Assembly: GCF_022867795.2 (NCBI RefSeq)
Contig: NZ_CP107006.1
Coordinates: 4,092,001 to 4,156,000, forward strand
DNA length: 64,000 bases
Source of the DNA: Chitinophaga horti
Lineage (GTDB): Bacteria > Bacteroidota > Bacteroidia > Chitinophagales > Chitinophagaceae
Reading direction: 5' to 3'
How positions within the stretch are numbered: position 1 is the first letter of the stretch; each line of letters starts with the position of its first letter. The notes beneath the pieces were generated by a model, which worked only from the letters and a program-made list of their open reading frames with translations, searched no databases and had not been told where the DNA came from. A program made the position numbers and the translations under genes. Of the stretch, positions 1 through 64,000 are shown piece after piece.

Positions 1-478
1 CGCGAACGTTTTCGATGATGTTATTGTCATAACAGATCAGGATGCCGCACTTCCAGCCTAACAGCTCAAATACAACATATTTATCTCCGGGAGTCAGATG
101 TGGATTGATGAAGGGATGCAGTTTGCGGTATTTGGCGAGCAGACCGGTTTTATCCACGCATACATAAGCTTTATACAGCTTACCATCATCGCCAGCCTCG
201 AACAAGCCGGCCAGGATGGCGATGTCCAGCTCAGAAGCGATGTGGATCAGCGCCTGGATGCTGGGGCCATCGGGAATAGGTTCGGCTACGGCGGCCAGCT
301 GCGACCTGTCGAGGTGGCGAGCGAAGGTGTAGCCGGTAATGGAGCATTCGTGAAAAGCAACAGCCTGTGCGCCACGCGCTTTGGCGGCGGCGGCTAAATC
401 ACGGATCCTGCCCAGGTTGTAGACTTTATCATTACTCTTATTTTCAAATTGCGCGGTAGCGATTTTTATGGGGTGCAT
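1..478 (-). CDS. Carbon-nitrogen hydrolase (nitrilase fold), C-terminus beyond the window
   Basis: The minus strand reads open from an ATG at 478 to the left edge, about 159 codons, so the C-terminal part is missing. The nitrilase superfamily triad is visible: Glu44 in HECSITGY, Lys119 in YRKLHPF and Cys149 in ICYDNN. Family members hydrolyse amides or nitriles (omega-amidase, beta-ureidopropionase, carbamoylputrescine amidase and others) and full-length proteins are usually 260-320 residues. No signal peptide is visible, so it should be cytoplasmic. The substrate cannot be told from this fragment. It lies 60 bp downstream of the AraC-type gene on the same strand and may be read through from it. 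A second, distinct nitrilase is at 59769-60686. Confidence 0.88.
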   Translation of the reverse strand, partial: MHPIKIATAQFENKSNDKVYNLGRIRDLAAAAKARGAQAVAFHECSITGYTFARHLDRSQLAAVAEPIPDGPSIQALIHIASELDIAILAGLFEAGDDGKLYKAYVCVDKTGLLAKYRKLHPFINPHLTPGDKYVVFELLGWKCGILICYDNNIIENVR

Positions 479-538
479 CTTTTTTTACCGCAAAGTTAGA
501 GACGGCTTACGCGGGCATATTGTAAAAAACCGACAAAA

Positions 539-1324
539 TTATAACTGCAGGAAATTGAGCGCAAGCGGGTTCGTAATGGATTGGTATTGCTGTGGGGTAA
601 TACCGGTATATTTTTTAAAGGATTTGATATAATGCGCCTGGTCATAGTACCCACCGTCATAAGCTAATCCGGCAAAACCTTCCTTCCGGCAGGCTTGCAC
701 CTGTTTGGCAGCGATAGTCATTCGCACCACATCGGCAAAACGTTTCGGGCCAATGCCTACGCTTGTTTTAAACCGTCGTTCGAGGGTACGCTCGGTTACG
801 GAAAGCTCCTGCAATAAGCCTTTGATAGTAACAATGCCAGATGCATCCGTAATTAACTTTACAGCGCCCACCACCAATGCATCATTCGTTGTTTGATGAC
901 GCAGCTCGTTCAGCAGAAAATTATTGAGCAAAGCGATACGGGCATCTATGGAAGATGCGTGTTGCAGTTGCTGAACGAGTGGTTGTAAACGATTTCCAAA
1001 GAAGTTTTCCGCAGGAAAAAAGTAGTCGTGCCATTCGGTAGCGGGCACGCGCCAGAAGTGGTTCGCTCCGTACGGTTGAAAAACGACGACAATCCAATTG
1101 ATCTTACCCGTCAGGCGAAGATCGTAAAAAGTATTCACCTGTCCGTACAGCCAGGTATCGCAGGGGTTTAACTGCCCGCCAATCAAGGCCTCCCCAAGAT
1201 TAAAGACCAGCCCCGTATTACCATCTGCGAATACGCGGTGCATACGGTCCACCAACGGGGGCCCGGTAAGCAACAGGTAATGTTTTACCAGGTGTGCGAG
1301 TGATGGATGGGGATGAATCTGCAT
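539..1324 (-). CDS. AraC family transcriptional regulator
   Basis: 261 residues. The C-terminal half carries the double helix-turn-helix of the AraC/XylS family: first HTH about residues 167-187 (TIKGLLQELSVTERTLERRF), second about 217-240, ending with the usual GITPQQYQ. The N-terminal ~140 residues resemble the sensing domain often found on Bacteroidota AraC proteins and have no recognisable ligand motif. It is a cytoplasmic DNA-binding protein, probably a transcriptional activator. Its start lies 4 bp from the stop of the upstream secreted SH3-like protein, so the two are likely co-transcribed. Target genes are unknown; the nitrilase just downstream is an obvious candidate. Confidence 0.9.
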   Translation of the reverse strand: MQIHPHPSLAHLVKHYLLLTGPPLVDRMHRVFADGNTGLVFNLGEALIGGQLNPCDTWLYGQVNTFYDLRLTGKINWIVVVFQPYGANHFWRVPATEWHDYFFPAENFFGNRLQPLVQQLQHASSIDARIALLNNFLLNELRHQTTNDALVVGAVKLITDASGIVTIKGLLQELSVTERTLERRFKTSVGIGPKRFADVVRMTIAAKQVQACRKEGFAGLAYDGGYYDQAHYIKSFKKYTGITPQQYQSITNPLALNFLQL

Positions 1325-1328
1325 GTGA

Positions 1329-2183
1329 TTATTCTTTTACGGCCACTTTGCCATCCCAGCGAAACACTTCGCGGGAGTGCGTAATCTTCGATTTTGAATT
1401 TCCATTCTTATCGGTCTCTTCCAGCACCTCTTCCTCTTCAATTGTTTTTACAATCTTCCCGGGCTGACCTCCTTTCTCTGAAGGAAAGAACAACCTTTCT
1501 GTATAATAATATACATCGGCATCGCCTACTTCCGCCTTACCGGGCAAGGCAAGTAACCCGGTGCCCGTCCAACCGAAATAGTAGTAATTCGTAGGAATGC
1601 CGCACGCCTCGCCACTAAAGCATATCCGAAAGATTTGCTGAAGACTGTCGAGCCCCATCGGACCTAGTACTTTGCCTTCGCAAAAGCTAAGTGATTCGTT
1701 GGACAACAGTTGCCACCTCCTGGCCGCGACGACGTTGGTTACACTATCTATCACCATTGCCTTGGCGAAATATGTTCCAGGCATGTCTTTATCTTTGTCA
1801 GGGATACAACGATCTATACCAAAGAGAAAACGTTTCCCTTCACGCGAATAGGCACCTATAGCCAGCAACCCTTTCCAGATATAGGCTTCGGTTGCGCTAC
1901 CGTTTTCGTTGATGCGAACCCGTGCCCATTTCGTTTTAAAACCGCGTATTTGCTGGGCCGCCGCATCTTCTAAAAATGTTAGCCTGGCACCCGCGGTGAG
2001 CGTGCGAACAATTTTACCGGTAGTAGCAGGCTGGTCACGTAGGTAGGCGGTATCGGCCAGTACGGTCACCGTTTCGCCAGGCTGCGTGCTATTGTACACC
2101 CAAAGCCCCGGGTCTTCATCCTGTGCGAAAGCGCCAATGCTACTAATTAATAGTAATGCTGATAGTATAAACCGATGCCACAT
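1329..2183 (-). CDS. Secreted hypothetical protein with SH3-like domain
   Basis: 284 residues with a clear signal peptide of about 20 residues ending in GAFAQ, so exported to the periplasm or surface. Residues about 38-110 (TVLADTAYLRDQPATTGKIV followed by GARLTFLED) match the pattern of a bacterial SH3 (SH3b) domain, which often binds peptidoglycan or peptides. The remainder has several cysteines and an acidic, lysine-rich tail but no family I recognise. It ends 4 bp before the AraC gene and probably forms a two-gene operon with it. No enzymatic role can be assigned. Confidence 0.75.
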   Translation of the reverse strand: MWHRFILSALLLISSIGAFAQDEDPGLWVYNSTQPGETVTVLADTAYLRDQPATTGKIVRTLTAGARLTFLEDAAAQQIRGFKTKWARVRINENGSATEAYIWKGLLAIGAYSREGKRFLFGIDRCIPDKDKDMPGTYFAKAMVIDSVTNVVAARRWQLLSNESLSFCEGKVLGPMGLDSLQQIFRICFSGEACGIPTNYYYFGWTGTGLLALPGKAEVGDADVYYYTERLFFPSEKGGQPGKIVKTIEEEEVLEETDKNGNSKSKITHSREVFRWDGKVAVKE

Positions 2184-2240
2184 ACGTCGTTATTTGAATC
2201 TAAATGCAAGATAATGATTTAAGCTGCTCGTAAAATAGAT

Positions 2241-2268
2241 AGCCCCGTCCAACATGGCGAACGGGGCT
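2241..2268 (-). terminator. Hairpin downstream of the yiaA-like gene
   Basis: AGCCCCGT (2241-2248) pairs with ACGGGGCT (2261-2268) over a 12-nt loop. Read on the minus strand it is followed by ATCTATTTTA, a weak U-rich tail, 44 bp after the stop at 2312. Confidence 0.55.
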
Positions 2269-2311
2269 CGATTACTAACAATAACGGGGACTAAAACGGA
2301 AGAAAGGGCGG

Positions 2312-2740
2312 CTACTGTTCGGGGCTCTTCGGAGCTTCTTTGTCCCGAAGTTTCGCATCCCTCGTATTCTTTTGAACCGCAATGGAGGAAAACAAGCTAA
2401 GTGCGAACGACATAGCATAGAAACCTTTTTCACTCCTGTCGAGGGTGGCGTTCCATAGGCCGACGGTCAGCAATAGAATGGACAAGAGGGTACTGAACCA
2501 GGCCAGCCCATAGTAAATATTGGTCACGGGAATGCCTTCCAGCTGGTCGCGCACGGCCTTTTGTACCGACACGGCGGAGAACAGGCCGAACATCAATACG
2601 GTGAAGTAATATCCCTTTTCATTCAGTTGCATGTCAGCGTTCCAGAGGCCGATATTAAAGGCGATCATACCAATAAACAAAGCGGCCCAGGAGGCGGCGA
2701 CGAAGGCGGCGGATGGCTGTTGAATCTGTTTCTGTTCCAT
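2312..2740 (-). CDS. yiaA: YiaA/YiaB-family inner membrane protein
   Basis: 142 residues made of two similar halves, each with two hydrophobic helices and the motif GLWNA followed by (N/S)EKGFY/YY (about residues 31-42 and 89-100). This duplicated YiaAB domain is the family signature, predicting a four-helix inner membrane protein. The molecular function of the family is unknown. It follows the Crp/Fnr regulator gene by 81 bp on the same strand, so the regulator may control it. The C-terminus is short and charged, presumably cytoplasmic. Confidence 0.85.
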
Positions 2741-2821
2741 ATAGGTTTAATTATGGAAACAAAGCTATCACCGGGCGGCGGCAACTTTTTTGACATTAGT
2801 CAAATCCGGCTATTACAATTG

Positions 2822-3385
2822 TTAAAACCGGCTGCGCACGCGGCTTAAGGTTTCCTGGGAAATGCCCAGGTAGGAGGCAATATAACCTAATGGCGCTTTT
2901 TCGAGGATGTGCGGCGCGTCATTCAGCAGCTGCTCGTACCGCTCCGCCGCCGTTTTAAAATGGGCATTCACAAAACGTTCTTCCAGGCGGATGTAATACT
3001 TTTCATAAGCGATGCGCACCAGCCGTTCCAGCTCGCGATGCTCGTCCATCAACGCACTTAAAGCTTCTTTCGAGATGCCCCATAACACGGCGCCTTCCAT
3101 CAGCTGAATGTTTTCAACCGTAGGTTGACCGGTTATAAAGCTATGGAACGAAGTTACGAAGTCGTTCTCGAACCCAAACCAATGCGTAACTTCTTTGCCT
3201 TCGAGGTTGTAATAACCACGGAGACTGCCGGCTTCGACAAAGTATAGGTGACGACAAACGCGTCCTTCGGTGATGAGCATTTCGTTTTTGGGCAGCACCA
3301 CTTGGGTGACGGCGGCCTGCAGGGCGTTACTGGCTTCTTCGCCGATGTGATGGATGTTCGTAAGTTGTTCCAGCAGCTGTTTCAT
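2822..3385 (-). CDS. Crp/Fnr family transcriptional regulator
   Basis: 187 residues. Residues about 20-110 form a cyclic-nucleotide-binding-like beta roll (LITEGRVCRHLYFVEAGSLRGYY), and the C-terminus ends in a winged-helix recognition segment (GYIASYLGISQETLSRVRSRF-like, about 166-187). The phosphate-binding cassette typical of real cAMP binders is not obvious, and there is no N-terminal cysteine cluster as in FNR, so the ligand is open. It is cytoplasmic. It lies between the damaged DUF5694-like gene (23 bp upstream) and the yiaA-like gene (downstream), all on the minus strand. Confidence 0.9.
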   Translation of the reverse strand: MKQLLEQLTNIHHIGEEASNALQAAVTQVVLPKNEMLITEGRVCRHLYFVEAGSLRGYYNLEGKEVTHWFGFENDFVTSFHSFITGQPTVENIQLMEGAVLWGISKEALSALMDEHRELERLVRIAYEKYYIRLEERFVNAHFKTAAERYEQLLNDAPHILEKAPLGYIASYLGISQETLSRVRSRF

Positions 3386-3408
3386 GCTGTAAAATAATAC
3401 AGATTTGC

Positions 3409-4134
3409 TTATTGGGGCAAGGATAGCAGCGATTCATCGGCTTGCACCAATATGCGCTGATAATACGGCGCGTGCTCATCTATGGCAGCCAGCAGGCCAA
3501 GGTAGCGGATTTTATGCATATCGGCTAATAACGCGGGGTGCTGCATTTTGCGTAGCAATGGTTCAAAATCATTTACCGCCAATGGTTTACCAGCAGTCCG
3601 TTCCAGCAAATCCATGAAGTGCTCGGCTTCCAGCTGCGCTTCTGTAAACAGGAAACCGCCGGCTAACAGTGGCTTACAACATGCGTCGAAATAATCATAG
3701 AAAGCGGGGTATTCGCTGATGTGCTGCCTGTTTCGCAAAAGCGCCCACGCCATCACGGTGCGGTAAATGTCTTCCGGCTGATAGGTCTTGGCCAGCTCAT
3801 AATATACCGAACTCCAGGTAGGCTCCCAACTGTTTACCCGCGCGCCGTTCTTTATGCCGAGCCAGCGCATCCATCCTACATCGCCGGAGCGTTGCTGCGT
3901 TTTTTGTGCGGAGGAATGAACAGCGCCGAAGCCCTGGGTAAGAATAAGATCAGGTTTGATGGCGTTCACCAGGCTAGTCATCTCGTCGAAGGGGGCAATC
4001 GTATCGTGCCGGCTGCCTATCATATGCATCGTTTTAGCTTGATGCTGCAACGTAACCTGTACCAACGAGCCGCCCGTCCTTACCGGCTGCCATTCGCCGA
4101 ATACCGGCGGCACCCGCTTTGGGCTATTTTCCAC
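3409..4134 (-). CDS. Second DUF5694/TraB-like domain, degenerate copy
   Basis: 241 residues from a GTG at 4134. The protein aligns by eye with its upstream neighbour: MHMIGSRHD against VVLMGTWHI, SLVNAIKPDLIL against QVEKFKPEVILVE, WEPTWSSVYYEL against WDFSWNMPYYCAL, and YQRILVQADESLL against YDRVFVQAGSSH. The putative active-site residues of the family (the GTWH histidine region, the glutamate after the KPEVILVE strand, and the terminal SSH histidine) are partly lost here. It overlaps the upstream frame by 55 bp in a different frame and has no signal peptide. It may be a translationally coupled paralogue or the second half of one two-domain gene split by a frameshift near 4090-4140. Function unknown. 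Confidence 0.55.
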   Translation of the reverse strand: MENSPKRVPPVFGEWQPVRTGGSLVQVTLQHQAKTMHMIGSRHDTIAPFDEMTSLVNAIKPDLILTQGFGAVHSSAQKTQQRSGDVGWMRWLGIKNGARVNSWEPTWSSVYYELAKTYQPEDIYRTVMAWALLRNRQHISEYPAFYDYFDACCKPLLAGGFLFTEAQLEAEHFMDLLERTAGKPLAVNDFEPLLRKMQHPALLADMHKIRYLGLLAAIDEHAPYYQRILVQADESLLSLPQ

Positions 4135-4970
4135 CTGGCGGATGATTCCGGCAGCAACGGTCCTACAGAGACACCATGCGAACTGCCCGCCTGTACAAAC
4201 ACGCGGTCATACTTTTCCAGCTGCTGTTTTAGTACGGCAATTAATTGGGCATCGCGTGCGTACTGTACGGTGTGAAATATGCTTAAGAAACGTGGCGACT
4301 CATGATTTTTCCACAATTGCCTGGCGAAGTCTTTGCCGGATTTTTCCACCAACCGCTCACCGAAGAAGGACTGGTAGGCCTTTCTGAAATAAGCCATTTC
4401 CTTTTGTTCCGGCGTAAACGTCCAGCCGCCGGCTTCCATATTATTCACCTGTTCGCGGTAGTATTCTTCAAACTCCTGGATATCCAACTGCGCAAACAAT
4501 CCATTCTGAAAAGCGACCATCGTCACCATCAACTCATCCGGTTTAAAAGAAGACAACGCGCAGTAGTAAGGCATGTTCCAAGAAAAGTCCCAGGTATACA
4601 CCGGTATCTGCTTCGTATAGCCAATATAGCGGCAGAAGCCCGCATCCAGTAAATTGCCGGCGGCCTCGCGGGCAGTGGCGGCGATGGGCTGCAATCGCTC
4701 CACGAGTATTACTTCGGGTTTGAACTTTTCGACTTGCTCCTTTATTTGGGAAAACATCGGGTTATCGGGATCATTGATGTGCCAGGTGCCCATCAGCACC
4801 ACTTCTTTCTATTTACCTTTGAACCGCCGGATGCCGATGTCTTCAGACGTCTCTTTACGATCTGCCCAATGTCGTTTTAATGACTGATACATCGCCGTCG
4901 GCTCCGGGCATTGGGCATGAGCAAACAGACAGGCCAACAAACTGATAAACGAACCTATTATTTTCTTCAT
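4080..4970 (-). pseudogene. DUF5694/TraB-like secreted protein interrupted by an in-frame TAG
   Basis: An ATG at 4970 opens a signal peptide (MKKIIGSFISLLACLFAHAQ) and about 33 further residues ending RRFKGK, then an in-frame TAG occurs at 4809-4811. The same frame continues KEVVLMGTWHINDP and runs to 4080. The part after the stop (about 240 residues) has the conserved features of the TraB/GumN/DUF5694 group: GTWH near the start, a KPEVILVE strand, and a C-terminal R-D-A-Q-L-I helix followed by VFVQAGSSH. The family is thought to be hydrolytic or protease-like but is poorly characterised. Without readthrough, only a GTG start at 4802 could give a cytosolic product. A real nonsense mutation, readthrough or a sequence error are all possible. 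Confidence 0.65.
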
Positions 4971-5055
4971 CTTGATAAGGGATAACTATCACGAATATAT
5001 ACTTTTAGCCTCACATTTCAGTACTACTACGGAAGCGCCGATCAACCCACCACTA

Positions 5056-5063
5056 TAACTTTG
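5056..5063 (+). promoter_or_regulatory. Candidate -7 element for the ZU5 lipoprotein gene
   Basis: TAACTTTG matches the Bacteroidota -7 consensus TAnnTTTG exactly and lies 43 bp before the ATG at 5107. No convincing -33 TTTG is seen at the usual distance. Confidence 0.5.
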
Positions 5064-5106
5064 CTACCCGGAAATCATTCTTAAAAACACAACCCCACAC
5101 TGTAAC

Positions 5107-6345
5107 ATGAAAAGTATATCCGCGTACCTGGTGGCCGCATTGCTCACGTTTACCGCCTGCTCGAAGCCGGACAGCGAATCAGATCCCAACCCCATTCCCG
5201 GTACGGGCAAGGTGACCGAAGCTGGCGCGCCCGACGAAGACACAAAGGCCGAAAAAGTCATCGGCACTGCGGGCGGAACGCTTACCAGCAATGACGGTGA
5301 GATCACGATCGACATCCCCGCCGGCGCATTGGCGGCCAATCAAACTGTAAGCATTCAACGCATCACCAATAAAAACCCAATGGGTTTGCGGAAAGCTTAT
5401 CGCCTGCTGCCGCATGGTGTTCAGTTCACCAAGCCTGTAAATATTACTTTCGATTACTCGGATGAAGATATTACCGGCACCATCCCCGAGGCACTGGGCA
5501 TTGCTTACCAGGACGACAAAGGCATCTGGCAGGCAATCGGCAGTACTACATTGGACAAAGACGAACAGACGATCTCGGTAAAAACGACGCACTTCTCCGA
5601 TTGGTCTTTTTTTGAAAGCTTTGTTATGAAAGCCTCTGCAACCTTTGTTGATCCCGGTACTACGGTGCAACTGGAAATTGAATCTGACGCCAATATTATG
5701 GGACCGCTTCAAAATGATGAACGCCCGATCGGCGAACGGCATTCCATGTCGGCCGAATTTGTTAAAGGCTGGAAACTGGCTGGCGCGGGCACACTCACGC
5801 CTAACAAGGAGAAAGCCACTTACAAGGCACCTGCTACTGTACCGACCGCACCTAACCCGGTAGCCGTATCTGCCGAAATAAAACTCAACAAGCCCGGTCT
5901 TTTCCTTGTACTTACGCATATCACAATTGCTGATGACGGAGAAATTTCTGTACGCGTAAACGGCGGCGCATGGATCACGCAGAAAGCAACGGCTGCTACT
6001 AAATTCGGTGACAACTATTACGGCGTGGCCGATGGAGATGGTGATGAAACGGGCCGTTACATTTTTATCCGCTGGACGGGCGGCGTAGGCACTACACCTT
6101 TTAAATCTCCCAAAGTGAATTACGGCACACATTCTCACTACCAGGTGAATGGCAACACTTACATTTGCTCTTATGTACAGGGAGAGGAACTGGTAGCCAG
6201 CGGTGGTGGCGTAACCATTACCAGCATGGGTGAAAAAGGTGGTTTCATTGAAGGTACAGCCGATATCAACCCGGCAGGTTATGGCCCTAAAATGGAGCCG
6301 GTAGCACGTGTAGAAGCGAAGTTTAAAGTACGCAGGTATTGGTAG
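5107..6345 (+). CDS. Lipoprotein with ZU5-like domain
   Basis: 412 residues with a lipoprotein signal peptide and lipobox FTAC (Cys18), so membrane-anchored and probably surface-exposed. Residues about 50-165 resemble a ZU5-type domain: GTAGGTLTSNDGEITIDIPAGAL, a central repeat of short beta strands, and THFSDWSFF at the end. This domain occurs in many Bacteroidota surface lipoproteins and is usually structural. The C-terminal ~230 residues are beta-rich with no family I recognise. It is a single gene between a promoter-like site and a strong terminator. No catalytic motif is seen. Confidence 0.8.
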   Translation: MKSISAYLVAALLTFTACSKPDSESDPNPIPGTGKVTEAGAPDEDTKAEKVIGTAGGTLTSNDGEITIDIPAGALAANQTVSIQRITNKNPMGLRKAYRLLPHGVQFTKPVNITFDYSDEDITGTIPEALGIAYQDDKGIWQAIGSTTLDKDEQTISVKTTHFSDWSFFESFVMKASATFVDPGTTVQLEIESDANIMGPLQNDERPIGERHSMSAEFVKGWKLAGAGTLTPNKEKATYKAPATVPTAPNPVAVSAEIKLNKPGLFLVLTHITIADDGEISVRVNGGAWITQKATAATKFGDNYYGVADGDGDETGRYIFIRWTGGVGTTPFKSPKVNYGTHSHYQVNGNTYICSYVQGEELVASGGGVTITSMGEKGGFIEGTADINPAGYGPKMEPVARVEAKFKVRRYW

Positions 6346-6444
6346 GCAACACGTAATTATCATATAAAAGGCGGCATCTCATAGATCAACGCGACGCTTC
6401 ATTTCTTTTATCGTCGCCATAGCAACTGCTGCAGCCACAAAAGC

Positions 6445-6478
6445 AAAGGGCGCCTCATGCATGATGAGACGCCCTTTT
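6445..6478. terminator. Bidirectional terminator between the lipoprotein and the GH76 locus
   Basis: AAAGGGCG-CTCAT pairs with ATGAG-CGCCCTTT with one mismatch and a short loop, with A- and T-rich flanks on both sides. It sits between two convergent genes ending at 6345 and 6540. Confidence 0.85.
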
Positions 6479-6539
6479 TGTTTTTTCTTGGGGTATGATC
6501 AACCTGGGATCACTTTCAAATAATGGGAGCTATTTGTGT

Positions 6540-7685
6540 CTAGTCAATTAAGTCCAGTTCTTTCAGCATCGCTGCCGCTTCTATCGCCATTGCGCCGCTC
6601 AGTTGGGTACTCAGGTCGGTGGTGGTGGCAATCGCGTTCCATTTGGAGTTGAAGATCACTGCCGGACGGGAAGTACCCTGTAACCAAAGCGTTTCCGCAT
6701 TGATCCGCAGGAAGTTCGCGAACTTGGTTTTATCGGCAGCGCTCAGGTTACCATCGGTGATCAGCAGCAGCAGGTTACGAACCAGGATGCCTTTGAACAG
6801 GCCACCGTCTCCACCGCCTTCATCTTTCATGATGTTGCCGGATGTAAAGTCGCCTGTTAGTGAATTATTGGCTGTTCTCAATGCGTCGTTCATGTACACT
6901 ACATCGCCGGTAAGTTTATACAACTCAACACCCGCACCGATGTGTACACCCTGGTTGTAAGTGAACTTCCAGGCTTTGTTGGTGCCCGTGCCGTCCAGTC
7001 CATCCCAAACCAAACCAGTTACAGGATCTACGAGGTTCACTTTCTGCCATTGGTAGATTTTCTTTGCCCAGTCCAGGTCAGCGGGGTCGCGGTTCAGCTG
7101 GTACATACGTGAAGCGATGATGCTTGCAGGCGCATTGGCCGGGGTGTTTTTGTTTGCCCGGTCTTTGTTCCAGTAGATACCGCCACCCCATCTATCATCC
7201 CATCCGCCTTTAATGTCGTTCCAGAGCAATTGAGCGGTGGTTTTGTAATTGTTGTCGCTGGTTACTTCGTACGCACGGATGCAGGCCAGGGCCATCCATT
7301 CCATATCATCATAAAAATGATTGATATAGGTGTTGCCATTCTGCGTTCTCATGCCAGCCAGCAAATCGTCCATCCGTTGTTTGATCTGCGGATCGTTGTT
7401 CTTGCGGATGTAAGCGTCTATCAGCACGTCCAGTGCATGGGCATTACGCCAGTAGTGAAAGGTTGTTTTGCCTGCATTGTTCTCGTTATAGTACTTACCC
7501 GATGCATTGTAAAAGTTAGCGATCAGGGAATTGTATGACGAATCGGCAATCAGTGGCCAGTTATAAACGTAAGTCTCTTTACCGGCGCCCGGGCCCGGAC
7601 CGTCATCCACCGGCTCCTTTAAACAGGAGCTGAAGGAAACGGCGGCCAGCATGGCAACGGATATTTGTTTCAGGTATTTGTGCAT
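6540..7685 (-). CDS. Glycoside hydrolase family 76 lipoprotein (predicted alpha-1,6-mannanase)
   Basis: 381 residues with lipobox SSC (Cys21), so a lipid-anchored enzyme. The fold is an (alpha/alpha)6 barrel of tryptophan-rich helices. The family hallmark, two consecutive aspartates in a FYDDMEWMALA helix, is present at Asp126-Asp127; these are the catalytic pair in GH76. GH76 enzymes are endo-acting alpha-1,6-mannanases that cut the backbone of yeast mannan or mannosyl glycolipids. It is the last gene of the sigma/FecR/SusC/SusD/SusE cluster, 6 bp after the SusE gene, so it defines the likely substrate of the whole locus as fungal alpha-mannan. Confidence 0.92.
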   Translation of the reverse strand: MHKYLKQISVAMLAAVSFSSCLKEPVDDGPGPGAGKETYVYNWPLIADSSYNSLIANFYNASGKYYNENNAGKTTFHYWRNAHALDVLIDAYIRKNNDPQIKQRMDDLLAGMRTQNGNTYINHFYDDMEWMALACIRAYEVTSDNNYKTTAQLLWNDIKGGWDDRWGGGIYWNKDRANKNTPANAPASIIASRMYQLNRDPADLDWAKKIYQWQKVNLVDPVTGLVWDGLDGTGTNKAWKFTYNQGVHIGAGVELYKLTGDVVYMNDALRTANNSLTGDFTSGNIMKDEGGGDGGLFKGILVRNLLLLITDGNLSAADKTKFANFLRINAETLWLQGTSRPAVIFNSKWNAIATTTDLSTQLSGAMAIEAAAMLKELDLID

Positions 7686-7691
7686 AGCCGT

Positions 7692-8813
7692 TTATTTTAC
7701 GATGATTTCATGTGTGTAATTCTTGTCTGCCTTGAAGTACACGTTTACGTCATTAGGCTTCGTATCTACCGCCGCTTTAAATTTAAAGGAGTTCTGCCAG
7801 CGATCGTTTGATACAGAACGGAGTTCCCAGAAAGAAAGCGCTGTAGCATCTGTAGGACGTTGGTTGTCCGCATTGGCGCTACCCCACCATTCTTCACCAG
7901 GCGTACCATTGTTCACCACGTTCATACGCAGTTTGTAACGCTCGTCACGCCCCCATGACTCCTGGCGGAATGTGATTACCTGGTTAGTAATGCTCCAGGT
8001 ACCGTTGCCCACGTAAGGAATTTCGAACAGGAATTTGTTATCCGGTGCAAACCACAGACCAATTGTTCCCAGTTCGGTAGCTGTAGCAGTGGCATTGTTA
8101 AAGTCCAGGCGGATGCGGTACACTTTAGTACCGGTCTGCGTGTTCTCTCCACCTTCTTTCAGCAGACCAGCGTCCATGGAGAAGTAGTTTGGCGTACCGG
8201 TGTTACGGTCAGCAAAGCGGTATTTACCGTCTTTCAAACGCGTGTAGACCTCGAACACACCAGCGGTAGTCGCTTTCATTTTCAGCGCGCTGCCTAAAGT
8301 AGCGCCAACCTCTGTTGCATCACCGGTGAGGAATACATCCACCGGAATTTCTGCAAAACCGTTCGGCCTTTCCACTTCAATTGTGCGGGTTTCTTTTGCC
8401 TGCTGGATGTTGAAGCCTTTAGATGCATTTACTGTCCATTTGATTTTGCCGGTACCCAGTGCTGCAATACCTGCTTTGCCCGCCAGGCTGTTCAGGTCTT
8501 TGTGCGAAAGGGTGAGTTTATTCTGGATACCACCACCGTCGGAAGCCATCTTACCGATCGGGTTAGAGAAGTCGCCGTCTGTTTTATCGAATACTACTTC
8601 GTACAGTACGAGCGAGCCGTCCTGTGCGCGAGCCTGGTCCCATTCGAAAGAAAGGGCGGCGCTGGTCGCAGGCTGCAGTTTGGTGAATTTATCGTTTACA
8701 GGTGCCGTGAGTCTTTCCACGGGTTCCATGTTTACATTCAGTTCGTAGTCATCTTTACAACCGGTCACAATAGCGGCCAGGCATAATGTTAAAGCAGTGA
8801 TATATTTTTTCAT
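7692..8813 (-). CDS. SusE/SusF-like outer membrane glycan-binding lipoprotein
   Basis: 373 residues with lipobox VTGC (Cys19). Residues about 35-150 form the SusE N-terminal Ig-like domain (LTAPVNDKFTKLQPATSAAL followed by SFEWDQA), and the C-terminal two thirds contain tryptophan-rich beta-sandwich modules typical of SusE/SusF carbohydrate binding. The role is to hold glycan at the cell surface near the SusCD transporter. It is not an enzyme. It lies 26 bp downstream of susD and 6 bp upstream of the GH76 gene. Confidence 0.88.
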   Translation of the reverse strand: MKKYITALTLCLAAIVTGCKDDYELNVNMEPVERLTAPVNDKFTKLQPATSAALSFEWDQARAQDGSLVLYEVVFDKTDGDFSNPIGKMASDGGGIQNKLTLSHKDLNSLAGKAGIAALGTGKIKWTVNASKGFNIQQAKETRTIEVERPNGFAEIPVDVFLTGDATEVGATLGSALKMKATTAGVFEVYTRLKDGKYRFADRNTGTPNYFSMDAGLLKEGGENTQTGTKVYRIRLDFNNATATATELGTIGLWFAPDNKFLFEIPYVGNGTWSITNQVITFRQESWGRDERYKLRMNVVNNGTPGEEWWGSANADNQRPTDATALSFWELRSVSNDRWQNSFKFKAAVDTKPNDVNVYFKADKNYTHEIIVK

Positions 8814-8839
8814 AACCGAGATAATTTAAGGTAGATGGA

Positions 8840-10450
8840 TTATTGCCAATCGTCGTTTTGGCCAAGGTTTTTGTTCTGATCGCGTTCGAAAGTAGGTACA
8901 GGCCACAGGTAGTGCTTCGGATCGATGAACCGGCGCGTTTCTACGATGATGTAACCTTTATCGTCTTTGTTAAACGCACCTGAAGTCACTTTAATACCGC
9001 GAACAGGCTTGTTCAACACGGTAGCAGCGATCTTCCAGCGACGGATGTCGAATGCGCGGGTGCCTTCAAATGCCAGTTCAGCTCTTCTCTCCCTTTTCAC
9101 AATGTCCAGCAGTTGCGCCTGGGTAGCCGCAGCAGGAAACTCTGTAGCAGCAGCATCGGTAAACTTGGCACGGATGCGCAGTGCCCGGATGGTCCTGTCC
9201 CAGGTGTTTTTATCCATTACCTGTGTTTGAGCCATGGCTTCAGCATACATCAGCAGCACGTCCGCATAACGGATCAGCGGCAGGTTGAGGCCGGAGTTGT
9301 AGTTCTGCGCGGTCATATCTGCAAACTTGCGGAAGTAGTAACCAGTTGGTGATGCACCCTGGTCATCCACGCTGTTGGTAGCAGGATTAGAACCTGGCAG
9401 CGTGAGGATCGTTTGTGTTTTGCCTTCCATATCTACGAACGTGGAGTTGTGGTAGATGATGGTCTGCGCCAGACGAGGATCCCTGTTAGCATACGGATTG
9501 TTCTCATCGTAACCGGAACCGGCTTCGCTGATCGCACGGCCGTTGGTCATAATGTAATCATCCACCAGATCCTGCGTAGGCACCAAAGTAGCCCTCAACA
9601 GGGAAACGGTCTGCGGCAGGAAGCTACGCTGCGTGCTGTAAAGACGACCACCGCCGTATTGCAGGTCCAGGATCACTTCATTATTGAACTCGTTGGATAC
9701 TTTGAACAGATCAGGATAGTTGGCTACCAGCCCGTAAGTACCGTTGGCGGAGTTGCCGAGCAGCAGCTCACACTCTTTCTTCACCTCTGGCCATTCGCCG
9801 GTAAACATGCGGATACGGGCAGTTAGCGCAATGGCAGCACCACGGGTAATGCGACCACGGTCTTTTTCCGCATACTCAGTATTCGTTGGCAAATCGGCAC
9901 GAATCTCGTTCAGCTCTTTAAAGATAAATTCAAGGATGGTCGCTTTGCTCGTGCGGCCAATTGTTTTCGCCTCGTCGATGGTGATCAGGTTGGTGTAGAA
10001 AGGCACATCACCAAACCAGTTTACCAGCTGGAAGTAAGAGTACGCGCGGATGAAACGGGCTTCTGCCACGATGCGCTTTTTCAGTGCAGGATCAATTACC
10101 GGTACACGATCGATGTTAGTGGTAACGATGTTACACTTACGGATCGCCCTGAAGCGATAGCCCCATTCGTCGTTTACACGTGCATTGGCCTGGTCGTAGC
10201 TGCCGCCTGCGATCAGCGACACGCCGTTAAAACCGGTACCGGATACAAATGCATTGTCGCTGAGGGCTTCGTTGCCAAAGAAATGGTAATCGCTCGACAT
10301 ATTCTCATAGCAGCTGGCGAGCGCGTCCAGCGCATCCTGGCTATCTCGCCAGTAAGCTTCGTCGGTGAACTCACGCGTGTTGGGCTGGTCCAGTTTACGG
10401 CAGCCGAACAAAAGCGCGGAACAACATATGATCAGAAATACTTTCTTCAT
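8840..10450 (-). CDS. SusD/RagB family nutrient-binding outer membrane lipoprotein
   Basis: 536 residues with lipobox FGC (Cys17). The N-terminal SusD-like region (about 20-220) and the C-terminal RagB/SusD domain (about 270-535, with LPLIRYADVLLMYAEA and ELAFEGTRAFDIRRW) are both complete. SusD proteins form the lid over the SusC barrel and bind oligosaccharide. It sits 13 bp after susC, the usual obligate pair. The substrate is inferred from the GH76 enzyme two genes downstream to be alpha-mannan fragments. Confidence 0.96.
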   Translation of the reverse strand: MKKVFLIICCSALLFGCRKLDQPNTREFTDEAYWRDSQDALDALASCYENMSSDYHFFGNEALSDNAFVSGTGFNGVSLIAGGSYDQANARVNDEWGYRFRAIRKCNIVTTNIDRVPVIDPALKKRIVAEARFIRAYSYFQLVNWFGDVPFYTNLITIDEAKTIGRTSKATILEFIFKELNEIRADLPTNTEYAEKDRGRITRGAAIALTARIRMFTGEWPEVKKECELLLGNSANGTYGLVANYPDLFKVSNEFNNEVILDLQYGGGRLYSTQRSFLPQTVSLLRATLVPTQDLVDDYIMTNGRAISEAGSGYDENNPYANRDPRLAQTIIYHNSTFVDMEGKTQTILTLPGSNPATNSVDDQGASPTGYYFRKFADMTAQNYNSGLNLPLIRYADVLLMYAEAMAQTQVMDKNTWDRTIRALRIRAKFTDAAATEFPAAATQAQLLDIVKRERRAELAFEGTRAFDIRRWKIAATVLNKPVRGIKVTSGAFNKDDKGYIIVETRRFIDPKHYLWPVPTFERDQNKNLGQNDDWQ

Positions 10451-10463
10451 AATAATTTATTTA

Positions 10464-13400
10464 TCAGAATTTGATATCCAGTCCAAATGCAAACGTAGCA
10501 GCATTCGGATAGTTACGGCCTGCGATCGCGTTGTAGTTGGTCATGTCCAGTTTATCATCGAATTGTGTAAACTCAGGATCAACGCCAATGTCGCGGAAGC
10601 GGCGCGGTGTAAACGTCAGCAGGTTCTGGCTGGTAAAGTATACACGTGCGCTTTGCAGTTTCACGGCACCGGTTACTGACTTAGGCAGTGTATAACCCAG
10701 TTGCAGGTTCTTTAAACGCAGGTATTTGGTATCAAACATCCAGTAGTTGGAATAAGCAAAGTTGTTCGCATTCGCAGTACCAATGGTCAGGCGCGGATAA
10801 GTGGCGTCCGGGTTAGTTGGCGTCCAGCGGTCCAGGTGTTGCACCATGGCGTGGTCTTCGTTGTTGTGGAACGCTTCCACGATATCGCCGCGCAGGTACT
10901 GGCTACGTTTGCCCACACCCTGCCAGAACATAGTGAAGTCGAACGCTTTGTAGGTTACGTTGTACGTAAAGCCATACGTGTAACGCGGGAACGGATTACC
11001 AAATACATACCGGTCGTCTGCATCAATCACACCATCTTTATTCCTGTCGATATACTTGACGTCACCTGGCTGTACCTGCTGGTTGAAGGCGAATGGTACT
11101 CTTGGTGCATTTTTGATATCGTCCAGGTTCTGGTATAAGCCATCTGATTTATAACCAAAGTAAGAAGCGATCGGGAAGCCTTCACGAATGATGTAAGTAA
11201 GGTCCGAACCGCGGATAGACTCCTGTCCGAACTTGATCACCCTGTTCAGGTTATCGGAAAGGTTAGCGCTGATGTTGTGGTTAAACTTACCGGTACGGGC
11301 GCGGTAGCTTACTGCCAGCTCCCAACCTTTGTTTTCCACTTCACCCACGTTCTGGATCGAAGAGCCGATACCAGCGGTACCAGGTACTACCTGTGCGAGG
11401 TAAATGCCGGTGGTGCGTTTATTAAAGAAGTCGTAAGAAACGGTTACTGCATTGTTGAACAGGTCCACATCCACACCATAGTTGCTCATGGTAGAGATCT
11501 CCCACTCCAGGTCCTCGTTAAAGGCGGTGAAGTCTGCACCCGGGTTACCCGTATTGTTGAACGGATATTTACCCTGCGACAGGTTCACACGCGCCAGGTA
11601 GTTGAATCCACCAATGTTAGAGTTACCCACTTGTCCCCATGAATAGCGGAGTTTCACGTTACCAAAACGGTTCCTGATATCTTCCAGGAATGCTTCGTCC
11701 GTTACACGCCAGCCGAGTGAAAAGGCCGGGAAGAACTGCCAGCGGTGGCCGGGAGCCAGTTTGGAAGAACCATCGTAACGCCAGGTAAATTCCGCGAGGT
11801 ATTTATTGTCGTATACATAGTTCGCCCTGCCGAACAGCGAGTTGAGCGCGTACAGGTTTGGATTTGTGATATCGTTGTAAGTACCGATCCTGTCATAGTT
11901 GAAAGTACCATCCGCATTCGGGATGTAACCACCGCCGATAGTCCAGTCATTGTCCAGGTTGGTATTGCCCATGCGGGTAGCACGCATGCCATAGAACTCA
12001 TTCTGGGCATCGCTACGCACACCTACCTGGCCTTTCACGTAATGTTTGCCAAAAGTATTTTCGTACTCGGCGGTAGCATATACGTTCGTGGTCAGATCTT
12101 TATAGGAAGATGCGGAATACTCGTTATACATGGGCGGGTTGGCCGTTGTATAATAAGGTGCATAGCTGTATTTGTTCTGACGGCTGGAGTTCGTGTTGAT
12201 CGTGTAATTACCGGAAGCATTGAAGTTAATCTTAAAATGCTCGATCGGTGTAATGGTGATATCGATACCACCCAACAGGTTATCGCGATCGGTACGATTG
12301 TAACCACCATATTCCAGCTGCGCGAACACGTTGTTACTGTTCAGCGCAGGTACTACATAATTGCCGAGGGAATCTTTGATCTGGTAGATACGGGGCGTAC
12401 GCATCGCATCGCGGATCAGGAAACCGATATCAGCTCTTTGTTTATTGAAGAAAGACTTGCTGTACGACAGGTTTACGCTGGCTTTCACCCATTTGCTCAG
12501 GTCCAGCGACACGTTCGCGCGGGCGTTGTAACGTTTGTAGTTCAGGTCCATATCGTCTGGCAGGTGTTTGTTAGCCAGCATGCTTCCCTGGTCGATGTAA
12601 CCGAGTGACAACAGGTAGCTGCTGTTTCGGCCACCGCCTGTTACGCTTAAGTTATGGTTTTGCTGCGGCGTGTAATCACGGATCATTTCATCCAGATAAC
12701 CCGGTTCGGAGCCACGTTGCTTCCAGGCGGCGATGTCGGTTGGCGCATACTGTGGTGTTTTACCAGAGTTCACGAGCGCTTCGTTTTTCAGCGTCATGTA
12801 CTGCCAGCCTTCCATCTGGCGGGGCAATGCGGTTGGCATCTGCCAGCCGTACATACCGTTGTAACCAACCTGTGGTGGCTGATCTTGTTTACCTCTTTTG
12901 GTTGTGATATACACCACACCATTCGCTGCCTGCGAACCGTAGATCGCCGAAGATGCCGCATCTTTCAATACAGAAATGCTTTCTACGTCATACGGGTTCA
13001 GGTTCTGCAAACCCTGCGTGCCAGACTGCACACCATCGATGATGATCAGCGGAGCGTTGCCGGTTAAGCTACCCACACCACGAATATTCATCGTCAGCGG
13101 AGCACCTGGCTCGGCAGTGTTCTGCTGCAGCGTAAGGTTGGGCGCTGTACCCTGCAATGCCTGGAACATGTTGCTCACCGGCCTGCCTTCGATATCTTTC
13201 GAGGAGATAGTGCTGATCGCAGCTGTCACCTGTTGTTTACGCTGGGAGCCGTAAGCGGTGATCACCACCTCGTTCAGTTCTTTGTTGTCGTTACCCATTA
13301 CTACCGTCAGGTTGGTACGGCCGTTAATGTCGATTTTCGCAGGCGCAAAACCTACAGAAGTACATAACAGCGTACCATTCATTTCGGTGGATGGGATATT

Positions 13401-13958
13401 GAGGGTAAAGTAACCTTCTTCATTGGTAACAGTACCAAGTGTAGGCTGACTTTGCAGGCGTATGTTTACTCCGGGAATGCCTTCACCGCCATCGCTCACT
13501 ACCCGACCCTTAACGGTCACGTTCTCCTGCTGTGAGTATGTGGCGGCGGGTACGTTTCCCTGTTTCAGGATAATTTTATCGCTGATCATTTCGAAGCGGA
13601 TGTCCAGCGGGGAGAGTACCATTTCCAGCACTTCTTCCAGCTTTTTGTCCTTTACGTTCAGGGTAATTTTTTGTACCGCGCTGATGTCGTCGTTCGAGAA
13701 AACGAAGACGTAAGGCGTTTGTTGTTCAATCTTTTCCAGTATCTCGGCCAGCCGGGCGTTTTTCACCTGGAGGCTGATACGTTTTTCAAGTGGCTTGCGG
13801 GTGTCTCTTTCCTGTTGCTGAGGAGCCTTACCGCGAATAGTATTGGCGGCATAGGTGTTCTGCGCCTTCAGTTCGGCCACGCCCAGTGTAAGCAGGCAGG
13901 CCATAAACGTGGAACACAACGAACGGAAAAGCCCCATGATCGGTAGCGGTCTTTTCAT
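10464..13958 (-). CDS. SusC/RagA family TonB-linked outer membrane transporter with STN domain
   Basis: 1164 residues. After a signal peptide of about 33 residues come an STN (secretin/TonB short N-terminal) domain at about 57-125, a carboxypeptidase-regulatory-like domain at about 147-220 (VKGRVVSDGGEGIPGVNIRL), a plug domain at about 235-350 (IRGVGSLTGNAPLIIIDGVQ), and a long beta barrel to the C-terminus ending FGLDIKF. The STN domain contacts FecR-type anti-sigma factors, so this transporter probably signals to the adjacent FecR/ECF pair when substrate is bound. It imports oligosaccharides using TonB energy. A 92-bp gap separates it from fecR and holds a weak TACATTTC -7-like site (14004-14011), perhaps a separate promoter. 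Confidence 0.96.
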   Translation of the reverse strand: MKRPLPIMGLFRSLCSTFMACLLTLGVAELKAQNTYAANTIRGKAPQQQERDTRKPLEKRISLQVKNARLAEILEKIEQQTPYVFVFSNDDISAVQKITLNVKDKKLEEVLEMVLSPLDIRFEMISDKIILKQGNVPAATYSQQENVTVKGRVVSDGGEGIPGVNIRLQSQPTLGTVTNEEGYFTLNIPSTEMNGTLLCTSVGFAPAKIDINGRTNLTVVMGNDNKELNEVVITAYGSQRKQQVTAAISTISSKDIEGRPVSNMFQALQGTAPNLTLQQNTAEPGAPLTMNIRGVGSLTGNAPLIIIDGVQSGTQGLQNLNPYDVESISVLKDAASSAIYGSQAANGVVYITTKRGKQDQPPQVGYNGMYGWQMPTALPRQMEGWQYMTLKNEALVNSGKTPQYAPTDIAAWKQRGSEPGYLDEMIRDYTPQQNHNLSVTGGGRNSSYLLSLGYIDQGSMLANKHLPDDMDLNYKRYNARANVSLDLSKWVKASVNLSYSKSFFNKQRADIGFLIRDAMRTPRIYQIKDSLGNYVVPALNSNNVFAQLEYGGYNRTDRDNLLGGIDITITPIEHFKINFNASGNYTINTNSSRQNKYSYAPYYTTANPPMYNEYSASSYKDLTTNVYATAEYENTFGKHYVKGQVGVRSDAQNEFYGMRATRMGNTNLDNDWTIGGGYIPNADGTFNYDRIGTYNDITNPNLYALNSLFGRANYVYDNKYLAEFTWRYDGSSKLAPGHRWQFFPAFSLGWRVTDEAFLEDIRNRFGNVKLRYSWGQVGNSNIGGFNYLARVNLSQGKYPFNNTGNPGADFTAFNEDLEWEISTMSNYGVDVDLFNNAVTVSYDFFNKRTTGIYLAQVVPGTAGIGSSIQNVGEVENKGWELAVSYRARTGKFNHNISANLSDNLNRVIKFGQESIRGSDLTYIIREGFPIASYFGYKSDGLYQNLDDIKNAPRVPFAFNQQVQPGDVKYIDRNKDGVIDADDRYVFGNPFPRYTYGFTYNVTYKAFDFTMFWQGVGKRSQYLRGDIVEAFHNNEDHAMVQHLDRWTPTNPDATYPRLTIGTANANNFAYSNYWMFDTKYLRLKNLQLGYTLPKSVTGAVKLQSARVYFTSQNLLTFTPRRFRDIGVDPEFTQFDDKLDMTNYNAIAGRNYPNAATFAFGLDIKF

Positions 13959-14050
13959 AACGTTTTTACAGTTGAATTTTAATTTGCGTTTAGTTTCTCT
14001 GTTGAAATGTAATTGGTGTTGACTTTATACTCATCTATTGTGGTAACATA

Positions 14051-15070
14051 TTATTCACTGATTAATACCAGACTGTCTGTAATACTGTACCGGAAAGGCT
14101 TTGACCGGGCGAGGTAATACAGGATGTCCTGCAGACTGTTATCCTTAAATGAACCGGTTAGTCTGAAGCTGCGCGGTTCTTCCGATTCGAACTTCACTGT
14201 TTTGCCAAATGTTCGTTCTAATTCCAGGCAGATATCTTCGAGGGCTACGTCCTTGAACACCAGGCGGCCTTCTGTCCAGGCTTTTTCATCTTCGGCGGAT
14301 GTTACTTCTTTGGTAAGATCGCCGCTTTGCTGTCGGTAGGTTACTTTTTCATCCGGCGTTATCAGGATCGTATCCGGCAGCCCGTCCGCACTACCATACC
14401 GTGGTATAAAGGCCACTTTGCCCGTAGTAACAGAGGTTTGCACCGGTTCGTTCTCATACGCACGCACGTTAAACGAAGTGCCTAACACTTTTACAATACC
14501 CTGCGACAGGTGTACAACAAAGGGCCTGTCTGCCCCGGGTGCGACATTAAAAAAGGCCTCACCGGTGAGGTATACTTCACGGCTATTTTTGCCAAACACC
14601 GGTGGATATTGGAGTTTGCTATCTGCATTCAGCCATACTTTACTACCGTCCGCCAGTTCGATCACCGCGCGGGTAGCTTTACCATTCTGGCGACTCAACC
14701 AGTTCACCGTGTCCGATGGTGCATTAAGCGCCAGTTCGTTGCGCACATGGGCACGTGGCCACATCATCACCGCCGTTACCAGCACACCGGCCACCAGGGC
14801 GGCCGCTGCCATCCATTTCCAGCGAAGTTTGCGAACAGGTGTTTCTTCCCGGCCGGCGCGAATTTTCAGCAAGGTGCGTTCCAGCGCCTGCTCGGTGTTG
14901 GCAGCAGAATGTACCGAGGATGCCGTAAAATATTGCTGCAATAACTGGAACCTGGCCCGCAAGTCGGCGTCGTTCCGCAACAGCTCGTCCAGCTCGCGCA
15001 ATTCCTCCGCAGTGGCTTGTCCTGCCAGCTTCCTGGCAACCAGTGAAATGAATTGTTCTTCGTTCATCAT
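14051..15070 (-). CDS. FecR family anti-sigma factor
   Basis: 339 residues. A cytoplasmic N-terminal helical region (about 1-85) is followed by one membrane helix (about 87-105, WMAAAALVAGVLVTAVMMW) and a periplasmic FecR domain (about 125-230) with the family signature FNVRAYENEPVQTSVTTGKV. The C-terminal ~70 residues form an STN-like region that should meet the SusC STN domain. It holds the ECF sigma factor inactive until the transporter signals. It lies 72 bp downstream of the sigma gene. Confidence 0.94.
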   Translation of the reverse strand: MMNEEQFISLVARKLAGQATAEELRELDELLRNDADLRARFQLLQQYFTASSVHSAANTEQALERTLLKIRAGREETPVRKLRWKWMAAAALVAGVLVTAVMMWPRAHVRNELALNAPSDTVNWLSRQNGKATRAVIELADGSKVWLNADSKLQYPPVFGKNSREVYLTGEAFFNVAPGADRPFVVHLSQGIVKVLGTSFNVRAYENEPVQTSVTTGKVAFIPRYGSADGLPDTILITPDEKVTYRQQSGDLTKEVTSAEDEKAWTEGRLVFKDVALEDICLELERTFGKTVKFESEEPRSFRLTGSFKDNSLQDILYYLARSKPFRYSITDSLVLISE

Positions 15071-15142
15071 ATAATTTGAGCGCTGTTGTCCGTAATAGGA
15101 CAGGCAGAAAAGAGAAATTACTTACAAAGGCTAAAAAAAAGT

Positions 15143-15766
15143 TTATACCCAGCATTGTGCGAGTGCCAGCAGTAGTATAATTGGTGGATTCGTTTTGCGG
15201 GAGCGGGTATTTAGTAACGGTGCCACGGCTTCGTTCAACCGGCGGATGGCCCGGAACAACTGGGTTTCTACCGTGCGTGGAGAAATATTTAAGATGGCTG
15301 CCACGTCCTTATATTTAAACCCGTCTTCTTTGATCAGTTTAAATATGCGGCGGCACTGTTCGGGCAGGCGGTTGATCTCCCCATCCAGCTTCACCTGCAT
15401 TTCTTTCCACTCCATATCCTTTTCCGGATCAGCCGAGGCGCTGAGCTGGGCCAGGCCACTGTCTATCGGGGTAATGCGGAGGGAAGAATATTGCTCGAGG
15501 TAATTAAGCGAGTGATTTTTAACGGCGACGAAGAGGTATACTTCCAGGTTATCCACGTTCATCAGTTCTTCGCGGCGGTTCCATACTTTCACGAATACAT
15601 CCGACACGATCTCCTCTCCTGCTTCATGTGAGCTGGTGTACTGCACGCAGAACCGGAGCAGCCGGTCGTATAACAGCCTGAACAAAGCCGAAAAGGCCTG
15701 CTCATCTCCATAGCGTGCAATCTGAATCTGCAATTCCCTGATATGATCCGAATGGCTGGAACTCAT
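15143..15766 (-). CDS. RNA polymerase ECF sigma-70 factor
   Basis: 207 residues from the ATG at 15766. Region 2 (about 25-95, with ALFRLLYDRLLRFCVQY and IVSDVFVKVWNRREEL) and region 4 (about 130-190, CRRIFKLIKEDGFKYKDVAAIL) are both present. An upstream ATG at 15829 would add 21 residues, but the ATG at 15766 has a GAAAGAGAG ribosome-binding site and gives the normal ECF length, so it was preferred. The product directs transcription of the SusC/SusD/SusE/GH76 genes once released by FecR. Confidence 0.93.
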   Translation of the reverse strand: MSSSHSDHIRELQIQIARYGDEQAFSALFRLLYDRLLRFCVQYTSSHEAGEEIVSDVFVKVWNRREELMNVDNLEVYLFVAVKNHSLNYLEQYSSLRITPIDSGLAQLSASADPEKDMEWKEMQVKLDGEINRLPEQCRRIFKLIKEDGFKYKDVAAILNISPRTVETQLFRAIRRLNEAVAPLLNTRSRKTNPPIILLLALAQCWV

Positions 15767-16045
15767 CGCATTTATACTCTCTTTCACGTGGTTAAGTATA
15801 GGCAAACGGAATATTGGCCGCGTCCGCACTTAGGACAGCGAAAATGGGGAAATTACTTACACCGCAAAAAAGTTTTTTTTGAATGGCAGGCTAAAAACGA
15901 GCCGTTAGCAGGGTTAAGGATGAGTGCAAATATTTAATTATCAGCTATAAATAAATAGCTGGATAAGTTATACTGCTAAAAAGCACATACACATTGCTAC
16001 TGGTTTGACAATCGATTGAGACCAGGATCATCCATATAATTTCTC
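15767..16045. other. Gene-free stretch upstream of the sigma factor gene
   Basis: AT-rich sequence between the sigma gene start and the protease terminator. It should hold the promoter of the mannan locus on the minus strand, but no clear TTTG/TAnnTTTG pair was found. No credible short gene was seen. Confidence 0.4.
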
Positions 16046-16084
16046 TAAAAGGCACGCGTTCACCGGATTCGATGAACGCGTGCC
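16046..16084 (-). terminator. Terminator of the protease/TlpA unit
   Basis: GGCACGCGTTCA (16051-16062) pairs perfectly with TGAACGCGTGCC (16073-16084). On the minus strand the hairpin follows the protease stop by 14 bp and is followed by TTTTAG. Confidence 0.88.
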
Positions 16085-16098
16085 GAAATGTTAGCCGG

Positions 16099-17730
16099 CT
16101 ATTTACCAGCGCGAACCTGTTCCACCAACCGGAACACCGCACTTGCCGGCACCGCCAGGGTGCTGGTACGGCTGTAGCGTGCAATATTAATTCCTTTGAA
16201 ATGTCCGTTCACATCAAACACCGGTCCGCCGCAAGCTTCCGGCTGCAGGATGGCGTCGTGCGCAAACACGGGATCGAGGCCGTCACGGCGATGGCTTTTA
16301 CCACCGGGAAACGATTCCGCCGGGTGACCAGAAGCTGGTTGTGCCGCCTTTTCGGTGAGTACGATACGGCTGCTGAAGGTGCTGTCGTTTCGTTCTACCG
16401 CAACGGTGAGCGTATCACCGGGCCAGTATCGCTGCAACTCGTTGCCATAGTTTTCGGGCTTATCCATCACCACCTGGTTGATCGACACGATCCTGTCTCC
16501 CACTTGCAATCCGGCCAAAGCCGCCGGTGAATTAGCACGTATGAAGCTAATCTTCACAGCACCAGGTTTATAAGGCACGGATGCGCCGAAGAAGCCGGCG
16601 CTCAACACTCTTGGCAGACTAAACGCCTGGTTGCTGGCAACACTCATCACACCGGCTTGTTCTGCGCGGGGAGAAATGAGGAGCTGACCGATACCGGCTG
16701 CCGGTTCACCAGTGTTTATTTTCACGCCACCTTTAACCGGCGTTTGCATTTGCAGCAACACGAGGTCTGTCAGTTTATCGCGGCGAAGCACTTTCGCGTC
16801 CAGCTTACGTTTATTGTAAAACACTTCGGGCGTATCGCTTACCTGTGAGCTTTTGCTGACGATGTAACCGCCCTCCAAAATAGCACCCTGTGCTTTTCCT
16901 TTGCTACTGCTGATGGATACACAGGACTGACTTAGTTTCGCATCCACCGAAGTAAATGCGCCTTTTAACTGCGGCCATGGCTGGATATCTGCGGCCTGTT
17001 TGTCCGCATCTACCTTATCTTCCAACGTGGGGAAAGCATTGAATTTCTTTGCTTCTTTCAGCGCGGTGAAGTATTTGCGATACAAATCAACCGGTATCTC
17101 GAAGTTAAACTCCTCTGTGTTCCATATCGCACTGTGCAAACCAATTACGCGGCCCAGCATGTCAAATAAAGGACCGCCAGAGTCGCCGGGTTCCATAATG
17201 CAGGTAGACTGTATAAAACCTTTTTCGTTGTGCAGGGTAACGATGTGACCAAAACGCAAGGTCGGCAACGGCTGGTTCAGGCTTTCGGGATAAGCGATGC
17301 TTACACAGGGCACGCCTTCCTTTAATGAAGATGAGTACCCGATTTCCGCGAAAGGCCATACACCGGGTGTAACGATCTTCATCATCGACACGTCGGGCAC
17401 AGTGCGATCATCTGCCATCTCGATTTTACCCAGCGCCTGCGCGATCGCCTGTTTCCCATCGGGGAACATCACGAGGTACGTTTGTCCGGGTGTGGTCGTA
17501 TGAGCGGCGGTAAAAATGTAACCATCGGCGCTCACCACCACGCCGCTGAACTGGGCGCTCATCTGCTGGCGGGTAGTTGTATCGAAACCCCACATCCGCA
17601 CGCTGGCCGGGTATGCTTTTTCCAGCACCGTGGCCATGGCGGCATCATATCTCTTTACATCGAATTGTTGGCAATAGGCGGAGGCTGTCAGCAATAACAT
17701 GCTAAGCCATAATAATCCGGATCGTTTCAT
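16099..17730 (-). CDS. Secreted trypsin-like serine protease with PDZ and a second, degenerate protease domain
   Basis: 543 residues with a signal peptide (about 20 residues, ending ASAYC). The first domain has a full catalytic triad: His77 (FTAAH), Asp113 (VPDVSMMKI) and Ser184 (GDSGGP). Residues about 255-360 start a second trypsin-like half in which the His region reads GGYIVSKSS, Asp322 (TDLVLL) is kept, then a PDZ domain (about 375-460, FIRANSPAALAGLQVGDRI) is inserted, and the domain resumes at about 490-540 where the nucleophile position reads PEACGGPVF with Cys500. It is probably a HtrA-like periplasmic or secreted protease with a regulatory pseudo-protease half. It lies 8 bp after the TlpA gene on the same strand. 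Confidence 0.88.
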   Translation of the reverse strand: MKRSGLLWLSMLLLTASAYCQQFDVKRYDAAMATVLEKAYPASVRMWGFDTTTRQQMSAQFSGVVVSADGYIFTAAHTTTPGQTYLVMFPDGKQAIAQALGKIEMADDRTVPDVSMMKIVTPGVWPFAEIGYSSSLKEGVPCVSIAYPESLNQPLPTLRFGHIVTLHNEKGFIQSTCIMEPGDSGGPLFDMLGRVIGLHSAIWNTEEFNFEIPVDLYRKYFTALKEAKKFNAFPTLEDKVDADKQAADIQPWPQLKGAFTSVDAKLSQSCVSISSSKGKAQGAILEGGYIVSKSSQVSDTPEVFYNKRKLDAKVLRRDKLTDLVLLQMQTPVKGGVKINTGEPAAGIGQLLISPRAEQAGVMSVASNQAFSLPRVLSAGFFGASVPYKPGAVKISFIRANSPAALAGLQVGDRIVSINQVVMDKPENYGNELQRYWPGDTLTVAVERNDSTFSSRIVLTEKAAQPASGHPAESFPGGKSHRRDGLDPVFAHDAILQPEACGGPVFDVNGHFKGINIARYSRTSTLAVPASAVFRLVEQVRAGK

Positions 17731-17738
17731 GTACGGGC

Positions 17739-18881
17739 TTAGTTAGCGAATACTTCTTTCAGTTTCTCGTTCAGCTTTTCGCCTCTTACATTGTCGGCAA
17801 TGATTTTACCGTCTTTGTCGATCAGGTAGCAGGCGGGTACGCCACGCACACCGTACAGGCGGCCTACTTCATTGCTCCAGCCTTTCAGGTCGGATACATG
17901 CAACCATGGTAAACCATCGTCTTCGATCGCTTTCAGCCACAAGCTTTTATCCGAGTCCAGTGAAACGGAGAGGATCTCGAAACCCTTGTCTTTATAAATC
18001 TTGTATTGTTTCAGCATGTTCGGGTTCTCGGCGCGGCAAGGGCTGCACCAGCTGGCCCAGAAGTCGAGCAGCACTACTTTACCTTTCAGGCTGGCGAGTG
18101 ATAAAGGTTTGCCGTTCAGATCATTCTGTGTAAAGGCTGGCGCAGGCTGACCCACTTCTGTAAGTTTAACAGAAGCCAGGCGTTGCTTTAATTCGCGGCC
18201 CATGTCTGTATCTTTCAGTTTAGGCGACAGCGCATTGTACAAAGGCGTCATTACCGCTACGTCAGGCTTCATACCGCCTGTTTCGGAGAGTGCCACTAAA
18301 GCGAAGTAAGAGTTCGGATTGTTTTTCGCAAACTCCAGTTGCTTTTCGGAACGTTTTTTACGCAGGTTCTCCTGCTTTGCGTTCAGTGCGGCCATAAACT
18401 CGTTATCGCGCTTGTCTTCGGGCGACGCAGCTGCGTATTCGTCCTGGTACTGCTTGGTGAGCTCCATAATAGAACCACCAATCGCTTTATTGTAAGCGAT
18501 GTGTTCATCGTATACTTTAGAACCGGTCACCTTTGCGTTCGACAAAGAATCTTTGGAGGAGAACTTTATATTTTCTTCTCCAAAATAGAAATAGATAACG
18601 TCGGCACCCGGCGAGTAAATAGAGAACGGTTTGCCTTTGCCTTCGTGGTCGAGCGACATACGTGCGCCGGCGCGCCCGGTAAGCTTGCCGGAAAAAGTAA
18701 ACTTACCGTTTACAACAACGGCAGAGTCGGTGTTGCCGCCACCACCATCGCTGGAGTAATCGATATAAACCTTGGCGGGAGCATTCAGGTTGCCGATATT
18801 ACCTGTAAGCGTGAATTTGCCTGATTGGGCAGAAGCGAGTGCGGGCACAAGCATGGTTGCCATTAAGATGCGTGTCATCAT
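17739..18881 (-). CDS. TlpA family thiol-disulfide oxidoreductase with DUF4369-like N-terminus
   Basis: About 380 residues from the ATG at 18881; the open frame extends to 18935, but the signal peptide (MMTRILMATMLVPALASAQ) begins here. The N-terminal DUF4369-like beta domain (about 20-120) precedes an AhpC/TSA-thioredoxin domain (about 240-380) with the redox motif WCSPC in LLDFWASWCSPCRAE. Such proteins reduce or shuffle disulfides in the periplasm and are very common in Bacteroidota. It lies 8 bp before the secreted protease gene, whose several cysteines could be a client. Confidence 0.9.
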   Translation of the reverse strand: MMTRILMATMLVPALASAQSGKFTLTGNIGNLNAPAKVYIDYSSDGGGGNTDSAVVVNGKFTFSGKLTGRAGARMSLDHEGKGKPFSIYSPGADVIYFYFGEENIKFSSKDSLSNAKVTGSKVYDEHIAYNKAIGGSIMELTKQYQDEYAAASPEDKRDNEFMAALNAKQENLRKKRSEKQLEFAKNNPNSYFALVALSETGGMKPDVAVMTPLYNALSPKLKDTDMGRELKQRLASVKLTEVGQPAPAFTQNDLNGKPLSLASLKGKVVLLDFWASWCSPCRAENPNMLKQYKIYKDKGFEILSVSLDSDKSLWLKAIEDDGLPWLHVSDLKGWSNEVGRLYGVRGVPACYLIDKDGKIIADNVRGEKLNEKLKEVFAN

Positions 18882-19032
18882 GCTGATGATTAGTTTTCTG
18901 ATTGATGAAAGATTAAGTTGGCTATACGGCGGCAAAAATTCACCGGCTCATAAAGATAACAAAGGGAAAGATCCACACCTGTTAACATAACCTAAAGGAG
19001 ATTTCCCCAAAAAACTTATCGCCGTTCATCAT

Positions 19033-19060
19033 AAAAAAAGACCGGCCATGACGACCGGTC
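19033..19060 (-). terminator. Terminator of the SDR gene
   Basis: On the minus strand GACCGG...CCGGTC is followed by seven U, 10 bp after the SDR stop at 19070. The arms are 19040-19045 and 19055-19060. Confidence 0.85.
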
Positions 19061-19069
19061 CCGAAAACT

Positions 19070-19831
19070 TTAGAGGAACATGCCGCCCGAGGCCTCCAGG
19101 CGCTGGGCTGTTACCCATTTGGCGTCGTCGCTGCAGAGAAAGGCGACCACATTGCCGATATCGTCCGGCAATCCTACCCGGCCTAAGGCGGTTTGAGAAG
19201 CGATGTGCGCATTCACCTGCTGGTTATCGCGCACCACACCACCGCCGAAATCTGTCTCTATCGCGCCCGGAGCGATCACGTTTGCCCTGATCTTACGGTC
19301 GCCCAGTTCCTTGGCCAGGTAACGTGTTAACGTTTCGATGGCGCCTTTCATGGAGGCGTAGGCCGCATATCCAGGCAGGCTGAAACGGGCCAGACCCGTA
19401 GAAACGTTCACGATCGCGCCGCCGTCTTCCATTACCGGCAACAACTTCTGGGTAAGAAAAAACACCCCTTTAAACTGGATATTCACCAGGGTATCGAACA
19501 TCTCCTCGGTCGTTTCCATAAAGGAGGCATGGATGCCGATACCTGCGTTATTTACCAGGTATTGAAAGTTCGCCGAACCGAATGTATCGTTCAGCGTGGC
19601 TTTAAAGCTGGCTGCGAAGGCGTCGAAAGACTTCACCTCGGCTACGTTTAGCTGTAATGCCGCAGCTTTGCGGCCCCGGCTGCGAATGTCGGCTACCACG
19701 GCTTCGGCTTCTTCCTTTTTGCTATTGTACGTAATCACTACATCTACCCCAGTCGCCGCAAGGCTTAAAGCCATCTCTTTTCCCAATCCCCGGCTGCCGC
19801 CAGTTACCAGTGCAATCTTATTTACTGCCAT
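19070..19831 (-). CDS. SDR family NAD(P)-dependent oxidoreductase
   Basis: 253 residues from the ATG at 19831; the open frame reaches 19924 but the promoter (-7 at 19852-19859) lies inside that extension. Classical short-chain dehydrogenase features: TGGSRGLG cofactor loop near the N-terminus, NNAG near residue 95, catalytic Ser in NVST and the Tyr-x3-Lys pair in YAAYASMKGA, followed by VIAPGAIETD. The substrate is unknown. Cytoplasmic. It is transcribed divergently from the DeoR regulator gene. Confidence 0.93.
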   Translation of the reverse strand: MAVNKIALVTGGSRGLGKEMALSLAATGVDVVITYNSKKEEAEAVVADIRSRGRKAAALQLNVAEVKSFDAFAASFKATLNDTFGSANFQYLVNNAGIGIHASFMETTEEMFDTLVNIQFKGVFFLTQKLLPVMEDGGAIVNVSTGLARFSLPGYAAYASMKGAIETLTRYLAKELGDRKIRANVIAPGAIETDFGGGVVRDNQQVNAHIASQTALGRVGLPDDIGNVVAFLCSDDAKWVTAQRLEASGGMFL

Positions 19832-19851
19832 ATGTTTCGTTTTTGTTGATG

Positions 19852-19859
19852 CAAAACTA
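19852..19859 (-). promoter_or_regulatory. -7 element of the SDR promoter
   Basis: Read on the minus strand the sequence is TAGTTTTG, a perfect TAnnTTTG, 20 bp before the ATG at 19831. A TTTTTTGG run lies upstream but at a short 14-bp spacing. A TGAAAC-5-GTTTCA inverted repeat (19901-19917) lies further upstream. Confidence 0.6.
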
Positions 19860-19976
19860 GACCGCCCGTCCGCCAAAAAATGGTGATAGTTTAAGTATTT
19901 TGAAACTGCATGTTTCAGCACCACGGAGACAATAATTGCGGCTTTATACAGGATTTCGTGTCAAAAACTGCGCCTT

Positions 19977-20008
19977 TTTGCGTTTTTGGATAAAATAAAG
20001 TATGTTTG
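19977..20008 (+). promoter_or_regulatory. Promoter of the deoR-type gene
   Basis: TTTG (19977-19980), a 20-bp spacer and TATGTTTG (20001-20008) match the Bacteroidota -33/-7 consensus perfectly. Transcription should begin near 20015, which excludes the longer open frame starting at 19986 and fixes the start at 20034. Confidence 0.8.
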
Positions 20009-20033
20009 TAAACAGCCAAAATCAGTTACGGTT

Positions 20034-20780
20034 ATGCTTAAAAAGGAGCGGCAATCATTTATACTGCACCAGGTAAACCTGCACAATAAAGTTTTATCGG
20101 TCGACCTCAGCCAACAGATGAGCGTGTCGGAGGATACCATCCGGCGCGACCTGAACGAAATGGCGAAGCAGGGCAAACTGATAAAGGCCCACGGCGGCGC
20201 GCTGTCAAAGTCGTTCCATCTTTCTATCGCCTCAGACCATGTGTATGCGCTGGACAGCAAGAAACGTATTGCCACAAAAGCCTGCAAACTGATCAAAGAC
20301 GGCATGTTCATCCTCACCTCGGGAGGCACCACTATTATAGAACTCGCCAAATCATTGCCGCCGGAGTTAACGGCCACGTTTATTACCGTTAGTGTGCCCG
20401 CCGCTTACGAGTACATTCATCATCCTAATATAGAAGTCATTTTCATCGGCGATAAGATCTCCAAAAACTCGCAGATCGCGATTGGCGGCAGCGTGGTTTC
20501 GCGCATTAAAAGCATACGGGCCGACCTCTGCTTCCTGGGCACCAACGCCATCGATATCAATAATGGTCTGACCGACAATGACTGGGAAGTGGTAGAAGTG
20601 AAAAAAGCCATGCTGGAATCGTCGGACCGGGTAGCTTCGCTGGCCATCAGTGAAAAACTGAATACGGCGCAGCGGATCAAAGTGTGCGAGATATCGGGGA
20701 TTCATACGCTGGTAACGGAACTTAACCCGGAAGAGGAGGTGCTGCAGCCTTACGCAGCAGCCGGGTTAACGGTGATATAA
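20034..20780 (+). CDS. DeoR/GlpR family transcriptional regulator
   Basis: 248 residues. The N-terminal HTH (about 1-60, KKERQSFILHQV, then VSEDTIRRDLNEMAKQGKL) and the C-terminal DeoR sugar-phosphate sensor domain (about 75-235, with TSGGTTIIELAKSLP and LCFLGTNAID) are complete. DeoR proteins usually repress catabolic operons and are released by a phosphosugar. It precedes the symporter/murQ/dehydrogenase operon by 83 bp on the same strand, so MurNAc-6-P or GlcNAc-6-P is the likely effector. A perfect palindrome in the gap is the likely operator. Confidence 0.94.
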   Translation: MLKKERQSFILHQVNLHNKVLSVDLSQQMSVSEDTIRRDLNEMAKQGKLIKAHGGALSKSFHLSIASDHVYALDSKKRIATKACKLIKDGMFILTSGGTTIIELAKSLPPELTATFITVSVPAAYEYIHHPNIEVIFIGDKISKNSQIAIGGSVVSRIKSIRADLCFLGTNAIDINNGLTDNDWEVVEVKKAMLESSDRVASLAISEKLNTAQRIKVCEISGIHTLVTELNPEEEVLQPYAAAGLTVI

Positions 20781-20797
20781 GCATAACATTTCCACGT

Positions 20798-20830
20798 AAG
20801 GAACGTTCCTTTAATAATCTGCTATATTTA
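20798..20830 (+). promoter_or_regulatory. Operator palindrome and -7 element of the murQ operon
   Basis: AAGGAACGTTCCTT (20798-20811) is a perfect 14-bp palindrome. It is followed 11 bp later by TATATTTA (20823-20830), one base off TAnnTTTG. The palindrome therefore covers the -33 region, an effective position for a repressor such as the DeoR protein encoded just upstream. Confidence 0.65.
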
Positions 20831-20863
20831 CAGGCAAGAGCCAAACTTAAATAACTAAGATCC

Positions 20864-22348
20864 ATGATGTCACCAGTGTTGCTATTCTCACTCGTTATCG
20901 TTTACTTTCTATTGTTACTGGTCGTAGCCTGGTTTACTTCCCGCAATGCTACCAACGATTCTTTTTTTATCGGCAACCGCGGCTCCAACTGGATGCTGGT
21001 GGCTTTCGGCATGATCGGCACCTCACTGAGCGGCGTAACGTTTGTGAGTGTGCCCGGCACGGTGGGCATCGAATCGTTCTCTTATTTCCAGATCATTATC
21101 GGTAACCTGATAGGATACGCCGTGGTGGCCTATGTACTACTGCCGGTCTATTACCGGATGAACCTCACTTCCATCTATAACTATTTACAGAACCGGCTCG
21201 GCTTTGCCTCTTATAAGGCCGGCGCTTCGTTTTTTATACTCTCCCGCATATTGGGCGCCACCGCGCGTTTGTACCTGGTGGTGAACATCCTGCATGCCAC
21301 CATCCTCCAAAACTTTAACCTGCCTTTTTGGGTAGGCGCTTTGGTGATATTGTTGATGATCTTATTATACACGTTCGAAGGCGGTGTGAAAACCATCGTA
21401 TGGACCGACACCCTGCAGACTGCCTGTATGCTCATCGGCCTGCTGGTTTGCGTGTGGTACATTCTTTCCCGGCTGGACATGGGGCTCATGGAGGGTGTGC
21501 AGGCATTATCCGATAAAGGTTATTCGAACATCTTCGTAACCGATCCCGCCAGCAAGTTTTTCTTCCTGAAACAGATTGTGGCGGGCGCATTTATCTCCAT
21601 CACCATGACCGGTATGGACCAGGAAATGATGCAGAAGAACATCAGTGTGAAAACCCTGAAGGATTCGCAGAAAAACATGATGACGTTCGCGGTAATATTT
21701 ATGGGCGTGGTACTGTTGTTCCTCTTCCTCGGCGGATTGCTGCACTTATTTGCGGAATCGGCCCCAATGAAAGCGGCGCTGGCCAACGTTAAAGGTGATG
21801 CATTGTTCCCTACGATTGCGCTACAACATATGCCTGCGGCCATCTCTGTTATCTTTATTATCGCACTCATTTCCGCCCTGTTCCCCAGTGCAGATGGTGC
21901 CATCACTGCCCTTACTTCTTCCTTTTGTATCGACATCCTGGGCATTCAACGAAACCCGGCGCTTGACGATAAACAGAAAAAGAGGACCCGGCAAATCGTA
22001 CATCTTGGCTTTGCCGCACTGTTCCTGTTATTCGTGATGGGTTTTAAATGGATGAACAATCCGAGCATGATCGGGTTAATATTAAAGATTGCAGGCTACA
22101 CGTACGGACCACTGCTCGGGTTGTTCGCCTTCGGCATCCTGACCAAAAGGACCGTGCAGGACAAACTTGTTCCGGTAGTTGTAATCGTATCCCCCATCCT
22201 TTGTTTTATTTTAGATAAATACCAGAAACAGTTATTCGGCGATTTCCAGATCGGGCTGGAGCTGTTGTTTATCAACGGGCTTATTACCTTCCTTGGGTTG
22301 ATGCTGATACCCGGAAAACCACAGGAGCTGTCATTAAAAGGAAACTGA
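20864..22348 (+). CDS. Sodium:solute symporter (SSS family), candidate MurNAc importer
   Basis: 494 residues with about 13 hydrophobic helices, starting with VYFLLLLVVAWFTSR and the family-typical FFIGNRGSNWMLVAFGMIGTSLSG. SSS proteins use the sodium gradient to import sugars, amino acids or related solutes across the inner membrane. The gene ends just before murQ, and the two almost certainly form one transcript. This placement suggests a MurNAc or related amino sugar as substrate. A MurNAc transporter next to murQ has been described in Tannerella forsythia (MurT); whether this is an orthologue needs alignment. No kinase gene is present in the operon. Confidence 0.9.
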   Translation: MMSPVLLFSLVIVYFLLLLVVAWFTSRNATNDSFFIGNRGSNWMLVAFGMIGTSLSGVTFVSVPGTVGIESFSYFQIIIGNLIGYAVVAYVLLPVYYRMNLTSIYNYLQNRLGFASYKAGASFFILSRILGATARLYLVVNILHATILQNFNLPFWVGALVILLMILLYTFEGGVKTIVWTDTLQTACMLIGLLVCVWYILSRLDMGLMEGVQALSDKGYSNIFVTDPASKFFFLKQIVAGAFISITMTGMDQEMMQKNISVKTLKDSQKNMMTFAVIFMGVVLLFLFLGGLLHLFAESAPMKAALANVKGDALFPTIALQHMPAAISVIFIIALISALFPSADGAITALTSSFCIDILGIQRNPALDDKQKKRTRQIVHLGFAALFLLFVMGFKWMNNPSMIGLILKIAGYTYGPLLGLFAFGILTKRTVQDKLVPVVVIVSPILCFILDKYQKQLFGDFQIGLELLFINGLITFLGLMLIPGKPQELSLKGN

Positions 22349-22359
22349 AACAGGTGAAC

Positions 22360-23181
22360 ATGAAACAACAATTTGTAAAGATAACGGAACAGTCATCCCC
22401 CTACCATCATCTGGAAAAAATGAGCGTAGGCGAATTGCTGACGAACATTAATAACGAAGATGCGGGCGTACCCGGTGCTGTAAAAAATGCCATTCCGGCG
22501 ATAGAAGCCTTTGTATTAGCAGCCGCAGATAAAATGCTCGCCGGCGGCCGGCTCTTCTACCTCGGCGCTGGCACCAGTGGCCGCCTCGGTATACTCGATG
22601 CTTCTGAATGTCCGCCCACTTACGGCGTACCCTTCGACCTGGTAATCGGTATGATTGCGGGCGGCGACAAGGCCATCCGCAGGGCCGTGGAAAACGCGGA
22701 AGATGATACCCAGCAGGGCTGGAAAGACTTGCAGCAATGGAACATTACCGATAAAGACGTGGTGATAGGCATCGCGGCCAGCGGCACCACGCCTTACGTG
22801 ATCGGCGCGTTGAAAACCTGTCGCGAGCAGGGTATTCTGACGGGCAGCATTTCCTGTAACCCCGGCAGCCCGGTGAGCGAAGTGGCCGACTATCCCATCG
22901 AAGTAGTAGTTGGGCCTGAGTTTGTAACCGGCAGTACCCGTATGAAAAGCGGCACCGCCCAAAAACTCGTTTTGAATATGATCTCTACCTCGTTGATGAT
23001 ACAGCTGGGCAGAGTGGAAGATAACAAGATGGTGAACATGCAACTCACCAACGAAAAGCTGGTAGACCGCGGCATCAAGATGTTGATGGAAAAAGCTGCG
23101 ATCAGTGATTACGAGCAGGCGAAGACACTGCTGCTGCAACACGGCTCCGTGAAGAACGCGTTGAACGCTATCGGCGCCTGA
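22360..23181 (+). CDS. murQ: N-acetylmuramic acid 6-phosphate etherase
   Basis: 273 residues from the ATG at 22360 (AACAGG ribosome-binding site five bases before it); a GTG at 22354 is an alternative. It cleaves the lactyl ether of MurNAc-6-P to give GlcNAc-6-P and D-lactate in peptidoglycan recycling. The SIS fold motifs GAGTSGRLG and GSTRMKSGTAQK are present, and Glu83 (SECPPT) and Glu114 coincide with the catalytic glutamates of the E. coli enzyme. Length is slightly short of the usual ~300 residues because the C-terminal helical tail is compact. Cytoplasmic. It is flanked by the symporter and by a D-lactate-type dehydrogenase. Confidence 0.96.
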   Translation: MKQQFVKITEQSSPYHHLEKMSVGELLTNINNEDAGVPGAVKNAIPAIEAFVLAAADKMLAGGRLFYLGAGTSGRLGILDASECPPTYGVPFDLVIGMIAGGDKAIRRAVENAEDDTQQGWKDLQQWNITDKDVVIGIAASGTTPYVIGALKTCREQGILTGSISCNPGSPVSEVADYPIEVVVGPEFVTGSTRMKSGTAQKLVLNMISTSLMIQLGRVEDNKMVNMQLTNEKLVDRGIKMLMEKAAISDYEQAKTLLLQHGSVKNALNAIGA

Positions 23182-23194
23182 TAAAAGAAAGGAC

Positions 23195-26100
23195 ATGAAC
23201 AAGGAGCAACTGGATAAAGTATTTGCAGAACTGGCACAACAACTGTCGGGCGACCTGTATTACAGCAACGACTCGCTTCACCGCACCGTATTAATGGCTT
23301 ACGCCACCGATGCATCCGTATACCAGGAACATCCGCTGGGCGTAGCGCTTCCTAAAAACAAGCAGGACATCAGCCTGCTGATCAAAGCCAGCCAGCAACA
23401 TAACATTCCCCTTATTCCCCGTACGGCCGGCACTTCCCTGGCCGGACAAGTAGTAGGACAGGGATTAGTGGTGGATGTGAGCCGCTACATGAACAAACTG
23501 CTCGAAGTGAACGTGGCCGAAAAATGGGTACGCGTAGAACCGGGCGTGGAGCGCGATGTACTGAACGAACTGTTACTCCCCCATAAATTATTCTTCGGTC
23601 CGGAAACGTCTACCTCCAACCGTGCGATGATCGGCGGCATGATCGGCAACAACTCGTGCGGCCTGCACTCCATGGTATGGGGCGCTACGCGTGATAATCT
23701 TATATCCGTGAACGCCGTTTTAACCAATGGCGAGGAAACCGTGTTTGGCACATTGCAGGCAGACCAGTTTGCACGTAAGCGGGCGCAAACGAACTTTGAA
23801 GGACATATTTATCAATCGATCCACAACATATTATCTGATGAAAGTAACCGCCAGGCCATTCATGATGGTTATCCCGCGAAAGCGGTAAGGCGGCGCAATA
23901 CTGGTTATGCACTGGATGCACTGGCGGACACGCAGCCTTATGGCGGAGAACAACCTTTCAACCTCGCACACCTGATCGCGGGCAGTGAAGGCACCCTCGC
24001 ATTTATTACCGAAGCCAAATTAAAGCTGCTTGATCTGCCACCCCAGGTAAACGGCCTCGTATGCGTGCATTGCAGCACCTTACGCGAATCGTTGCTGGTA
24101 AACCTCGTGGCTGTTAAACATCCCGTTACCGCTTCCGAACTGGTGGATGATGTGATTATGAATTTTACCAAAGATCACCCGGAACACCAGCAGAACCGCT
24201 TCTTTATTGAAGGCGATCCTGCAGCGGTCTTGATGGTGGAGTTTATGTGTAACAGCGAAGCCGAACTGGCAGCGCAAACTGGCGCTTTCATCAGCGAGAT
24301 AAAATCCGCAGGACTCGGTTACGCCTATCCCCTGCTGCGCGGCCCGGAAATTACCAAAGCCTGGAACCTGCGCAAATCGGGCCTGGGCTTACTGCGTAAT
24401 ATTAAAGGAGACGCGCAACCCGTCAACCTCATCGAAGATTGTGCCGTAGCGCCGGAACATTTGCCGGACTATATACAAGACATACAGGAAACGCTGTCTA
24501 ACCTGAACCTTAAAGCTTCGTACTACGCGCATGCCGGTGCAGGCGAGCTGCACGTGGAGCCGATCATCAACCTGAAAAGTGATGAAGGTAAGATCGTGTT
24601 CCGCACCCTACTGGCGAAAACCGCTGCCATTGTTAAAAAATACAAAGGCTCTTTAAGCGGCGAACACGGCGACGGCCGCCTGCGTGGCGAGTTTATCGGT
24701 TTTATGCTCGGCGAAAAGTGTTACGAACTTTGTAAACAGGTTAAACTGATATGGGACCCTGCCAGGCTGATGAACCCTGGCAAGATCGTGGATACACCAC
24801 CGATGGACACCTCGTTCCGATTTAAGAAACTACCCAAAGGCCCAGGCGTTAAAACCCACTTCGACTTCTCGGAGCAGGGCGGCATTCTTTCTTTGGCAGA
24901 AAAGTGTTCCGGCTCCGGCGACTGCCGCAAAACCCATTTTGCCGGCGGCACCATGTGCCCCAGTTACATGGCTACCCGGTTCGAGAAAGACACCACACGG
25001 GCACGCGCCAACGTACTCCGGCAATTCCTATCCGCCGAAAACTCTTCGCAGGCTTTTGACCACGAAGAAATACAGCATGCGATGGACCTGTGCCTTTCCT
25101 GCAAAGGCTGTAAGGCAGAGTGCCCATCCAGTGTAGACGTATCGAAACTGAAAGCTGAATACCTGCAACAATACTACGATATTCACGGCACGCCACTCAA
25201 AGCCCGCATGATTGGCGAGTTCCCGGCATTGAACAAATTAGCGAGCATTGCCCCCGGGTTATACAATTTCGCATTCGGCAATAAAGCCATTTCGCGACTG
25301 TTCAAGGGCATGATGAATATGGCCGATGAGCGGGATGTACCTGCCATGCACGCCTTTACGCTGCGGTCGTGGTACAAAAAGTTCAGGCGGCAACAACACA
25401 GCCATCACCTGACATCCAAAGTTTACTTCTTCTGTGATGAGTTCACCAATTATAACGATGTAACCATCGGCATGCGCTGCATAGAACTGCTGACAGCACT
25501 GGGTTACGAGGTGATCATCCCCGAACATATTGAAAGCGGTCGCACCCACCTTTCCAAAGGCATGGTGAAACGCGCCAAGTCCATCGCGGCTAAAAACATT
25601 TCACTGCTCAGTAGCATTATCGATGATCCGTACCCATTAATTGGCACGGAGCCCTCTGCTATCCTCACTTTCCGCGATGAGTACATCGATCTGTTGACTG
25701 GTGAAGAAAAAGCAAAAGCTATTCGGCTCTCTAAAAAAGTGATGCTGTTCGAAGAGTTCATGGCCGCCGAGATGGATTTAGACAACATTCCTAAAGACCG
25801 TTTTCATAGTGAGCCGCGGCAGCTGGTTATTCATGGCCACTGTCATCAGAAAGCACTTTCATCTGTGAACTTTGTGCAAAAGGTATTGTCGTGGCCCGCG
25901 AACTATGAGGCCACTGTGATCAACTCCGGTTGCTGCGGTATGGCAGGTTCATTTGGGTTTGATAAAGATCATTATGAAACGTCGATGAAGATCGGTGAGC
26001 TGGTATTGTTCCCGACCGTTCGTTCACAGGCACCGGAAGTAATCGTAGCCGCCCCTGGCACCAGCTGCCGCCACCAGATCAAGGATGGCACGGGGCGCGA

Positions 26101-26197
26101 AGCATTACATCCTGCCGAAGTATTGTTCGAAGCACTGGTATCGAAAGATCCGTCGGACTATGCGCGGAAAGGTAGCTTCGCATCGATGGGAGAATAA
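23195..26197 (+). CDS. FAD-binding oxidoreductase fused to Fe-S/CCG domains (D-lactate dehydrogenase-like)
   Basis: 1000 residues. Domains in order: PCMH-type FAD-binding (about 40-270, with RTAGTSLAGQVVGQGLVVD and GNNSCGLHSMVWG), FAD-oxidase C-terminal domain (about 270-540, GSLSGEHGDGRLRGEF), a ferredoxin-type region with CSGSGDCRKTHF...MCPSY and CLSCKGCKAECP (about 568-650), and a CCG-type domain with HGHCHQKAL, NSGCCGMAGSFG and APGTSC (about 880-960). This YdiJ/Dld-like architecture oxidises D-2-hydroxyacids such as D-lactate or D-2-hydroxyglutarate and passes electrons to the quinone pool. It starts 13 bp after murQ, whose product is D-lactate, so D-lactate is the most likely substrate. 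Confidence 0.93.
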   Translation: MNKEQLDKVFAELAQQLSGDLYYSNDSLHRTVLMAYATDASVYQEHPLGVALPKNKQDISLLIKASQQHNIPLIPRTAGTSLAGQVVGQGLVVDVSRYMNKLLEVNVAEKWVRVEPGVERDVLNELLLPHKLFFGPETSTSNRAMIGGMIGNNSCGLHSMVWGATRDNLISVNAVLTNGEETVFGTLQADQFARKRAQTNFEGHIYQSIHNILSDESNRQAIHDGYPAKAVRRRNTGYALDALADTQPYGGEQPFNLAHLIAGSEGTLAFITEAKLKLLDLPPQVNGLVCVHCSTLRESLLVNLVAVKHPVTASELVDDVIMNFTKDHPEHQQNRFFIEGDPAAVLMVEFMCNSEAELAAQTGAFISEIKSAGLGYAYPLLRGPEITKAWNLRKSGLGLLRNIKGDAQPVNLIEDCAVAPEHLPDYIQDIQETLSNLNLKASYYAHAGAGELHVEPIINLKSDEGKIVFRTLLAKTAAIVKKYKGSLSGEHGDGRLRGEFIGFMLGEKCYELCKQVKLIWDPARLMNPGKIVDTPPMDTSFRFKKLPKGPGVKTHFDFSEQGGILSLAEKCSGSGDCRKTHFAGGTMCPSYMATRFEKDTTRARANVLRQFLSAENSSQAFDHEEIQHAMDLCLSCKGCKAECPSSVDVSKLKAEYLQQYYDIHGTPLKARMIGEFPALNKLASIAPGLYNFAFGNKAISRLFKGMMNMADERDVPAMHAFTLRSWYKKFRRQQHSHHLTSKVYFFCDEFTNYNDVTIGMRCIELLTALGYEVIIPEHIESGRTHLSKGMVKRAKSIAAKNISLLSSIIDDPYPLIGTEPSAILTFRDEYIDLLTGEEKAKAIRLSKKVMLFEEFMAAEMDLDNIPKDRFHSEPRQLVIHGHCHQKALSSVNFVQKVLSWPANYEATVINSGCCGMAGSFGFDKDHYETSMKIGELVLFPTVRSQAPEVIVAAPGTSCRHQIKDGTGREALHPAEVLFEALVSKDPSDYARKGSFASMGE

Positions 26198-26198
26198 T

Positions 26199-27110
26199 TT
26201 AAGTCAACGCAGCATATGGGCCGCTTCCGTTTGGGGGCGGCAATGCGGCCAGTTCTTTCCAGTTACTCACTTCCGTATGGATGCCCAGCATACCGGCAGC
26301 CATGCTATACACATCCGCCGCCGTATGCCCTTCTTTCCGGAAATGTTGTATGGACGTGGCGCCTGCCGATTTCGACAACTTCTCTCCCGCCGCTTCCGTG
26401 ATAAGTGCATGATGATAGAACGTACTATTCGTGAACCGGCTCCCCGGCAACAGCGTAGCGACAAACAATTGCGCCAGCGTGGAGGGCCACAAATCCCGCC
26501 CACGCACAATGAGATCGATGCCGTACAGCGCATCATCCACCAGCGAGGATAGCTGGTAGGCAGGAAAGCCATCCTTCCTGCGGATGACGAAGTATTGCAT
26601 GTCTGCGGGCAGCGTGGCCTTTAACACACCATTATCATACGTATTCACCGTTAATTCGCGGCTATCCGTAATCAGCCTCCAGCTCACGCCAGGTGTGTCC
26701 AACGGAATATTCTTATGGAGGCACGTGCCCGGATACACGCCGTTTACACTTTCCCGGGCTATCTGCGCGCGCGAGCAGTTACAGGCGAAGACGTGCGGCT
26801 TCAGCTGTTCCAGCGCCTGTTCGTAGTGCCGCAGGCGGTGCAATTGCGAGTACGATTGTTGAAATTCGCTGGTGCTTCGCGGCCCTTCCGTCCAGGGAAT
26901 AGCCAGGAAGCGCAGCGTTTCAAAGATATCATCGATGTATTTTTGGTCCGCCCTGTCGCGGTCCATGTCGTCGATGCGGAGTAGTGTTGCGGCATGGTGC
27001 CTGTCCGCCAGATCGGCCGTGATAGCGAACGAGAGGATGTTCCCCAGGTGGAGAAACCCGCTGGGCGTGGGTGCTATTCTTGTTTTATGGAAGGCCGATG
27101 CGGGGGACAT
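26199..27110 (-). CDS. gluQ: tRNA glutamyl-Q(34) synthetase-like protein (GluQRS)
   Basis: 303 residues from the ATG at 27110. It is a shortened class I glutamyl-tRNA synthetase: HLGN (21-24) stands for the HIGH motif and KLSKS for KMSKS, and the anticodon-binding domain is absent. A zinc site CNC...YPGTC matches the GluQRS pattern. GluQRS activates glutamate and attaches it to queuosine at position 34 of tRNA-Asp. It is transcribed divergently from a tRNA-Asp(GTC) gene 72 bp away, so the enzyme lies beside its expected substrate. It converges with the dehydrogenase gene with one base between the stop codons. Confidence 0.9.
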   Translation of the reverse strand: MSPASAFHKTRIAPTPSGFLHLGNILSFAITADLADRHHAATLLRIDDMDRDRADQKYIDDIFETLRFLAIPWTEGPRSTSEFQQSYSQLHRLRHYEQALEQLKPHVFACNCSRAQIARESVNGVYPGTCLHKNIPLDTPGVSWRLITDSRELTVNTYDNGVLKATLPADMQYFVIRRKDGFPAYQLSSLVDDALYGIDLIVRGRDLWPSTLAQLFVATLLPGSRFTNSTFYHHALITEAAGEKLSKSAGATSIQHFRKEGHTAADVYSMAAGMLGIHTEVSNWKELAALPPPNGSGPYAALT

Positions 27111-27130
27111 TTTCAAAATTTATGCAAAGA

Positions 27131-27163
27131 TTTGTTTTTTTGAATGAATTAAACATATATTTG
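27131..27163 (+). promoter_or_regulatory. Promoter of the tRNA-Asp gene
   Basis: TTTG (27131-27134), a 21-bp spacer and TATATTTG (27156-27163) match the Bacteroidota consensus. Transcription would start near 27170, about 13 nt before the mature tRNA 5' end. Confidence 0.75.
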
Positions 27164-27182
27164 CAACCCGGAATTACGGAAT

Positions 27183-27256
27183 GGATCGGTAGTTCAGTCG
27201 GTTAGAATGCCGCCCTGTCACGGCGGAGGTCGCGGGTTCGAGTCCCGTCCGGTCCG
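27183..27256 (+). tRNA. tRNA-Asp (anticodon GTC)
   Basis: A 74-nt cloverleaf: acceptor GGATCGG/CCGGTCC with one T-G pair, D-stem GTTC/GAAT, anticodon stem CCGCC/GGCGG with loop CTGTCAC (anticodon GTC), T-stem GCGGG/CCCGT with TTCGAGT loop, and discriminator G73 as expected for Asp. CCA is not encoded. Position 34 is the G replaced by queuosine, the target of GluQRS encoded next door. Confidence 0.98.
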
Positions 27257-27258
27257 CG

Positions 27259-27294
27259 AAAGGAAACAATCAATACTGATTGTTTCCTTTTTTT
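27259..27294 (+). terminator. Terminator of the tRNA-Asp gene
   Basis: AAAGGAAACAATCA pairs perfectly with TGATTGTTTCCTTT over an ATAC loop (14 bp), followed by a further run of T. It begins 2 bp after the tRNA. Confidence 0.95.
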
Positions 27295-27343
27295 ATGCTT
27301 GTAAAAGACTGATTAACAAGCTGTTACTTTTCAAATCACTTGG

Positions 27344-27470
27344 ATGAAAAAGTGTTCCAATTTCCTGATTGATCCGGACGGAAAGATAATGGCGACTACA
27401 CTTCACGGGGGAGGATCTGTTTAAAAAATGGATTCGATATTTAAGTAAAAGAACAGGTTTTAAACCTTAA
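27344..27470 (+). pseudogene. Remnant of a thioredoxin/TlpA C-terminus
   Basis: One frame reads NFLIDPDGKIMATTLHG, the strand that ends the thioredoxin domain of TlpA proteins in this window (compare YLIDKDGKIIADNVRGE). After the run of G at 27408-27412 the reading continues in another frame as EDLFKKWIRYLSKRTG, which resembles the final helix. The rest of the gene is absent. I take it as a decayed fragment left near the tRNA; it could also be chance. Confidence 0.45.
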
Positions 27471-27482
27471 ACAACTAACAGA

Positions 27483-27527
27483 GAAAGCTGAGCCAGCCGG
27501 CATACTAACCGGTAACGCTCAGCTTTC
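27483..27527 (-). terminator. Inverted repeat, possible terminator of the YhcG gene
   Basis: GAAAGCTGAGC (27483-27493) pairs with GCTCAGCTTTC (27517-27527), with a nested CCGG/CCGG pair inside the loop. It is 78 bp past the YhcG stop; the tail (TCTGTTAG on the minus strand) has no good U-run. Confidence 0.45.
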
Positions 27528-27604
27528 TATATCTGATGTTACCCACGGCCCCGAACATCGACTTCACCGGTAACTCCTTCCGTAGCGGGCGAACTATTAA
27601 AACG

Positions 27605-28654
27605 CTAACCAACCCCGTCACCGACGGCATTTACCCGCTGTTTTGCCATAGCTATTGCCATATGTAACTTCTGCTTCAATAATTCCTTTGATGGTAATTC
27701 AAGAAGATATTGAGCGACATGTATACCGACAGCATCAAGTTCCAACAGCTCCACTAATTCATCATTTTTGTCGGCACAAAGAATTAGCCCGATCGGAGAA
27801 AGTTCATGAGATTGTTGTTCATATTTCGCCAGCCACCGAAGGTATAATTCCATCTGGCTCTTATGACTATGTTCAAACTTCCCCATTTTAAGATCTATAG
27901 CGACCAAACGCCTTAGTTTGCGGTGATAAAAGAGAAGATCGATATAGTAATCTGTATCGTCGATAGCGATTCTTTTCTGCCTTGCCAGAAATGCGAAATC
28001 ATTACCTAACTCCAGAATAAATAACTGCAGCTGATATATAATGGCTTGCTCAAGATCGCTCTCATTATATGTATCCCGCAATCCAAGAAAGTCTAGTATA
28101 TATGGATCTTTGAAAGTCAGATCGGCTGTCATTTCCTTTGTGCTCTGCAATAACTCCAGGTCATTCTTAATTACAAGTTCAGGCTTTTTACTGATGGCAG
28201 TACGCTCATACAACATAGAGTTAATTCGCTCCTGTAGCTGTCGGCTGCTCCATCCCTCATTTGAGGACATGGTAAGATAAAATTCTCTCTGAACGTTATT
28301 TTTCAGGTAGGAAATTGTTTTTATGTGGGTCCAGCTTAATTGTCTCCGCACTGCGGAGACAATTTGCGCTTCGGTAAAAGTCTCTGCACAGCGGAGACAA
28401 TGTCTTAATGTTTTTTCATCCCAACCTTTACCAAACGCTTTCTGCAACGATATGGATAATTTCTTCACTATTTCCTTTCCATACCCGGCTCTTTGGTTCC
28501 CTAGTACGCAGGTGTTTAACTTACAGCCGATATTCCAATACAGTAACACGAGCTCTGTGTTAACTGTAATCAACACCTTGCGCCTGCTATCATTAATTAT
28601 CTGAACTATTTCATCAAATAACACTTGCTCTTCTTTTATCAATTCATCCTGCAT
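27605..28654 (-). CDS. PDDEXK nuclease domain protein, YhcG/DUF1016 family
   Basis: 349 residues. The N-terminal DUF1016-N helical domain (about 1-160, ELVLLYWNIG and GWSSRQLQERI) and the C-terminal nuclease domain (about 190-340) are complete. The core reads YYIDLLFYHRKLRRLVAIDLKMGKF, giving Asp...Asp-x-Lys where most relatives have Glu-x-Lys. The family is PD-(D/E)xK nuclease-like, is often found in accessory regions and near restriction systems, and its role is unresolved. The gene is visibly more AT-rich than its neighbours and lies next to a tRNA gene, which suggests transfer. It contains two palindromic sequences inside the coding frame. Confidence 0.92.
   Translation of the reverse strand: MQDELIKEEQVLFDEIVQIINDSRRKVLITVNTELVLLYWNIGCKLNTCVLGNQRAGYGKEIVKKLSISLQKAFGKGWDEKTLRHCLRCAETFTEAQIVSAVRRQLSWTHIKTISYLKNNVQREFYLTMSSNEGWSSRQLQERINSMLYERTAISKKPELVIKNDLELLQSTKEMTADLTFKDPYILDFLGLRDTYNESDLEQAIIYQLQLFILELGNDFAFLARQKRIAIDDTDYYIDLLFYHRKLRRLVAIDLKMGKFEHSHKSQMELYLRWLAKYEQQSHELSPIGLILCADKNDELVELLELDAVGIHVAQYLLELPSKELLKQKLHMAIAMAKQRVNAVGDGVG
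28338..28364. repeat. Perfect intragenic palindrome in the YhcG gene
   Basis: AATTGTCTCCGC, a 3-nt ACT spacer, and GCGGAGACAATT form a 12-bp inverted repeat inside the coding frame (protein IVSAVRRQLSW). A second, imperfect version GTCTCTGC-ACA-GCGGAGAC lies 38 bp away at 28380-28398. Confidence 0.8.
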
Positions 28655-28765
28655 TTTCAGCGAATTGTATGGTGTATGTAGGGCATCCTGAACGGATACT
28701 GTCGAGATGGTTGCGAGAAGGTGTCAGCCTATGCCCGGGTTAGCGCAACACGATTAGCAGACGCG

Positions 28766-28975
28766 CTAAAAATTATTCAGCATATTAAACACATCCTGCT
28801 CCACAAATCCTGTGAACGCACAAAATTCCGCGATCGAAACAAACTGTCGTTTCTGCTTCCCCGTTCTCTCGCGGATCTTTGCCAGCAAACGTTGAGCGGT
28901 GCGGAGGTGAATACCGGCAATTGCAGCTGCCTCGCTGGCCGCAATTGCAATTCTTTTACATCGTTTCTCTTTCAT
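28766..28975 (-). CDS. Small helix-turn-helix-like protein
   Basis: 69 residues, lysine/arginine-rich, with ASEAAAIAGIHLRTAQRLLAK looking like a helix-turn-helix and a C-terminal FVSIAEFCAFTGF segment. It resembles small DNA-binding or excisionase-like proteins found in Bacteroidota accessory regions, but I do not recognise a named family. It is 111 bp upstream of the YhcG gene on the same strand and could regulate it or a lost mobile element. The 28976-29105 stretch upstream is AT-rich and should hold its promoter. Confidence 0.6.
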   Translation of the reverse strand: MKEKRCKRIAIAASEAAAIAGIHLRTAQRLLAKIRERTGKQKRQFVSIAEFCAFTGFVEQDVFNMLNNF

Positions 28976-29105
28976 TAAATATGGTTATTTTAGGGTAATT
29001 ATTTACTGCAAACAAAAACAATTAGTTATTAACTCGATACAAGCAAGTCTCGTACAAGACAATTTAACTAACTGTAAATAAAGTACTTATTAGAAAACAT
29101 TTTTC

Positions 29106-29288
29106 TCAGTTTGACGCTCGTTTTACCTCTCCCCTCTTCATCACCAACATGTTGATCATTGATAACAGTTTATCTTTTAAAGACTCCAGTGCAGTAGGCT
29201 TAAGGTTATAGTACGCCGTATTCAAACTATCGGCGCTCATTTCCTCCTGGCCTATCGTCGCAAAAACGCGGAAGCCGTTTCTATATCC
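29106..29288 (-). other. -1 frame extension of the 29252-30280 gene
   Basis: Starting from the G at 29288 the -1 frame runs 60 codons to a TGA at 29106-29108. It reads VFATIGQEEMSADSLNTAYY and ends in a lysine-rich helix, consistent with the usual C-terminus of this protein type. It is reached by slipping back one base on A AAA AAG (29294-29288). Confidence 0.65.
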
Positions 29289-30280
29289 TTTTTTTTATTA
29301 TTGCTTTTGATAAAACCAGTATCTACCGCCATTCGTAGAAAACAAGCCAGTTCGAGCCCGGTCAGCCCCAGTCTCAGTCTTCCCTGGTCGGTCGGATCCG
29401 CGGCGGATGCGAGGTATAACGTCGCATGCTCATATTCGAAGGACTGTATCTGCAACCATTGCAGTAACTGTTTCCTCAGCGGCGGAGCATCATCGTCCGC
29501 AGCGTTCCTATCTCCATACCGGGCCATTTCGATCCGGTTGGTAATGATGCGTATCATCCTTCCACGTGCAAGGTCATCTCTTTGCTGCCCCAGCTTTCGG
29601 GCAATGCGGTCGCACAGGTACGTTACAAATGCCGGCGTATTCATATTGTGCAATGCCATCAGATCGTGAACATGCCGGCGCTGTAAACATGAAGAATGAG
29701 CAGCGTTGTCTATGATAGCATCCAGTACCCCTTCCATGTAAATCGCCTTTCTGTGTGAACAGGCTTTTCCAGCAACAGATGCTTTAACCCAGGTTTCGAG
29801 GGTATCCGCCAGGTGTCCCATATCGGCCATCAGCCTGGCCACCTCGCGCCATTTCTCTTGCAGACGCTCCTGGAAGATTAGCTTTTGCACATAAGGCATT
29901 GGCAGGTTATCATCGAAATATGGACTGAAGTCATCCCTCATTTCCGTCAAAAGGTTAACAAGTGAATCCGCTACTGCGTGCAGTACCTGCTCCTTTCGGG
30001 ACGACATATCCATAACAGAGGTTTCGTCGAAATAAGGTGCCAGCCTGTTTGTAAGTTTTATAACACGCCGCTGGTAATATTGCAGCAACAGGGCACCGTG
30101 CTTGTCGTCCGCGCTATTCAGCACCGTGTCGGATAATTCATCGAGAAAAGCGCTGCAAGCCTCGTCAACTGCATCACGTACCAATTGTACCTGGTGACGG
30201 GGCGAACGAAAAGAACGTTTGAGGTGATCGGGTAAAGATTTAATAACGAGGTTTTCTAAAGCAACAAACGCTTGCTTCAT
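29252..30280 (-). CDS. Hypothetical protein with RteC-like C-terminus, frame-split
   Basis: 342 residues in the zero frame. It is largely helical, charged and without signal peptide or membrane segments. The end (GLTGLELACFLRMAVDTGFI) resembles the C-terminal region of RteC-like and related lineage-specific proteins of Bacteroidota mobile regions. The zero frame stops at 29252, immediately after a run of eight A, whereas the -1 frame continues for 60 codons with a sensible C-terminus, so the intact protein probably has about 390 residues. The zero-frame codons at the run are AAA-AAA-AAG, forming a canonical slippery heptamer. No function can be given. Confidence 0.7.
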   Translation of the reverse strand: MKQAFVALENLVIKSLPDHLKRSFRSPRHQVQLVRDAVDEACSAFLDELSDTVLNSADDKHGALLLQYYQRRVIKLTNRLAPYFDETSVMDMSSRKEQVLHAVADSLVNLLTEMRDDFSPYFDDNLPMPYVQKLIFQERLQEKWREVARLMADMGHLADTLETWVKASVAGKACSHRKAIYMEGVLDAIIDNAAHSSCLQRRHVHDLMALHNMNTPAFVTYLCDRIARKLGQQRDDLARGRMIRIITNRIEMARYGDRNAADDDAPPLRKQLLQWLQIQSFEYEHATLYLASAADPTDQGRLRLGLTGLELACFLRMAVDTGFIKSNNKKKDIETASAFLRR

Positions 30281-30368
30281 AAGATGGTTTGGATTTTGGT
30301 TAATAAAAATGGTGATGGGGCGCTAATTGGAGTCGTGAGCGAATGTATGATTTTTTTGAGAAAAAACA

Positions 30369-30392
30369 GGCCGCCCACCTTAAGGGGCGGCC
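30369..30392 (-). terminator. Terminator of the 30402-31157 gene
   Basis: GGCCGCCC (30369-30376) pairs with GGGCGGCC (30385-30392); on the minus strand it is followed by TGTTTTTT. It lies 9 bp past the stop. Confidence 0.88.
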
Positions 30393-30401
30393 CGGTAATC
30401 A

Positions 30402-31157
30402 TCACCCTTTATCCACGTCTACGATGGCCATTGAATTATAGCCGTTTCCCCCCACGGGGTAGTACACTCCGTTATCAAGCGAGACGAATTGCACCCCGAA
30501 TACCAGGAACAACGGTTGATCGCTGTTGGCCGGTAACTGTGCCATCAGTGTCTGTTGTTCGGTTTCGATGACATCCCTTGCCAGCGGCTGGGTTTCATAC
30601 AATGCTGTAGTTGCCTTACCGGTCTCGAAATCGAGCGCTGTTGCGGCAACCTGCAGCACGTAGTGCGTCGCGCCGGGCGGACCGATGATCGCGATGGCTG
30701 GCTTATAAGGCGCGATAGTCACCTTTGCTTCACCGCTCGCCCGGTCGATGACTGCGACGTATGGTGCGAGGATGGCGGTATACAACGGACTGTCTGCATT
30801 AAACTGGAAACTGTTCAGCATTTCCAGATCGCCATTCAATACACTTCGCTGGCCGCGCAGGTTTTGCATATCGGACTTCAGCACACGGCGCATCAGGGAC
30901 ATGAGCCTGTTGGAACAACGGGGATCTTTGGTGTTAGCAATGGCGCTATTCAACGCCTCCCTCAACACACGACCTGCATTTGCAGCGGTAGTAAAGTCCG
31001 ACGCATTCTGGAGCACCGGAACGAACTTAGGATCATTCCGCATTCTCTCCCCATCAATGGGTGATTTTCTCCTGATCTTGAACCCATCTTTTACGCGATG
31101 AACTGTTTGGCCACCAAGTGACATTTCAATTTTCGTTTCTTTCATGTAATTTTTCAT
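30402..31157 (-). CDS. Hypothetical protein of unknown family
   Basis: 251 residues without signal peptide. An N-terminal basic, helical half (about 1-110, RMRNDPKFVPVLQNASDF and several arginine pairs) is followed by a hydrophobic beta-rich half (about 125-250, YTAILAPYVAVIDRASGEAK and LFLVFGVQFVSLDNG). It does not match any family I recognise. It has its own promoter (-7 at 31246-31253) and terminator, so it appears to be a functional single gene. Helically phased GTCGC repeats lie just upstream of that promoter and may bind its regulator. Confidence 0.7.
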   Translation of the reverse strand: MKNYMKETKIEMSLGGQTVHRVKDGFKIRRKSPIDGERMRNDPKFVPVLQNASDFTTAANAGRVLREALNSAIANTKDPRCSNRLMSLMRRVLKSDMQNLRGQRSVLNGDLEMLNSFQFNADSPLYTAILAPYVAVIDRASGEAKVTIAPYKPAIAIIGPPGATHYVLQVAATALDFETGKATTALYETQPLARDVIETEQQTLMAQLPANSDQPLFLVFGVQFVSLDNGVYYPVGGNGYNSMAIVDVDKG

Positions 31158-31245
31158 AATTAATGTTTTTAAAATAACTGATTACGGGATTTCATTGCGT
31201 AGGTTAAACCCCATTTACCTTCATCGATTTCCGGATTCGATAGTG

Positions 31246-31253
31246 CAAATATA
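31246..31253 (-). promoter_or_regulatory. -7 element for the 30402-31157 gene
   Basis: The minus strand reads TATATTTG, a perfect TAnnTTTG, about 90 bp upstream of the ATG at 31157. TTTG at 31269-31272 is a possible -33 element at a short 15-bp spacing. Confidence 0.6.
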
Positions 31254-31283
31254 GAGCGCCAAAACATCCAAAAATCAGCCACT

Positions 31284-31346
31284 GTCGCGGATTGGCGCGT
31301 TCTGTCGCGAGATGTCGCAACTACCGCTAAATGTCGTAATTGTCGC
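31284..31346. repeat. Seven GTCGC-like motifs at helical spacing
   Basis: GTCGC or a one/two-base variant begins at 31284, 31294 (GGCGC), 31304, 31314, 31323 (ACCGC), 31333 (GTCGT) and 31342, that is every 9-10 bp. The array ends just upstream of the promoter of the 30402-31157 gene, placing all motifs on one face of the helix. Confidence 0.75.
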
Positions 31347-31360
31347 TAAAAAATGGGGGT

Positions 31361-31415
31361 GAGAGTTATGTGAAAGTTATCCGAGAGTTATCTGAGAGTT
31401 ATCTGAGAGTTATGT
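31361..31415. repeat. Five tandem 11-bp units, GAGAGTTATCT
   Basis: Units start at 31361, 31372, 31383, 31394 and 31405 with at most three changes each. The repeat lies about 300 bp upstream of the histidine kinase gene. AGTTA recurs every 11 bp (22 bp for alternate units), close to the spacing of LytTR-type direct repeats. Confidence 0.85.
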
Positions 31416-31710
31416 CCACCCCACCCCCCAACTTGTCCACTTCACGATAAAATACCTCGTCCCCCACCCGCCTCTCCAAGACCTTCGCCTTACAATCATT
31501 CACATGAAAAAGATCGTCGATTTACTTCTTCCCTCCATCAATGTGTTAACCCGAAACAGCGATCCACTTGGCGCTGTGAAACAAACTAATGCCGGCGTTT
31601 TTAGTGTCAGCTATGCAGCCCGGAGTCTGGGGAACAAAAAATACGACAGCATGCGGTGACTGAAGCCGGCAACCTGCAATCCATAAAATTATGCTTACTT
31701 TAACACCTCC
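31416..31710. other. Leader region of the two-component operon
   Basis: Starts with a C-rich run (ccaccccacccccc) and includes the possible small ORF at 31504. No TAnnTTTG promoter was found for the histidine kinase gene. Confidence 0.4.
31504..31659 (+). CDS. Possible small ORF or gene fragment, 51 codons
   Basis: An ATG at 31504 opens 51 codons beginning MKKIVDLLLPSINVLTR and ending before a TGA at 31657. It is upstream of the histidine kinase gene on the same strand. There is no recognisable domain and no strong ribosome-binding site; it may be a remnant. Confidence 0.3.
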   Translation: MKKIVDLLLPSINVLTRNSDPLGAVKQTNAGVFSVSYAARSLGNKKYDSMR

Positions 31711-32721
31711 ATGAAGAGAAGTACTATCAAAATATCTCCGGCTATCATCTGGTCGAGTTCCATTTTACTCGGCCTCCTGTCATCGGTGCCACAACTGGCG
31801 GCGCGACACTTTAACCTGGCGGAAGCGGCGGTGAATGCGGGCATTACGGCGGCATTCGCGCTGTTGATGTGGTATTTCAACATATTCGTCCTGCTCCGGC
31901 GGCCGCGTAAGCAGCAGCTTTCGTATACCGCACTATTCAGCAGCCTCGCGTTCGGACTGGTGATCATGCTCGGACTGGCTTACATCCAGCAGCTGATTCT
32001 TTCCCATATCGAATTTGGTCCAACGATGCTGATGGTGGAGGTGCGAGGCATTCTGATCAACCTGGTGTTTTATATGTTTTTACACCTGCTGCAGCAAAAC
32101 CACGAAAACCAGCAGGTGAGCATGGAGCTGGACCAGGTCAAAAACGACAACCTGAGCGCGCAATACGAATTACTGAAACAGCAGGTAAATCCACACTTCC
32201 TTTTTAACAGCCTCAATACGTTAAAAGCGATGGTGGAAACGGGCGACCAGGAAACGATCCGGTTCATCATCAAACTATCTGACTTTTACCGCTACACGCT
32301 CGAAAGCCGCAAGCACGACCTGATACATGTGCGCGAGGAAATGGACATTCTTAATGCTTACCTGTTCCTGCAAAAGGCAAGGTTCGATGAGGGTTTTGTT
32401 TTTAAGAGCAGTCTGACCGAGCGCTCTATGAAGACGCTCATTCCGCCTTTCACGCTGCAACTGCTGGTCGAAAATTGCCTGAAGCACAACATCGTGTCGC
32501 AGGAAAAGCCGCTACATATCCATCTTTACGAAGAAGAAGATTACCTGGTACTACAAAACCCGGTGCAGCCCAAAAGGCAGCAGGACAACTCACTGGGCGT
32601 GGGCCTCGAAAACATCCGGCTTCGTTACGGCCACCTCATGAACAAAGAGGTGGAGGTGCTGAACGACCGGCAAACATTCACGATTAAACTGCCTTTCATT
32701 CATGAATATCATCATCGTTGA
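31711..32721 (+). CDS. LytS/YehU-type sensor histidine kinase
   Basis: 336 residues. About four membrane helices (roughly 10-27, 37-62, 72-95, 110-128) are followed by the LytS-type kinase core: QQVNPHFLFNSLNTLKAM with the phosphoacceptor His162, and an HATPase region with LQLLVENCLKHNIVS and GVGLENIRLRY. There is no periplasmic sensor domain, so the signal may be sensed in or near the membrane. Its stop overlaps the start of the response-regulator gene by 20 bp, giving translational coupling. The pair probably controls the three transcription units downstream. Confidence 0.95.
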   Translation: MKRSTIKISPAIIWSSSILLGLLSSVPQLAARHFNLAEAAVNAGITAAFALLMWYFNIFVLLRRPRKQQLSYTALFSSLAFGLVIMLGLAYIQQLILSHIEFGPTMLMVEVRGILINLVFYMFLHLLQQNHENQQVSMELDQVKNDNLSAQYELLKQQVNPHFLFNSLNTLKAMVETGDQETIRFIIKLSDFYRYTLESRKHDLIHVREEMDILNAYLFLQKARFDEGFVFKSSLTERSMKTLIPPFTLQLLVENCLKHNIVSQEKPLHIHLYEEEDYLVLQNPVQPKRQQDNSLGVGLENIRLRYGHLMNKEVEVLNDRQTFTIKLPFIHEYHHR

Positions 32722-33463
32722 AGACGAAATAAAAACCGCTAAATCACTCGAACGCATTATACTGGAACTGAAGCCGGACGTTACCATAACGGACCGGCTT
32801 CAAAGCATCGAAAGTACCGTTAAACGTTTATCAACTGGCCCCTCGCCGGATTTGATATTTATGGATATTCAACTGGCAGATGGCCTCTGTTTCGAAATAT
32901 TCAAATCAGTAAAGGTGACAAGCCCTGTTGTTTTTTGTACGGCCTTCGATGAATACTCACTGGAGGCGTTTAAAAACAATGGCGTTGATTATGTATTGAA
33001 ACCGTTTACTAAAGAAGACATTGCGGATGCGCTTCAGAAGGTAGACGAGCTGAAAAACTTCTTCCAGAAACCCGCCATGCCCGACCTCACCGAGCTACTG
33101 AGCAAACTTGTGCAACCGGCAGGCAAAACGAGCTTCCTCGTATTTCAGCAACAGAAGTACCGCACGGTGAACGTACAGGACATTGCGCTGTTCTACATCC
33201 GCCATGATGCCACCTGGATTTTATGTTTCGATAAACAGCAATACCCCATCAGTCAATCGCTCGACCAGATCACGCAGTCGGTGTCGGGCAGGGACTTCTT
33301 TCGTTTGAACAGGCAGTCGCTGGTGGCGTTTAAAGCGATCAAGGAAGTGGAGCCGTATTTTCTGCGGAAGTTATACGTGAAGCTGGTAATTGAAACGCCT
33401 GAGAAGTTACTCGTCAACAAAGAAAAATCGCAGCAATTTCTGTCGTGGATGGAAGATCGCTGA
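32702..33463 (+). CDS. LytTR family response regulator
   Basis: 253 residues. Receiver domain about 1-120 with phospho-acceptor Asp55 (LIFMDIQLADG), conserved VVFCTAFDEYSLEAF and lysine in YVLKPF. A LytTR DNA-binding domain occupies about 145-250 (YRTVNVQDIALFYIRHDATW, then FFRLNRQSLVAFKAIKEV). LytTR proteins bind pairs of ~9-bp direct repeats about one box per two helical turns. Exactly such pairs (21-bp period) occur upstream of the DoxX, P460 and DUF1223 genes in the next 2.2 kb, so those are likely targets. Confidence 0.95.
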   Translation: MNIIIVEDEIKTAKSLERIILELKPDVTITDRLQSIESTVKRLSTGPSPDLIFMDIQLADGLCFEIFKSVKVTSPVVFCTAFDEYSLEAFKNNGVDYVLKPFTKEDIADALQKVDELKNFFQKPAMPDLTELLSKLVQPAGKTSFLVFQQQKYRTVNVQDIALFYIRHDATWILCFDKQQYPISQSLDQITQSVSGRDFFRLNRQSLVAFKAIKEVEPYFLRKLYVKLVIETPEKLLVNKEKSQQFLSWMEDR

Positions 33464-33485
33464 GTCACTGTATCTCATCAATAGG

Positions 33486-33591
33486 GGCTGACCAAAAAGT
33501 ACTGGTCAGCCCTAATTTATTCGGGTACCTGATGGAGACGTGTCATCGTGTAAGCGATTCACAAAGCCTTCATTTTACTTTTTGGTCAGCC
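33486..33591. repeat. 106-bp element with 16-bp perfect terminal inverted repeats
   Basis: GGCTGACCAAAAAGTA (33486-33501) and its exact complement TACTTTTTGGTCAGCC (33576-33591) flank 74 bp. A third partial copy (GGTCAGCCC, 33504-33512) makes a 9-bp hairpin with 33485-33493, which may terminate the response-regulator transcript. The overall shape is that of a small MITE-like element; no target duplication was seen. Confidence 0.65.
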
Positions 33592-33615
33592 ACTTCTTTT
33601 TTTAGGGGGATACTC

Positions 33616-34005
33616 TTAGATAACCGGCACCGGCATTGCGCCGTAAATCCGGCGAAACATTACATAAGTAACACTTACCATGACGAACGCAATAATGGCA
33701 TCTGTGGTGGCTGCGAAGCCCAGTACCGCGAGTTTGGAGAAGAAGGCGAACAGGATATCGAAGAAAATACCTGCAAATACCCATTCTTTCAACCGAAGCA
33801 GTTTGCCAGGCAACAATAATACGATCACGCCACTCACTTTAGCAACGCCCAGGATGTAAATAAAATGCGCCGGATAGCCGAGTTGCTGCGTGATGTCCCA
33901 TACGATCGGGTTGCCTGTCAGTTCAAAAAAGCCGCTGGTGCCGAACCATAAAGAAGTAAGAATAACGCCGGTCCAATAAATGATGTTTGTTGTTTTGCCT
34001 GACAT
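33616..34005 (-). CDS. DoxX-like membrane protein
   Basis: 129 residues with four hydrophobic helices (about 8-28, 45-65, 72-92, 97-117) and the DoxX-family pattern of short loops with FGTSGFFELTGNP and YILGVAKVSGVIVLL. DoxX proteins are small inner-membrane proteins linked to redox or thiol stress in several bacteria, but the biochemical role is poorly known. Its promoter carries two LytTR-like boxes at 34085-34113. It is on the minus strand, convergent with the two-component genes. Confidence 0.88.
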   Translation of the reverse strand: MSGKTTNIIYWTGVILTSLWFGTSGFFELTGNPIVWDITQQLGYPAHFIYILGVAKVSGVIVLLLPGKLLRLKEWVFAGIFFDILFAFFSKLAVLGFAATTDAIIAFVMVSVTYVMFRRIYGAMPVPVI

Positions 34006-34036
34006 ATGAGATAGTTTTTAGTGTGATTTGATAAGA

Positions 34037-34113
34037 CAAAGTTGCACCGAAAGCGGGCTACAGTCCAGGTATAAGCGCCGGAAGCGGACAATTCACAGCC
34101 CGGAACGGACAAT
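34037..34113 (-). promoter_or_regulatory. Two-box operator and -7 element of the DoxX gene
   Basis: In coding orientation: ATTGTCCG (34113-34106), 13 bp, ATTGTCCG (34092-34085), exactly 40 bp, then CAACTTTG (34044-34037), one base off TAnnTTTG. Box period is 21 bp. The same layout occurs at 35448-35524 and 35542-35618. Confidence 0.8.
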
Positions 34114-34515
34114 CTACGGCATCATGGAAGGCTGCATCGACAGGATGTATTTTACCCGCTCATCGCGTGCCTGCGGGGTGCCCTGTTCTACCTGGTAATC
34201 AATAGCTGTTGTGCCGACCTCGAGGCGCTCCACCCGCAGCAACTCACCATTGATCGTACTGCCATAAAAAAGAGGGTTGTCGTGGTACTTCCAGGTAACG
34301 AGCGTGTAGTTTGCGCCGGGCAGGGTGTCGCCTTTTAAGGCAGCGTTAAACGCAGATGGATTGCCGTAGAGGACAGACATCGTTTCCTGCCGCTTATTCA
34401 CGCGGGAAGTAATCATTTGTTCATCGCCCGGATCAAAAACAATCCGTGTATGCGTGTCTGTCTCTTTACAAGCCGTGAGTGCGAGCAGACCGGCCAGCAG
34501 GTATTGCATCTTCAT
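34114..34515 (-). CDS. Small hypothetical lipoprotein
   Basis: 133 residues with a lipoprotein signal peptide and lipobox LTAC near residue 16. The rest has no domain I recognise; it is polar, with YTLVTWKYHDNPLFYG suggesting a small beta domain. It starts 5 bp after the stop of the P460/haem-binding gene and is almost certainly translated from the same mRNA, so it may act with that protein in the periplasm or outer membrane. Confidence 0.78.
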   Translation of the reverse strand: MKMQYLLAGLLALTACKETDTHTRIVFDPGDEQMITSRVNKRQETMSVLYGNPSAFNAALKGDTLPGANYTLVTWKYHDNPLFYGSTINGELLRVERLEVGTTAIDYQVEQGTPQARDERVKYILSMQPSMMP

Positions 34516-34520
34516 AAAAG

Positions 34521-35426
34521 TTATTTTACAGGATTTACTTTTAAAGGAACATTAAACAGGTAGCCGGTTTCTTTTGCCAACTGGCGATGGCAACTAATGC
34601 AGGACTGCACCGCGAACTGGGCCGTTTTACCAGTAGGCGTTAGTTTCGGGCCGGAGAACTTCGCGAAGCCCCAGCCTTCCGTATCAGGATACTTGCCGGC
34701 ATCCTTCACCATAAATTGTGCATTGATAAATTTACCCGGACGCGTTTCGCCGTCGGGTGCTTCTAACTGTTCCCATACGGCTTTCACGACGATAGCACCA
34801 TCAGGCCAGGGATGAAAATTTTCCTCGCGGATCGCTTTCACGGCGATGTCGTTCCCATACACCACCCGCATCGAATGATCGTATAACGTAGTAGCGCTGA
34901 TCACCTTCCAGCTTTTAAATTCATCTGAATACACAATACCATTGGGCGAAACCGGGGCCGAAGGTGATGCCGGCTTGCTGTAAGCGGTCGTATCTGCCGG
35001 TGGCTGATGGGTAATAGATAACACGTAGTTTTTAATCGTCTCCACTTCCGCTGCATTCACCTTAGCACCGGGATGCAGCAGCGTGTAACGGGACAAAGGC
35101 ATCGCGCCTGATTTCACCATATTCAGGATACCCCAAAGCTTGCCTACCTGCTCCTTTTCCGACAACTTATTCCATTCAGAAAAGTTCAGCACTTCCCTGG
35201 CCCGCTCCACGTCCTTATTCACCTGCCATGATACAGGAGCCACGCGGTTAAACCAGGGCAGTTCCTGCGTATTCGAATGGCAATCGTAACAAGCCCGTTG
35301 AAAGATGGCGGTCACTTCTGCCGGAGCGACAATGTCGCCCGTTATTGGCTTTTGGGGCAGCGGCGTCGCGGTAAACTGCAAAGCGAAAAACGCGATGGCC
35401 AATCCGCCGATCATATACTTTCTCAT
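34521..35426 (-). CDS. Haem-binding domain and cytochrome P460 domain protein
   Basis: 301 residues from the ATG at 35426; a longer frame reaches 35603 but lacks a signal peptide and covers the promoter. A signal peptide or anchor (about 1-22) is followed by a haem-binding domain with CYDCHSN near residue 46 and a cytochrome P460-like domain (about 160-300) ending with a second haem motif CISCH. Both CxxCH motifs predict covalently bound haem c, so the protein should act in the periplasm, perhaps in redox or nitrogen-oxide chemistry. It has the two-box LytTR-like operator and is co-transcribed with a small lipoprotein gene. Confidence 0.88.
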   Translation of the reverse strand: MRKYMIGGLAIAFFALQFTATPLPQKPITGDIVAPAEVTAIFQRACYDCHSNTQELPWFNRVAPVSWQVNKDVERAREVLNFSEWNKLSEKEQVGKLWGILNMVKSGAMPLSRYTLLHPGAKVNAAEVETIKNYVLSITHQPPADTTAYSKPASPSAPVSPNGIVYSDEFKSWKVISATTLYDHSMRVVYGNDIAVKAIREENFHPWPDGAIVVKAVWEQLEAPDGETRPGKFINAQFMVKDAGKYPDTEGWGFAKFSGPKLTPTGKTAQFAVQSCISCHRQLAKETGYLFNVPLKVNPVK

Positions 35427-35447
35427 GGTGTACGCTTTATTGTTACT

Positions 35448-35524
35448 CAAAACTAGCAGTGGCTGCCCGCTTTGGCACGTAGCAAGTCCGGGAAACGGAC
35501 AAAACGGGGGCTGAATCAGACAGG
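35448..35524 (-). promoter_or_regulatory. Two-box operator and -7 element of the P460 gene
   Basis: In coding orientation: CCTGTCTG (35524-35517), 13 bp, TTTGTCCG (35503-35496), exactly 40 bp, then TAGTTTTG (35455-35448), a perfect TAnnTTTG. The box period is 21 bp. Confidence 0.8.
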
Positions 35525-35541
35525 GGGTATTCCCGTTGCCG

Positions 35542-35618
35542 ATTGTCCGGTACAACGGGTGATCTGTCCGGCAGGCGGCATTGCTTCTTCTCCCCTGCCA
35601 CAACGCCCGTTACATTTG
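35542..35618 (+). promoter_or_regulatory. Two-box operator and -7 element of the DUF1223 gene
   Basis: ATTGTCCG (35542-35549), 13 bp, TCTGTCCG (35563-35570), exactly 40 bp, then TACATTTG (35611-35618), a perfect TAnnTTTG. The box period is 21 bp, as at the two neighbouring promoters. Confidence 0.82.
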
Positions 35619-35634
35619 AGAAAAAACCGCAGAT

Positions 35635-36366
35635 ATGAAAACACTCACACTCATGCTCACACTCACGGCCGCCCTGATCTGTAATCGCCCGTTTGCCGCA
35701 CCCTCCATCGTAAAAGGAGGCGACAGCAGCTTCGCAGTGATCGAATTATTCACGTCGGAAGGTTGCTCCAGTTGTCCGCCCGCCGACCACCTGATCGCAC
35801 AACTGCGTGAGGCCGATACCGCCAGGCAGTTATACATTTTAGCGTTCCACGTCGACTACTGGGACCACCAGGGATGGAAGGACCGGTTTAGCCAGGCAGC
35901 CTGGTCACAAAGGCAACAGGCTTACGCCACCTGGCTGAACCGGCGGCAGATATACACGCCGCAATTGATCGTAAACGGCACCAGTGAACACATCGGGTCT
36001 GATGCAAATGCGGTAACCACGGCCCTGTCAGCGGCACTGGCGGCTTCGGGTGACAGGCAGCTCCGTATTTCAGCGGCCATCGACGGGAAGTTCATCGACA
36101 TCTCTCATACGAACACACGTAACAACTTACAACTGGCCCTTGTACAAAAGGACGGGCGCAGCAACGTGCGCCGTGGGGAGAATGCGGGTAGCGAATTGGT
36201 GCATGTGCAAATTGTGCGGGAATTGATAACGGTGCGCGCTGGGGAAACAGGCAACGTGCGGATGCGTTCACCACAGGATTTCGATGCGAAGACGTGGGAG
36301 TTGATTGGGTTTGTGCAGGATGCGGAGAGTGGGCGGATTACGGACGCGGCGCGGTGTACATGGTAG
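35635..36366 (+). CDS. DUF1223 family thioredoxin-fold protein
   Basis: 243 residues with a signal peptide of about 20 residues. Residues about 35-120 have the DUF1223 hallmark VIELFTSEGCSSCPPADH, a thioredoxin-like fold with a CxxC pair in a CSSCPPAD context, and YILAFHVDYWDHQGWKD further on. The C-terminal half is beta-rich (ELVHVQIVRELITV). The family is secreted and probably redox-active but uncharacterised. It is transcribed away from the P460 gene and has its own LytTR-like two-box operator. Confidence 0.92.
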   Translation: MKTLTLMLTLTAALICNRPFAAPSIVKGGDSSFAVIELFTSEGCSSCPPADHLIAQLREADTARQLYILAFHVDYWDHQGWKDRFSQAAWSQRQQAYATWLNRRQIYTPQLIVNGTSEHIGSDANAVTTALSAALAASGDRQLRISAAIDGKFIDISHTNTRNNLQLALVQKDGRSNVRRGENAGSELVHVQIVRELITVRAGETGNVRMRSPQDFDAKTWELIGFVQDAESGRITDAARCTW

Positions 36367-36421
36367 CTCACTATGCACAAAAAGAGAAACCTAAGCAAGC
36401 CGGCCCGGCAAAACGACTGAT

Positions 36422-36461
36422 AAAAAGAGGCTGCTCATTCGCTGTGAGACAGCCTCTTTTT
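36422..36461. terminator. Bidirectional terminator
   Basis: AAAAAGAGGCTG with inner CTCA pairs with TGAG and CAGCCTCTTTTT. It lies between two convergent genes ending at 36366 and 36465; the U-tract is followed by ATGC, as at three other terminators here. Confidence 0.92.
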
Positions 36462-36464
36462 ATG

Positions 36465-37634
36465 CTATAACAATTCTTCCAGCTTAGCTTTTAATTCGGT
36501 CATTTTATTCGTTCTAAATACAAGCCGTCCCTGTTTGTCGAGCAACAGGTAAGCCGGGATCGCCTGTATGTTAAATTCCAGTGCAGACTTATTAGAGAAG
36601 CCCTGCAAATCCGACATATTTGGCCACGTTGTACCCTCTTCGAGTAACGCCTTCTTCCAAAGTTGAAGGTTATTATCCAGCGATACGCCGGCGATTTCAA
36701 AACGGGGGCCTTTGTACTTCGCATATAACTGCTTCAATTCCGGGTTATTCGCCCTGCATGGCCCGCACCAGCTCGCCCAGAAGTCGAGCAGCAGGTAATC
36801 GTGATAATTCAGTAATTGTTTTGAACTGATCATTTGCTTGCGTGTCGTGTCTGCCTGCGTCACTTCCGGAACTACAGCGCCGATACGCACCGAGTTGTAA
36901 GCCGCCAGCAACTTCACTACTCTTCGATAGCTTGGGTTACGTACATATTTTTCCGGCATATTTTTGATATATCGTTCGGCCGTTGCAAATGCCGCCGTGT
37001 CCCGATCATTAGGTATCAATAATTCGAGCGTCACAAAAGATTGCGGGTACACCATCATAAAACTATCGGTAATATGCCGCACGCGTTTACTCAACGAATC
37101 GACCCGCCGCCTGTAATGCGAAACCTGCGGCGTATCCATCGGTGTTTGCCTGCCTAGCTGCATCAGCTTATTGAAATCAGCTTCCAGTGCAGACTGGGTA
37201 CTCCATCTCAGACCATCAAAATGACTGATCAAATCATGTTCGGCACTGCCCCTGATCGCGGCCTGGTATATACGGTTGGTGTCGGCCTTGATATAGACGG
37301 GCGTCGTGTCCAGGTAGAAACCGATGTAGGCACGCTGGGTTGACAGAAATAGTGCGTAGCGGCCTGCAAACGATATCTCGCCTGCAAGGAAAAAACTATC
37401 CCGGCCGTCTACCTTCACCGAATCGAGCAGCTCCTTTTCATGGTTAGGCAACGTGGGCGTAGGAGATAGATACAACGTTCTGCCGGCACCGTTATTCAGT
37501 TTCCCGGATATCTGGAATTTGTATTGGGCTTCAGCAGGCACGATGAATAAGATCGCGTAGCTTAGGAAGAGTAATCTTAACAGGCTAGTAAATTTACTGG
37601 TTGGCATAGTTGACACAATCGATTTTACGAACAT
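36465..37634 (-). CDS. TlpA family thiol-disulfide oxidoreductase with DUF4369-like N-terminus
   Basis: 389 residues; an internal ATG at 37607 would also give a good signal peptide (hydrophobic LLRLLFLSYAILFIVPAEA). Residues about 40-120 form a DUF4369-like beta domain (FQISGKLNNGAGRTLYLSPT) and the C-terminal domain (about 255-389) is a TlpA/AhpC-type thioredoxin with WCGPC and GVSLDNNLQLWKKAL. It acts in the periplasm. A palindrome lies over its likely transcription start. It is on the same strand as, and 95 bp downstream of, the second SusD gene, separated by a terminator. Confidence 0.9.
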   Translation of the reverse strand: MFVKSIVSTMPTSKFTSLLRLLFLSYAILFIVPAEAQYKFQISGKLNNGAGRTLYLSPTPTLPNHEKELLDSVKVDGRDSFFLAGEISFAGRYALFLSTQRAYIGFYLDTTPVYIKADTNRIYQAAIRGSAEHDLISHFDGLRWSTQSALEADFNKLMQLGRQTPMDTPQVSHYRRRVDSLSKRVRHITDSFMMVYPQSFVTLELLIPNDRDTAAFATAERYIKNMPEKYVRNPSYRRVVKLLAAYNSVRIGAVVPEVTQADTTRKQMISSKQLLNYHDYLLLDFWASWCGPCRANNPELKQLYAKYKGPRFEIAGVSLDNNLQLWKKALLEEGTTWPNMSDLQGFSNKSALEFNIQAIPAYLLLDKQGRLVFRTNKMTELKAKLEELL

Positions 37635-37644
37635 ATCGTAAATC

Positions 37645-37668
37645 TACGAATAATTCGTAACAAAGTAA
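37645..37668 (-). promoter_or_regulatory. -7 element and start-site palindrome of the TlpA gene
   Basis: On the minus strand TTACTTTG (37668-37661), one base off TAnnTTTG, is followed at once by the palindrome TACGAAT-A-ATTCGTA (37659-37645). A further TTACGA/TCGTAA pair lies at about 37625-37640. A repressor binding here would block initiation. Confidence 0.55.
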
Positions 37669-37678
37669 AGACAGGTGC

Positions 37679-37707
37679 AAAAAAAGGCCGCCCCTTCCGG
37701 AGCGGCC
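37679..37707 (-). terminator. Terminator of the second SusCD locus
   Basis: On the minus strand GGCCGC...GCGGCC is followed by seven U, 22 bp after the susD stop at 37730. Arms 37686-37691 and 37702-37707. Confidence 0.9.
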
Positions 37708-37729
37708 ACAAATTCAGGCTACACTTTCC

Positions 37730-39367
37730 TTACTTTTTATAACCATCATTCTGTACAAGATTCACATTGTTCGCCAGCTGGTTTGCAGGTATCGGGTAAA
37801 TCTCCCGGTTCGCATCACCCGTACGCTGGTGATCCCACCAGGTACCGTTGATGAAGCGGCCGAAGCGAATGATATCGGTGCGGCGTTTGCCTTCAAAGAT
37901 AAACTCGCGGCCTTTTTCTGCCAGCAGTTCATCCAACGTGAGTGTCGCTACGTTGTATTGTGCAGCTGGCCAGTCGGCCGTGGTAAATGCACGTCTGCGG
38001 GAATCGTTTACCAGGTTTACGGCTTCCTGTGTAGCCACACCGCCTGCTTTACGCATCAGGGCTTCTGCTTTAAAGAAGTAGATCTCTGTTAAGCGATAGA
38101 TCATAAAGTGGTTCTCACGGTAGTTCGGATCGCTCAGGCGGCCGGTTTTGTATTTATTAAAACGCGCACCGCTGTTCTCCTCGCCTTTCGCCATGCCACC
38201 TTCACTGGTAAGATCGCCTTCACTTTCACGACGAATGGTGTTGACATATACGAGGGGCTTGTTCGCATACTCCTCTGTTCCGAGGATGGGAACAGTAGTA
38301 CCGAATTTATATTGCGGCCCAAACAGGAACCACGTGGTTTTACGCAGGTCATTCGTTGCATAGGCATCGAACGCAGGCGGAGTTACCACGTAACCATTAT
38401 TACCGGTATACCCCACGTCCAGCGCAGCGCTCATGTTGCTGAAGCCCATTAAAGGAATCCAGTCCCACACGAAGCCGCCTTTGTTGCTGTAGGCATATTG
38501 GAACAGGGCCTCGCGGGCAGACCTGTTCGTGTTGCCGAATGTCTCCAGCAGGTCAGGCGCCAGTTCCGGGCGACCGCCGGCACCTAAGCCACCGGCCTCG
38601 CCGCTCATGATTTTATCGCAGGCGGCAATACACTCGTCCCACATCGCTTTGCCTGTCCACTTTTCCGCATTCACGAACAAGTCGGCCATGATCGCGTAAC
38701 CGCCGGTCTGACCAAGACGGCCTACCAGTTTGGTTTCGTAGCGCTGCAACTGAGGCACGTAGGTTTCCAGTTCTGTTTTCAGGAACTCAAACACCTGCGC
38801 ACGTTTTACGGTTGGTGGGTTGGCGGGTTTACCTACCTGCGTCACCACCGGGATGTTGCCCCACAGATCGACCAGCTTCATATAGTGGAAAGCGCGTAGT
38901 ACGTGCAGTTCCGCAATGATCGATTTCAGCTCTGCATCGGTCATGTTCAGGGCTGCAGCATTCAGTTTCTCCAGGTCTTCGATCGCGGCGTTGCAATAGC
39001 CCACACCTGTCCAGATGCCCACCCAGGCATTACGCATGCGGCCTTCATTGTCGGTCCAGGTATGATAGTGCTGGCGCATGTGATCGCCGTTGTCATAGGC
39101 GTGACGACCTTTCTGCGGCCAGGCCAGCTGGTCGGCCGACATTTCCGCATGATAGTAATAGCCATCCCCACGGATCGGCGCGATCCACGATTGCAGGTGC
39201 GTCATCGGGCGCAGGGCGGATTGCAGCACCTCGGTGCGGCTTTTGTAAAAGTTATCTTTATACAGATCGCTGTACACCGTTTCGTCCAGTTTGGTACAGG
39301 CGCTCATGCCAATACCCATGGCCAGCAGGCCGCTGATATATATCGCTTTTAATTTTACTCGTTTCAT
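37730..39367 (-). CDS. SusD/RagB family nutrient-binding lipoprotein
   Basis: 545 residues with lipobox MSAC (Cys24). The N-terminal SusD-like domain (about 30-240, AIEDLEKLNAAALNMT) and C-terminal RagB/SusD domain (about 320-545, YRLTEIYFFKAEALMRKAGG and FEGKRRTDIIRFGRF) are complete. It pairs with the SusC gene 19 bp upstream to bind and import an oligosaccharide or glycopeptide. No glycoside hydrolase is linked to this locus, so the substrate cannot be inferred. It is the last gene of its operon. Confidence 0.95.
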   Translation of the reverse strand: MKRVKLKAIYISGLLAMGIGMSACTKLDETVYSDLYKDNFYKSRTEVLQSALRPMTHLQSWIAPIRGDGYYYHAEMSADQLAWPQKGRHAYDNGDHMRQHYHTWTDNEGRMRNAWVGIWTGVGYCNAAIEDLEKLNAAALNMTDAELKSIIAELHVLRAFHYMKLVDLWGNIPVVTQVGKPANPPTVKRAQVFEFLKTELETYVPQLQRYETKLVGRLGQTGGYAIMADLFVNAEKWTGKAMWDECIAACDKIMSGEAGGLGAGGRPELAPDLLETFGNTNRSAREALFQYAYSNKGGFVWDWIPLMGFSNMSAALDVGYTGNNGYVVTPPAFDAYATNDLRKTTWFLFGPQYKFGTTVPILGTEEYANKPLVYVNTIRRESEGDLTSEGGMAKGEENSGARFNKYKTGRLSDPNYRENHFMIYRLTEIYFFKAEALMRKAGGVATQEAVNLVNDSRRRAFTTADWPAAQYNVATLTLDELLAEKGREFIFEGKRRTDIIRFGRFINGTWWDHQRTGDANREIYPIPANQLANNVNLVQNDGYKK

Positions 39368-39386
39368 GATACTGATCTTTTAAAGT

Positions 39387-42300
39387 TTAGAAACCTACGC
39401 TGATGCCGGCTGTCCATGATTTAGTTCTCGGATAGAAGCCGCGGGAGTTTACACCGGTCTCAAAGCCGGTATCCTGTAACTCGGGATCAAGTCCGTCATA
39501 ACCGGTAATAGTAAGGATGTTACGACCGGTTACGAATACACGCACTTTCTTGAAATACTTCACTTTACTCATATTGAAGTTGTAACCCAGGGTCACGTTG
39601 TCCAGTTTCACGAAGTCACCTTTCTCGATGTAGTAATCGGAGTACTGCGGGTCGTCGTTCAGCTTCGCATGTTTGTCGAAGGCGCTGTTATAAATATTGT
39701 TAGGCAGATAACGTTTGTTGCCGAAGAAGATCTCCTGCAGGTTGAGGATATCGAAGCCGAACTTGCCACGGAACAGGATGTTCAGATCGAAGTTTTTGTA
39801 ACGGAAGGTCTGGTTCAGGCCCATCACGTATTTAGGTACACCGTTACCCAATATGGTACGGTCATCTTCTGTGATCTGCGAAGCAGGTGCTTTGCTGCCA
39901 TCTTTCTTATAGAACAGCCATTTGCCGTTCTCATCGAAACCAGCGAAACGTTTGCCATAGAAGTTACCCACTTTACCACCTTCTTCCAGCCTGATAGCAG
40001 GGCCCATAGCACCCGGATTAGGGATATCGGAGAAAGTAAGGAAGTTGGCTTTATACAGCTCGTTCGACAGCTTGCTCAGTTTATTGAATTGCGAGTTGGC
40101 GGTGAGGTCGATGCTCCAATCAAAGTCTTCGGTCTTGAGCGCGTCAGCAGAAACGAGGATCTCTACACCATGGTTCTGCAAAGTACCTACGTTGGTGTAT
40201 AGGTTGTCGCGTACGAACGGCGGCTGTTGAGCAGCATAGTTGTACAGGAGGTCTTTGGTCTGGCGGGAGTAGATATCGATCGCGCCCGTGATACGGTTTT
40301 TCAGGAAGCCGTAGTCGACGCCAATGTTCCATTCCGCTTTCTTTTCCCAACGTAAGTTCGGGTTCGGGTTACGCGCGGCGCCATAGGTTTGGTAGTAGAT
40401 ACCTTCCTGCGGATACACGCCGCCTGTCCCCAAGGTGATCAGCGACTGGTAGTTGGAAATACCCTGGTTACCCGTTACACCGTAACCGGCACGCAGCTTC
40501 AGGGAGCTGACGAAAGACAGGTCCTTCACAAAATCTTCTTCACTCATCATCCAGCCTAACGAAGCAGCCGGGAAGTTACCCCACTTGTTGTTCGCACCAA
40601 AGCGGGAGGAACCTTCTCTTCTGAAAATTACCTGCGCGAAGTACTTCTGCTTAAACGCGTAGCTGGCACGACCGAAGAAGGCGATGAGTGTATTGTCATC
40701 TTTGAAGCTGCCGATACCTGGCCTTGGCAAAGCCGTGTTGTTAGTAGCACTGCCTGCACCCAGGTTCCAATCGAGGAAGCCATCTGTCGTAAAACCATTA
40801 TTGTTTACGTTAAAGCGCTCAAACGTACTGTATTGATAGCTGTAACCGGCGATAGCGGAAACGCTGTGTATACGGCTAATTTCCTTTGTGAAGTTGATAG
40901 TCGGCTCCATGGTTTTCGTCCAGGTGAGAATGTTCTCTTTGCTGGCGTAGCCCATGCCCTGCCAGCTGGTACCTGGCCTGTTCTCCCAATCGTTTTTAGA
41001 ACGGAAGAAGCGGTTATTGTACATGTCGCGCACATAAGAGCCGAAGATCGATACTGACAGTTCCGGCGTGAGCGCCAGCGACAGCCGGCCGTCGCCGGAG
41101 AAAGTCTGCTGATCGCGTTCGTTGATACGATTAGCGAAGCGGGAAATAGGATTGTATCCTTCCAACACTTCATAAAAAGTACCATCCGCTTTGTACAAAG
41201 GTGCCGTCGGGTTCCAGGCCACTGCCTGTTCGAAATCGCCGCCACCCAGCAGGTTAGCTTTGTTAAAGTTGGCCACCATGTTGATCTGGAACGTCAGCTT
41301 ATCGTCCATCCCTTTCTGATTGATGTTCAGCCTGGCGCCAAACTGCTCACGGGAGTTTTCTTTCGCAATGCCTTCGAAATTGTTATAGTATACGGAAGCG
41401 CGATAGTTGGTATTCGCTGAACCGCCGGCAGCCGAAAAGTTATGGTACTGGCTGAGGTTCGATTTGTTGATCAGCTCATTGTACATATCGGTAGAACCGC
41501 CGAGGTCAGTAGATGCAGCAATAACACCTTCGGATATCTTCTGGCGCCACTGTGCAGCAGACAGGAATTCGGGTTTACGGTCTACATAATCACGCTGGAA
41601 GTAGTTGTTATACTCATAACGCGGTGAGCCGGCTACTCCTTTTTTGGTCGTGATGAGGATTACCCCTGCGTTACCACGGGTACCGTAGATCGCCGCAGCA
41701 GAACCGTCTTTCAGTACGTCGAACGACTCAATATCGTCCTGTTGCAGCAGGTCGAGGTTACCACCGGGAATACCGTCGATGACGATTAACGGTGTAGACG
41801 TACCCGTGAGTGAAGTAACGCCACGCAACTGGAGCGATGGGCCGGAGTTCGGGTTATTCCCCTGCGTTCTCACGATATTCAGGCCAGCTACTTTACCCTG
41901 TATAAGGTCTAAAGGCGACCTGTTAGCGCCTTTGTTAAAGTCGGCGGACTTCACGGTGGCAATGGCGGAAGTTACCTCTTTACGCTTTTGCGTACCGTAA
42001 CCCACTACCACTACTTCACCCAGTTTGCTGGTTTCTGCTTCGAGTGATGCATTGATAACAGACGACTTCCCTTCTTCGATCACCACTGCCGCCTTGCGCA
42101 GGGATTTGAAGGAAATGTAACTCACATCCAGCGTGTAAGTACCGGGAGGGACAGACATTTTGAACTTGCCGTCCATGTCAGTGAATACTGCCTTGTTCAG
42201 TTCCACGATGCGAACAGTCGCACCTGGAAGGCCTTCGCCTTTTACATCTGTAATGCGGCCTTCGAGGCTGCCGGGCTGTTGTTGTTTTACCAGGGTGATA

Positions 42301-42626
42301 ATGCCACCCTTTTCTACATATTCAATACGGTTAGCGGATAATAACGTCTTGAGGACTTCGTCGAGCGTTTTGTTGGACAGGTGTACGTTTGAAACGGAAA
42401 TAGCTTCGAGGTTCAACTGATCGGTGAAAGCAAAACTGGCCTGGCTTTTCTTTTCTACCTCGCGGATGGCGGTGTAGAGATTTGTTTTGTCGAAATCCAC
42501 GTCCAGCCGCTTATTGAGCAACTGTGCTTCGGCCATCGCAGGAAATAGCAGCTGCGAGGCCGACAATGCAAAGAGATTCGCCATGATGGTCATGCGGGAA
42601 CCCCGTAGCAGTAAATTCTTTTTCAT
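39387..42626 (-). CDS. SusC/RagA family TonB-linked transporter with STN domain
   Basis: 1079 residues. Signal peptide (about 1-34), STN domain at about 42-110 (LYTAIREVEKKSQASFAFTD), carboxypeptidase-regulatory-like domain at about 120-195 (EGRITDVKGEGLPGATVRIV), plug at about 215-330 (LRGVTSLTGTSTPLIVIDGI), then a barrel ending TAGISVGF. The STN domain predicts signalling to the FecR protein encoded 218 bp upstream. It imports a TonB-dependent substrate with its SusD partner. The 42627-42844 gap before it holds a hairpin. Confidence 0.95.
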   Translation of the reverse strand: MKKNLLLRGSRMTIMANLFALSASQLLFPAMAEAQLLNKRLDVDFDKTNLYTAIREVEKKSQASFAFTDQLNLEAISVSNVHLSNKTLDEVLKTLLSANRIEYVEKGGIITLVKQQQPGSLEGRITDVKGEGLPGATVRIVELNKAVFTDMDGKFKMSVPPGTYTLDVSYISFKSLRKAAVVIEEGKSSVINASLEAETSKLGEVVVVGYGTQKRKEVTSAIATVKSADFNKGANRSPLDLIQGKVAGLNIVRTQGNNPNSGPSLQLRGVTSLTGTSTPLIVIDGIPGGNLDLLQQDDIESFDVLKDGSAAAIYGTRGNAGVILITTKKGVAGSPRYEYNNYFQRDYVDRKPEFLSAAQWRQKISEGVIAASTDLGGSTDMYNELINKSNLSQYHNFSAAGGSANTNYRASVYYNNFEGIAKENSREQFGARLNINQKGMDDKLTFQINMVANFNKANLLGGGDFEQAVAWNPTAPLYKADGTFYEVLEGYNPISRFANRINERDQQTFSGDGRLSLALTPELSVSIFGSYVRDMYNNRFFRSKNDWENRPGTSWQGMGYASKENILTWTKTMEPTINFTKEISRIHSVSAIAGYSYQYSTFERFNVNNNGFTTDGFLDWNLGAGSATNNTALPRPGIGSFKDDNTLIAFFGRASYAFKQKYFAQVIFRREGSSRFGANNKWGNFPAASLGWMMSEEDFVKDLSFVSSLKLRAGYGVTGNQGISNYQSLITLGTGGVYPQEGIYYQTYGAARNPNPNLRWEKKAEWNIGVDYGFLKNRITGAIDIYSRQTKDLLYNYAAQQPPFVRDNLYTNVGTLQNHGVEILVSADALKTEDFDWSIDLTANSQFNKLSKLSNELYKANFLTFSDIPNPGAMGPAIRLEEGGKVGNFYGKRFAGFDENGKWLFYKKDGSKAPASQITEDDRTILGNGVPKYVMGLNQTFRYKNFDLNILFRGKFGFDILNLQEIFFGNKRYLPNNIYNSAFDKHAKLNDDPQYSDYYIEKGDFVKLDNVTLGYNFNMSKVKYFKKVRVFVTGRNILTITGYDGLDPELQDTGFETGVNSRGFYPRTKSWTAGISVGF

Positions 42627-42844
42627 TTGTATGATGATTAGCCTCCATGGCAGGCTGAATTGTTAACATAACAACTCATATCAATACCGTACCTTGGAGC
42701 GATTTGTTAATGACAAGTTGGCTATACTGGCCCTGGTCCGCACCTCCGGCTTCCAACCCGGTGCGACCTCAGTAACCGGGGACGGATTCCCATCTCCGTC
42801 CCTCTTTTTATCAGTAGATGATTATCTTATGGTCTCCCTCCTTT
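42627..42844. other. Gap between fecR and susC, with a hairpin
   Basis: GGGACGGA (42779-42786) pairs with TCCGTCCC (42795-42802). It is followed on the plus strand by TCTTTTTAT, so the U-tract lies on the wrong side for stopping the minus-strand sigma/FecR transcript. It may be an antisense terminator or a structure in the susC leader. No gene is seen. Confidence 0.5.
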
Positions 42845-43762
42845 TTACATTTTTTTAACAATAGTCGCGATCAGGTCCATTACCTCCTGTTGCGGCTGAT
42901 CCCTGCGCAGTGTCAGGTTATATTTGAATGACGTCACTTTTTTGTCTTCACTCCGCAGCTCGATGCCGTACAGGTTATGTACCGCCTGCGCCAACTCTTC
43001 GAAGCTGGCCTTTTCAAGGACGATGCGGCCTTCCGTCCAGCCATTGCTATGTTCTGCATGCACTGCTGCTACCTCGAACCGGCCGTTAGAGCGGTCGTAG
43101 TTAAGTCCCTGCCCTTCGGTTAATACCGCCAATGCACGTTGTTCTTCACTTACCTGCACCTTACCATTGTTAACGATCACCTTCACCCCATTCCTGGCGG
43201 GATAGGCGTTTACGTTAAAGGCGGTACCCAGTACTTTTACCTTCAATTTACCGGTGGCGATCACAAAGGGTTGCGCAGCATTTTGTTGCACATCAAAAAA
43301 CGCTTCTCCATCGAGTGTGATGGAGCGATTGGTAGCGCCGAAACCTTCTGCCACGGTGAGCGTTGAATTAGCGTTTAACCAGATGGCAGTGCTGTCAGGA
43401 AGCGTGATCTTTTTCACCTGCATGTCGCCGGTGCTAAGCGCCACAGCTTCCATGCCCTTGTCTGTCCGGTCAGTGGCGATGTAATTCCAGAGCAAGGGCG
43501 TCAATATTCCGATACCTGCCAGCACAGCGGCAATGGCACGTATGCTGCTGCGTTTGTACCATTTAAGTGGTACAATGGGCGGAATGATCTTATTAAAGAT
43601 GCGGGCGCGCACTTCGTCGGGCGTGCCTTTATACATAACCGGTTGCTGATCTTCAGGCAGGCTGTAAGACTCATACCAACAATCCACGAAGTACTGCTCG
43701 GCGTCGGTGGCCTCGTTGTTATAGTACTTCTTCAATATCTTCTTAAAGCGCGATGCATCCAC
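42845..43762 (-). CDS. FecR family anti-sigma factor
   Basis: 305 residues. Cytoplasmic N-terminal part (about 1-70), one membrane helix (about 72-91, IRAIAAVLAGIGILTPLLW), and a periplasmic FecR domain (about 105-210, FNVNAYPARNGVKVIVNNGK). The C-terminus (about 230-305, ASFEELAQAVHNLYGIEL) is the STN-contacting region. It controls the ECF sigma factor encoded 61 bp upstream and should respond to the SusC protein encoded downstream. Confidence 0.93.
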   Translation of the reverse strand: MDASRFKKILKKYYNNEATDAEQYFVDCWYESYSLPEDQQPVMYKGTPDEVRARIFNKIIPPIVPLKWYKRSSIRAIAAVLAGIGILTPLLWNYIATDRTDKGMEAVALSTGDMQVKKITLPDSTAIWLNANSTLTVAEGFGATNRSITLDGEAFFDVQQNAAQPFVIATGKLKVKVLGTAFNVNAYPARNGVKVIVNNGKVQVSEEQRALAVLTEGQGLNYDRSNGRFEVAAVHAEHSNGWTEGRIVLEKASFEELAQAVHNLYGIELRSEDKKVTSFKYNLTLRRDQPQQEVMDLIATIVKKM

Positions 43763-43823
43763 GTTGTTATCCTTTTACAACAACATAGTACGCCGGCTAA
43801 AAAGAAAGTACCGCGGTTTAATG

Positions 43824-44426
43824 TTAACTCTGTATTAACAGAATAAGGAGCGCATAAAAAGACTGGTGAATGTCGGGGTGTTTTTCGGAGAGCGTCGTGC
43901 GTAAACGCTTTAAAGCCTCTGTAGTATTGTTTTTCACGGTTTGTTCCGCGAGGCCTAATGCTTCTGCTATTTCAGATATCGTATAATTTTCTGCGCGCAA
44001 CAAAAATACCTGGCGCATGTTTCCGGGAAAATCTTTGATGGCTTCGGCGAGTGTACGGTTCACATCGCGTACGTTGAGCTGGTCGAGTACGGTGTGTTCC
44101 ATGTCGGCTACGCGATCGAGCAGGTGTTTTACGGCAGCTTCGTGCAGGTTAGCGCGACTAAGGTATTTAATGATGCTGTACTTAATGGCGCGGCGCAGGT
44201 AATGTTCAAGGGGGGAATTGATCTGCAATTCGTAGCGGCGCTCCCAGATGCTGGTGAACACATCCTGTACCATGTCTTCGGCAACGGTTTGGTCGCGCAG
44301 GCGCTGGTAAGCGGTAGCATACATCTCCTGCCAGTATTTATTAAATATGGCTTCAAATGCATCCTGCCGTCCTTCCCGAAGCGCTTCTAGCACCACTACG
44401 TCTTCCGCTGGCATCGTCCTGTTCAT
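43824..44426 (-). CDS. RNA polymerase ECF sigma-70 factor
   Basis: 200 residues from the ATG at 44426. The open frame begins at 44540, but that would add an unrelated cysteine-rich stretch and overlap the ABC-F gene end (44485), so the shorter start is chosen. Region 2 (AIFNKYWQEMYATAYQRLRD, then DMVQDVFTSIWERR) and region 4 (VFLLRAENYTISEIAEALGL) are both present. It directs transcription of the second FecR/SusC/SusD locus. Confidence 0.93.
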   Translation of the reverse strand: MNRTMPAEDVVVLEALREGRQDAFEAIFNKYWQEMYATAYQRLRDQTVAEDMVQDVFTSIWERRYELQINSPLEHYLRRAIKYSIIKYLSRANLHEAAVKHLLDRVADMEHTVLDQLNVRDVNRTLAEAIKDFPGNMRQVFLLRAENYTISEIAEALGLAEQTVKNNTTEALKRLRTTLSEKHPDIHQSFYALLILLIQS

Positions 44427-44484
44427 TGTTTCTCGTAAAGCCGCAAAGATACCCCCCATTAGCGTCGTAAATGTTACCAGATCA

Positions 44485-46077
44485 TTAATTCTCCAGCAAC
44501 AACTCCTGCCCAACACCCGTTTCCTGCAGGAAACGCGCATCGTGCGACACCAGTATCAACGTACCCTTGTACTCATTTACAGCAGCTGTAAGAATGCCTA
44601 TATTCTGAATATCGAGGTTATTAGTCGGTTCATCCAAAATAATAAGATCAGGCGCCTGGTTGCCGATCGTGAGGCAGCACAACAACAATCGCATCTTCTC
44701 TCCGCCGCTTAAGGCGTTGCAGGGTTTATCCCAATCGGCCCTGGTAAACAGGAAGCGGTTCAGTCTCGTTTTGATCTCATATTCTTCCAACGCGCCGCTG
44801 TTAAACGTTTGCGCCTGTTCATATACGGATATGTCACCTTGTACCAGGGAATAATCCTGGTCGATGTACAAGGCGTTCATTTCCGCACGTTCCAGCAAAC
44901 CTGCTGTGGGAGCCAGCGTACCGAGGATGAGGCGAATGAGTGTTGTTTTACCGCTGCCATTGGGGCCATTTAAGGCCCAGCGTTCACCGCTGCGCAACTG
45001 GAAGTTGAGCGCGGTGGGCCAGAGCGGTTTATCACCATAGGCGTAGTTCAGGTCTTTGGCGGTAATTAATACTTTTCCTTTATGCAGATGCGAGTGATCG
45101 AGATCGATTTTCATCTTGTCCATATCGGGTAATGCCGCGCGCAGCTGTTGCAATTCCTGGGAGAGGTTATCGATTTTATCGGCGTGTACACCTTTCAGAC
45201 GCGCAGTACTTTTTTCTGCATTGTTCCGGAACGTGTTCATGGAGATCGTGGGCAGCCCGGCCTTTTCCTGTTTCTTTTTGCCACGGGCATCCAGCTTCTG
45301 CTGCCGTTCAATGGCTTCCCTTTCGGTTTCGCGGGCTTTGCGCAGGGCCTTCTCCATACTCTTAACGTCCTGCTGCAGGGCGCCGGCGGCCAGCTCTTTT
45401 TGTTCTACATAGAAGTCGTAGTTACCACCGTAACGGGTAATGCCATCTCTGTCCAGTTCACAAACGGTGTCGATCAGGTTTAGTAAGGTACGGTCGTGGC
45501 TTACTACGACGAGCGTTTGGCGCGTGTTAGTAATGTAATCATACAACTGCTGCCGCGCCGGGGCATCCAGGTGATTACTGGGTTCATCCATCAATACCAG
45601 TTCGGGTTGATGGATGCGGATGCCCGCCAGGAAAACCTTTGTTTTTTGTCCGCCGCTGAGCGCTGCCATCGGGCCGAACAGATCGATGTCTGACAGCCCC
45701 CATTCGGCAAAGGCTTCGGTGCAACGTTCTTCGATCGTCCAGTCGTCTTCCAGCACGGTCATATTGGCTTCGCTTACGTCGCCGGCGAGTATGGACTGCA
45801 AAGCTTTCAGCTTACGGTCGATGCCGAGGGCTTCGGCGACGGAGCTGTCGTTGTATTGGCCTGTATGCTGAGGTACATAATAAGGTGCTGCATCGCGGCG
45901 GATGATGCCGGCAACGGGTGTTAAGATGCCGGCGATGAGCCGCAATAAAGTGGATTTACCGGCGCCGTTGTTGCCGATCAATGCGATTTTTTCGTGAGCC
46001 TGTACAGAAAGGTGAAGGTTCTCGAACAACACATCCCGGTTGGGATGGAGGTAGGTGATACTTTGCAGGGTAAGCAT
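44485..46077 (-). CDS. ABC-F family ATP-binding protein
   Basis: 530 residues from the ATG at 46077. Two nucleotide-binding domains: Walker A GNNGAGKST and signature LSGGQKTK in the first, GPNGSGKTT and LSGGEKMR in the second, joined by a charged helical linker (about 230-310) typical of ABC-F proteins. There are no membrane segments, so it is a cytoplasmic ribosome-acting ATPase; some ABC-F proteins protect ribosomes from antibiotics. The promoter lies about 115 bp upstream and the leader has a hairpin, consistent with attenuation. It ends 59 bp before the sigma factor start. Confidence 0.93.
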   Translation of the reverse strand: MLTLQSITYLHPNRDVLFENLHLSVQAHEKIALIGNNGAGKSTLLRLIAGILTPVAGIIRRDAAPYYVPQHTGQYNDSSVAEALGIDRKLKALQSILAGDVSEANMTVLEDDWTIEERCTEAFAEWGLSDIDLFGPMAALSGGQKTKVFLAGIRIHQPELVLMDEPSNHLDAPARQQLYDYITNTRQTLVVVSHDRTLLNLIDTVCELDRDGITRYGGNYDFYVEQKELAAGALQQDVKSMEKALRKARETEREAIERQQKLDARGKKKQEKAGLPTISMNTFRNNAEKSTARLKGVHADKIDNLSQELQQLRAALPDMDKMKIDLDHSHLHKGKVLITAKDLNYAYGDKPLWPTALNFQLRSGERWALNGPNGSGKTTLIRLILGTLAPTAGLLERAEMNALYIDQDYSLVQGDISVYEQAQTFNSGALEEYEIKTRLNRFLFTRADWDKPCNALSGGEKMRLLLCCLTIGNQAPDLIILDEPTNNLDIQNIGILTAAVNEYKGTLILVSHDARFLQETGVGQELLLEN

Positions 46078-46104
46078 GTAAACTTTCTCTAAATGATGAA
46101 TGAT

Positions 46105-46222
46105 CAAAGGGCCGCTATGGCGCCTTTGCAGGATTATCTATTTAAAAAGAAAGTAAATCTCACATGCTGATCGTGTTCGTGAACAATACCGCAAAGATAG
46201 GTAATCTGCCTAAAAGGCCAAA
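46105..46222 (-). promoter_or_regulatory. Promoter and structured leader of the ABC-F gene
   Basis: On the minus strand TTTG (46222-46219), 19 bp, TATCTTTG (46199-46192) is a perfect promoter. The ~108-nt leader begins with a TGTTC-GT-GAACA palindrome (46174-46185), contains an AUG-UGA start-stop pair, and ends in the hairpin CAAAGGCGC-CATA-GCGGCCCTTTG (46105-46128). Confidence 0.65.
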
Positions 46223-46399
46223 AGTGGAGACGTCCGCCTGTTGTACAAACCATGGCTTTACTTGCTTTAAATATTCGAATCGACTAATAATCAACGGATT
46301 AAAAGTCAGCCCAACAACCGCTCACCGCTTTATGGCATAACCTTTGCTTCTGCACAGGTACCATATAAAAACCATCTAACTTTTTTAAAGCACTAATAT
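46223..46399. other. Rest of the divergent gap before the OmpA gene
   Basis: Holds the OmpA lipoprotein promoter; a TAACCTTTG site near 46338-46346 is close to but not exactly the -7 consensus. No gene is seen. Confidence 0.4.
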
Positions 46400-47302
46400 A
46401 TGAGAACACACATCTTGTTATCTGCAACCTTATTAACCGGCGCAATGTTCGGCAGTGGTTGTGTGAGCAACAAAAAATTCGGTCAACTGCAAACGAGTTA
46501 TAACGATCTCCAAAATGCAAACCGCGCCCTGGATGCCAAGTACCAGGAAACACAGCGGAACCTGACCGGCGCTACTACCCGTGTACAAAGCCTGGAAGAA
46601 CAGATTGCGGCACAACGTACCGGACTGGCGTCGTTACAGGCGGCCCTGGACAAATGTCTGAACTCCAGCAGCCAGGGTAACGTAAACATCTCTAAACTGG
46701 TGGATGAGATCAACTCTTCCAACAAATACATCCAGCACCTGGTGAACACGAAGAACAAGAGCGACTCATTGAACATGGTGCTGACCAACAACCTTACCCG
46801 CTCCCTCAGCCGCGAAGAAATGCGCGATGTGGACGTGCAGGTATTGAAAGGTGTAGTATACATCTCGCTGTCTGATAACATGCTGTACAAATCCGGCAGC
46901 TATGAAATTTCTTCCGCTGCAGGTGCTACCCTCGGCAAGATCGCGAAGATCATCACCGACTACAAAGATTACGATGTGCTGATCGAAGGTAATACGGATA
47001 ATGTGCCTATCACTACGACCAACATCCGTAATAACTGGGACCTTAGTGCGCTGCGTGCATCTTCGGTGGTACAGGCGTTGCAGAACAACTACGGTGTAGA
47101 TCCTAAAAGGCTTACAGCCGGCGGCCGTGGCGAATACAACCCGATCGCTTCCAACGCCGATCCTGCAGGTAAAGCTAAAAACAGGCGTACGCAGATCATC
47201 ATTACGCCGAAACTGGACCAGTTCATGGACCTGATCGAGAAAGCGCCTGCTTCAGACAGCACCAGCGTTCCGGCACCGGCAGCTACGACTCCGCAACAGT
47301 AA
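46400..47302 (+). CDS. OmpA family lipoprotein
   Basis: 300 residues with lipobox GSGC (Cys21). A coiled-coil region (about 35-100, LQNANRALDAKYQETQRNL) is followed by an OmpA-like peptidoglycan-binding domain (about 150-270) with NTDNVPI and the conserved LSALRASSVVQAL and GRGEYNPI-like segments. The C-terminus is proline/alanine-rich. It links the outer membrane to peptidoglycan and is likely a structural envelope protein. It is followed by a perfect terminator. Confidence 0.92.
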   Translation: MRTHILLSATLLTGAMFGSGCVSNKKFGQLQTSYNDLQNANRALDAKYQETQRNLTGATTRVQSLEEQIAAQRTGLASLQAALDKCLNSSSQGNVNISKLVDEINSSNKYIQHLVNTKNKSDSLNMVLTNNLTRSLSREEMRDVDVQVLKGVVYISLSDNMLYKSGSYEISSAAGATLGKIAKIITDYKDYDVLIEGNTDNVPITTTNIRNNWDLSALRASSVVQALQNNYGVDPKRLTAGGRGEYNPIASNADPAGKAKNRRTQIIITPKLDQFMDLIEKAPASDSTSVPAPAATTPQQ

Positions 47303-47320
47303 TTACTCCTTACACATAGC

Positions 47321-47353
47321 AAAAGGGCTGAACTTTCGAAGTTCAGCCCTTTT
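47321..47353. terminator. Bidirectional terminator after the OmpA gene
   Basis: AAAAGGGCTGAACTT pairs perfectly (15 bp) with AAGTTCAGCCCTTTT over a TCG loop, between convergent genes ending at 47302 and 47362. Confidence 0.95.
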
Positions 47354-47361
47354 CATTTTGG

Positions 47362-49836
47362 TTATTGTTTAATGATCCGCTTCACATACCGTTTCTTTCC
47401 ATCACTGATCTCTACATGGTAAACGCCCGCAGGCAAAGCGCTTACGTCTACCTTCAGCTGCTTTTCGCCAGGCAGCTTTTTGTCCATCACCGCCTGTCCG
47501 TTCAGACTGTAAATCCTTACCTGCACCGATGTAGCCGTTGATGGCAATTGCAAGGTAAGCAGGGAAGTAACCGGGTTAGGATATACTGCTACCGGTAAGT
47601 CCACCGCTTTGGGTGTTGCCATTCTTAAACCCGCACCACCGCCGTACATATTACTTACCGCTGCATCGTTCATGGCGTAGTTGTAAATCCGGAAGTCATC
47701 ATATGTATGATCCGAATACGCGTCTGCCGGGAATTGCGAGCGGCCGAGGTAATTCTTAGTGGTGATGCCCATATCGGAAGGCTTCACGTTCGCGCTGCTA
47801 TCGGTGTATTGCAAGGTGCCATTTACATATACTTTAAATACGGAGCCTTGTTGCGATAACACCAGGTGCGTCCAGGCATTGAGTGGCAGCTCGTACGGGA
47901 TGTAACGATCGTAGTTGCCGGTTGCACAGGTGATCTTGTAGCGGATGCTCGTCCCTACACGTGGCGCCAGGATCATAAATACAGACGTGCTGCTACCAAA
48001 GTCGAACAGCCGGGTGTTGGTACCCTGGTTAGCAGGCAGCTTGAACCAGGTGGCGATGGTGAAATCATCCAGGTCGCTTACGACGCCGTTTTCCAATTGC
48101 ACATAAGAGCTGGAGGCTTTAACCAGGTTTACGGCACCGGTCGAGCTGTCTTTCCCGGAAGTCCACACCGCCGCATTGTACAGCGTTCCATTGTAACCAC
48201 CCCAGTTGTCTTTTGCGAGCGTACCGGTATTTTCATTGAAGTTGATGTGCAGGTGACGACCGAGGACAGGCGTGCCTGCCAACACCGCGCTGGCCGGACT
48301 GTAACCGGCCGCGTTGTAGGCGATCAGCTTGTAATAATAAGTAACGCCGTTGGTACGCGATGCATCTTCATAACGCAAGGCATCCAGGTTAGTGGCGATC
48401 GTATCGTACGTTCCGTTTTGCGTAGTGGCGCGTAACACGATGTATTTCGCATCGTACATAAAATCCCAGGTGAGCGTCACTTTTGCATCACCAGCGGCGA
48501 TACGCGGATTGGTAACCCCGGAAGGCGTTACCAGTGCGGGCGTAGTGCGTGAAAGCACGGTGGAATTAGCGCTTTCACCGGCGGAGTTGAGCGTGGTGAC
48601 TACATAGTAATATGTCGTGTTGGGCGTTAAGCCTTCATCGAGGTGGGTGAGCGCGGTGGTACGGGCAACGATAGTTGTAAACGGACCAGATGCGCTGGTG
48701 CCGCGTTTCAGGTTATACGAACGTACGTTACTGCCCGCATTCCAGGTCAGCCTCATCTTTGATGATGATAACACTTCGCCCGTCAGGCTGGATGGCGCTA
48801 CCGGAGCCGCATCGCGCAGTACCTCGTGTGTGCCGGAGTAAACGAAGGTTACGCCATTGGTGCCAAATGCCTTCAGGCGATACGTTGCTTTCGCAAATAC
48901 ACTGTCTTCATAATTGATCACCGAGCCATGTGTGTAGCTGGTAAACTGTGCGGCGGTGACGAAATCTGCATCACGCCCATCTATCTTTCTCTCCAACACA
49001 TATTTCGATCCCATCTCGCCGTTAATATCGGTCCAGGAAAGGTTTACGCGGAAGTAGTCGGTACTTTTGATGCTGCTGTAAATTTGTGGCGACACGAGCT
49101 TCCACTGGTGCACAAATGCTACTGCGGGATTGTATGCCAGCGCCGATTTGCTGGCTGCATAGTACTTACCGGCCGGCGTGAGCGTATCTGCCAGTATTAA
49201 TGCGCGTTTGTTTTCTACCCAATCGTAAATCGCATAGCGTTCGATGAAAGACGAGGTGTCCAGCACATTCAGGATTCCTTTCAGATCATTCAGCTGTTTC
49301 TGGAATTGAGCAGCCGTATCCGTCGGCCAGGTTTCGGTCGTCCAGTTGGCACCGTTGTTCCATTCAGTGATCCAGATGGGGCGTTTAAACTGATCGTAGA
49401 TGGCCTTTAACCTCGAATACCACTGTTGTGGCGTTTGTCCGCCCCAGTAACAATGGATAGCAACAAAGTCTACCCGATAGTTGAGTGAATCGGCTTTAGC
49501 CATGAATTTATCCAACCAGGCGGGCGGACTCGCAGGTGCAGGCGAACCTAATCTTAACCCGGATTTGGTCAACTCCGGCCACTGACGAATCGCATCTTCC
49601 ACCGTCATATTTGCCTGATCGGGGCGGTCGGGTTCATTATAACCTAACAGGTGACTGATATTACTTTTTGAATTGATCGCACCAAAGTCAGGCCAGCCGC
49701 CATGTTGACGAATGGCCGCGTACTCATAATCAAGCGTAGTGCTCCCGCCGATGTTCCAGTCATAATACCAGGTGGAATTGGTTTTGTCCACCGGTGTACC
49801 GCCCCCGCCTTGCCCTTCTTGCTCACCCAATTCCAC
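47362..49836 (-). CDS. GH128 multidomain secreted enzyme, catalytic and C-terminal part (frame-split)
   Basis: 824 codons in this frame. The catalytic GH128 (Glyco_hydro_cc) domain has its acid/base in LGYNEPD (Glu68 of this frame) and the nucleophile in WITEWN (Glu158); the family includes endo-beta-1,3-glucanases. It is followed by fibronectin-type domains, a laminin-G/concanavalin-like domain (about 540-730, FTIATWFKLPANQG) and a type IX secretion sorting domain at the C-terminus (VYPNPVTSLLTLQLP and KRYVKRIIKQ). The frame-1 start is not natural: the protein continues upstream as 49644-51548 after a single-base shift at the G5 run (49802-49806). The whole protein would be about 1390 residues and surface-secreted. 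Confidence 0.85.
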   Translation of the reverse strand: MELGEQEGQGGGGTPVDKTNSTWYYDWNIGGSTTLDYEYAAIRQHGGWPDFGAINSKSNISHLLGYNEPDRPDQANMTVEDAIRQWPELTKSGLRLGSPAPASPPAWLDKFMAKADSLNYRVDFVAIHCYWGGQTPQQWYSRLKAIYDQFKRPIWITEWNNGANWTTETWPTDTAAQFQKQLNDLKGILNVLDTSSFIERYAIYDWVENKRALILADTLTPAGKYYAASKSALAYNPAVAFVHQWKLVSPQIYSSIKSTDYFRVNLSWTDINGEMGSKYVLERKIDGRDADFVTAAQFTSYTHGSVINYEDSVFAKATYRLKAFGTNGVTFVYSGTHEVLRDAAPVAPSSLTGEVLSSSKMRLTWNAGSNVRSYNLKRGTSASGPFTTIVARTTALTHLDEGLTPNTTYYYVVTTLNSAGESANSTVLSRTTPALVTPSGVTNPRIAAGDAKVTLTWDFMYDAKYIVLRATTQNGTYDTIATNLDALRYEDASRTNGVTYYYKLIAYNAAGYSPASAVLAGTPVLGRHLHINFNENTGTLAKDNWGGYNGTLYNAAVWTSGKDSSTGAVNLVKASSSYVQLENGVVSDLDDFTIATWFKLPANQGTNTRLFDFGSSTSVFMILAPRVGTSIRYKITCATGNYDRYIPYELPLNAWTHLVLSQQGSVFKVYVNGTLQYTDSSANVKPSDMGITTKNYLGRSQFPADAYSDHTYDDFRIYNYAMNDAAVSNMYGGGAGLRMATPKAVDLPVAVYPNPVTSLLTLQLPSTATSVQVRIYSLNGQAVMDKKLPGEKQLKVDVSALPAGVYHVEISDGKKRYVKRIIKQ

Positions 49837-51548
49837 TTGAACACGCGCACGAACGATACCGTTGTATCCAGCCCGGCAGGCATATTGTTCACCACGAGAT
49901 CAGAATCGTTGGCTACGAACACGCGGCTATAGCCCGTTCCATCTGCATTGTTAGCGAACGTGGCTACATATCCTCTTTTCAGTTTGAAAGAACGGATCTT
50001 GTTATTGAGCGCACCCAGGTTGTTGTACACCTCTATCGGGTACGTAGCTGATGTGCCTGTAAGGTTTTGCTGGTTGTATACCTGAACGGCCGCCTGCGAG
50101 GTAAGATGACCATTTGGTATCACGACCGTTCCATTTTTATAAGGCGCCATGCGAACATTCGAATTATTGACGGCAGGTGCGCCGTTGATCGTCACGCTGC
50201 TGAGCCAATTGGCGGCTACCACCGAGGGTTTGATGTTATCGAAGAAGAGCCAGGCGTCGTTGGAGTTGAGCGCGAAAGTAGCATTCACGAACGGCGTATA
50301 CTCGCCGGTGAGGTGTACGTCCGTTTTACCGCCCACGGTGTAATCTGTGTTAAAAGTAGTGGGCAGATATTGTGAGTTGCCCGTCAGCGACACCGACTGT
50401 TTCGGCCCGGTCACGATCGCGTTAGGCGCCCATGCACCGTCTTCATACGTCACACTGCTGATTTCCATATTCACCGCGCCGGACGGGTAGTTTTTACCGA
50501 ACACAAAACGCGGGGTGAAGTTGATAGCGCGTAAAGCCAGTTCGCCGATCGAATACAGTCCCCAGTCGCCGGTGATCGTGAGGTAATACGTACCCGCCTC
50601 CTGCGAAGTGAACTGGAAGCTCTCGCGTTTAAGCGCCCTGGTACCATCGGTAACGAACACCTTTGAGGCGATGCGGGCTGTTACAGCGGTCGTTTTGCCG
50701 ATACCGACGGTAATGTTTTTCGCGCCTGTCGCATTGGAAATATACGCATGCAGCATCGAGAAATTATAGTTCGTGTTCGCCGCCAGCGTTACCGGGAAGT
50801 GGTAGGACGCAGCCTGGTAGGTACTGTTATCCCAGCGGATGTAAAATATCCTGCCGGAATAGGTGCTGCCATTCAGCGTATGCAGATTCGAGCCGGAGGA
50901 TGCGTTTACATCCATGTACCGCGCGCCGCCGCTGCCGTTGGCCGTGTTAAACAATGTGGTGACCGTCGTGCCGGTGAGTCCCCAGCCATAGTCGCTGGGC
51001 CTGCCGGTGCCTGCGCCACCGTTCCAGGATGCGGCTACATTCGGGCCGGCGCCACTGTCCAACGGCACCTCGGTTTCTACACCGGCTACCAGGTCTTTTA
51101 CGGAGGCTAAGGGTTTAGATAACAGGTACGCACCATTCTGGTAGATGTGCGCCGAGTCGTTCTTCACGGCTACCCGTACCGTATAGAATTGTCCGGTCGT
51201 GGTGGCAGACAATGCTTGCAGTGCCGTCACCGGGTTGGACCAGCTGAAGGCGCTCGCGCCCAGCGACAGGCGGAAACCGTTGAGATTCGCGCCGCGGCCT
51301 TCGATGTCCAGTCCGCGGCCGGTGGCGGAATTTACTTTTGCTACGACCTGCAGCGTATAACTCGCGGGCAGTGTGCGCTGCCTGGTCACGGTATCCACTG
51401 CGGAAGCATTGGTAAATGTGCGGGTAGACAATAAATTGGTACTAAGTGTTGCTTTCGTGGGCAGCGTTGGTGCCTGGGCATTTGTGTCTTCGACAAACAG
51501 ACTCGCCAGGCCGGCGGCCAGCAGGATGCAGGGTCTAAGTTTTCTCAT
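49644..51548 (-). CDS. GH128 enzyme, N-terminal part (frame-split)
   Basis: 634 codons with a signal peptide (about 1-24, ending DTNAQ). It contains beta-sandwich modules (about 45-200, a laminin-G-like fold with YTLQVVAKVNSATGRGLDIEG) and further Ig-like segments leading to VRVFKWNWVSKKGKAG. After that the frame becomes the antisense of sense only as a shadow and ends at 49644, while the neighbouring frame carries the GH128 domain. The G5 run at 49802-49806 would need one extra G to join them, so this and the preceding entry are one gene interrupted by a frameshift or a homopolymer sequence error. Confidence 0.8.
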   Translation of the reverse strand: MRKLRPCILLAAGLASLFVEDTNAQAPTLPTKATLSTNLLSTRTFTNASAVDTVTRQRTLPASYTLQVVAKVNSATGRGLDIEGRGANLNGFRLSLGASAFSWSNPVTALQALSATTTGQFYTVRVAVKNDSAHIYQNGAYLLSKPLASVKDLVAGVETEVPLDSGAGPNVAASWNGGAGTGRPSDYGWGLTGTTVTTLFNTANGSGGARYMDVNASSGSNLHTLNGSTYSGRIFYIRWDNSTYQAASYHFPVTLAANTNYNFSMLHAYISNATGAKNITVGIGKTTAVTARIASKVFVTDGTRALKRESFQFTSQEAGTYYLTITGDWGLYSIGELALRAINFTPRFVFGKNYPSGAVNMEISSVTYEDGAWAPNAIVTGPKQSVSLTGNSQYLPTTFNTDYTVGGKTDVHLTGEYTPFVNATFALNSNDAWLFFDNIKPSVVAANWLSSVTINGAPAVNNSNVRMAPYKNGTVVIPNGHLTSQAAVQVYNQQNLTGTSATYPIEVYNNLGALNNKIRSFKLKRGYVATFANNADGTGYSRVFVANDSDLVVNNMPAGLDTTVSFVRVFKWNWVSKKGKAGAVHRWTKPIPPGIMTGTSAGALRLIMSTRPFVNMAAGLTLVRSIQKVISVTC

Positions 51549-51905
51549 GAACGGGAATTTGGGTTTACATGAAATTACCGCTCATCAGCAACTTGGAAGG
51601 TGGGCAAACTCGGACAATTAAGGGGGAAATCGGTCAATCCACCGGAAAGCGGGGCTTGCCGGTGGAGGTTGACCGATTGAGCGGTTGCGACATCACCCGG
51701 CGCAACGGTCGCTAGCCGGTGGAAGTTGACAGATTGTGCGGTTGCGATTACTTACGCAACGCGAGTGGTGTCGCTTGTCCCACCGGTTCGTCTGCCGGTG
51801 AAGGTTGACCGATTGTGCGGTTGCGATTACTTACGCAACGCGAGTAGTGTCGCTAGTCCCACCGGTTCGTCTGCCGGTGAAGGTTGACCGATTGTGCGGT
51901 TGCGA
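51549..51905. other. Gene-free stretch with hairpin and tandem repeats
   Basis: Holds the hairpin at 51628-51677 and the 79-bp tandem repeat from 51725. A pair CGGACAAT (51611) / CGGTCAAT (51631) resembles the LytTR-type boxes but is 20 bp apart and not followed by a good -7 element, so I do not claim regulation. Confidence 0.6.
51628..51677. repeat. Long imperfect hairpin
   Basis: AATCGGTCAA-TCCACCGG pairs with CCGGTGGA-GG-TTGACCGATT, with a short GC-rich loop. It is part of a diverged 57-bp repeat unit that precedes the tandem array. Confidence 0.75.
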
Positions 51906-51962
51906 TTACTTACGCAACGCCAGCTGTATCGCCTGGCCTACCGGACTCTCCGCATCCACTTC
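51725..51962. repeat. 79-bp tandem repeat derived from the PhyH gene 3' end
   Basis: Units start at 51725, 51804 and 51883 (period 79 bp). Read on the minus strand each unit encodes a version of the dioxygenase C-terminus (PVGQATPLALRK, PVGLATLLALRK and the true PVGQAIQLALRK) followed by TAA. The first two copies lie beyond the real stop codon. Confidence 0.9.
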
Positions 51963-52676
51963 CGGCGCCCCGCGGAAAAACAATGGCGGTTGCGCGAGGA
52001 AACGTGGATGCGAGCCATGATGCGGTTGGGCGGCATGCACCAGGAATGGATGACAGAGGTATACCGTACCGGCGGCACCGGTAGCCAGTACTTCCGAGCG
52101 TGCCGGGAAGCCGGGGATCTGCGTAGCAAGCTCCATCAATGACAGGCCTTCGTCGCCGGCAGGTGCCAGCACCCGGGCCACGTCCTGGTGCGAGCCTGCG
52201 AGTATACGGGTGGGCGCATCCTGCTCACCGGTATCAGAGAACAGGAAGAGCATCAGCAATGCGCGGCCCTTCGACCGTATATTGGATCGCCACTGAAAAT
52301 AATCCGTTGGATCGTCGCCGGGGAAACTTACATCTACATGCCAGCCGGTGTCATTCGGTTCGCCCGGTGCCGGAAAGCGAACGGGAAAAGTGCCCATGGC
52401 GCGACAGGGGGCCCATCTGCCCACCCCCGCTAATTGATCAAAGGCCGCCTGTAACATGGTGGAATTGGCCGCTTCGATAAACGGCGCCTGGGAGTACATA
52501 CCCAATCGTATAACGGGCTGCGTCCAGGTGGAAGGATCGTGCCGATCTACCGGTAAATCTTTCCAGAGAATATTTACAGCAGCTTCGGCTGTTTCGCGGG
52601 AGAAAGCCTGATCGATGCGGACATACCCGTCGCGGATAAACTGTGCTATTTGTTGTGTACTTAGTACTTCTTTCAT
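51906..52676 (-). CDS. Phytanoyl-CoA dioxygenase (PhyH) family protein
   Basis: 256 residues from the ATG at 52676; the open frame to 52736 adds no domain. Fe(II)/2-oxoglutarate dioxygenase features: His113 and Asp115 in WHVDVSFPG and a distal His in YLCHPFLVHAAQ, plus an arginine expected to bind 2-oxoglutarate. The family hydroxylates lipids, amino acids or natural-product intermediates; the substrate here is unknown. Cytoplasmic. Its 3' end has been tandemly duplicated downstream. Confidence 0.92.
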   Translation of the reverse strand: MKEVLSTQQIAQFIRDGYVRIDQAFSRETAEAAVNILWKDLPVDRHDPSTWTQPVIRLGMYSQAPFIEAANSTMLQAAFDQLAGVGRWAPCRAMGTFPVRFPAPGEPNDTGWHVDVSFPGDDPTDYFQWRSNIRSKGRALLMLFLFSDTGEQDAPTRILAGSHQDVARVLAPAGDEGLSLMELATQIPGFPARSEVLATGAAGTVYLCHPFLVHAAQPHHGSHPRFLAQPPLFFRGAPEVDAESPVGQAIQLALRK

Positions 52677-52797
52677 GTTGATGAATTGAGGATGAGCAAT
52701 GAAAACATGTGCTCCCGGGGAGGGAACAAACGGCATGATGGCCGTGAGAAGTAATTAAAGTGTTGGAGACATCCTCATGAAGCAAATATATCGATTA

Positions 52798-53325
52798 TCA
52801 TTTGAACGACAATCCCTGCGCCTCTAACGCGGCGTGTAGTGCAGGCAGCGATGCCTTTCCCATGCCATGCAGCTCCAGGATGTCGGCTTCGCTATATTTG
52901 GCAAGCTGTTTCACCGTTTTGATGCCCTTATTGGCCAGTGCACGCTGCGCCGGGGCCGATAACTTCAGGAAGGGATTTTTAGCCGCCGCCAGTTCAAAGT
53001 TTTCATTTAGTCTGAACTTCACGATCTTTTTTACCAGGGCCAGCGGCAACGGTTTATCCAGCGGGAACTGCACGGCCCCTTTAGAGGAGGTATACACCGA
53101 CAGCTCCTTTTCAAAAGCTTGGATACCAGAGGGGGCGGGGTAAAAGCCAATGTGCTGTTTATAGCCGGCAAAATGAACGAGGTTACCGTGCCACGTAAAT
53201 GTCGGCATCGCGTAATTAAAGGTTTCCTCCGCTTCCGGCGCGGCCTGTGCAATCGCTTCCCGCAATTGCTGCAGTAACACCTGGGTGCCGGCGGGGAAAG
53301 TGGCTATGTATTGATCGATGTTCAT
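52798..53325 (-). CDS. DUF1801 protein with C-terminal helix-hairpin-helix domain
   Basis: 175 residues from the ATG at 53325. The N-terminal DUF1801/YdhG-type domain (about 1-115, MPTFTWHGNLVHFAGYKQHIGFY) is fused to a C-terminal helical domain (about 125-175, SAPAQRALANKGIKTVKQLA and ELHGMGKASLPAL) that looks like the helix-hairpin-helix of the RNA polymerase alpha C-terminus. YdhG-type proteins have been linked to iron handling, but no direct evidence applies here. Cytoplasmic. Confidence 0.88.
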   Translation of the reverse strand: MNIDQYIATFPAGTQVLLQQLREAIAQAAPEAEETFNYAMPTFTWHGNLVHFAGYKQHIGFYPAPSGIQAFEKELSVYTSSKGAVQFPLDKPLPLALVKKIVKFRLNENFELAAAKNPFLKLSAPAQRALANKGIKTVKQLAKYSEADILELHGMGKASLPALHAALEAQGLSFK

Positions 53326-53413
53326 AACGCCCGGTTTTATGACCGAAAGGTAGCACATCCCCGGGAAACAAACCGGGGCATGCGCGACATTATGAAGGGG
53401 GAAATGCGCATCG

Positions 53414-55798
53414 CTATTCTGCCCGCAGACTCTTCACTGGATTCATTAATGCTGCCTTTACGCTCTGGAAACTAACGGTCAGTAAGGTAATGAGCAGCAC
53501 ACCTATGCCCGCTACTGCGAAAATCCACCACGACATGTCCGAGCGGTACTGGTAACCCTGCAACCAGTTGTGCATAAAGAAATAGGCCAGTGGCATGGAC
53601 AGTAATATTCCCATGAACACCAGTACCAGGAAGTCCTTCGACAACATGGCCCAGAGATTCACCACGGATGCGCCCATTACTTTACGAACGCCTATTTCTT
53701 TGGTACGCCTTTCTGCCATGAAAGAGGCCATTCCGAATAAGCCGAGACAACAGATGAATACCGCTAATATCGCGAAGGCACCAGCCAGTGTACCGATACG
53801 CTGCTCGCTTTCGAACTTCCTCCCATATTCCTGGTCTACGAACTGGTAATCGAACAACCGCTCCGGAAAAAACTTCCCAAACACCTCCCCTATCTTCTTA
53901 ACCGACTCCTTACTGCTAAGTCCCGGATGAAGGCGCAGATTAACCAGCGAAACGTCATTGGGGTCCATCCTGTACATGGAAGGCCTTACCGGCGCGTAGG
54001 GCGATTCTGCAATAACATCGCTGATCACGCCGACGATCGTGAAAGGCATATCATTCCAGCGAATGGTTTCACCAACCGCATGCTCTAATCCCATGTACTT
54101 TACGGCTGCTTCGTTTACGATAAGCGCCGCTGAATCGGATGCGAAGTCTTTCGAAAAATCCCGGCCCTGTGCAAACTTCCAGCCCATCACCCTCCCATAA
54201 TTCGCGCGGACCGTGGTCGTGGGGAAGTCTACCGCCAGCGACGGATCTTTACCACGCCAGTGAATATTACCATTAGTACTCCATACCTGAGTAGCCGGCG
54301 CACTCGCCTGCGTTACACCCGTTACGGCCCCGGTGGCCAGCAACTCCGCCTCCAGTGCATCAAACCGGCCCTGCATATGGCGGCTGTCCATTTCTATCGA
54401 CAATAATCCGTCAGGATTGTAGCCTACCGGCCGCTGACGGGCGTAATCAATTTGCCTGAAAACGACGATCGTACCAATGATCAGTATTAAAGAAATCGTG
54501 AACTGCAACACCAGCATTGCCTGCCGCGGCACGGCGGCGTACCGGCCTGCACGGAAGGTGCCTTTCAATACCTTTACCGGCTGAAAAGAAGACAGGTAAA
54601 ACGCAGGATAACTGCCTGCCACCAGCGCCGTGAAAAAACTGATCGACAGTCCTGCCAGCCATAACATCGGGCTTAACCAGGGGATATGCATCTGTTTTGC
54701 CGTGATGGAATTAAACAATGGTAATGCCAGCTGTACTAACAGTAATGACAACACGAAGGCCAGCATTACTACCAATAATGACTCACTGAAAAACTGCTTT
54801 ACCAGCTGTGCCCGAACCGATCCTATTGCCTTACGAATACCGACTTCGCGGGCGCGCTTTTCCGACCGCGCGGTACTTAGGTTCATAAAGTTGATGCAGG
54901 CCAGCATTAATACGAATAAGCCTATCAACCCAAATAACCAAACGTATTTAAGTCCACCATCGGCCACTACGCCGTTTTCGAAGGCCGTTTGCAAACGCCA
55001 CATCTTCATGGGATGCAGAAACAGTCGTGGCTTCAGCCGGCGTTCTTCAGGCCGCAGATGATCATTACGCACCATCTTTATCTTTTCAGACACACTGCTC
55101 ATATCCGCATGGTCGGCAATTTGCACATACAATAAAAACGCATTGTTCCCCCAGGGATTCACCATGCTGCGCACCCAGCCCATCTGGTCGATATATGCAT
55201 CGAACGGCGCAAGGAATTGCAGATTGGCAAACGCAGAATTACGCGGAATATCGCGATACACGCCCTGCACCGTATACATTTCCCGCTCCGAGAACCGGAT
55301 GACTTTCCCTACCGGATCGGCATCGCCAAAGTAGGACCTGGCACCTGTTTCGGACAGCAAGATGGATGACACGTCCTTTAAAGCATCGCGAGAACCACGC
55401 AGCATTTGGAGGTCCATTAGTAAGGGGCCGTCAGGCTCCACGTACTTGCCTAATTTTTTGAGCCGCTTGTCGCCATAGGTTAATTCTTTATAGAAATCCC
55501 AGGAGGCCATCACCACATGTTTAAAATCATCGGGATAGTTCCTCCGGAGCGTTTCGCCGGTGGGGTGCGGCATGGTTTGCCAGGTATCGATCTTACCGCC
55601 AAAGTCCTGATTTTGGAACACCTGGGCAATACGGTCGTAATGCTGGTTATGGCGGTCATAAGTCACTTCGTCCCATATCCACAAACCGATCAGCAGGGCT
55701 ACGGCCATCCCGGTAGCCAGACCGCCAATATTGATAGCAGCATAACCTTTGCTTTTAACGATGTTGCGCCAGGCAATTTTGAGATAGTTCCTAATCAT
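53414..55798 (-). CDS. MacB/FtsX-type ABC transporter permease
   Basis: 794 residues with two modules, each a periplasmic MacB_PCD domain plus FtsX membrane helices. Helices include AVALLIGLWIWDEV near the N-terminus, LFVLMLACINFMNLSTARSE about 290, ISFFTALVAGSYPAFY about 390, and three C-terminal ones (FAILAVFICCLGLFGMASF and beyond). The EKRAREVGIRKAIGS and ERRTKEIGVRKVMGAS segments are the coupling-helix signature. The matching ATPase is not in this window. It probably exports a lipid, peptide or macrolide-like compound or takes part in mechanotransmission. Confidence 0.92.
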   Translation of the reverse strand: MIRNYLKIAWRNIVKSKGYAAINIGGLATGMAVALLIGLWIWDEVTYDRHNQHYDRIAQVFQNQDFGGKIDTWQTMPHPTGETLRRNYPDDFKHVVMASWDFYKELTYGDKRLKKLGKYVEPDGPLLMDLQMLRGSRDALKDVSSILLSETGARSYFGDADPVGKVIRFSEREMYTVQGVYRDIPRNSAFANLQFLAPFDAYIDQMGWVRSMVNPWGNNAFLLYVQIADHADMSSVSEKIKMVRNDHLRPEERRLKPRLFLHPMKMWRLQTAFENGVVADGGLKYVWLFGLIGLFVLMLACINFMNLSTARSEKRAREVGIRKAIGSVRAQLVKQFFSESLLVVMLAFVLSLLLVQLALPLFNSITAKQMHIPWLSPMLWLAGLSISFFTALVAGSYPAFYLSSFQPVKVLKGTFRAGRYAAVPRQAMLVLQFTISLILIIGTIVVFRQIDYARQRPVGYNPDGLLSIEMDSRHMQGRFDALEAELLATGAVTGVTQASAPATQVWSTNGNIHWRGKDPSLAVDFPTTTVRANYGRVMGWKFAQGRDFSKDFASDSAALIVNEAAVKYMGLEHAVGETIRWNDMPFTIVGVISDVIAESPYAPVRPSMYRMDPNDVSLVNLRLHPGLSSKESVKKIGEVFGKFFPERLFDYQFVDQEYGRKFESEQRIGTLAGAFAILAVFICCLGLFGMASFMAERRTKEIGVRKVMGASVVNLWAMLSKDFLVLVFMGILLSMPLAYFFMHNWLQGYQYRSDMSWWIFAVAGIGVLLITLLTVSFQSVKAALMNPVKSLRAE

Positions 55799-55913
55799 AG
55801 GGGGTGAGTTATGAACAGAGGTCGGATCAAAAGTGTGCCAACAATAAAACGACTGAGGTACAGGAGGTTAGCGTACTAACCATGTCCGGTTTCGGTACAG
55901 GCGGCGTCCGGAT

Positions 55914-56243
55914 TTAATAAGCGCCGGTAGATGGCTCGCCCGGCTCGCTGCGGAACAACACCGGCCGGTAATGCTCCACCACCGGGAAGGGATCATAATA
56001 GTGATGTAACAATGATTTCCATTGCTGGTACTCCACCGACTGCCGGAAGCCGATGGTATGATCTTCCAGGCTTTCCCAGTTCACTAATAAAATATACTGG
56101 TGATCATTTTCCAGGCAATGTTGGAGTTGCAGGTTAACAAATCCTTTCATGGTGGAAATGATATGGCGGGCTTCGGCGAAAGCGGCCTCAAATTCGGTGG
56201 TTTGTCCCGGCTTCACATGCAGGATGGCTACTTCAAGTATCAT
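55914..56243 (-). CDS. Antibiotic biosynthesis monooxygenase (ABM) family protein
   Basis: 109 residues from the ATG at 56243. It has the ABM/dimeric ferredoxin-like fold pattern: LEVAILHVKPGQTTEFEAAF, then a central helix with AEARHIISTMKGF and LQHCLENDHQYILLVNWESL. Such proteins are often quinol monooxygenases or haem-degrading enzymes, but no haem-contacting residues are visible. Cytoplasmic; transcribed alone from the minus strand. Confidence 0.88.
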   Translation of the reverse strand: MILEVAILHVKPGQTTEFEAAFAEARHIISTMKGFVNLQLQHCLENDHQYILLVNWESLEDHTIGFRQSVEYQQWKSLLHHYYDPFPVVEHYRPVLFRSEPGEPSTGAY

Positions 56244-56282
56244 ATCAGGAAGATAGCCATTATTCCGCAGCATGCGAACAAA

Positions 56283-56306
56283 AAGGCCGGCGATGTCGCC
56301 GGCCTT
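56283..56306 (-). terminator. Terminator of the TonB receptor gene
   Basis: AAGGCCGGCGA-TG-TCGCCGGCCTT: an 11-bp perfect stem followed on the minus strand by TTTTTG, 5 bp after the stop. Confidence 0.93.
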
Positions 56307-56311
56307 ACAGG

Positions 56312-58240
56312 TTATTTATTCAGGGTGAATTTCGCTCCGCCCATCAGCCATAAGCCTGGCATTTGTGCGCCGAGCAAATCCTGGTAGGACTTATCGAAAA
56401 TGTTGTCCGCCTGTGCGAATACAGCTACCCGGTTTTTCACCACGTAGTATTCTGCTTTAGCATTTATTAAGAAGTACGATTTATCAACAAATGCTTTAAT
56501 GGCCGTGGCCGACTGTGCATTACGTTCTTTGTACAAACCGTTGATCGCGAGGTTCCAGCGCGGTGCAGCATATTGAACCGTGAAGTTCGTCAGCAGACGT
56601 GCGTTTGAAGCGATGTAAAAAGAAGCAGTACCATTCGGTGTTTGGGTATCCATCCACACTACACCTGCATTCAAAACTATTTTATGCTGATTCGCCAATG
56701 GTTGTATGTATTGTACATCTGTTTCGAAACCGGTGGTATTTACTTCTGCGATATTTTTCGCGAGTGCGTAAGAAGCTGTGGAAGAAAGATTGTCTTTACG
56801 CGGCATGTTCGCATAAGGCGTATTGGTCCAGTCGATCACATCCTCCTGTTCGCGGCGGAACACCGTGCTGGAAATGCGGATGCGGTCGTGGATGAAGAAG
56901 TCGGCGCCCGCCTCGTAGCTAAAGGAATGTTCAGCAGCCAGGTTTGGATTACCGACGCGCTGCCCGTTCGTTACGAGTGCTTTTTCATAGTTGTTATACC
57001 GTTCGGTGAAGTCCGCATCGCGAATGGTTTTGCCCGCGCTTGCACGCAGCTGTACCCATTCGGCACGATAAGAAACGTTCAGCTGCGGCACCAGTTCGTA
57101 GCCGCTTTGCTCGTTCCAATCCAGGCGCAGGGCCGGATTAATCAGGAAGCGATCGCCGATGCGCTGGTTCAATCCTACGAAAGCAGCGGCCTGTTGCAGG
57201 TTATGATCACCGCGGTCGTTGGAGGAAATGCTTTTATCCTGGAACTGGAGTCCGCCGGTTAAAGCCGTTTTTTCCGTAAACGCGTGCTCGTACACTGCCA
57301 GGGACTGAAACAGTTTGCTGTCACTGCTGTTAGCTGCGCCCAAACCATTAAAGCGATACGTATCGGTCACTGATTTGTATCCCGCCAGGAAGGAGAATTT
57401 ATTTTTGCCATGCTCATAACGTACCTGCAACTGGTTCCACCAGGAGTTTACATTTTCGCGTGCAGTGTCTGATGCCGCGGTGGTGTAAAAGCCCTGTGCA
57501 CCGAAGTTGCGTGTATCGTAACTGCTACGTAAGGCCAGCTGCCAACGGTCGTTCAGGCGGTGGCTGGCCGCGAGGGAAAACGTATTGAGATGCAGGAAGC
57601 CTTTTGTACCACGTTGCTGCTGACCATCGGTATTGTTAGACAGCACGCCGGCGGTGAAGGCGGTTTTACCGGTGTTGTAGTAAGCGCTGCCGCCCAGGTT
57701 CCACAGTCCGTAAGCGCCGCCTGTTGCACTTGCATTGTACGACTGCTGTGCTTTTGCGCCTGCGGCAAATGCTTTGGTAATGATGTGGATCACCCCGCCC
57801 ACTGCCTCAGAGCCGTAGATCGCGGAAGACGCGCCCTTTAGTACCTCGATGCGTTCGATTTCGCCGGGTGTAACCGGGATATAACTGTTGAAGTGGCCCG
57901 TGTTCGGATCATTCACACGCATGCCGTCGATAATCACCAGCACCTGCTGGAAAGTACCGCCCCGTACCATGATGTCGCTCTGCGCGCCCATAGGTCCGCG
58001 GGCCTGCACTTCCAGCCCGGGAACATATCGCAGCAGTTCATCGATGGAGTTGACGGGCAGTTTGGCGATGTCTTCGCCTTTTATGATAACGAGATTCCTG
58101 CCGGTGCGGGAGCTGGTGGTTGGTTGAATGGTGGCTGTTACTGTAACAGGGTCCAGCTGTTTCTGGTTTTCCTGGGCCAGTGCCATGGCTGGCACCGACA
58201 GTGCGGCTGCAACGAGCAGCCTGCTTTTCATATTAAACAT
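56312..58240 (-). CDS. BtuB-like TonB-dependent receptor
   Basis: 642 residues, without the STN and carboxypeptidase-like domains of the SusC proteins. Signal peptide (about 1-22), TonB-box-like DPVTVTATIQ, plug domain (about 40-160, SIDELLRYVPGLEVQARG and IIDGMRVNDPNTG), then a barrel ending LMGGAKFTLNK. Its size and plug resemble vitamin B12 or iron-complex receptors. A cobalamin riboswitch was looked for in the 250-bp leader and not found, so the ligand is open. Its promoter -7 is at 58285-58292. Confidence 0.92.
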   Translation of the reverse strand: MFNMKSRLLVAAALSVPAMALAQENQKQLDPVTVTATIQPTTSSRTGRNLVIIKGEDIAKLPVNSIDELLRYVPGLEVQARGPMGAQSDIMVRGGTFQQVLVIIDGMRVNDPNTGHFNSYIPVTPGEIERIEVLKGASSAIYGSEAVGGVIHIITKAFAAGAKAQQSYNASATGGAYGLWNLGGSAYYNTGKTAFTAGVLSNNTDGQQQRGTKGFLHLNTFSLAASHRLNDRWQLALRSSYDTRNFGAQGFYTTAASDTARENVNSWWNQLQVRYEHGKNKFSFLAGYKSVTDTYRFNGLGAANSSDSKLFQSLAVYEHAFTEKTALTGGLQFQDKSISSNDRGDHNLQQAAAFVGLNQRIGDRFLINPALRLDWNEQSGYELVPQLNVSYRAEWVQLRASAGKTIRDADFTERYNNYEKALVTNGQRVGNPNLAAEHSFSYEAGADFFIHDRIRISSTVFRREQEDVIDWTNTPYANMPRKDNLSSTASYALAKNIAEVNTTGFETDVQYIQPLANQHKIVLNAGVVWMDTQTPNGTASFYIASNARLLTNFTVQYAAPRWNLAINGLYKERNAQSATAIKAFVDKSYFLINAKAEYYVVKNRVAVFAQADNIFDKSYQDLLGAQMPGLWLMGGAKFTLNK

Positions 58241-58284
58241 TTCTAATTCAATAGATTGTTACGAAATATAGGTTTAAGCGGCTG

Positions 58285-58292
58285 CAAATGTA
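58285..58292 (-). promoter_or_regulatory. -7 element of the TonB receptor gene
   Basis: Minus strand TACATTTG, a perfect TAnnTTTG, 44 bp before the start codon at 58240. Confidence 0.6.
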
Positions 58293-58370
58293 GCGCAATT
58301 GGAATTGATAACCTCAACCGGCCCCAGGCATACGAATTATGTGAAATATGTTTATCTTAGAAGTGTATTG

Positions 58371-58456
58371 GTGACCCGTGGCCCCTGTGATTACATATTC
58401 GTTATAAAACCCGTTAATCCTCGCTCCACAAAACCGGAGAAAGCCCATAAAGTACA
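58371..58456 (+). ncRNA. Conserved structured leader of the first small-protein unit
   Basis: Shares GTGACCCG, CCCGTTAATCC, a CTCC-8-GGAG hairpin with ACAAAACC loop and AAAGCC with the leader at 59300-59366. A TATGTTTA -7-like site lies just upstream (58347-58354). This could be a cis-regulatory RNA; no known riboswitch class is recognised. Confidence 0.5.
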
Positions 58457-58490
58457 TGCATCTTTCCATCATCTAAAACAAATCCTCAAA

Positions 58491-58826
58491 ATGAAAAAAG
58501 CAATTCTTTTGCCCTTGCTGGTGTTATGCTGCAGCTTCAGCATGGCCGTTAAAGCAGCTTCTATCGCTTTATACGGCGGCACACCGCCACCCAACACCAC
58601 GGTTACGATCGATGCGTACAATAACGTAACGATCACCGGCCCCTGGAATGCGTACATTCAACGGATCGATTTTTACCGCAACAGCGCGCCTACGTACTAC
58701 CCCGTGGCCATTCCGGGTTACACGCAGTACACATTTAATTCTGATAATGCGTACATGATCTCAGTGGGATGGAGTTATTCAGAATATCCGTACAATTTCT
58801 CAGCACATTATTACATCACTTATTAA
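58491..58826 (+). CDS. Small secreted protein, family A copy 1
   Basis: 111 residues from the ATG at 58491; the longer open frame upstream covers the leader. Signal peptide (about 22 residues, ending AVKA), then a mature part of about 90 residues beginning ASIALYGGTPP and containing VTIDAYNNVTI, a short FNSDNAYMI segment and the C-terminus HYYITY. It has no cysteine in the mature part and is a predicted beta-rich secreted protein. It is 9 bp before the second copy and they should be co-transcribed. I do not recognise the family. Confidence 0.85.
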   Translation: MKKAILLPLLVLCCSFSMAVKAASIALYGGTPPPNTTVTIDAYNNVTITGPWNAYIQRIDFYRNSAPTYYPVAIPGYTQYTFNSDNAYMISVGWSYSEYPYNFSAHYYITY

Positions 58827-58835
58827 AATCCATTT

Positions 58836-59156
58836 ATGAAAAAAGCGATCTTATTTGTAATGTTCACGTTAGGCGTAATCACCGCCAATGCGGCCACCAT
58901 TTCATTATACGGCGGCACCCCTCCGGGTGGCACGACTGTTAGCATTGACTCGTACAACAACATCACCGTAAACAGCAGCGGCTCGATTTACCGGATAGAC
59001 TTCACACGCTATACAGCGCCCACTTTCTATTCCATCGTCGGACCGTTTACAGGCAATTATACGTTCAATTCGGACGGCGCATATATTATAACGATCGGCT
59101 GGCAATTGTCGAGCTATCCTTATAATGCATATGCGCAGTATTACATCACTTATTAG
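58836..59156 (+). CDS. Small secreted protein, family A copy 2
   Basis: 106 residues, very similar to its upstream neighbour: signal peptide ending ANA, then ATISLYGGTPPGGTTVSIDS, FNSDGAYIITIGW and the same YYITY C-terminus. No separate leader precedes it, so it depends on the first copy's promoter. It differs in the central loop (TVNSSGSIYRIDF). The family is unknown to me and could be a secreted structural or toxin-like protein; this is guesswork. Confidence 0.85.
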   Translation: MKKAILFVMFTLGVITANAATISLYGGTPPGGTTVSIDSYNNITVNSSGSIYRIDFTRYTAPTFYSIVGPFTGNYTFNSDGAYIITIGWQLSSYPYNAYAQYYITY

Positions 59157-59191
59157 CTATAGCTGAGGATTAATCCACCTTCTTTCTCCGT

Positions 59192-59212
59192 TATTTTTTA
59201 TGCAATAGAACG
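59192..59212. repeat. 21-bp repeat, copy 1 (near a terminator)
   Basis: Identical over 21 bp to 61632-61652; the core is TTTTTTATGCAATAGAACG. It follows a GGATTAATCC palindrome and CTTTCTCCG. Confidence 0.8.
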
Positions 59213-59299
59213 TTTTTACATTCAGTAGAACTTGTACCAACAGCAGATAAAATAGTATTCACTATCCCCCGTCTCCTCCGCTATCTTTGTATTGTATTT

Positions 59300-59366
59300 G
59301 TGACCCGCGAGCCGTGCAATAGCCCGTTAATCCATCACTCCACATAAACGGAGAAAGCCTATAAAC
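59300..59366 (+). ncRNA. Conserved structured leader of the second small-protein unit
   Basis: Shares GTGACCCG, CCCGTTAATCC, CTCC-ACATAAAC-GGAG hairpin and AAAGCC with 58371-58456. A perfect -7 element TATCTTTG is at 59282-59289, so the leader starts within about 10 bp of the expected transcript start. Confidence 0.55.
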
Positions 59367-59396
59367 ATCATCCCTGAATCATTTAAAATCCAGATT

Positions 59397-59729
59397 ATGA
59401 AAAAAGTGATCTTATTACCCTTACTGATTTTATGTTGCTGCATCAGCATGGCAGTGAGTGCCGCTACAATTGAGCCGCATATGGGCGTGCAACCCGAAGG
59501 CATGAGTGCCACTATCGATACCAACAATAATGTAACCATTACCGGCGCACCGGGTGTTATCACCAAACTTACCTGTTTCCGTAGTGTACCTACACCCCAC
59601 TACTGGTATGACGGAGGATTCGGTGGAAACGGCGTCTACTTTAATTCGGGAAACGCTTACCTGGTAATTGTTGACATTGCATTGCCGGATTACAGCGCTA
59701 TGCAAGTCCACTACTGGATTACGTATTAG
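59397..59729 (+). CDS. Small secreted protein, family A copy 3
   Basis: 110 residues with a signal peptide similar to copy 1 and the family pattern ATIEPHMGVQP, ATIDTNNNVTITG, a FNSGNAYLVI segment and the C-terminus HYWITY. It is more diverged than copies 1 and 2 and contains a cysteine in LTCFRS. It has its own promoter and leader, so it can be expressed separately from the first two copies. Confidence 0.85.
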   Translation: MKKVILLPLLILCCCISMAVSAATIEPHMGVQPEGMSATIDTNNNVTITGAPGVITKLTCFRSVPTPHYWYDGGFGGNGVYFNSGNAYLVIVDIALPDYSAMQVHYWITY

Positions 59730-59768
59730 AAAACTGAGTGTGGATTAACTGAAAGATGCTTTCTCCGT

Positions 59769-60686
59769 TTACAATTCCGTTCTGTTCAGCGACCGCGCAT
59801 CTTCTACGCGTGTACCGCTGTGATAAAAGCCGTTAATCGACCGGCTGCGCCAGTATTTGGTAGAGTCGTAATAAGTTTTAGCGGGATCGATTTCTGAAAA
59901 GAGTAAGGCGGCTACATTCTTTTCGAGCCTGCCGGTAATTACACCATCCGGCCGTACCATGAAAGAGGCCCAGCAGCTTTCTTTGGCAGAACTGTTGGCA
60001 CAACTGATCCACAGGTAATTATTGGCTGCGTAAGACACCATGGTGGCGGGCATCGTAATCTCGGGATAGGTATGCCCCGTATTCCATTTAAAGTTTTCCT
60101 CACCTACTTCGGCTTCCATCATCTTACGGCGATCGTGGTCCATATTAGCGGCATGATAAGAATGAAATATCACTTCCGCATTGCGCTGTTTGAGCTCGCG
60201 ATATAATTCCGGGTAACGGTAGTCATGACAGATGAGCACCGCGCAGCAAATGCCCTTGATCTCGAACAAAGTGAAATGTGTACCTGGACTGTAGTGTGCC
60301 AGGTCGCCCGTTTCGCCGGACTCATCGCCGGCACAGAAAAGTTTGTCGTAACGGTCGGTAATAACGCCCTGGGGACTGATAATATAAAGGCTGTTATGCG
60401 GTTTATGTTCGCCGGTAAGCGGATGGCTGGAACCCAGCACTACCCAAAGGCCGAGTCTTCTCGCCGCATCCATCACGTCCAGCGTAGCGCTTTTCAGCGC
60501 AGCCCAGTCGAAGCCTGCGAAAGAGGGAAAATCGATGCCGGCGTAACCACTAAGGCTACCTTCGGGAAAATGAATCACGTCGCAGCCGTGCGTGGCGGCA
60601 ATCTCCATCTGCCCAATAATATTTTCTTTATTACTGATAATGCTGCTGCTGACAGGAAACTGACTCGTGGCGATCTTAAGTGTCAT
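59769..60686 (-). CDS. Carbon-nitrogen hydrolase (nitrilase fold)
   Basis: 305 residues from the ATG at 60686. The catalytic triad is complete: Glu42 (FPEGSLSGY), Lys115 (RYDKLF) and Cys153 (LICHDYRYPEL). No signal peptide, so cytoplasmic. Substrate specificity is not determined by these motifs; the sequence does not obviously match the NAD+ synthetase or amidase sub-branches. It lies 39 bp from the last small secreted-protein gene, which is convergent, and is transcribed with the upstream MBL gene in the same direction. Confidence 0.93.
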   Translation of the reverse strand: MTLKIATSQFPVSSSIISNKENIIGQMEIAATHGCDVIHFPEGSLSGYAGIDFPSFAGFDWAALKSATLDVMDAARRLGLWVVLGSSHPLTGEHKPHNSLYIISPQGVITDRYDKLFCAGDESGETGDLAHYSPGTHFTLFEIKGICCAVLICHDYRYPELYRELKQRNAEVIFHSYHAANMDHDRRKMMEAEVGEENFKWNTGHTYPEITMPATMVSYAANNYLWISCANSSAKESCWASFMVRPDGVITGRLEKNVAALLFSEIDPAKTYYDSTKYWRSRSINGFYHSGTRVEDARSLNRTEL

Positions 60687-60735
60687 ATGCCGGGTATTAA
60701 ACAACAATAACGCAAATATGCGAAAAAAAATCCGG

Positions 60736-61518
60736 CTAGATAAAAGTTCGTTGCCCCCGCTCCAGGTAAATCATGCGCTCCCGGGTAATCGGATCGGCTT
60801 CCAATATATGCTTTAAATGAGATTCAGATTCTTTGAAATGCGTCCAGCCGCGCTGGTGTACCGGAATGATTTTATTTGGCCTGATAACGCGCACTGCCCG
60901 CAACAGGTCAACACTATCCATCGTATACTTCCCCAAACCTGACAGGTACCTGAACTGCACGCTGCCCGCATGAAAAATGCCCACATCCACCTTAAACCGC
61001 TTCGCTACCTCGTCTATCCCTTTGAAATAAACCGTATCGCCTGAAATATAAATAACGCCGTCGGACTGTCCATCGTACTGTATCACAAAGCCTATTACCG
61101 GGCCGGAAATGATTTCCGGTATCCACCAGGGCCGGTGCTGCGCGGGTGTAGCAGTGATCCGCAGGTTGCTCACCTTTGGCGTGTTTACCGTATAGGTTTC
61201 CCAGTTGCTGAGCCCTATCACACCTGGTACCTCCCGGCTGGCCTTCCGGGTGGAAATAACGTTTGCTACGCGGCCGGTGAAAGCCTTACCCTGGGTATCG
61301 AAATTATCTTTATGCTGGTGATGACTTAGCAGTATCAAATCCACCTCCGGCAGTCCGCCCGCCGGCAGGGCCGGATCATCCGTTTTACGCGACAGCGCGC
61401 CGAAGCCGTGGTGATAAAGCTGCCCGCTTTTATCGAGCGTGGGATCAGTCAAAATCCGGAAACTGCCGATCTCCAGCAGGATGCAGGCGGTATCGATATG
61501 GGTGATGTGGATATGCAT
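60736..61518 (-). CDS. MBL fold metal-dependent hydrolase, UlaG-like
   Basis: 260 residues. The metal site is visible as LSHHQHKDN (His67, His69, Asp71), with further histidines near GDTVYF (about 163) and HAG (about 182) and a C-terminal IPVHQRGW. UlaG-type enzymes hydrolyse lactones or phosphodiesters; the substrate here is unknown. Cytoplasmic. It is 49 bp upstream of the nitrilase gene on the same strand, so the two may form an operon. Confidence 0.88.
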   Translation of the reverse strand: MHIHITHIDTACILLEIGSFRILTDPTLDKSGQLYHHGFGALSRKTDDPALPAGGLPEVDLILLSHHQHKDNFDTQGKAFTGRVANVISTRKASREVPGVIGLSNWETYTVNTPKVSNLRITATPAQHRPWWIPEIISGPVIGFVIQYDGQSDGVIYISGDTVYFKGIDEVAKRFKVDVGIFHAGSVQFRYLSGLGKYTMDSVDLLRAVRVIRPNKIIPVHQRGWTHFKESESHLKHILEADPITRERMIYLERGQRTFI

Positions 61519-61602
61519 GCCCTAAAGTAAGGCTTCTGAGGGAGGCATGTTAGCATTGCCGTGAATGAGGCAACGCTTGCCGGGGATTATCCAAATAACA
61601 GA

Positions 61603-61622
61603 GCCTCCCAGGAATAGGAGGC
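61603..61622 (-). terminator. Terminator downstream of the LacI gene
   Basis: GCCTCC (61603-61608) pairs with GGAGGC (61617-61622); the 21-bp repeat lies between it and the LacI stop at 61657. Weak U-tail on the minus strand. Confidence 0.55.
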
Positions 61623-61631
61623 CCGTCAATG

Positions 61632-61652
61632 TATTTTTTATGCAATAGAACG
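61632..61652. repeat. 21-bp repeat, copy 2
   Basis: Identical to 59192-59212 over 21 bp (core TTTTTTATGCAATAGAACG). It lies 5 bp past the LacI stop codon. Confidence 0.8.
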
Positions 61653-61656
61653 CTTG

Positions 61657-62694
61657 TTAGGGGCCAAACCTTTTGCTCGACTGCCGGCAAATCAGGGCGG
61701 GCTCCAGCACCAGCTTTTGTGGCTGGCCGTTGGGACTATGCCCCTTCCGCTGGATGTCGAAAAAAAGTTTGGCGGCCTCTTCCCCCATTACTACCGTTTG
61801 TTGATTCACGGTGCTGAGCGAGGGCGTGAGGTATTCGCCGAAGGCCTCGTTGGCAAAGCCAATCAAGGCAATCTCCTCCGGCATTTTTTTACCTGCGCTT
61901 TTAATGGCCTGCATGGCCCCAAGCGCAGTAAAGTCCTCCACGGCGAAAACACCATCCGGTACGTTGGTACCGGCCAGGAGGCGGTTCATACATTCGCGGC
62001 CTGATTCGATGCTCACTTTCCCGTACACAATCAAATCATCGTCCAACGCGATGTTGTGTACGTTCAGCGCATCGATGTAGCCTTTCAGGCGCTGATTAAA
62101 GATGTTCACATGTTGCTGTCCGCCGATATGGGCAATACGGCGGCAGCCTTGTTCAATAAGATGTCTAGTCGCATCAAACGCGCCCCGGTAGTCGTTGACT
62201 ACTACGGATGAAACGCCCAGGCTATCGCTGGCACGATCGAACAATACCAGCGGAATGCCGCGTCGCTTCAACTCCGAGTAGTGATCAAGGTTGATGGTTT
62301 CTTTGGAAATAGATGCCAGTACACCATCCACCTGTGATTGTAAAAAGGTTTGTACTCCTTTCTTCTCGCTTTCATATAACTCGTTACTCTGGTAAATGAG
62401 CACGTTATAACCATTAATGTTCGCCACCTTTTCAATCCCATGAATCACTGAGCCAAAAAAGCTGATCTCCGCACTGGGAATGATCACCCCGATGATGTAA
62501 GACCTGCCCAACCGCAGCGATGAGGCGATACGGTTGGGCCGGTAATTCAGTTTTTCCGCCGTTTCCCGTACAATCTTTTTAGTCGCCTCTTTGATGGCGG
62601 GGTGATTGTGCAGGGCGCGCGAAACGGTTGCCGCGGTGATATTCAACGCTCTCGCTATATCTTCTATCGTCGTTTTGGATATACTTTGGCTCAT
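61657..62694 (-). CDS. LacI family transcriptional regulator
   Basis: 345 residues. The N-terminal LacI HTH (about 6-30, TIEDIARALNITAATVSRAL) with hinge helix NYRPNRIASSLR, and a periplasmic-binding-protein-like sensor domain (about 60-330, GVIIPSAEISFFGSVIHGIE, FDATRHLIEQGCRRIAHIGG). It should respond to a sugar or related effector. It lies 23 bp downstream of the GtaA-like gene on the same strand and probably controls that operon, whose other genes lie beyond the right edge. Confidence 0.95.
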   Translation of the reverse strand: MSQSISKTTIEDIARALNITAATVSRALHNHPAIKEATKKIVRETAEKLNYRPNRIASSLRLGRSYIIGVIIPSAEISFFGSVIHGIEKVANINGYNVLIYQSNELYESEKKGVQTFLQSQVDGVLASISKETINLDHYSELKRRGIPLVLFDRASDSLGVSSVVVNDYRGAFDATRHLIEQGCRRIAHIGGQQHVNIFNQRLKGYIDALNVHNIALDDDLIVYGKVSIESGRECMNRLLAGTNVPDGVFAVEDFTALGAMQAIKSAGKKMPEEIALIGFANEAFGEYLTPSLSTVNQQTVVMGEEAAKLFFDIQRKGHSPNGQPQKLVLEPALICRQSSKRFGP

Positions 62695-62717
62695 CGGGGC
62701 AAAATTGATGAAAGGCG

Positions 62718-64000
62718 CTACTTGAGCTTATTTTCCAACACTTTGATAAAATAGCCGCCCACCACGCTGCGCGCCTGGAAGCCGACCTGTTTACCATTCG
62801 TTGTTTCGTGCCAGTCGCTCAAAGGCACGCGGCTGCTCGTTTCCAGTGCATACTTATACATTGGGTCCACCAGTGCATCAAATTCATTCTTTTTATCGGT
62901 GAGCACGGCGGTCCAAACAATCCAGTCAGATTTGGTATACGTTTTACGGCTGTCCAGCGGCAGACCGTATTGTTGTTGTTTGGTCAGGTAGTACTTAATT
63001 TCCTTCTCGTACACCGATTGTGGGAACAGGCCCATATGCAGCACCTTATCCCACACGAGGTTGTACTTCTGGCTCCAGGTGCCTTTTCCATCGAATGTGA
63101 GCGCATAGTGATCACCATCGTCGGCCATCGCCATCCATTTCGTAACCATTTCTTTTGTCATAGCGGTATACTTATCTGCCGTAGCCGTTTCGCCCAGCTG
63201 ACGCGCCATTTGCGCATAACCGCCAAGTGCCACGATGGCTTTTACAGACAGATTCGCGTTACGCGCCAGGTGACCGGCAAAGTCGTCGGTACACAGCTGG
63301 TTCGCCGGATCTAAACCTTCTTTGGAAAGATATTCCGCCCAGGTAGTAAGCGTTTTCCAGTGCTGCTTCGCATAATCGGCTTTACCTTCTGCCTTTACGA
63401 TAGCGGCGGTAAGGATGATCATATTGCCACACTCTTCCACCGGCATATCTTCACCATAAGTCTGGCCATTGGCGAGTGGATAAGTGCCAAGATCATGTGC
63501 AGCGAATGGTTTGGTCCATTTACCGCTTTCGCTGTAATAGAAGATACCGTTAAGCATTCCTTTCAGCAACTCCGGGTTGTATACGAGGTACAACGGCGCA
63601 GAAGGATAAGTTACATCCACCGTATTAATGGAACCATTGCTGAAGTTTTCTTTGGAGAAAAACAATGTTTCACCTTCCGGACTTTTCAGCAGTTTGTGCG
63701 CAGAAATGCTCTGGCGGTAAGACAGCTCACAGAGTTTAGCGTATTTCTCGCCGCCCGCCTGCAAGGCATCTTCCCGTAATTGTTTATTAAACGCCTCGCA
63801 TTTGGCAATAACACTTTGATAATCCTTCGCCGCAGCTGCCAGTTCGTTTTCGATCGTCGTTGGCTGACCGAGCGTCCACCAGGCTTTCAGGTTTTTACCG
63901 AAGTACTGTACGCTGTAAATGTCATCGTAGCCTACCAGGAACGTTTGCTCTTTCGCCTCGTTGCTCACCTTTCCCAGGGAAGCTACGGTGCTGAGCATCA
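62718..64000 (-). CDS. Glutaminase A-like (GtaA family) protein, N-terminus beyond the window
   Basis: At least 427 codons; the frame is open at the right edge, so the ATG at 63998 is probably internal. The visible part matches the C-terminal half of the GtaA/DUF4965-DUF1793 group: [46 protein letters not shown] and a helical (alpha/alpha)6-type repeat to [21 protein letters not shown]. The family is annotated as glutaminase but in Bacteroidota is often near carbohydrate genes, and the DLGTYP and EECGNM motifs resemble glycoside-hydrolase-like barrels. The LacI gene downstream supports a sugar-related role. Confidence 0.88.

Follow-up and report, generated by a model that had tools for sequence, protein, structure and literature searches.

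Three adjacent promoters in Chitinophaga horti, preceding the genes for a DoxX protein, a P460 protein and a DUF1223 protein, carry the same pair of TGTCCG-like boxes, which raises the question of what reads these boxes and to what end. The window analysed here, a stretch of 64,000 nucleotides (contig NZ_CP107006.1, positions 4,092,001 to 4,156,000), also encodes a histidine kinase and a LytTR response regulator, and the initial annotation proposed that the LytTR protein controls the three genes through two-box operators. The rarity of the operator, its conservation and its co-occurrence with the regulator support this proposal at the level of sequence. We consider it very probable (roughly 0.87) that the kinase and the LytTR regulator form a two-component system that would activate a local regulon through paired operators as part of a stress response. 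The same operator and LytTR pair recurs over much of the phylum Bacteroidota. The features of the locus are collected in Table 1.

Table 1. Predicted regulatory elements and genes of the locus (positions are those of the window)
Feature	Position	Strand	Basis or remark
Fourth candidate operator, TGTCCA-N15-TGTCCA, then CTTCACG	31413-31439	+	Second-highest matrix score in the window (26.8 bits)
Degenerate -7 element GACCTTCG	31480-31487	+	4/6 of the consensus, exactly 40 bp past the fourth operator
51-codon ORF, probable N-terminal remnant of an alpha/beta-hydrolase target gene	31504-31659	+	tblastn, HMM
Histidine kinase, PF06580	31711-32721	+	Pfam (E 4e-25), hydropathy
Response regulator, receiver PF00072 and LytTR PF04397	32702-33463	+	Pfam, both above cut-offs
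DoxX_2 membrane protein, predicted target	33616-34005	-	PF13564
DoxX promoter -7 element CAACTTTG	34037-34044	-	40 bp past the operator, one mismatch (5/6)
DoxX operator, TGTCCG-N15-TGTCCG	34085-34111 (boxes 34111-34085)	-	Pattern scan and matrix scan
133-aa protein, probably cotranscribed with P460	34114-34515	-	Follows P460 in many relatives
Haem_bd and cytochrome P460 protein, two CxxCH motifs, predicted target	34521-35426	-	PF14376, PF16694; motifs from translation
P460 promoter -7 element TAGTTTTG	35448-35455	-	40 bp past the operator, 6/6
P460 operator, TGTCTG-N15-TGTCCG	35496-35522 (boxes 35522-35496)	-	Highest matrix score in the window (30.3 bits)
DUF1223 operator, TGTCCG-N15-TGTCCG	35544-35570	+	Zero mismatches to the full pattern
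DUF1223 promoter -7 element TACATTTG	35611-35618	+	40 bp past the operator, 6/6
DUF1223 thioredoxin-fold protein, signal-like N-terminus, predicted target	35635-36366	+	PF06764

Inspection of the promoter sequences confirms, at all three promoters, the layout first described for them: two boxes with a 21-bp period, oriented with the gene, and a gap of exactly 40 bp between the proximal box and the -7 element. The operators had also been called identical, which holds for this layout but not base by base, as the distal P460 box reads TGTCTG and the DoxX -7 element carries one mismatch. Promoters of the Bacteroidota primary sigma factor have a -7 element TAnnTTTG at -12 to -5 (PMC9723704); the P460, DUF1223 and DoxX promoters match it at 6/6, 6/6 and 5/6 positions, the start sites themselves being predicted. 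Scoring with a weight matrix derived from other genomes, the window being excluded, gave 30.3 bits for the P460 operator, 26.8 bits for a site at 31413-31439, 22.3 bits for the DoxX operator and 8.6 bits for the DUF1223 operator, against a maximum of 14.2 bits in the reversed window. The low value for DUF1223 arises because the TTC part of the operator is absent.

Within the 6.3 Mb genome the pattern is almost private to this locus. Genome-wide scans used patterns with mismatches allowed rather than the matrix. Exact TGTCCG-N15-TGTCCG occurs twice, both times here, and when the -7 element is included (TGTCCG-N15-TGTCCG-N40-TAnnTTTG) the three named promoters, with 0, 1 and 1 mismatches, are the only matches at up to one mismatch. 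Scanning to three mismatches revealed no other place within two, and five further matches with three mismatches each, compared with 12 for the reversed pattern. The pattern thus does not occur at random genome-wide frequency. A genome-wide regulon was considered and rejected: the genome has no extra matches above chance, and near-exact sites only at this locus give no sign of one. In 11 other genomes, most pattern matches likewise cluster around the LytTR locus.

As all three promoters lie within 1.6 kb, their likeness might be attributed to chance or to recent duplication of one segment, with no shared regulator involved. This is hardly credible, given that nowhere else in the genome is the full pattern matched with two or fewer mismatches, that the spacers and flanks of the three promoters are unlike one another, and that an identical architecture precedes orthologous genes in many genera. 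Shared ancestry of the promoters had earlier been judged unlikely; the architecture is retained across genera, which would fit duplication and convergence alike.

The initial annotation named the upstream pair LytS and LytTR. The regulator deserves its name, having both the receiver and the LytTR domain; its gene overlaps that of the kinase by 20 bp, and its phosphorylation-site residues D8, D55, T80 and K100 are invariant in an alignment of orthologues. LytS kinases are defined by a 5TM-5TMR_LYT sensor domain (PMC5552118). In the kinase encoded here this domain (PF07694) is absent even at E values up to 10, PF06580 being the only Pfam domain above cut-off, and LytS is therefore the wrong name. 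Hydropathy places the hydrophobic segments of the kinase within residues 5-128. The genome has 34 LytTR domains; the flanks of 30 were scanned and an operator was found only beside this one, with no site of at least 11 bits near the 29 other scanned LytTR genes.

The operator code can be read more fully from relatives. Alignment of LytTR orthologues led to 80 named loci in 19 Bacteroidota genera, on which the weight matrix was trained (window excluded); its last column falls 30 bp short of the -7 element. These loci are LytTR-selected and lean to Flavobacterium, Mucilaginibacter, Pedobacter, Dyadobacter and Chryseobacterium, hence the site counts are not independent events. The matrix finds 228 sites in the 80 loci, as against 46 when the sequence is reversed, and 213 of the 228 precede a gene. 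The consensus operator is TGTCYRNTTCR-N6-ATTTGTCCGNTTCRNC, with half-sites TGTCYRNTTCR at a 21-bp period. A second half-site at 21 bp accompanies 63 and 52 of 182 anchors, and any other offset at most 7. At a gap of 40 bp, TAnnTTTG is perfect in 109 of the 213 sites and matches at 5/6 or better in 172; at any other gap the corresponding numbers are at most 6 and at most 10. For sites of at least 30 bits, 112 of 116 have a -7 element of at least 5/6 at this gap. An operator promoter is present in 74 of the 80 loci, leaving six without a strong one, and in L091, L092, L093, L097 and L098 the operator is present with a poor -7 element at gap 40. In several genera, operators precede P460 and DoxX orthologues at the equivalent position. 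The boxes are thus conserved upstream of orthologues in many genera, for the most part together with the -7 element at gap 40.

Some variants of the repeat were also encountered. Promoters at L089 (12738/12759), L091 (10521/10500) and L087 (10172/10193) can be scored in two registers offset by 21 bp, suggestive of three tandem half-sites. In G008, a genome of the same family, about seven 21-bp tandem TTGTCCGTYTT half-sites stand directly before a 657-aa ORF (L109:9849-9980, +). This genome has no close LytTR (best 40% identity), and the array is perhaps read by a different regulator of similar half-site. The Terrimonas genome G164 has 166 matches of TTGTCCG-N14-TTGTCCG on several contigs (e.g. 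L083); these belong at least partly to a heptamer repeat, TTGTCCG/TTGACCG, that is scattered genome-wide and apparently unrelated to the operator. TTGTCCG pairs in L105, L106, L107, L110, L111, L114 and L115 were dismissed as chance matches; they are intragenic or have no -7 element.

Since the 80 loci were chosen by their LytTR gene, two further tests were made without LytTR selection. (i) A search of 200 genomes of the family gave P460 homologues in 20; their 20-kb surroundings were analysed, with 18 genomes entering the comparison. Each of the 11 genomes whose LytTR reaches 50% identity has a P460 operator of at least 18 bits, as against one of the seven without such a LytTR (Fisher p about 4e-4, relatedness ignored). 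The exception, G056, has an operator of 32.3 bits with a perfect -7 element (L087:10172, -) and no LytTR above 34% identity. In G061 the LytTR orthologue is on a separate contig from the operator-bearing P460, and G098 has an additional P460 copy, distant from the LytTR, that likewise bears an operator, as expected for a trans-acting factor. The P460 copies at L090, L101 and L104 have no operator. (ii) Among 395 class-level genomes searched with the pattern at up to three mismatches, all five with a close orthologue matched, each at most 5 kb away from the LytTR gene, versus 15 of the 390 without one. At up to two mismatches, only G510 remains among the 390, its match lying about 270 bp from the gene of a 37%-identical LytTR. 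In the P460-selected and the class-level genomes alike, the operator follows the LytTR protein, the co-occurrence that the initial annotation had put forward as a check.

AraC/XylS proteins also read direct half-sites two helical turns apart, and the 21-bp period fits the AraC and LytTR families alike. A regulator of this or another kind might bind the operators, with the LytTR pair a mere neighbour, and AraC-family genes do occur in some loci (clusters in 12 and 13 of the 80). The tracking of LytTR by the operator in both tests makes this very unlikely. Moreover, the 80 loci have no AraC protein or further regulator in common, whereas the kinase and LytTR are conserved, the loci being LytTR-selected, and Pfam recognised no other regulator among the tested genes beside the window operators.

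We propose that a membrane signal would cause the kinase to phosphorylate D55 of the regulator. Once active, two regulator molecules would together occupy the two direct half-sites which, at 21 bp or two helix turns apart, would lie on one face of the DNA. If the -7 element is set as -12 to -5, the operator spans about -79 to -46. None of 82 non-redundant promoters, the set left after similar sites were removed, carries a -33 element (TTG at 19 bp upstream of the -7 element), and the bound pair therefore most likely recruits RNA polymerase. Recruitment would activate DoxX, the P460 operon and DUF1223. Elsewhere in Bacteroidota, the regulator would control an alpha/beta hydrolase, an epoxide hydrolase, a cupin, OsmC/Ohr and, in some cases, its own kinase. 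Repressing LytTR regulators exist, PlnD being termed a repressor (PMC2714321), and a few loci combine a strong operator with a poor -7 element at gap 40. That the LytTR protein binds these sites mainly to repress, or activates only with a second factor, is nonetheless unlikely, as an operator upstream of the core promoter at fixed distance and the absence of a -33 element constitute an activator layout.

The site at 31413-31439, which the initial annotation missed, is a fourth candidate operator and is new here. The short ORF that follows it contains KQTNAGVFSVSYA, which weakly resembles KQINAGVLNVGYA of the alpha/beta hydrolases of relatives (tblastn E 0.004). A hydrolase HMM scores the ORF above all 1000 shuffles, yet with an E value of only 0.057. 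No intact copy of the hydrolase was found in the organism's own genome. The likeliest reading of this region is that a hydrolase gene and its promoter have decayed beside the kinase gene. In the LytTR loci of other genomes, the kinase gene is itself preceded by an operator at 12 sites.

What the regulon does may be judged from the genes behind the operators. In the 80 loci these are, by cluster, the alpha/beta hydrolase (49), DoxX (37), DUF1223 (28), P460 (23), cupin (14), the kinase (12) and OsmC-type proteins (11), making the hydrolase the commonest target in relatives. The OsmC-type protein of L117 is an Ohr above the NCBIfam curated cut-off, OsmC is found in L116 and L146, and in L160 one operator precedes a gene for an epoxide hydrolase. 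Pfam identified no OsmC/Ohr gene among the target genes in the window. DUF1223 belongs to the thioredoxin fold class (PMC3091736). The 133-aa protein has a weak likeness to the cytochrome P460 domain (E 0.0079, under the Pfam cut-off); it accompanies P460 in most relatives, whether LytTR is nearby or not.

A membrane redox and haem stress response had been suggested for the regulon. This is only half right. For its haem part the suggestion depends on the P460 protein, and a minority of the loci, 30 of the 80, encode one. The mixture of hydrolases, OsmC/Ohr, cupin, DoxX, DUF1223 and diheme P460 leads instead to organic-hydroperoxide or electrophile stress of the envelope, which the gene content suggests is a better fit to the target list than haem stress. 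The probable trigger of the system would thus be the presence, in the envelope, of organic hydroperoxides or other lipophilic compounds that are reactive. More tentatively, one may picture an undescribed Bacteroidota two-component system whose membrane kinase has no LytS sensor and would sense the damage that organic hydroperoxides or lipophilic electrophiles do to the envelope and, with one LytTR code, call upon a modular defence set of DoxX, DUF1223, diheme P460, Ohr/OsmC, alpha/beta and epoxide hydrolases and cupin. In Flavobacterium johnsoniae, a LytTR regulator or its adjacent kinase was mutated in five of five lines coevolved with B. thailandensis (PMC10197871). That pair, FJOH_RS09515/FJOH_RS09520, was considered as the orthologue and set aside; its published reference base is G46, base 46 of the F. 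johnsoniae orthologue studied here is C, and it is therefore probably another LytTR pair.

LytTR sites generally comprise two repeats of 9-11 nt, 11-13 nt apart (PMC4847170); the half-site here is 10-11 nt long and its two copies are separated by about 10-11 nt, at the low end of the quoted spacing. YpdB reads direct repeats of GGCATTTCAT (PMC4847170), which has TTTCA in common with the present half-site, TGTCCGTTTCA, and is similar in repeat length and separation, a resemblance rather than proof of common recognition. The YpdA/YpdB and BtsS/BtsR systems of Escherichia coli are alike in having a kinase with a receiver-LytTR regulator, paired half-sites and a small target set. Their kinases, however, have 5TM-5TMR_LYT and GAF sensor domains (PMC5552118) and the kinase here has neither. 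They respond to pyruvate. Here the predicted target genes encode stress-type enzymes and membrane proteins. AgrA of Staphylococcus aureus is among the Gram-positive LytTR activators that bind paired direct repeats upstream of promoters; these activators differ from the present system in half-site sequence, targets, signal and promoter type, which here is the Bacteroidota -7 TAnnTTTG. In enzyme content (Ohr/OsmC, DoxX, cupin and hydrolases), relatives of this locus overlap with regulons known from other phyla, namely Ohr/OhrR and those for quinone or electrophile stress. Such regulons are governed by one-component MarR-type repressors, unlike the membrane kinase and LytTR regulator found here.

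A LytTR two-component system with direct-repeat operators is of a known kind. The regulator, with its operator code, its promoter geometry and its set of targets, appears undescribed: searches of the accessible literature, outside which most subscription papers lie, turned up no account of the regulon or operator, and the searched literature gave no operator for any Bacteroidota LytTR regulator. LytTR regulators can be numerous in this phylum, as the count for this genome illustrates. The present one comes with a sharply defined operator, a fixed geometry and predicted targets in 19 genera, including the genetically tractable F. johnsoniae, so that both the DNA code and the signal are directly testable. 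It would also bring together, in one predicted response, the poorly understood DUF1223, DoxX_2 and Haem_bd-P460 proteins and an uncharacterised alpha/beta hydrolase.
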